DNA of 9,191 nucleotides, taken from the NCBI GenBank assembly GCA_002391185.1, contig DGRY01000041.1, positions 6,499 through 15,689 on the forward strand, written 5' to 3'. Position numbers and translations under genes: made by a program. Positions 1-9,191 of this stretch are shown piece by piece; the first letter of the stretch is position 1, and the number at the start of each line of letters is the position of its first letter. Source of the DNA: Prevotella sp. UBA4376. GTDB lineage: Bacteria; Bacteroidota; Bacteroidia; Bacteroidales; Bacteroidaceae. Below the pieces are notes generated by a model. It saw nothing but the letters and a program-made list of their open reading frames with translations, was not told where the DNA came from and made no database searches.

Positions 1-623
1 TTGGCTTTGTGCTCTTCGTCGGTAAGTGTTGAGAAGGTTTCACCCACGGGACGGAAATCGTATGGTTTCACACTTGCCTTGTTGGCTGCTCGCTCCAAAA
101 CATCGAGTTGCGACTCATCGCCCAAAGTGATGAACTCCATGGTGTTGTTGAAGTGGTCGAAGACTATGATGTCGCGATATAGAATGTAAAGTATGTCGGG
201 AGCATCGTTCTTAGGCATTGTGGTGTCTTTAACAGGTATGTTCTCGAAATAGCGCACAGCATTGAAACTGGTGTAGCCATAAAGCCCACAAAAATCAGAA
301 CTCTCACCTGTTACCGAGAAATCGCGCAGAAAAGCAGACATCTCCTCGCCCACTCTATCTTTCATTGATGGTGCAGGGATGGCGCTAAGGTCGTTTGTTA
401 CCACACTACCGTCGGGATAGTTTTTGGTTACCACATTGTGTCCAACAGAGATGCTGGCAATGGGATTGATACAGATGAACGAGCGCGAATTGTCGTTGCC
501 ATGATAGTCGGAGCTCTCCATGAGTGCCGACTGTGGATAGAGGTCGCGCAAGCGAATATACACGCCAACCGGAGTGTAGAGGTCGGCAAGAATCTTGCGG
601 GTGTGAGTTATATATTTATACAT
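1..623 (-). CDS. trpE: Anthranilate synthase component I, N-terminal part (runs off the left edge)
   Basis: TrpE with the TrpG glutaminase makes anthranilate from chorismate, the first committed step to tryptophan. Translating the minus strand from ATG at 623 gives 207 complete codons, open to the window edge. It begins MYKYITHTRKILADLYTPVG and continues with a family-typical N-terminal lobe. ALMESSDYH (residues 33-41) matches the LLES-type tryptophan-binding motif of feedback-inhibited TrpE. SFICINPIASI (48-58) and PDILYILYRDIIVFD are also typical of Bacteroidetes TrpE. The catalytic C-terminal chorismate-binding half is outside the window. The gene follows trpB by 133 bp of repeat-rich sequence, and heptamer repeats begin one base upstream of the start codon. 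As last visible gene of the operon it should share the upstream attenuator; trpG is expected beyond the edge but cannot be seen. Confidence 0.9.
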   Translation of the reverse strand, partial: MYKYITHTRKILADLYTPVGVYIRLRDLYPQSALMESSDYHGNDNSRSFICINPIASISVGHNVVTKNYPDGSVVTNDLSAIPAPSMKDRVGEEMSAFLRDFSVTGESSDFCGLYGYTSFNAVRYFENIPVKDTTMPKNDAPDILYILYRDIIVFDHFNNTMEFITLGDESQLDVLERAANKASVKPYDFRPVGETFSTLTDEEHKA

Positions 624-624
624 A

Positions 625-685
625 ATTACGAATTTTGAATTACGAATTACAAATTAGTTGCACAAAGCGCAATTAGTAATTACAA
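625..685. repeat. ATTACGA-type heptamer repeats upstream of trpE
   Basis: From 625 the plus strand reads ATTACGA, ATTTTGA, ATTACGA, ATTACAA, ATTAG in strict 7-bp register. After a short interruption ATTAGTA, ATTACAA follow (672-685). The array begins one base upstream of the trpE ATG (623-621), so it forms the translation-initiation region of that gene. The A/T-rich character may help initiation in a group that does not rely on Shine-Dalgarno pairing. Confidence 0.65.
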
Positions 686-697
686 AGTAATTATTCC

Positions 698-768
698 AAA
701 AAGCGCTTGGCGCTTCTTTATCATTTATCATTTGTAATTTATCATTTAGCGAAGCGCTAGCTTCGCGC
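698..768 (-). repeat. Double-hairpin heptamer repeat, copy 1 (trpB stop / trpB-trpE gap)
   Basis: Read on the minus strand the element starts GCGCGAAG, forms a first hairpin (GCGAAGC / GCTTCGC, 766-749) spanning the trpB stop codon, then carries four TGATAAA-type heptamers (one degenerate, TTACAAA). It ends in a second hairpin, AAGCGC-CAA-GCGCTT plus Ts (715-698). The same modules in the same order occur at 3712-3767 in the opposite orientation with only two heptamers. The second hairpin with its T-run resembles a weak intrinsic terminator on the transcribed strand. Confidence 0.85.
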
Positions 769-1935
769 ATTCAAATAGGTTTCAATATCTTTATCGCCGC
801 GACCCGATACGGTGAGCACAACAACATCGTCGGGGGTGAACTTGAGCTTACTCAGGGCAGCCACGGCATGAGCACTCTCAATGGCAGGGATGATGCCTTC
901 CATGCGGGTGAGTTCATAACCTGCCCGAATAGCCTCATCGTCGTTGATGGCGAGCACCTTCTCGCGTCCTTTCTCGGCAAGGTCGGCATGCATTGGTCCG
1001 ATGCCAGGATAGTCGAGACCTGCCGAGATGGTGAAGGCTTCTTGAATCTGTCCGTCTTCGTTTTGCATTACAAGGGTGCGCGCTCCATGAAGTATGCCCT
1101 CACTTCCGCAATGAATGGTGGCTGCGGTGTGGTCGGTGTCGATGCCATGTCCACCAGCCTCAGCAAGAACAATCTTCACACGTGTATCGTCAATATAATG
1201 ATAGATGGTACCCGCAGCGTTGCTTCCTCCACCAACACAGGCAATGAGATAATCTGGATAGTCACGACCAATCTTCTCTTCGAGCTGCTGCTTAATTTCC
1301 TTTGAGATGATGCTCTGCATCTTGGCTACTATGTCGGGATAAGGATGTGGTCCCATGGTAGAGCCTACAATATAGAAGGTGTCTTCGGGGTGACAGCACC
1401 AGTCGCGAATGGCCTCAGAACATGCATCAGAGAGTGTCATGTTACCCGTACGCACAGGGTGAACGGTGGCTCCAAGCATCTTCATACGTTCAACGTTGAC
1501 ATGCTGTCGTTCTACATCGGTGGCACCCATAAACACTTCACACTTCATATTCATAAGGGCACACACGGTGGCTGTGGCAACACCATGCTGACCAGCGCCA
1601 GTCTCGGCAATGATACGAGTTTTGCCCATTTTCTTTGCCATGAGAATCTGTCCCACGGTATTATTAATTTTATGAGCACCCGTATGGTTGAGGTCTTCGC
1701 GCTTGAGATAGAGTTTGCAACCATATTTCTCACTCATGCGGTTGGCATAATAGAGAGGTGAAGGACGTCCCACATAATCGCGAAGAAGCGCATAGTATTC
1801 ATCTTGAAACTCTTTGCTCTCAATGATAGGAAGATACGCTTCCTGAAGATCGTGAACACACTTGTATAATATTTCGGGCACATAAGCTCCGCCAAAGCGC
1901 CCAAAGAAACCGTTTTTATCTACTTGGTATTTCAT
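757..1935 (-). CDS. trpB: Tryptophan synthase beta subunit
   Basis: TrpB is the PLP enzyme that condenses indole, channelled from TrpA, with L-serine to give tryptophan in the cytoplasm. The 392-residue length is normal. The PLP lysine is K89 in NHTGAHKIN, the catalytic glutamate is E111 in AETGAGQHGVA, the phosphate-binding loop is GGGSNA (235-240), and SGRGDKD (377-383) is the conserved C-terminal motif. The open frame extends ten codons upstream to 1965, but I chose the ATG at 1935: MKYQVDKNGFFGRFGG is the usual family N terminus and the extension MGEAYITFII has no family character. The last codons and the TAG stop lie in a hairpin-bearing repeat (698-768), so the C-terminal ARS residues are encoded by repeat sequence. 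trpA lies upstream across a 169-bp gap and trpE downstream. No substitution in the active site is apparent. Confidence 0.96.
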   Translation of the reverse strand: MKYQVDKNGFFGRFGGAYVPEILYKCVHDLQEAYLPIIESKEFQDEYYALLRDYVGRPSPLYYANRMSEKYGCKLYLKREDLNHTGAHKINNTVGQILMAKKMGKTRIIAETGAGQHGVATATVCALMNMKCEVFMGATDVERQHVNVERMKMLGATVHPVRTGNMTLSDACSEAIRDWCCHPEDTFYIVGSTMGPHPYPDIVAKMQSIISKEIKQQLEEKIGRDYPDYLIACVGGGSNAAGTIYHYIDDTRVKIVLAEAGGHGIDTDHTAATIHCGSEGILHGARTLVMQNEDGQIQEAFTISAGLDYPGIGPMHADLAEKGREKVLAINDDEAIRAGYELTRMEGIIPAIESAHAVAALSKLKFTPDDVVVLTVSGRGDKDIETYLNARS

Positions 1936-1952
1936 TATTATGAATGTTATAT

Positions 1953-2102
1953 AAGCCTCCCCCATCCCCCTTGACGCATTGCAGGCAATGCTAATTAATA
2001 ATGAATATTGAATAATATTTCAATTTAAACAATATATAATCACTCATTATCATTAATCAGTTTGTGCTCCTCCCCTATCGGGGAGGTCGGGAGTGGCTTT
2101 TT
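1953..2102. repeat. C/T-rich intergenic element between trpA and trpB
   Basis: The left end reads AAGCCTCCCCCATCCCCC (1953-1970). The right end holds the hairpin CCTCCCC-TATC-GGGGAGG (2069-2086), followed by TCGGGAGTGGCTT. The reverse complement of the right end (AAGCCACTCCCGACC) resembles the left end, so the element has imperfect terminal inverted repeats about 150 bp apart. Inside are a further inverted repeat, GCATTGC / GCAATGC (1976-1991), and AT-rich filler. Related CCTCCCC / GGGGAGG sequences are, as I recall, widespread in Bacteroidales intergenic DNA. It could be a degenerate non-autonomous mobile element; no clear target duplication was found. Confidence 0.6.
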
Positions 2103-2104
2103 TT

Positions 2105-2875
2105 TTATTTTAGTATTAATTTTAATTGTTTCAACGCTTCATCGGGGTCGTTATACTCGTTGAGAAGGCTCACAAACTTGCTACCAATGATTGCTCCAGC
2201 GGCATTGTCTTGAGCCGATCTGAGAGTTTGCCTATTGCTGATGCCGAAACCTATCATGCGAGGATTGCGAAGATTCATTGAGTTGATATGATTGAAATAA
2301 GCCAGCTTGGCATCGCCGAAACTGCTTTGAGCACCAGTTACGGCTGCCGAAGAAACCATATAGATGAACCCTTCGGTGTTGTCGTCGATGAAACGTATGC
2401 GCTCATCGGATGTTTCGGGGGTGATCATCATGATTATTCTTATGTCATATCTGTCAGCTATTGGCTTAACAACCTCCATATAGTCTTTGAAAGGCAGATC
2501 GGGGATGATGCAACCACTAACTCCACTTTCCTTGCAGCTTGCAAAGAACTTTTCCAATCCATAGTGCATCACGGGATTGAGATAGCCCATGAGAATGAGC
2601 GGTATATTCACCTCGTCCTTGATGACAGCAAGCTGAGAGAAAAGAATACTAAGAGTCATTCCGTTCTTCAAAGCTCGAGTGCCGGCTGCCTGAATAACGG
2701 GACCGTCGGCAAGAGGATCGCTGAAAGGAATGCCCACTTCAACACACGCTATGCCATGGCGTTCCATAGCACGAATCACATCGGCTGTACCATCAAGAGT
2801 GGGACAGCCCGCACAGAAATACAATGAAAGTAAACCTGTGGGCTTAGACTGAAATAACTTATCTATTTTGTTCAT
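2105..2875 (-). CDS. trpA: Tryptophan synthase alpha subunit
   Basis: TrpA cleaves indole-3-glycerol phosphate to indole and glyceraldehyde 3-phosphate and passes indole through a tunnel to TrpB. The 256-residue TIM barrel has the hallmark VEVGIPFSDPLADGPVIQ, containing catalytic E46 and D57. Loop 6 is SSAAVTGAQ, and the phosphate-binding segments GFGISNRQT and AAGAIIGS follow near the C terminus. The ATG at 2875 gives MNKIDKLFQ, a normal start. The stop codon (TAA at 2107-2105) abuts a T-rich run that ends the C/T-rich repeat of the trpA-trpB gap. trpF is 122 bp upstream. The protein contains no tryptophan, in keeping with its role in making Trp under starvation. Confidence 0.96.
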   Translation of the reverse strand: MNKIDKLFQSKPTGLLSLYFCAGCPTLDGTADVIRAMERHGIACVEVGIPFSDPLADGPVIQAAGTRALKNGMTLSILFSQLAVIKDEVNIPLILMGYLNPVMHYGLEKFFASCKESGVSGCIIPDLPFKDYMEVVKPIADRYDIRIIMMITPETSDERIRFIDDNTEGFIYMVSSAAVTGAQSSFGDAKLAYFNHINSMNLRNPRMIGFGISNRQTLRSAQDNAAGAIIGSKFVSLLNEYNDPDEALKQLKLILK

Positions 2876-2958
2876 GATACATAAGATATCCTCTCCTCGT
2901 CAATTTCCGATTGTAAGGGAAGAACTAACTGTTTACATTTTAGATTGTCTATCAACAA

Positions 2959-3000
2959 TTTGTACTCCTTCACTACCAGGATGGTCGGAAGGGGCTTTTA
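2959..3000. repeat. Diverged copy of the C/T-rich element end (trpF stop)
   Basis: TTTGTACTCCTTCACTACC onward aligns without gaps to 2061-2102: 33 of 42 positions match by eye. The hairpin of the other copy is largely eroded here. The last three bases, TTA, are the trpF stop codon on the minus strand, so both copies end at or just before the stop codon of the upstream trp gene (trpF here, trpA in the other). Confidence 0.65.
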
Positions 3001-3705
3001 CTTGATTTTGCTTAGAAATTTCTGTATCTTTTCCACATCCTTAACAGCTGGGGCAGTTTCGAACTTGCTGTTGAGGTCGATGCCCACACACTTGGGATGA
3101 TGAAAGGCAAGGATGCGCACGTCATCGTCGGGTCCTATACCACCACTAAGCAAGAATGGTGTGTTGCCTGCGTAGCGTGAAAGCACCGACCAGTCAAACT
3201 GTTCGCCGCTGCCTCCCACCGTGGTACACTTGGTATCAAAAAGAAAGAGGTCAACATGCCCCTCATAGTCCTTGTATTTATCAATATCCTCGGGCTTTTC
3301 GATGGAAATGGCTTTGATAATTTTCAAACCTGGTTTGATGTCGGGATCAACAGTACATCGAAGATTATCAATCATAAACACACTCTCGTTGCCATGTAGC
3401 TGCACATAATCGAGATTATAGTTATAGATGCGTGTGATAATATTCTGTGGCATCTCATCGACAAAAACACCAACAAAATGCACATCACTCTTGCTACTAT
3501 CAATTTGCTGCTGAATAGAACCATGCTCACGAATATTCTGCAAGCGCAGCTCACTATAGTCAGGGATGATTCCTGCCTGAGAGGAAATCATTCGCACGAA
3601 ACGAGGAGATTTGGGATAGAATATTAGTCCTATCAAATCGACTCCCAACTGAGATACTGCGTGAATGTTATCGGCATCACGCATGCCACATACTTTTATT
3701 AGCAT
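2998..3705 (-). CDS. trpF: Phosphoribosylanthranilate isomerase
   Basis: TrpF catalyses the Amadori rearrangement of phosphoribosylanthranilate to CdRP. The start MLIKVCGMRD carries the general base C6, and the general acid is D157 in LFLFDT. GGSGEQFDW, LSGGIGPDD (187-195) and VGIDLNSKFE (207-216) are the phosphate-binding and C-terminal motifs. At 235 residues it is longer than the roughly 200-210 usual for single-domain TrpF. The excess falls mainly between PKSPRFV and HFVGVFVDE (about residues 38-76), a polar stretch of unknown role. ATG at 3705 is well placed. The TAA stop (3000-2998) coincides with the end of a diverged C/T-rich repeat. A double-hairpin repeat fills most of the 95-bp gap to trpC. 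Confidence 0.95.
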   Translation of the reverse strand: MLIKVCGMRDADNIHAVSQLGVDLIGLIFYPKSPRFVRMISSQAGIIPDYSELRLQNIREHGSIQQQIDSSKSDVHFVGVFVDEMPQNIITRIYNYNLDYVQLHGNESVFMIDNLRCTVDPDIKPGLKIIKAISIEKPEDIDKYKDYEGHVDLFLFDTKCTTVGGSGEQFDWSVLSRYAGNTPFLLSGGIGPDDDVRILAFHHPKCVGIDLNSKFETAPAVKDVEKIQKFLSKIK

Positions 3706-3711
3706 AAACCT

Positions 3712-3767
3712 GCGCGAAGATAAGCTTCGCTAAATGATAAATGATAAACAAGCGCAAAGCGCTTTTT
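3712..3767 (+). repeat. Double-hairpin heptamer repeat, copy 2 (trpC-trpF gap)
   Basis: On the plus strand GCGCGAAG is followed by CTTCGCTAAATGATAAAT, with two TGATAAA heptamers, and then the hairpin AAGCGC-AAA-GCGCTT with a T-run. It aligns end to end with the copy at 698-768, apart from a 14-bp (two-heptamer) length difference, one further single-base gap and a few substitutions. It lies in inverted orientation to that copy, so its T-run is on the strand opposite to trp transcription. It occupies most of the gap and ends 6 bp upstream of the trpF ATG. Confidence 0.85.
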
Positions 3768-3800
3768 ATTTATACTTAGATACGCAATCAACGGTAAGCG

Positions 3801-4592
3801 TTAAAGTTTTTGGGTAAAAAGCTTTAATGCCGCTCCCGGATCTTTTTCTTTCATGAAACACTCACCCATGAGGAAACCACGGTATCCCACCTCGCGTAAC
3901 CGCTTTACAGTGGCAGGATTATTAATGCCACTCTCGCTAACCTTGCACACACCTTTGGGAAGTCGCTCAGCAAAACGGAAACTATTGTTGACATCGGTGA
4001 CAAAACTACCAAGATTGCGGTTGTTGATTCCATACATATCTGGTTCAAGTTCGGCATATTCAAAATCGCGTTCATTGTGCATCTCGAGCAGAGTTTCAAG
4101 CTGCAACTGATGAGCAAGATGCTGAAGATCGGCACAACGCTGCTTTGAGAGACAGGCAGCTATAAGCAAAACGGCTGAAACTCCACAATATTTTGCCTGG
4201 AAGAGCTGATATTCATCGATAATGAAATTCTTATATAGAATAGGAAGTGTGACACCTGCTGCACGAGCCTGCTGTATATACTCGTCGTAACCACCAAAGA
4301 AATTGGTGTCGGTGAGGATGCTAAGAGCTGTTGCACCACCCTCTTGATAAGCTGCGGTAACAACCTCGGCCTTGGCATCTTGATGAATCCAGCCCTTAGA
4401 AGGCGACTTGCGCTTGAACTCGGCAATGATACCTGTTTCGGAATCCATCAACGACTGGCGCATGGAAGGATTGGTGTTTCCTTCATCCATCATCTGCTGA
4501 ATAGCAGGCATAAACTGCTGGAGAGGAACGTAGCGCATGCGCTCATCAATCTCCTGACGCTTATAAGCAACTATTTGTTCTAATATATCCAC
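3801..4592 (-). CDS. trpC: Indole-3-glycerol phosphate synthase (GTG start)
   Basis: TrpC closes the indole ring, turning CdRP into indole-3-glycerol phosphate with loss of CO2 and water. The 263-residue (beta/alpha)8 protein has the motif IIAEFKRKSPSKGWI with E58 and K60, LSILTDTNFFGG, the general-acid lysine K121 in LYKNFIIDEYQL, E170 in LLEMHNE, GINNRNL (188-194) and SESGI (219-223). All catalytic positions appear intact. The start is GTG at 4592 (VDILEQIVAYK in literal translation). It is the only plausible start before the family motif, and no ATG lies in a better position. trpD is 62 bp upstream, across a gap of degenerate ATTGAAA-type repeats. TrpC is a stand-alone gene here, not fused to trpF as in enterobacteria. 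Confidence 0.95.
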   Translation of the reverse strand: MDILEQIVAYKRQEIDERMRYVPLQQFMPAIQQMMDEGNTNPSMRQSLMDSETGIIAEFKRKSPSKGWIHQDAKAEVVTAAYQEGGATALSILTDTNFFGGYDEYIQQARAAGVTLPILYKNFIIDEYQLFQAKYCGVSAVLLIAACLSKQRCADLQHLAHQLQLETLLEMHNERDFEYAELEPDMYGINNRNLGSFVTDVNNSFRFAERLPKGVCKVSESGINNPATVKRLREVGYRGFLMGECFMKEKDPGAALKLFTQKL

Positions 4593-4600
4593 GGAGCAAT

Positions 4601-4637
4601 ATTGAAAGATTGAAAAATGGAAAATTGAAATATTAAT
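4601..4637. repeat. Degenerate ATTGAAA repeats in the trpD-trpC gap
   Basis: ATTGAAAG, ATTGAAAA, ATGGAAA, ATTGAAAT, ATTAATT follow one another with a 7-8 bp period between the trpD stop and the trpC GTG. The unit differs from the TGATAAA and ATTACGA units in other gaps of the operon but has the same size and base composition. It is short, so chance AT-richness contributes. Confidence 0.45.
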
Positions 4638-4654
4638 TACAAAGGTAAAGAGAA

Positions 4655-5659
4655 TTAGGAATTAAACTCAACAAATTTCTTAAACACTTGCTGAGCACTA
4701 CCAGAATCAATACTCTCACGAGCTATTTCTATACACTCTTCAATAGTTTTCTTTCCACTCTCGAGAACCTGAATAGCAAAACCAGCATTGGCAAGAACAA
4801 TATTCTTCTGAGCAGGCAAAGCCTTGTTGGCAAGAACACTATCAAAGATGGCTGCCGCCTCTTCCTCAGTGGCACCACCAACAAGTTCTTCAGGTTTGGC
4901 TATTTCAAAGCCAAGATCCTGTGGACGGAAAATCTTTTCGTAGTTGTTGGTTGTTACCTTGAAATCGCTGGTGAGCGAAATCTCATCGTAACCATCAATG
5001 CTATTAACGATTCCGTAATCAATGCCCAACTTCTGGAACACTTGATTGTAAAGACGCATCTGATCAAGATTGGCTGTGCCAAGAAGCTGACACTGTGGCT
5101 TTGATGGATTAATGATTGGACCAAGAAGATTAAAGAATGTAGGGAAAGGGAGTGCCTTGCGAGTGGGACCAACAAACTTGAAACTCTTGGCAAAGAGCTG
5201 AGCATGAAGATAAACAATACCAACTTCGTTAAGACACTTATTGAGCTTGTCAACATCATCGCTAAAACAAACACCATGATTCTTTATAACATTTGAAGCA
5301 CCACTAACCGATGTTGCTGCATAATTGCCATGTTTAGCTACCTTATAGCCTGCACCAGCAATAACAAAGCACGATGTGGTGGAAATGTTAAAAGTGTTCT
5401 TGCGGTCGCCACCAGTGCCTACAACATCAATATAGCGGTCGGCCTCAAGAGGAACAGAAACACCTGTCTCAAGAACACCATCACGAAAACCAAGAAGTTC
5501 ATCAACCGTGATTCCTCTCATCTGAATAGCTGTGAGCAGAGCAGAAATCTCTGCATCGTTGAACTCACCCCGAGTAATGCCCAAGAGAACTTGCTTTGTT
5601 TGTTCACGAGTGAGTTCCTCATGATTGAGCAGAGAATTGAAAAGTTCGTTTACATTCAT
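4655..5659 (-). CDS. trpD: Anthranilate phosphoribosyltransferase
   Basis: TrpD joins anthranilate to PRPP, giving phosphoribosylanthranilate, the second pathway step. The 334-residue length is standard. The PRPP-binding glycine-rich motif VGTGGD (80-85), NIST (91-94), KHGN (109-112) and the SVSGASNV anthranilate-site segment are present. LLGPIINPS and the metal-binding SIDGYDEIS follow. There is no TrpG glutaminase domain, so amidotransferase activity must come from a separate trpG outside the window. ATG at 5659 starts MNVNELFNSLL. This is the first structural gene of the operon. Its start is about 55 nt after the attenuator U-tract, so its transcription depends directly on terminator read-through. 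The protein contains no Trp. Confidence 0.95.
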   Translation of the reverse strand: MNVNELFNSLLNHEELTREQTKQVLLGITRGEFNDAEISALLTAIQMRGITVDELLGFRDGVLETGVSVPLEADRYIDVVGTGGDRKNTFNISTTSCFVIAGAGYKVAKHGNYAATSVSGASNVIKNHGVCFSDDVDKLNKCLNEVGIVYLHAQLFAKSFKFVGPTRKALPFPTFFNLLGPIINPSKPQCQLLGTANLDQMRLYNQVFQKLGIDYGIVNSIDGYDEISLTSDFKVTTNNYEKIFRPQDLGFEIAKPEELVGGATEEEAAAIFDSVLANKALPAQKNIVLANAGFAIQVLESGKKTIEECIEIARESIDSGSAQQVFKKFVEFNS

Positions 5660-5713
5660 AATCTTCAGGTTTTATATTATATTTTTTATCTCTTTAAAAC
5701 ACGTAATAAAACT

Positions 5714-5750
5714 AAAAAAGACCTGTCGCAAGAACGACAGGCCTTTTTTT
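5714..5750 (-). terminator. Intrinsic terminator of the trp attenuator
   Basis: Read on the minus strand, GGCCUGUCG (5743-5735), loop UUCUUG and CGACAGGUC (5728-5720) form a 9-bp stem with one G-U pair, followed by six U (5719-5714). The A-run before the stem can extend it against the U-run. The hairpin lies 38 nt after the leader stop codon and before trpD, as expected for an attenuator. Because T-runs flank both sides it could also stop plus-strand transcription. Confidence 0.9.
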
Positions 5751-5788
5751 ATATTCTTTAAATATCTACACGGCTCCGCGACTCACGA

Positions 5789-5842
5789 CTATTGTAATCT
5801 TGAGAAACGCCACCACCATGATGTAGATACTGTAAATGTCAT
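5789..5842 (-). CDS. trp operon leader peptide with three tandem Trp codons
   Basis: This 17-residue ORF on the minus strand reads MTFTVSTSWWWRFSRLQ and ends in TAG. Codons 9-11 (5818-5810) are UGG UGG UGG. It starts about 25 nt after the predicted transcription start and precedes an intrinsic terminator and then trpD. Three consecutive Trp codons in a 17-codon frame, against three Trp residues in the 1,480 residues of TrpD, C, F, A and B together, is strong evidence for a sensor peptide. By the classical trpL mechanism, ribosome stalling at these codons when Trp-tRNA is scarce would reshape the leader RNA and prevent termination. The sequence before the ATG is A-rich with no clear Shine-Dalgarno, as is normal in Bacteroidetes. 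The peptide itself is probably not functional as a protein. Confidence 0.9.
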   Translation of the reverse strand: MTFTVSTSWWWRFSRLQ

Positions 5843-5872
5843 CTTCTTATTCTTTTTCAGTTAATTTGGTTG

Positions 5873-5903
5873 CAAATATAACAATTTTCTACATAACAAC
5901 AAA
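5873..5903 (-). promoter_or_regulatory. trp operon promoter, Bacteroidetes type
   Basis: On the minus strand TTTG (5903-5900) is followed by a 19-nt spacer and TATATTTG (5880-5873), an exact match to the Bacteroidetes primary sigma consensus TTTG-N19-21-TAnnTTTG. The predicted start is near 5868-5865, giving a short untranslated lead to the peptide ATG at 5842. I see no palindromic operator nearby, which fits control by attenuation. Confidence 0.8.
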
Positions 5904-6047
5904 CAAAATCAAAGAAAAATTGTATTTTTAGGTACAAAACGGAAGAAATAGTAGTCTATACAACCGAGAATGATAAATACAGAACAATGAACTAACACAA
6001 TAAAAATAAAAACAACACGTTAGTATAATATAAACTATAAAATAAAG

Positions 6048-6176
6048 ATGCCTATGAAGTATTTTACTCCTGAAGAAATGAAACCAAGTAAAAAAACATT
6101 GGACCTGATCAGAGAGTTTGCTCATTCGTATCAGGTAATAAAAATGAAAACAAAAAACGGGCTATGCCTGAACTAA
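6048..6176 (+). CDS. Small protein of unknown function upstream of rpe (42 aa)
   Basis: ATG at 6048 opens a 42-codon frame starting MPMKYFTPEEMKPSKKTLDL and continuing IREFAHSYQVIK, with a basic end, MKTKNGLCLN. An alternative start is the second ATG at 6054 (MKYFTPEEMKPS). The KPSxxTLxxIRxFAxSY pattern resembles short uncharacterised Bacteroidales proteins I have seen, with a Pro-Ser turn followed by one amphipathic helix; this is recollection, not a search. No membrane segment or signal peptide is visible. It is followed after 59 bp by rpe on the same strand, so the two may be co-transcribed. A 12-bp palindrome, CTCTTTAAAGAG (6178-6189), lies between them. I cannot assign a function. The 144 bp between the trp promoter and this ORF are A/T-rich and show no convincing plus-strand promoter. 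Confidence 0.6.
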   Translation: MPMKYFTPEEMKPSKKTLDLIREFAHSYQVIKMKTKNGLCLN

Positions 6177-6235
6177 GCTCTTTAAAGAGACTTGGAACAA
6201 AATTGCAAGAATACAATAAAAACTATATAGTTAAA

Positions 6236-6892
6236 ATGAATACATTGGTTTCACCTTCTCTCCTGTCAGCTAACTTTCTTGACTTGGAGAGCGACATTAA
6301 CATGATTAATAATAGCGATGCCGATTGGCTACATCTGGATGTGATGGATGGCGAATTTGTACCTAACATTTCATTCGGTTTCCCTGTGCTCGAAGCAGTT
6401 GCCAAAGCATGCAAAAAGCCACTTGATGTGCATTTCATGGTTGTTCACCCTGAACGATGGATTGAGAAAACAGCACAATTAGGGGCTATGATGATGAACG
6501 TGCACTATGAGGCTTGCACCCATCTGCACCGCACAATACAAGAAATTCACCATGCGGGGATGAAAGCAGGGGTAACTCTAAACCCTTCGACACCTGTTAG
6601 CGTGCTCGAAGACATTATACGCGACGTTGACATGGTGCTACTTATGAGCGTGAACCCTGGATTCGGCGGACAGAAATTTATAGAGAACACAATAAGCAAA
6701 GTTGAAAAACTAAAGAAAATGATTGCAACAACAGGCAGTCAGGCTCTGATTGAAGTTGACGGAGGCGTAAACCACGAAACATCACCCCGACTTGTGAAGG
6801 CAGGTGTTAACGTACTGGTGAGTGGAAGCTATATTTTCAAGGCTACCGACCCTATAGCTACCATCAAGGCATTAAAAAAACTATCTGATTAA
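6236..6892 (+). CDS. rpe: Ribulose-phosphate 3-epimerase
   Basis: Rpe interconverts D-ribulose 5-phosphate and D-xylulose 5-phosphate in the pentose phosphate pathway, which also supplies ribose 5-phosphate for PRPP. The 218-residue TIM barrel starts MNTLVSPSLLSANFLDLESD. Metal and catalytic residues are all present: H33 and D35 in HLDVMDGEFVPN, H66 in LDVHFMV, and D175 in IEVDGGV. The phosphate loop VNPGFGGQKF (139-148) and the C-terminal VSGSYIF are typical. The frame is open to an ATG at 6164, adding 24 residues. I rejected that start because the family begins at the MNTLVSPSLLSAN position and the extension overlaps the end of the small ORF at 6048-6176. The stop TAA overlaps the stop of the convergent sigma gene. 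Confidence 0.96.
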   Translation: MNTLVSPSLLSANFLDLESDINMINNSDADWLHLDVMDGEFVPNISFGFPVLEAVAKACKKPLDVHFMVVHPERWIEKTAQLGAMMMNVHYEACTHLHRTIQEIHHAGMKAGVTLNPSTPVSVLEDIIRDVDMVLLMSVNPGFGGQKFIENTISKVEKLKKMIATTGSQALIEVDGGVNHETSPRLVKAGVNVLVSGSYIFKATDPIATIKALKKLSD

Positions 6893-7482
6893 TAAATATC
6901 CAATGCTATATTGTTGTCCTTGACCATTCTGCGAAGGTTAAGGACAGCATAACGCATTCGCCCTAATGAGGTGTTGATACTCACATTAGTTGTTTCGGCA
7001 ATCTCCTTGAACGACATTTGCTGAAAGAAACGCATGAAGATAACCTCACGCTGATTGTCGGGAAGCATATTCATCATCTTCTTAACGTCGCAAAGCACCT
7101 GTTCGTTGATGAAAATATCCTCAATGTTGGCATCAAGAAGCTTATTGCCTAAAATAGTTAAATCGTTATCTTCATTAGTATCAATAATCTGCTCAGCCTT
7201 TTCTGTGCGATAGCTATCAATGATGATATTGTGAGCAATGCGCATAAGCCATGCCGCAAACTTACCTGAAGGAACATATTTTCCTTCCTGAAGCTTTGTA
7301 ATAACCTTAATAAAGGTTTCCTGAAAAACATCATTGGCCTTCTCATGATCGCGAACTACGAACATGATATAAGAAAAAAGCTTTGACTGATTGCGTGACA
7401 ATAAAATATCAAAAGCTCTATTGTTGCCTTCTACATAGGACATGGCCAACTGTTCGTCGGTCATATTTTCAAGATGTTCCAT
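6889..7482 (-). CDS. ECF-type RNA polymerase sigma factor
   Basis: A 197-residue sigma-70 family protein of the two-domain ECF type. Region 2 spans about residues 15-92, including the core-binding and -10 recognition helices (LFSYIMFVVRDHEKANDVFQ, ETFIKVITKL, FAAWLMRIAHNIIIDSYR). An acidic linker follows (DTNEDND). Region 4 is at about 136-188, with LPDNQREVIFMRFFQQMSF and the helix-turn-helix FKEIAETTNVSINTSLGRMRYA. There is no region 1 or 3. It matches the general form of Bacteroidales ECF factors. No anti-sigma or TonB/SusC-type gene lies next to it, so its signal and regulon cannot be read from context. It has its own promoter, and a terminator separates it from the GH57 gene upstream. 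It converges on rpe with overlapping stops, so antisense interference at the 3' ends is possible. Confidence 0.93.
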   Translation of the reverse strand: MEHLENMTDEQLAMSYVEGNNRAFDILLSRNQSKLFSYIMFVVRDHEKANDVFQETFIKVITKLQEGKYVPSGKFAAWLMRIAHNIIIDSYRTEKAEQIIDTNEDNDLTILGNKLLDANIEDIFINEQVLCDVKKMMNMLPDNQREVIFMRFFQQMSFKEIAETTNVSINTSLGRMRYAVLNLRRMVKDNNIALDIY

Positions 7483-7563
7483 TTTCTTTATGTTTTTAAA
7501 TCCTAAGTAAATGTGCTTCGATAGGCTAAAATTTTATTGTAGTTAAAGTGTTAATTTTCAATG

Positions 7564-7595
7564 CAAAGATATGTTATTTTTTTAATAGCTGCAAG
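7564..7595 (-). promoter_or_regulatory. Predicted promoter of the sigma factor gene
   Basis: On the minus strand CTTG (7595-7592), a 20-nt spacer and TATCTTTG (7571-7564) fit the Bacteroidetes TTTG / TAnnTTTG consensus, with one mismatch at -33. Transcription would start near 7558, leaving a 5' UTR of about 75 nt before the ATG at 7482. It looks like a housekeeping promoter, so autoregulation by the ECF factor is not evident. Confidence 0.6.
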
Positions 7596-7625
7596 TAAAA
7601 AGTCAAATTTTTAGCGAAAACAAAT

Positions 7626-7660
7626 AAAAAAAAGAGGTTGACGCAGGATGCATCAACCTC
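7626..7660 (-). terminator. Intrinsic terminator between GH57 and sigma factor genes
   Basis: On the minus strand GAGGUUGA (7660-7653) pairs perfectly with UCAACCUC (7641-7634). A 3-bp inner extension (GCA / UGC) closes a short loop. Eight U follow (7633-7626). It lies about 155 nt after the GH57 stop codon and upstream of the sigma promoter, so it separates the two transcription units. Confidence 0.85.
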
Positions 7661-7701
7661 ACAGGAACGATTTAGAAAAGTTCTAAATCCTAAAAAAATA
7701 T
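7626..7701 (-). ncRNA. Candidate small RNA (about 75 nt)
   Basis: On the minus strand ATTG (7737-7734), a 20-nt spacer and TATATTTG (7713-7706) make a good Bacteroidetes promoter. Its -7 box and the CAAC that follows are identical to those of the trp promoter. Transcription from near 7700 would produce about 75 nt: a first perfect 8-bp hairpin, GATTTAGA-loop-TCTAAATC (7689-7669), an 8-nt linker, and the terminator hairpin ending in eight U. No ORF of note lies inside it. The alternative is that this is only the 3' UTR of the GH57 gene with a chance promoter match in AT-rich DNA. I do not recognise a known RNA family. Confidence 0.4.
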
Positions 7702-7814
7702 GTTGCAAATATAGAATTATTATCCATAAAATGCAATATTTTTTAAGGAAAAATTACATATTTAACATTTTAGCCGATAACAACATAATCAAAAACTCAT
7801 GTAAGAAAGCGAAA

Positions 7815-9191
7815 CTATTTTGTTGTGCGCTTCTCGACCTCGGCTGATTTTGCAGTAAGTTTCTCTGCAGCAGTCGCCTTTTTCGCAACATTTTTCTTTG
7901 TTGCTGATTTCTTTATTGAAGTTTTCTTTGCTGAAGTTTTCCTCTCCAAAGGTTTCCCTTCAGCAAGAATCATCTTCTTTATCTTGGTCTGCAGATGATC
8001 AATTTCCTTATCCTTCATTGCTATCTCATCGCCCTGATTCTTTATTGTCGTGAGCAAGCTCTCGAGCTCATCATTATCTATGTCGGCAGGATAGAGATTG
8101 TTGACACGTGTAATAAAGTCGCCAAGAATATTCATGTAGTTAGTGAAGGCATCAAAAGGACTGCTATAGATACCCCGGTCAAGTCCCACATTACTTGGTT
8201 TAGTAGTCATGAATCGGAAATTATTGCTTGCCTGCAGATAATCCCAGTCTTGATTTATTCGTGGATCGTTGGCAATACGCACTCTGTCGGCAACACTATA
8301 CAGCTTGTTGAATGCCTCATACTGCATTGGATTACCAAGCCATGTTGATACATCACGTTCTTCATCAACCCAAGATAGAGAATCGGGCACATTAAGCACA
8401 TCAACAGCCTTTGCTTTCATGCACAACTCAGTTGGAGTGGAGAAAGTGATGCCTTTTTGCTTTGCGCATATAGGCAGAGCCTTGATAAACTCAAGAATGT
8501 TACTGCTCAATGGCTGAGCTATACCAAGAGCCGACAGTTCCATAAAGATGTTTATAACCTGCTCGCCCTCTGGAAGTGATGCTATACCTTGTATATAGTT
8601 GTCAGCAAAGAGAGGATATTCTTCCCACTCACTATTGTTGAAACGCAAAGAGATATCGTCGCTAAGTTTTACATCGCGCAAAAGCAACTTGAGCTTTGGT
8701 GCCTGAGCACAGCTATACACATAGTGAGGACTCTTCCAACCAAGAACATGCTTAGCTCCCTCAGTGAGCATACCTTTAAACCCCATCTGGCTTGCAATAT
8801 AGCCAATCTCGTCGCTATAGATAAGGCTTGAGTTACGGAGAACCTTTGGTGTCTGACCAAAATACTCTTGAATCTTAGCCACTTGCTTCTTGACATCAGA
8901 CTTGAAACACTCTTCGTTTGCCAAGGATGAAAGGCCATGAGAATAAGGCTCAGCAAGAAATTCTACACAACCTGTTTCATTGAGTTCCTGAAGTTTTTCA
9001 AGAACCTGTGGCGCATGAAGTTCAAGCTGCTCGATGCCTACTCCACTCAAAGAAAAAGCCACTTTAAAATATTTACCATTATCGTTGATCATTCGTTGAA
9101 TGGTAGTCAAAGCAGGCATATAAGAGCGCTCAACAATCTCATTGATGTTGCGCTCGTTTTCATAATCATCATAATAATAATGATCAGTACC
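7815..9191 (-). CDS. GH57 alpha-amylase-like protein, probably catalytically inactive (N terminus outside window)
   Basis: The frame is open to the right edge and encodes 458 visible residues. The first 24 are GTDHYYYDDYENERNINEIV plus ERSY, typical of the Bacteroidales GH57 alpha-amylase family. The upstream region with the first conserved HQ motif is missing. FLAEPYSHGLSSL, GFKGMLTEGAKHVLGWKSP, SWVDEERDVSTWLGN and FDAFTNYMNILGDF identify the family. Active relatives have RNTELIY with the nucleophile Glu. Here it is RNSSLIY (8837-8817), with Ser at that position. The proton-donor motif FMDYETFGEHQ is replaced by FMELSALGIAQ (8546-8514). Both catalytic residues therefore seem lost. The fold is otherwise intact, followed by a coiled coil and a Lys/Ala/Thr-rich tail (7944-7818). 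Alpha-amylase-like GH57 homologues without catalytic residues have been described in the literature. Its role may be glycan binding or regulation; this is inference. Confidence 0.88.
   Translation of the reverse strand, partial: GTDHYYYDDYENERNINEIVERSYMPALTTIQRMINDNGKYFKVAFSLSGVGIEQLELHAPQVLEKLQELNETGCVEFLAEPYSHGLSSLANEECFKSDVKKQVAKIQEYFGQTPKVLRNSSLIYSDEIGYIASQMGFKGMLTEGAKHVLGWKSPHYVYSCAQAPKLKLLLRDVKLSDDISLRFNNSEWEEYPLFADNYIQGIASLPEGEQVINIFMELSALGIAQPLSSNILEFIKALPICAKQKGITFSTPTELCMKAKAVDVLNVPDSLSWVDEERDVSTWLGNPMQYEAFNKLYSVADRVRIANDPRINQDWDYLQASNNFRFMTTKPSNVGLDRGIYSSPFDAFTNYMNILGDFITRVNNLYPADIDNDELESLLTTIKNQGDEIAMKDKEIDHLQTKIKKMILAEGKPLERKTSAKKTSIKKSATKKNVAKKATAAEKLTAKSAEVEKRTTK

Follow-up and report, generated by a model that had tools for sequence, protein, structure and literature searches.

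A Bacteroid-trp leader ahead of a trpD-first operon in Prevotella and a predicted antiterminator strand at its stop codon

A tryptophan operon in Prevotella sp. UBA4376 is headed by a short leader that contains three consecutive tryptophan codons and ends in an intrinsic terminator, which raises the question of how translation of the leader could decide whether the terminator forms. We addressed this question in a stretch of 9,191 nucleotides of contig DGRY01000041.1 (hereafter the window), in comparison with leaders from 49 genera.

The leader and the operon behind it

The attenuator region spans window positions 5903-5714 on the minus strand, on which a promoter motif, a leader with the residues WWW and a terminator are followed by trpD. 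The original prediction had proposed exactly these elements, including a leader peptide of 17 residues, and all of them lie in the proposed order at the positions given there. The first gene of the operon, trpD (4655-5659, minus strand; TIGR01245 289.5 bits, cut-off 199), starts with the ATG at 5659, and the operon continues on the same contig in the order trpD-C-F-A-B-E-G. The NCBIfam cut-off is passed by trpD, trpC, trpA, trpB and trpG, while the best match of TrpF is phosphoribosylanthranilate isomerase with a score under the cut-off, and a gene named from its own sequence is presumably trpE. A run of N inside trpE just past the window start (L002, about 6350-6500; an assembly gap or withheld sequence) leaves the trpE reading frame incompletely known. 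The gaps between the genes of the operon (757-5659) measure about 60-140 nt, which is wide for an operon. At the other end of the window, a partial open reading frame with a lysine-rich tail (7815-9191) matches Glyco_hydro_57 (PF03065, 160 bits). The host assembly is 71% complete, and some of the compared genomes are likewise incomplete.

A search of the window against Rfam returned a match to the Bacteroid-trp RNA (RF01692) over the full model length (5736-5865, minus strand; cmscan 54.7 bits against a gathering score of 49). The original prediction had suspected membership of this family, and the suspicion was borne out: besides the score, the window features the tandem-Trp leader reading frame (WWW, 17 codons) and trpD-C-F-A-B-E-G downstream. 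The locus is thus a Bacteroid-trp leader, a new instance of a known family that is itself a prediction. The match includes a leader hairpin, in which the side with the Trp codons pairs with the two segments referred to below as X and region 2. The remaining candidates were discarded, as Thr_leader (RF00506) scored 28.7 bits, far under its gathering score of 55, and IsrM likewise remained far under its own; none of the four Rfam matches of the window at E <= 1 was a T-box.

At E <= 0.001, matches to RF01692 came from 94 of the 399 genomes searched in the host's family, from 38 of 393 in its order and from 42 of 395 in its phylum, and among the phylum-wide matches listed, all fall into the class of the host or closer. 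These rates are underestimates, because stricter search filters lose weak matches. Nineteen of the 94 family genomes with a match score below the Rfam cut-off, and when seven leader sources were rechecked, four reached the gathering score and three (L202, L133, L229) stayed below it. For comparison we used 93 of 95 RF01692 places from the family search (G138 and G175 were left out), 33 of 34 matches outside the host's family from the order search (G638, at a contig end, was left out) and all 37 further matches from the phylum search. After removal of one leader without a detected terminator (L213), the comparison set comprised 202 of 203 leaders from 49 genera, 17 of them in the host's family and 32 outside.

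The promoter motif (5873-5903, minus strand), recognised by its sequence and by upstream conservation, consists of TTTG (5903-5900), a spacer of 19 nt and TATATTTG (5880-5873). We take TTTG-N19-TATATTTG to be the Bacteroidota-type housekeeping promoter consensus; a sigma-70 scan placed no promoter at this site. The shorter form TANNTTTG occurs within 160 nt 5' of the Trp codons in 195/202 leaders, as compared to 185/2020 letter-shuffled upstream stretches. The leader reading frame of 17 codons (5789-5842, minus strand), MTFTVSTSWWWRFSRLQ, runs from the ATG at 5842 to the stop codon UAG at 5791-5789. Its three tandem Trp codons, TGGTGGTGG (5810-5818, minus strand), are the predicted stall site; this string occurs once in the window, with no second copy within it, against 0.03 occurrences expected in shuffles. 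Across the comparison set, a run of two to four TGG codons is present in 201/202 leaders, and in the same number, L203 and L216 among them, the run is in frame with an ATG at most 90 nt upstream. One leader with no in-frame ATG and a misaligned terminator segment (L130) was retained in the set.

Between the leader reading frame and the first gene, where an attenuator would have it, lies the intrinsic terminator (5714-5749, minus strand) with a stem of 16 pairs, a loop of 4 nt and a U tract. Only two terminator-like sites were found in the window, against 0.2 expected in shuffles, and both are this one hairpin, read on either strand. A and U tracts flank the hairpin, and its plus-strand score is also terminator-like, in the direction of the divergent rpe. 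The leader folds with z = -5.6. A terminator-like hairpin was found in 202 of 203 leaders, and in an alignment of 74 leaders pairing holds for 96.8% of the stem cells and 11/11 pairs have changed on both sides. The start of a trp gene follows within 1500 nt in 201/202 leaders, at a median of 53 nt past the terminator; the sole exception has only 67 nt of sequence downstream.

Complementarity between the stop-codon segment and the terminator

At the leader stop codon lies an octamer, X (GUCGUGAG, 5782-5789, minus strand), which is complementary to an octamer in the terminator loop and upper 3' arm, T (CUUGCGAC, 5725-5732, minus strand). Comparison and folds suggest X as the 5' strand of an antiterminator. 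In the window, GUCGUGAG:CUUGCGAC forms eight pairs, six Watson-Crick and two wobble. Other leaders feature, for example, GUCGUAAG:CUUACGAC and GUCGUGAG:CUCACGAC, and in some both sides have changed with pairing kept, as in ACCGUGAG:CUUACGGU, AUUGUGAG:CUCACGGU and GUCGUGAA:UUCACGAC.

The two 8-nt segments were picked once inspection by eye had revealed the match. Each block, X and T, was subsequently aligned on its own and blind to the other, with alignment gaps in seven T and one X filled from neighbouring letters. On average 7.19 of 8 positions pair over the 202 leaders and 49 genera, with eight pairs in 96 leaders, seven in 66, six in 29 and fewer in 11. With one leader per genus, matched X and T form 6.955 pairs compared to 6.587 (sd 0.084) when T is swapped across genera, and 0/10,000 swaps scored as high, a permutation that does not fully remove relatedness. 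The three loop-side pairs, which are mostly unpaired in the terminator, likewise exceed their swapped controls (2.51 vs 2.21; 0/10,000 as high). Sliding X by 1-3 nt reduces the count to 2.0-3.6 pairs. At the level of single positions, a C at T3 is accompanied by G at X6 65 times and by A twice, and a U at T3 by A 73 times and by G 51 times. X8:T1 is unpaired in 51/202 leaders and X7:T2 in 42/202. A check independent of any alignment of X to T gave a concordant picture: among about 115 upstream octamers, T scores highest with X in 179/202 leaders, as opposed to 21/1,010 with scrambled T; in 43 of 49 genera this holds for half or more of the leaders, and it holds for the window leader itself.

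In the 74 aligned leaders (up to three per genus), 90.8% of the X:T cells pair and 7/8 pairs show changes on both sides; on each of five measures 0/500 shuffles reached the observed value, and sliding by 1-3 columns lowers the paired cells to 15.6-54.4%. In order to place the changes on a phylogeny, we used a TrpB tree that covers 132 leaders and 30 genera, on which 92/141 inferred changes end paired, compared to 60/141, 52/143 and 59/143 in controls with mismatched positions, and on which six cases were found of both pair sides changing on one branch with pairing kept. The excess on the tree is clear but not overwhelming, and it is less extreme than that in the permutations, in which relatedness is not fully removed. 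The 37 leaders of the same class outside the host's order, most of them from family f124, which we take to be Flavobacteriaceae, average 6.68 of 8 pairs. Eleven of the 202 leaders have at most five X:T pairs (L154, L161, L162, L163, L205, L214, L225, L229, L230, L231 and the misaligned L130), and some of these may rely on a different antiterminator or register. Conservation of the complementarity can, like the promoter motif, the reading frame with its Trp codons and the terminator, be read directly from the sequence and its comparison. The complementarity and covariation indicate that X:T, which the original prediction had not named, is likely the antiterminator; since T is common to both structures, the predicted helix would be mutually exclusive with the terminator.

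The spacing of X relative to the Trp codons would suit such a role. X starts 20 nt past the TGG run in 124/202 leaders and 17 nt past it in 44/202. With a stall on any of the Trp codons, the ribosome would cover about 10 nt past the last of them, so that during a stall X should be free and its partner strand in the leader hairpin partly covered. An in-frame stop codon lies inside X in 151/202 leaders and between -8 and +14 nt of the X start in 190/202. In the window the last base of the UAG is also the first base of X, so that a terminating ribosome should cover X. In the other 12 leaders the stop is at least 21 nt past the X start (L009, L019, L079, L089, L090, L095, L125, L139, L142, L158, L160, L225), which reflects either assembly frameshifts or a stop codon that is no longer at X.

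Folding predicts alternative states of the leader RNA. To represent the stall, the RNA was masked as far as 13 nt beyond the first base of the first Trp codon with T just emerged, and X:T was scored as present at five or more pairs. Under these conditions the minimum-energy fold contains X:T in 182/202 leaders, as compared to 22/1,010 with scrambled X, whereas unmasked folds contain it in 32/202. With the ribosome at the stop codon the count is 0/202, which proves nothing as the mask covers X. The upper stem of the terminator (four or more pairs), again with T just emerged, forms in 6 stalled, 127 stop and 115 unmasked folds out of 202. For the window, the predicted stalled fold has -20.5 kcal/mol and combines the eight X:T pairs with eight inner pairs (5780-5772 with 5743-5735), while with no ribosome the whole leader is predicted to adopt the leader hairpin plus terminator. 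Once transcription has passed the complete hairpin, the fold of lowest energy is the terminator in 200/202 leaders despite a stalled ribosome; antitermination must therefore be kinetic and take place during transcription.

The inner pairs involve region 2 (5772-5780, minus strand), which in the stalled fold is the predicted strand opposite the lower 5' arm of the terminator (5743-5735), equivalent to the classical 2:3 pairing. In the first 139 leaders 40/5000 swaps were as good as the matched pairs, and in the full leader set 158/4000, with 283/4000 for a spacer control. The mean energy of 2:3 with one leader per genus is -4.6 kcal/mol, as compared to -1.6 for the spacer. An inner helix is thus energetically plausible, not established, and we propose it tentatively; a purely classical 2:3 antiterminator comes out weak by the cross-genus swaps.

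Operon arrangements downstream of the leader

The original prediction held that absence of the WWW reading frame and terminator in close relatives would speak against it. In genus g1, where trpD is present in 44 of 60 genomes searched, tandem Trp codons precede the first trp gene at 41/41 loci (G417/L171 and G437/L172 were left out), and a single locus (L213) has no terminator by the criteria used, so that such an absence is not what the relatives present. Sixteen of the 41 loci are trpD-first, with the leader before trpD, and the other 25, L213 among them, are trpB-first (order B-E-G-D), with the leader before trpB. The leader of g1 thus tracks the first gene of the operon and no particular gene. 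It is present as well in G446 (L237), beyond the 41 loci, and a leader (L203) was found in G246, which had no match in the family Rfam search.

Further leaders were reached with an X...T pattern that needs no Trp codon. The search, run on 151 genomes, is unspecific, and a backward control pattern matches many as well. In seven genomes from this search, selected by eye and hence a biased choice, 8/8 matches are tandem-Trp leaders before a trp-type gene. The pattern led to leaders missing from the family Rfam list (L239, L240, L241, L242, L245), and two second leaders (L243, L246), likewise missing from it, were reached in the same way.

At one locus (L102 in G202; 501-641 and 5472-5614) the operon is split: a leader with trpB-E-G is followed by a DUF5128 beta-propeller gene, a second leader and trpD-C-F-A, and the two leader peptides are near-identical. 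G069 and G087 likewise carry a second leader before trpD (L243, L246). A second leader in this place may represent a stage on the way to the D-first order found in the window. In genus g21, a WWW/WW leader with X:T lies ahead of a TrpB-like gene (L241 and L242) with 26-27% identity to the TrpB of the window; the gene of L242 scores 703 bits with NF009057 (cut-off 366). It is probable that the same design, with few exceptions, runs through the 49 sampled genera and precedes permuted and split trp operons as well as a TrpB-like gene.

A model of attenuation and its relation to known leaders

We propose, with a probability of roughly 80%, that the Bacteroid-trp leader controls trpD-C-F-A-B-E-G by ribosome-mediated attenuation and that the stop-codon segment X serves as the antiterminator strand. 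When charged tRNA-Trp is low, the ribosome would stall on the three Trp codons and leave X (5789-5782) free; X is then predicted to pair with T (5732-5725) and to block the terminator, so that the trp genes stay on. The inner helix (5780-5772 with 5743-5735) may precede X:T and draw X towards T. With ample charged tRNA-Trp, the ribosome would get to the stop codon in or beside X and cover X, and the terminator would form. In the absence of a ribosome, the leader hairpin is predicted to sequester both X and region 2, with the terminator next to it. The positions of the ribosome, the timing and the response to tryptophan are those that we infer for such a leader.

The leader could also work as in E. 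coli, with an antiterminator made of region 2 and the 5' arm of the terminator only, X being kept for the hairpin and the end of the peptide and its match to T incidental. Region 2 is able to pair with the 5' arm at the mean energy given above, and X does pair within the leader hairpin of the Rfam model; however, the loop side of T, mostly unpaired in the terminator, co-varies with X (0/10,000), and X:T surpasses its swapped, slid and scrambled controls by far more than 2:3 does its swapped ones, which makes this reading unlikely. We consider it very improbable that the element is a fixed insulator, in which the terminator does no more than reduce trp transcription or protect against read-through and the leader peptide is no sensor. 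The A/U tracts on both sides and the terminator-like character on both strands would suit an insulator, but over 49 genera in-frame Trp codons (201/202), the spacing of X and a trp gene downstream (201/202) have been kept, and in g1 the leader heads the first gene of the operon in 41/41 loci despite differing gene order. Finally, X is nearly constant in many genera, as might be expected of a protein site, for instance for a NusG-like antiterminator, with T merely repeating the complement; since the two-sided changes ACCGUGAG:CUUACGGU, AUUGUGAG:CUCACGGU and GUCGUGAA:UUCACGAC fit pairing and not recognition of fixed letters, we give this explanation hardly any credence.

The Bacteroid-trp RNA was predicted in 2010, as described in passages of Weinberg et al. 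(PMC2864571). The window leader resembles RF01692 in a score above the threshold, the tandem-Trp leader reading frame, the leader hairpin and the trp genes downstream. The model as aligned is limited to the leader hairpin and stops within the 5' arm of the terminator, whereas the window adds the 3' arm and X:T. For Flavobacterium psychrophilum, a passage of PMC6414381 draws on the analogy to E. coli and describes a conserved Bacteroid-trp element that precedes the trp operon; it contains neither an antiterminator nor a test. The passages of PMC2864571, PMC6414381, PMC4833913, PMC2965389 and PMC7819879 hold no description of an X:T antiterminator, and in the open-licence literature we found neither a test of Bacteroid-trp nor an antiterminator for it, though the supplements of PMC2864571 may hold an earlier description. 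Another study reports that Bacteroidia ribosomes fail to recognise Shine-Dalgarno sequences (PMC9976891). The leader makes a clean reporter for coupling of ribosome and RNA polymerase in Bacteroidia, and an antiterminator with defined bases makes Bacteroid-trp testable by point mutations.

In the trp attenuator of E. coli, the antiterminator 2:3 captures the 5' arm of the terminator. The window leader shares with this system the Trp codons of the leader reading frame, the leader hairpin, the intrinsic terminator and a ribosome that, at the stop codon, would mask the antiterminator strand. In contrast to E. coli, the helix for which the comparison argues more strongly in the window would capture the loop and 3' arm of the terminator by way of the stop-codon segment, while capture of the 5' arm is the more weakly indicated of the two.
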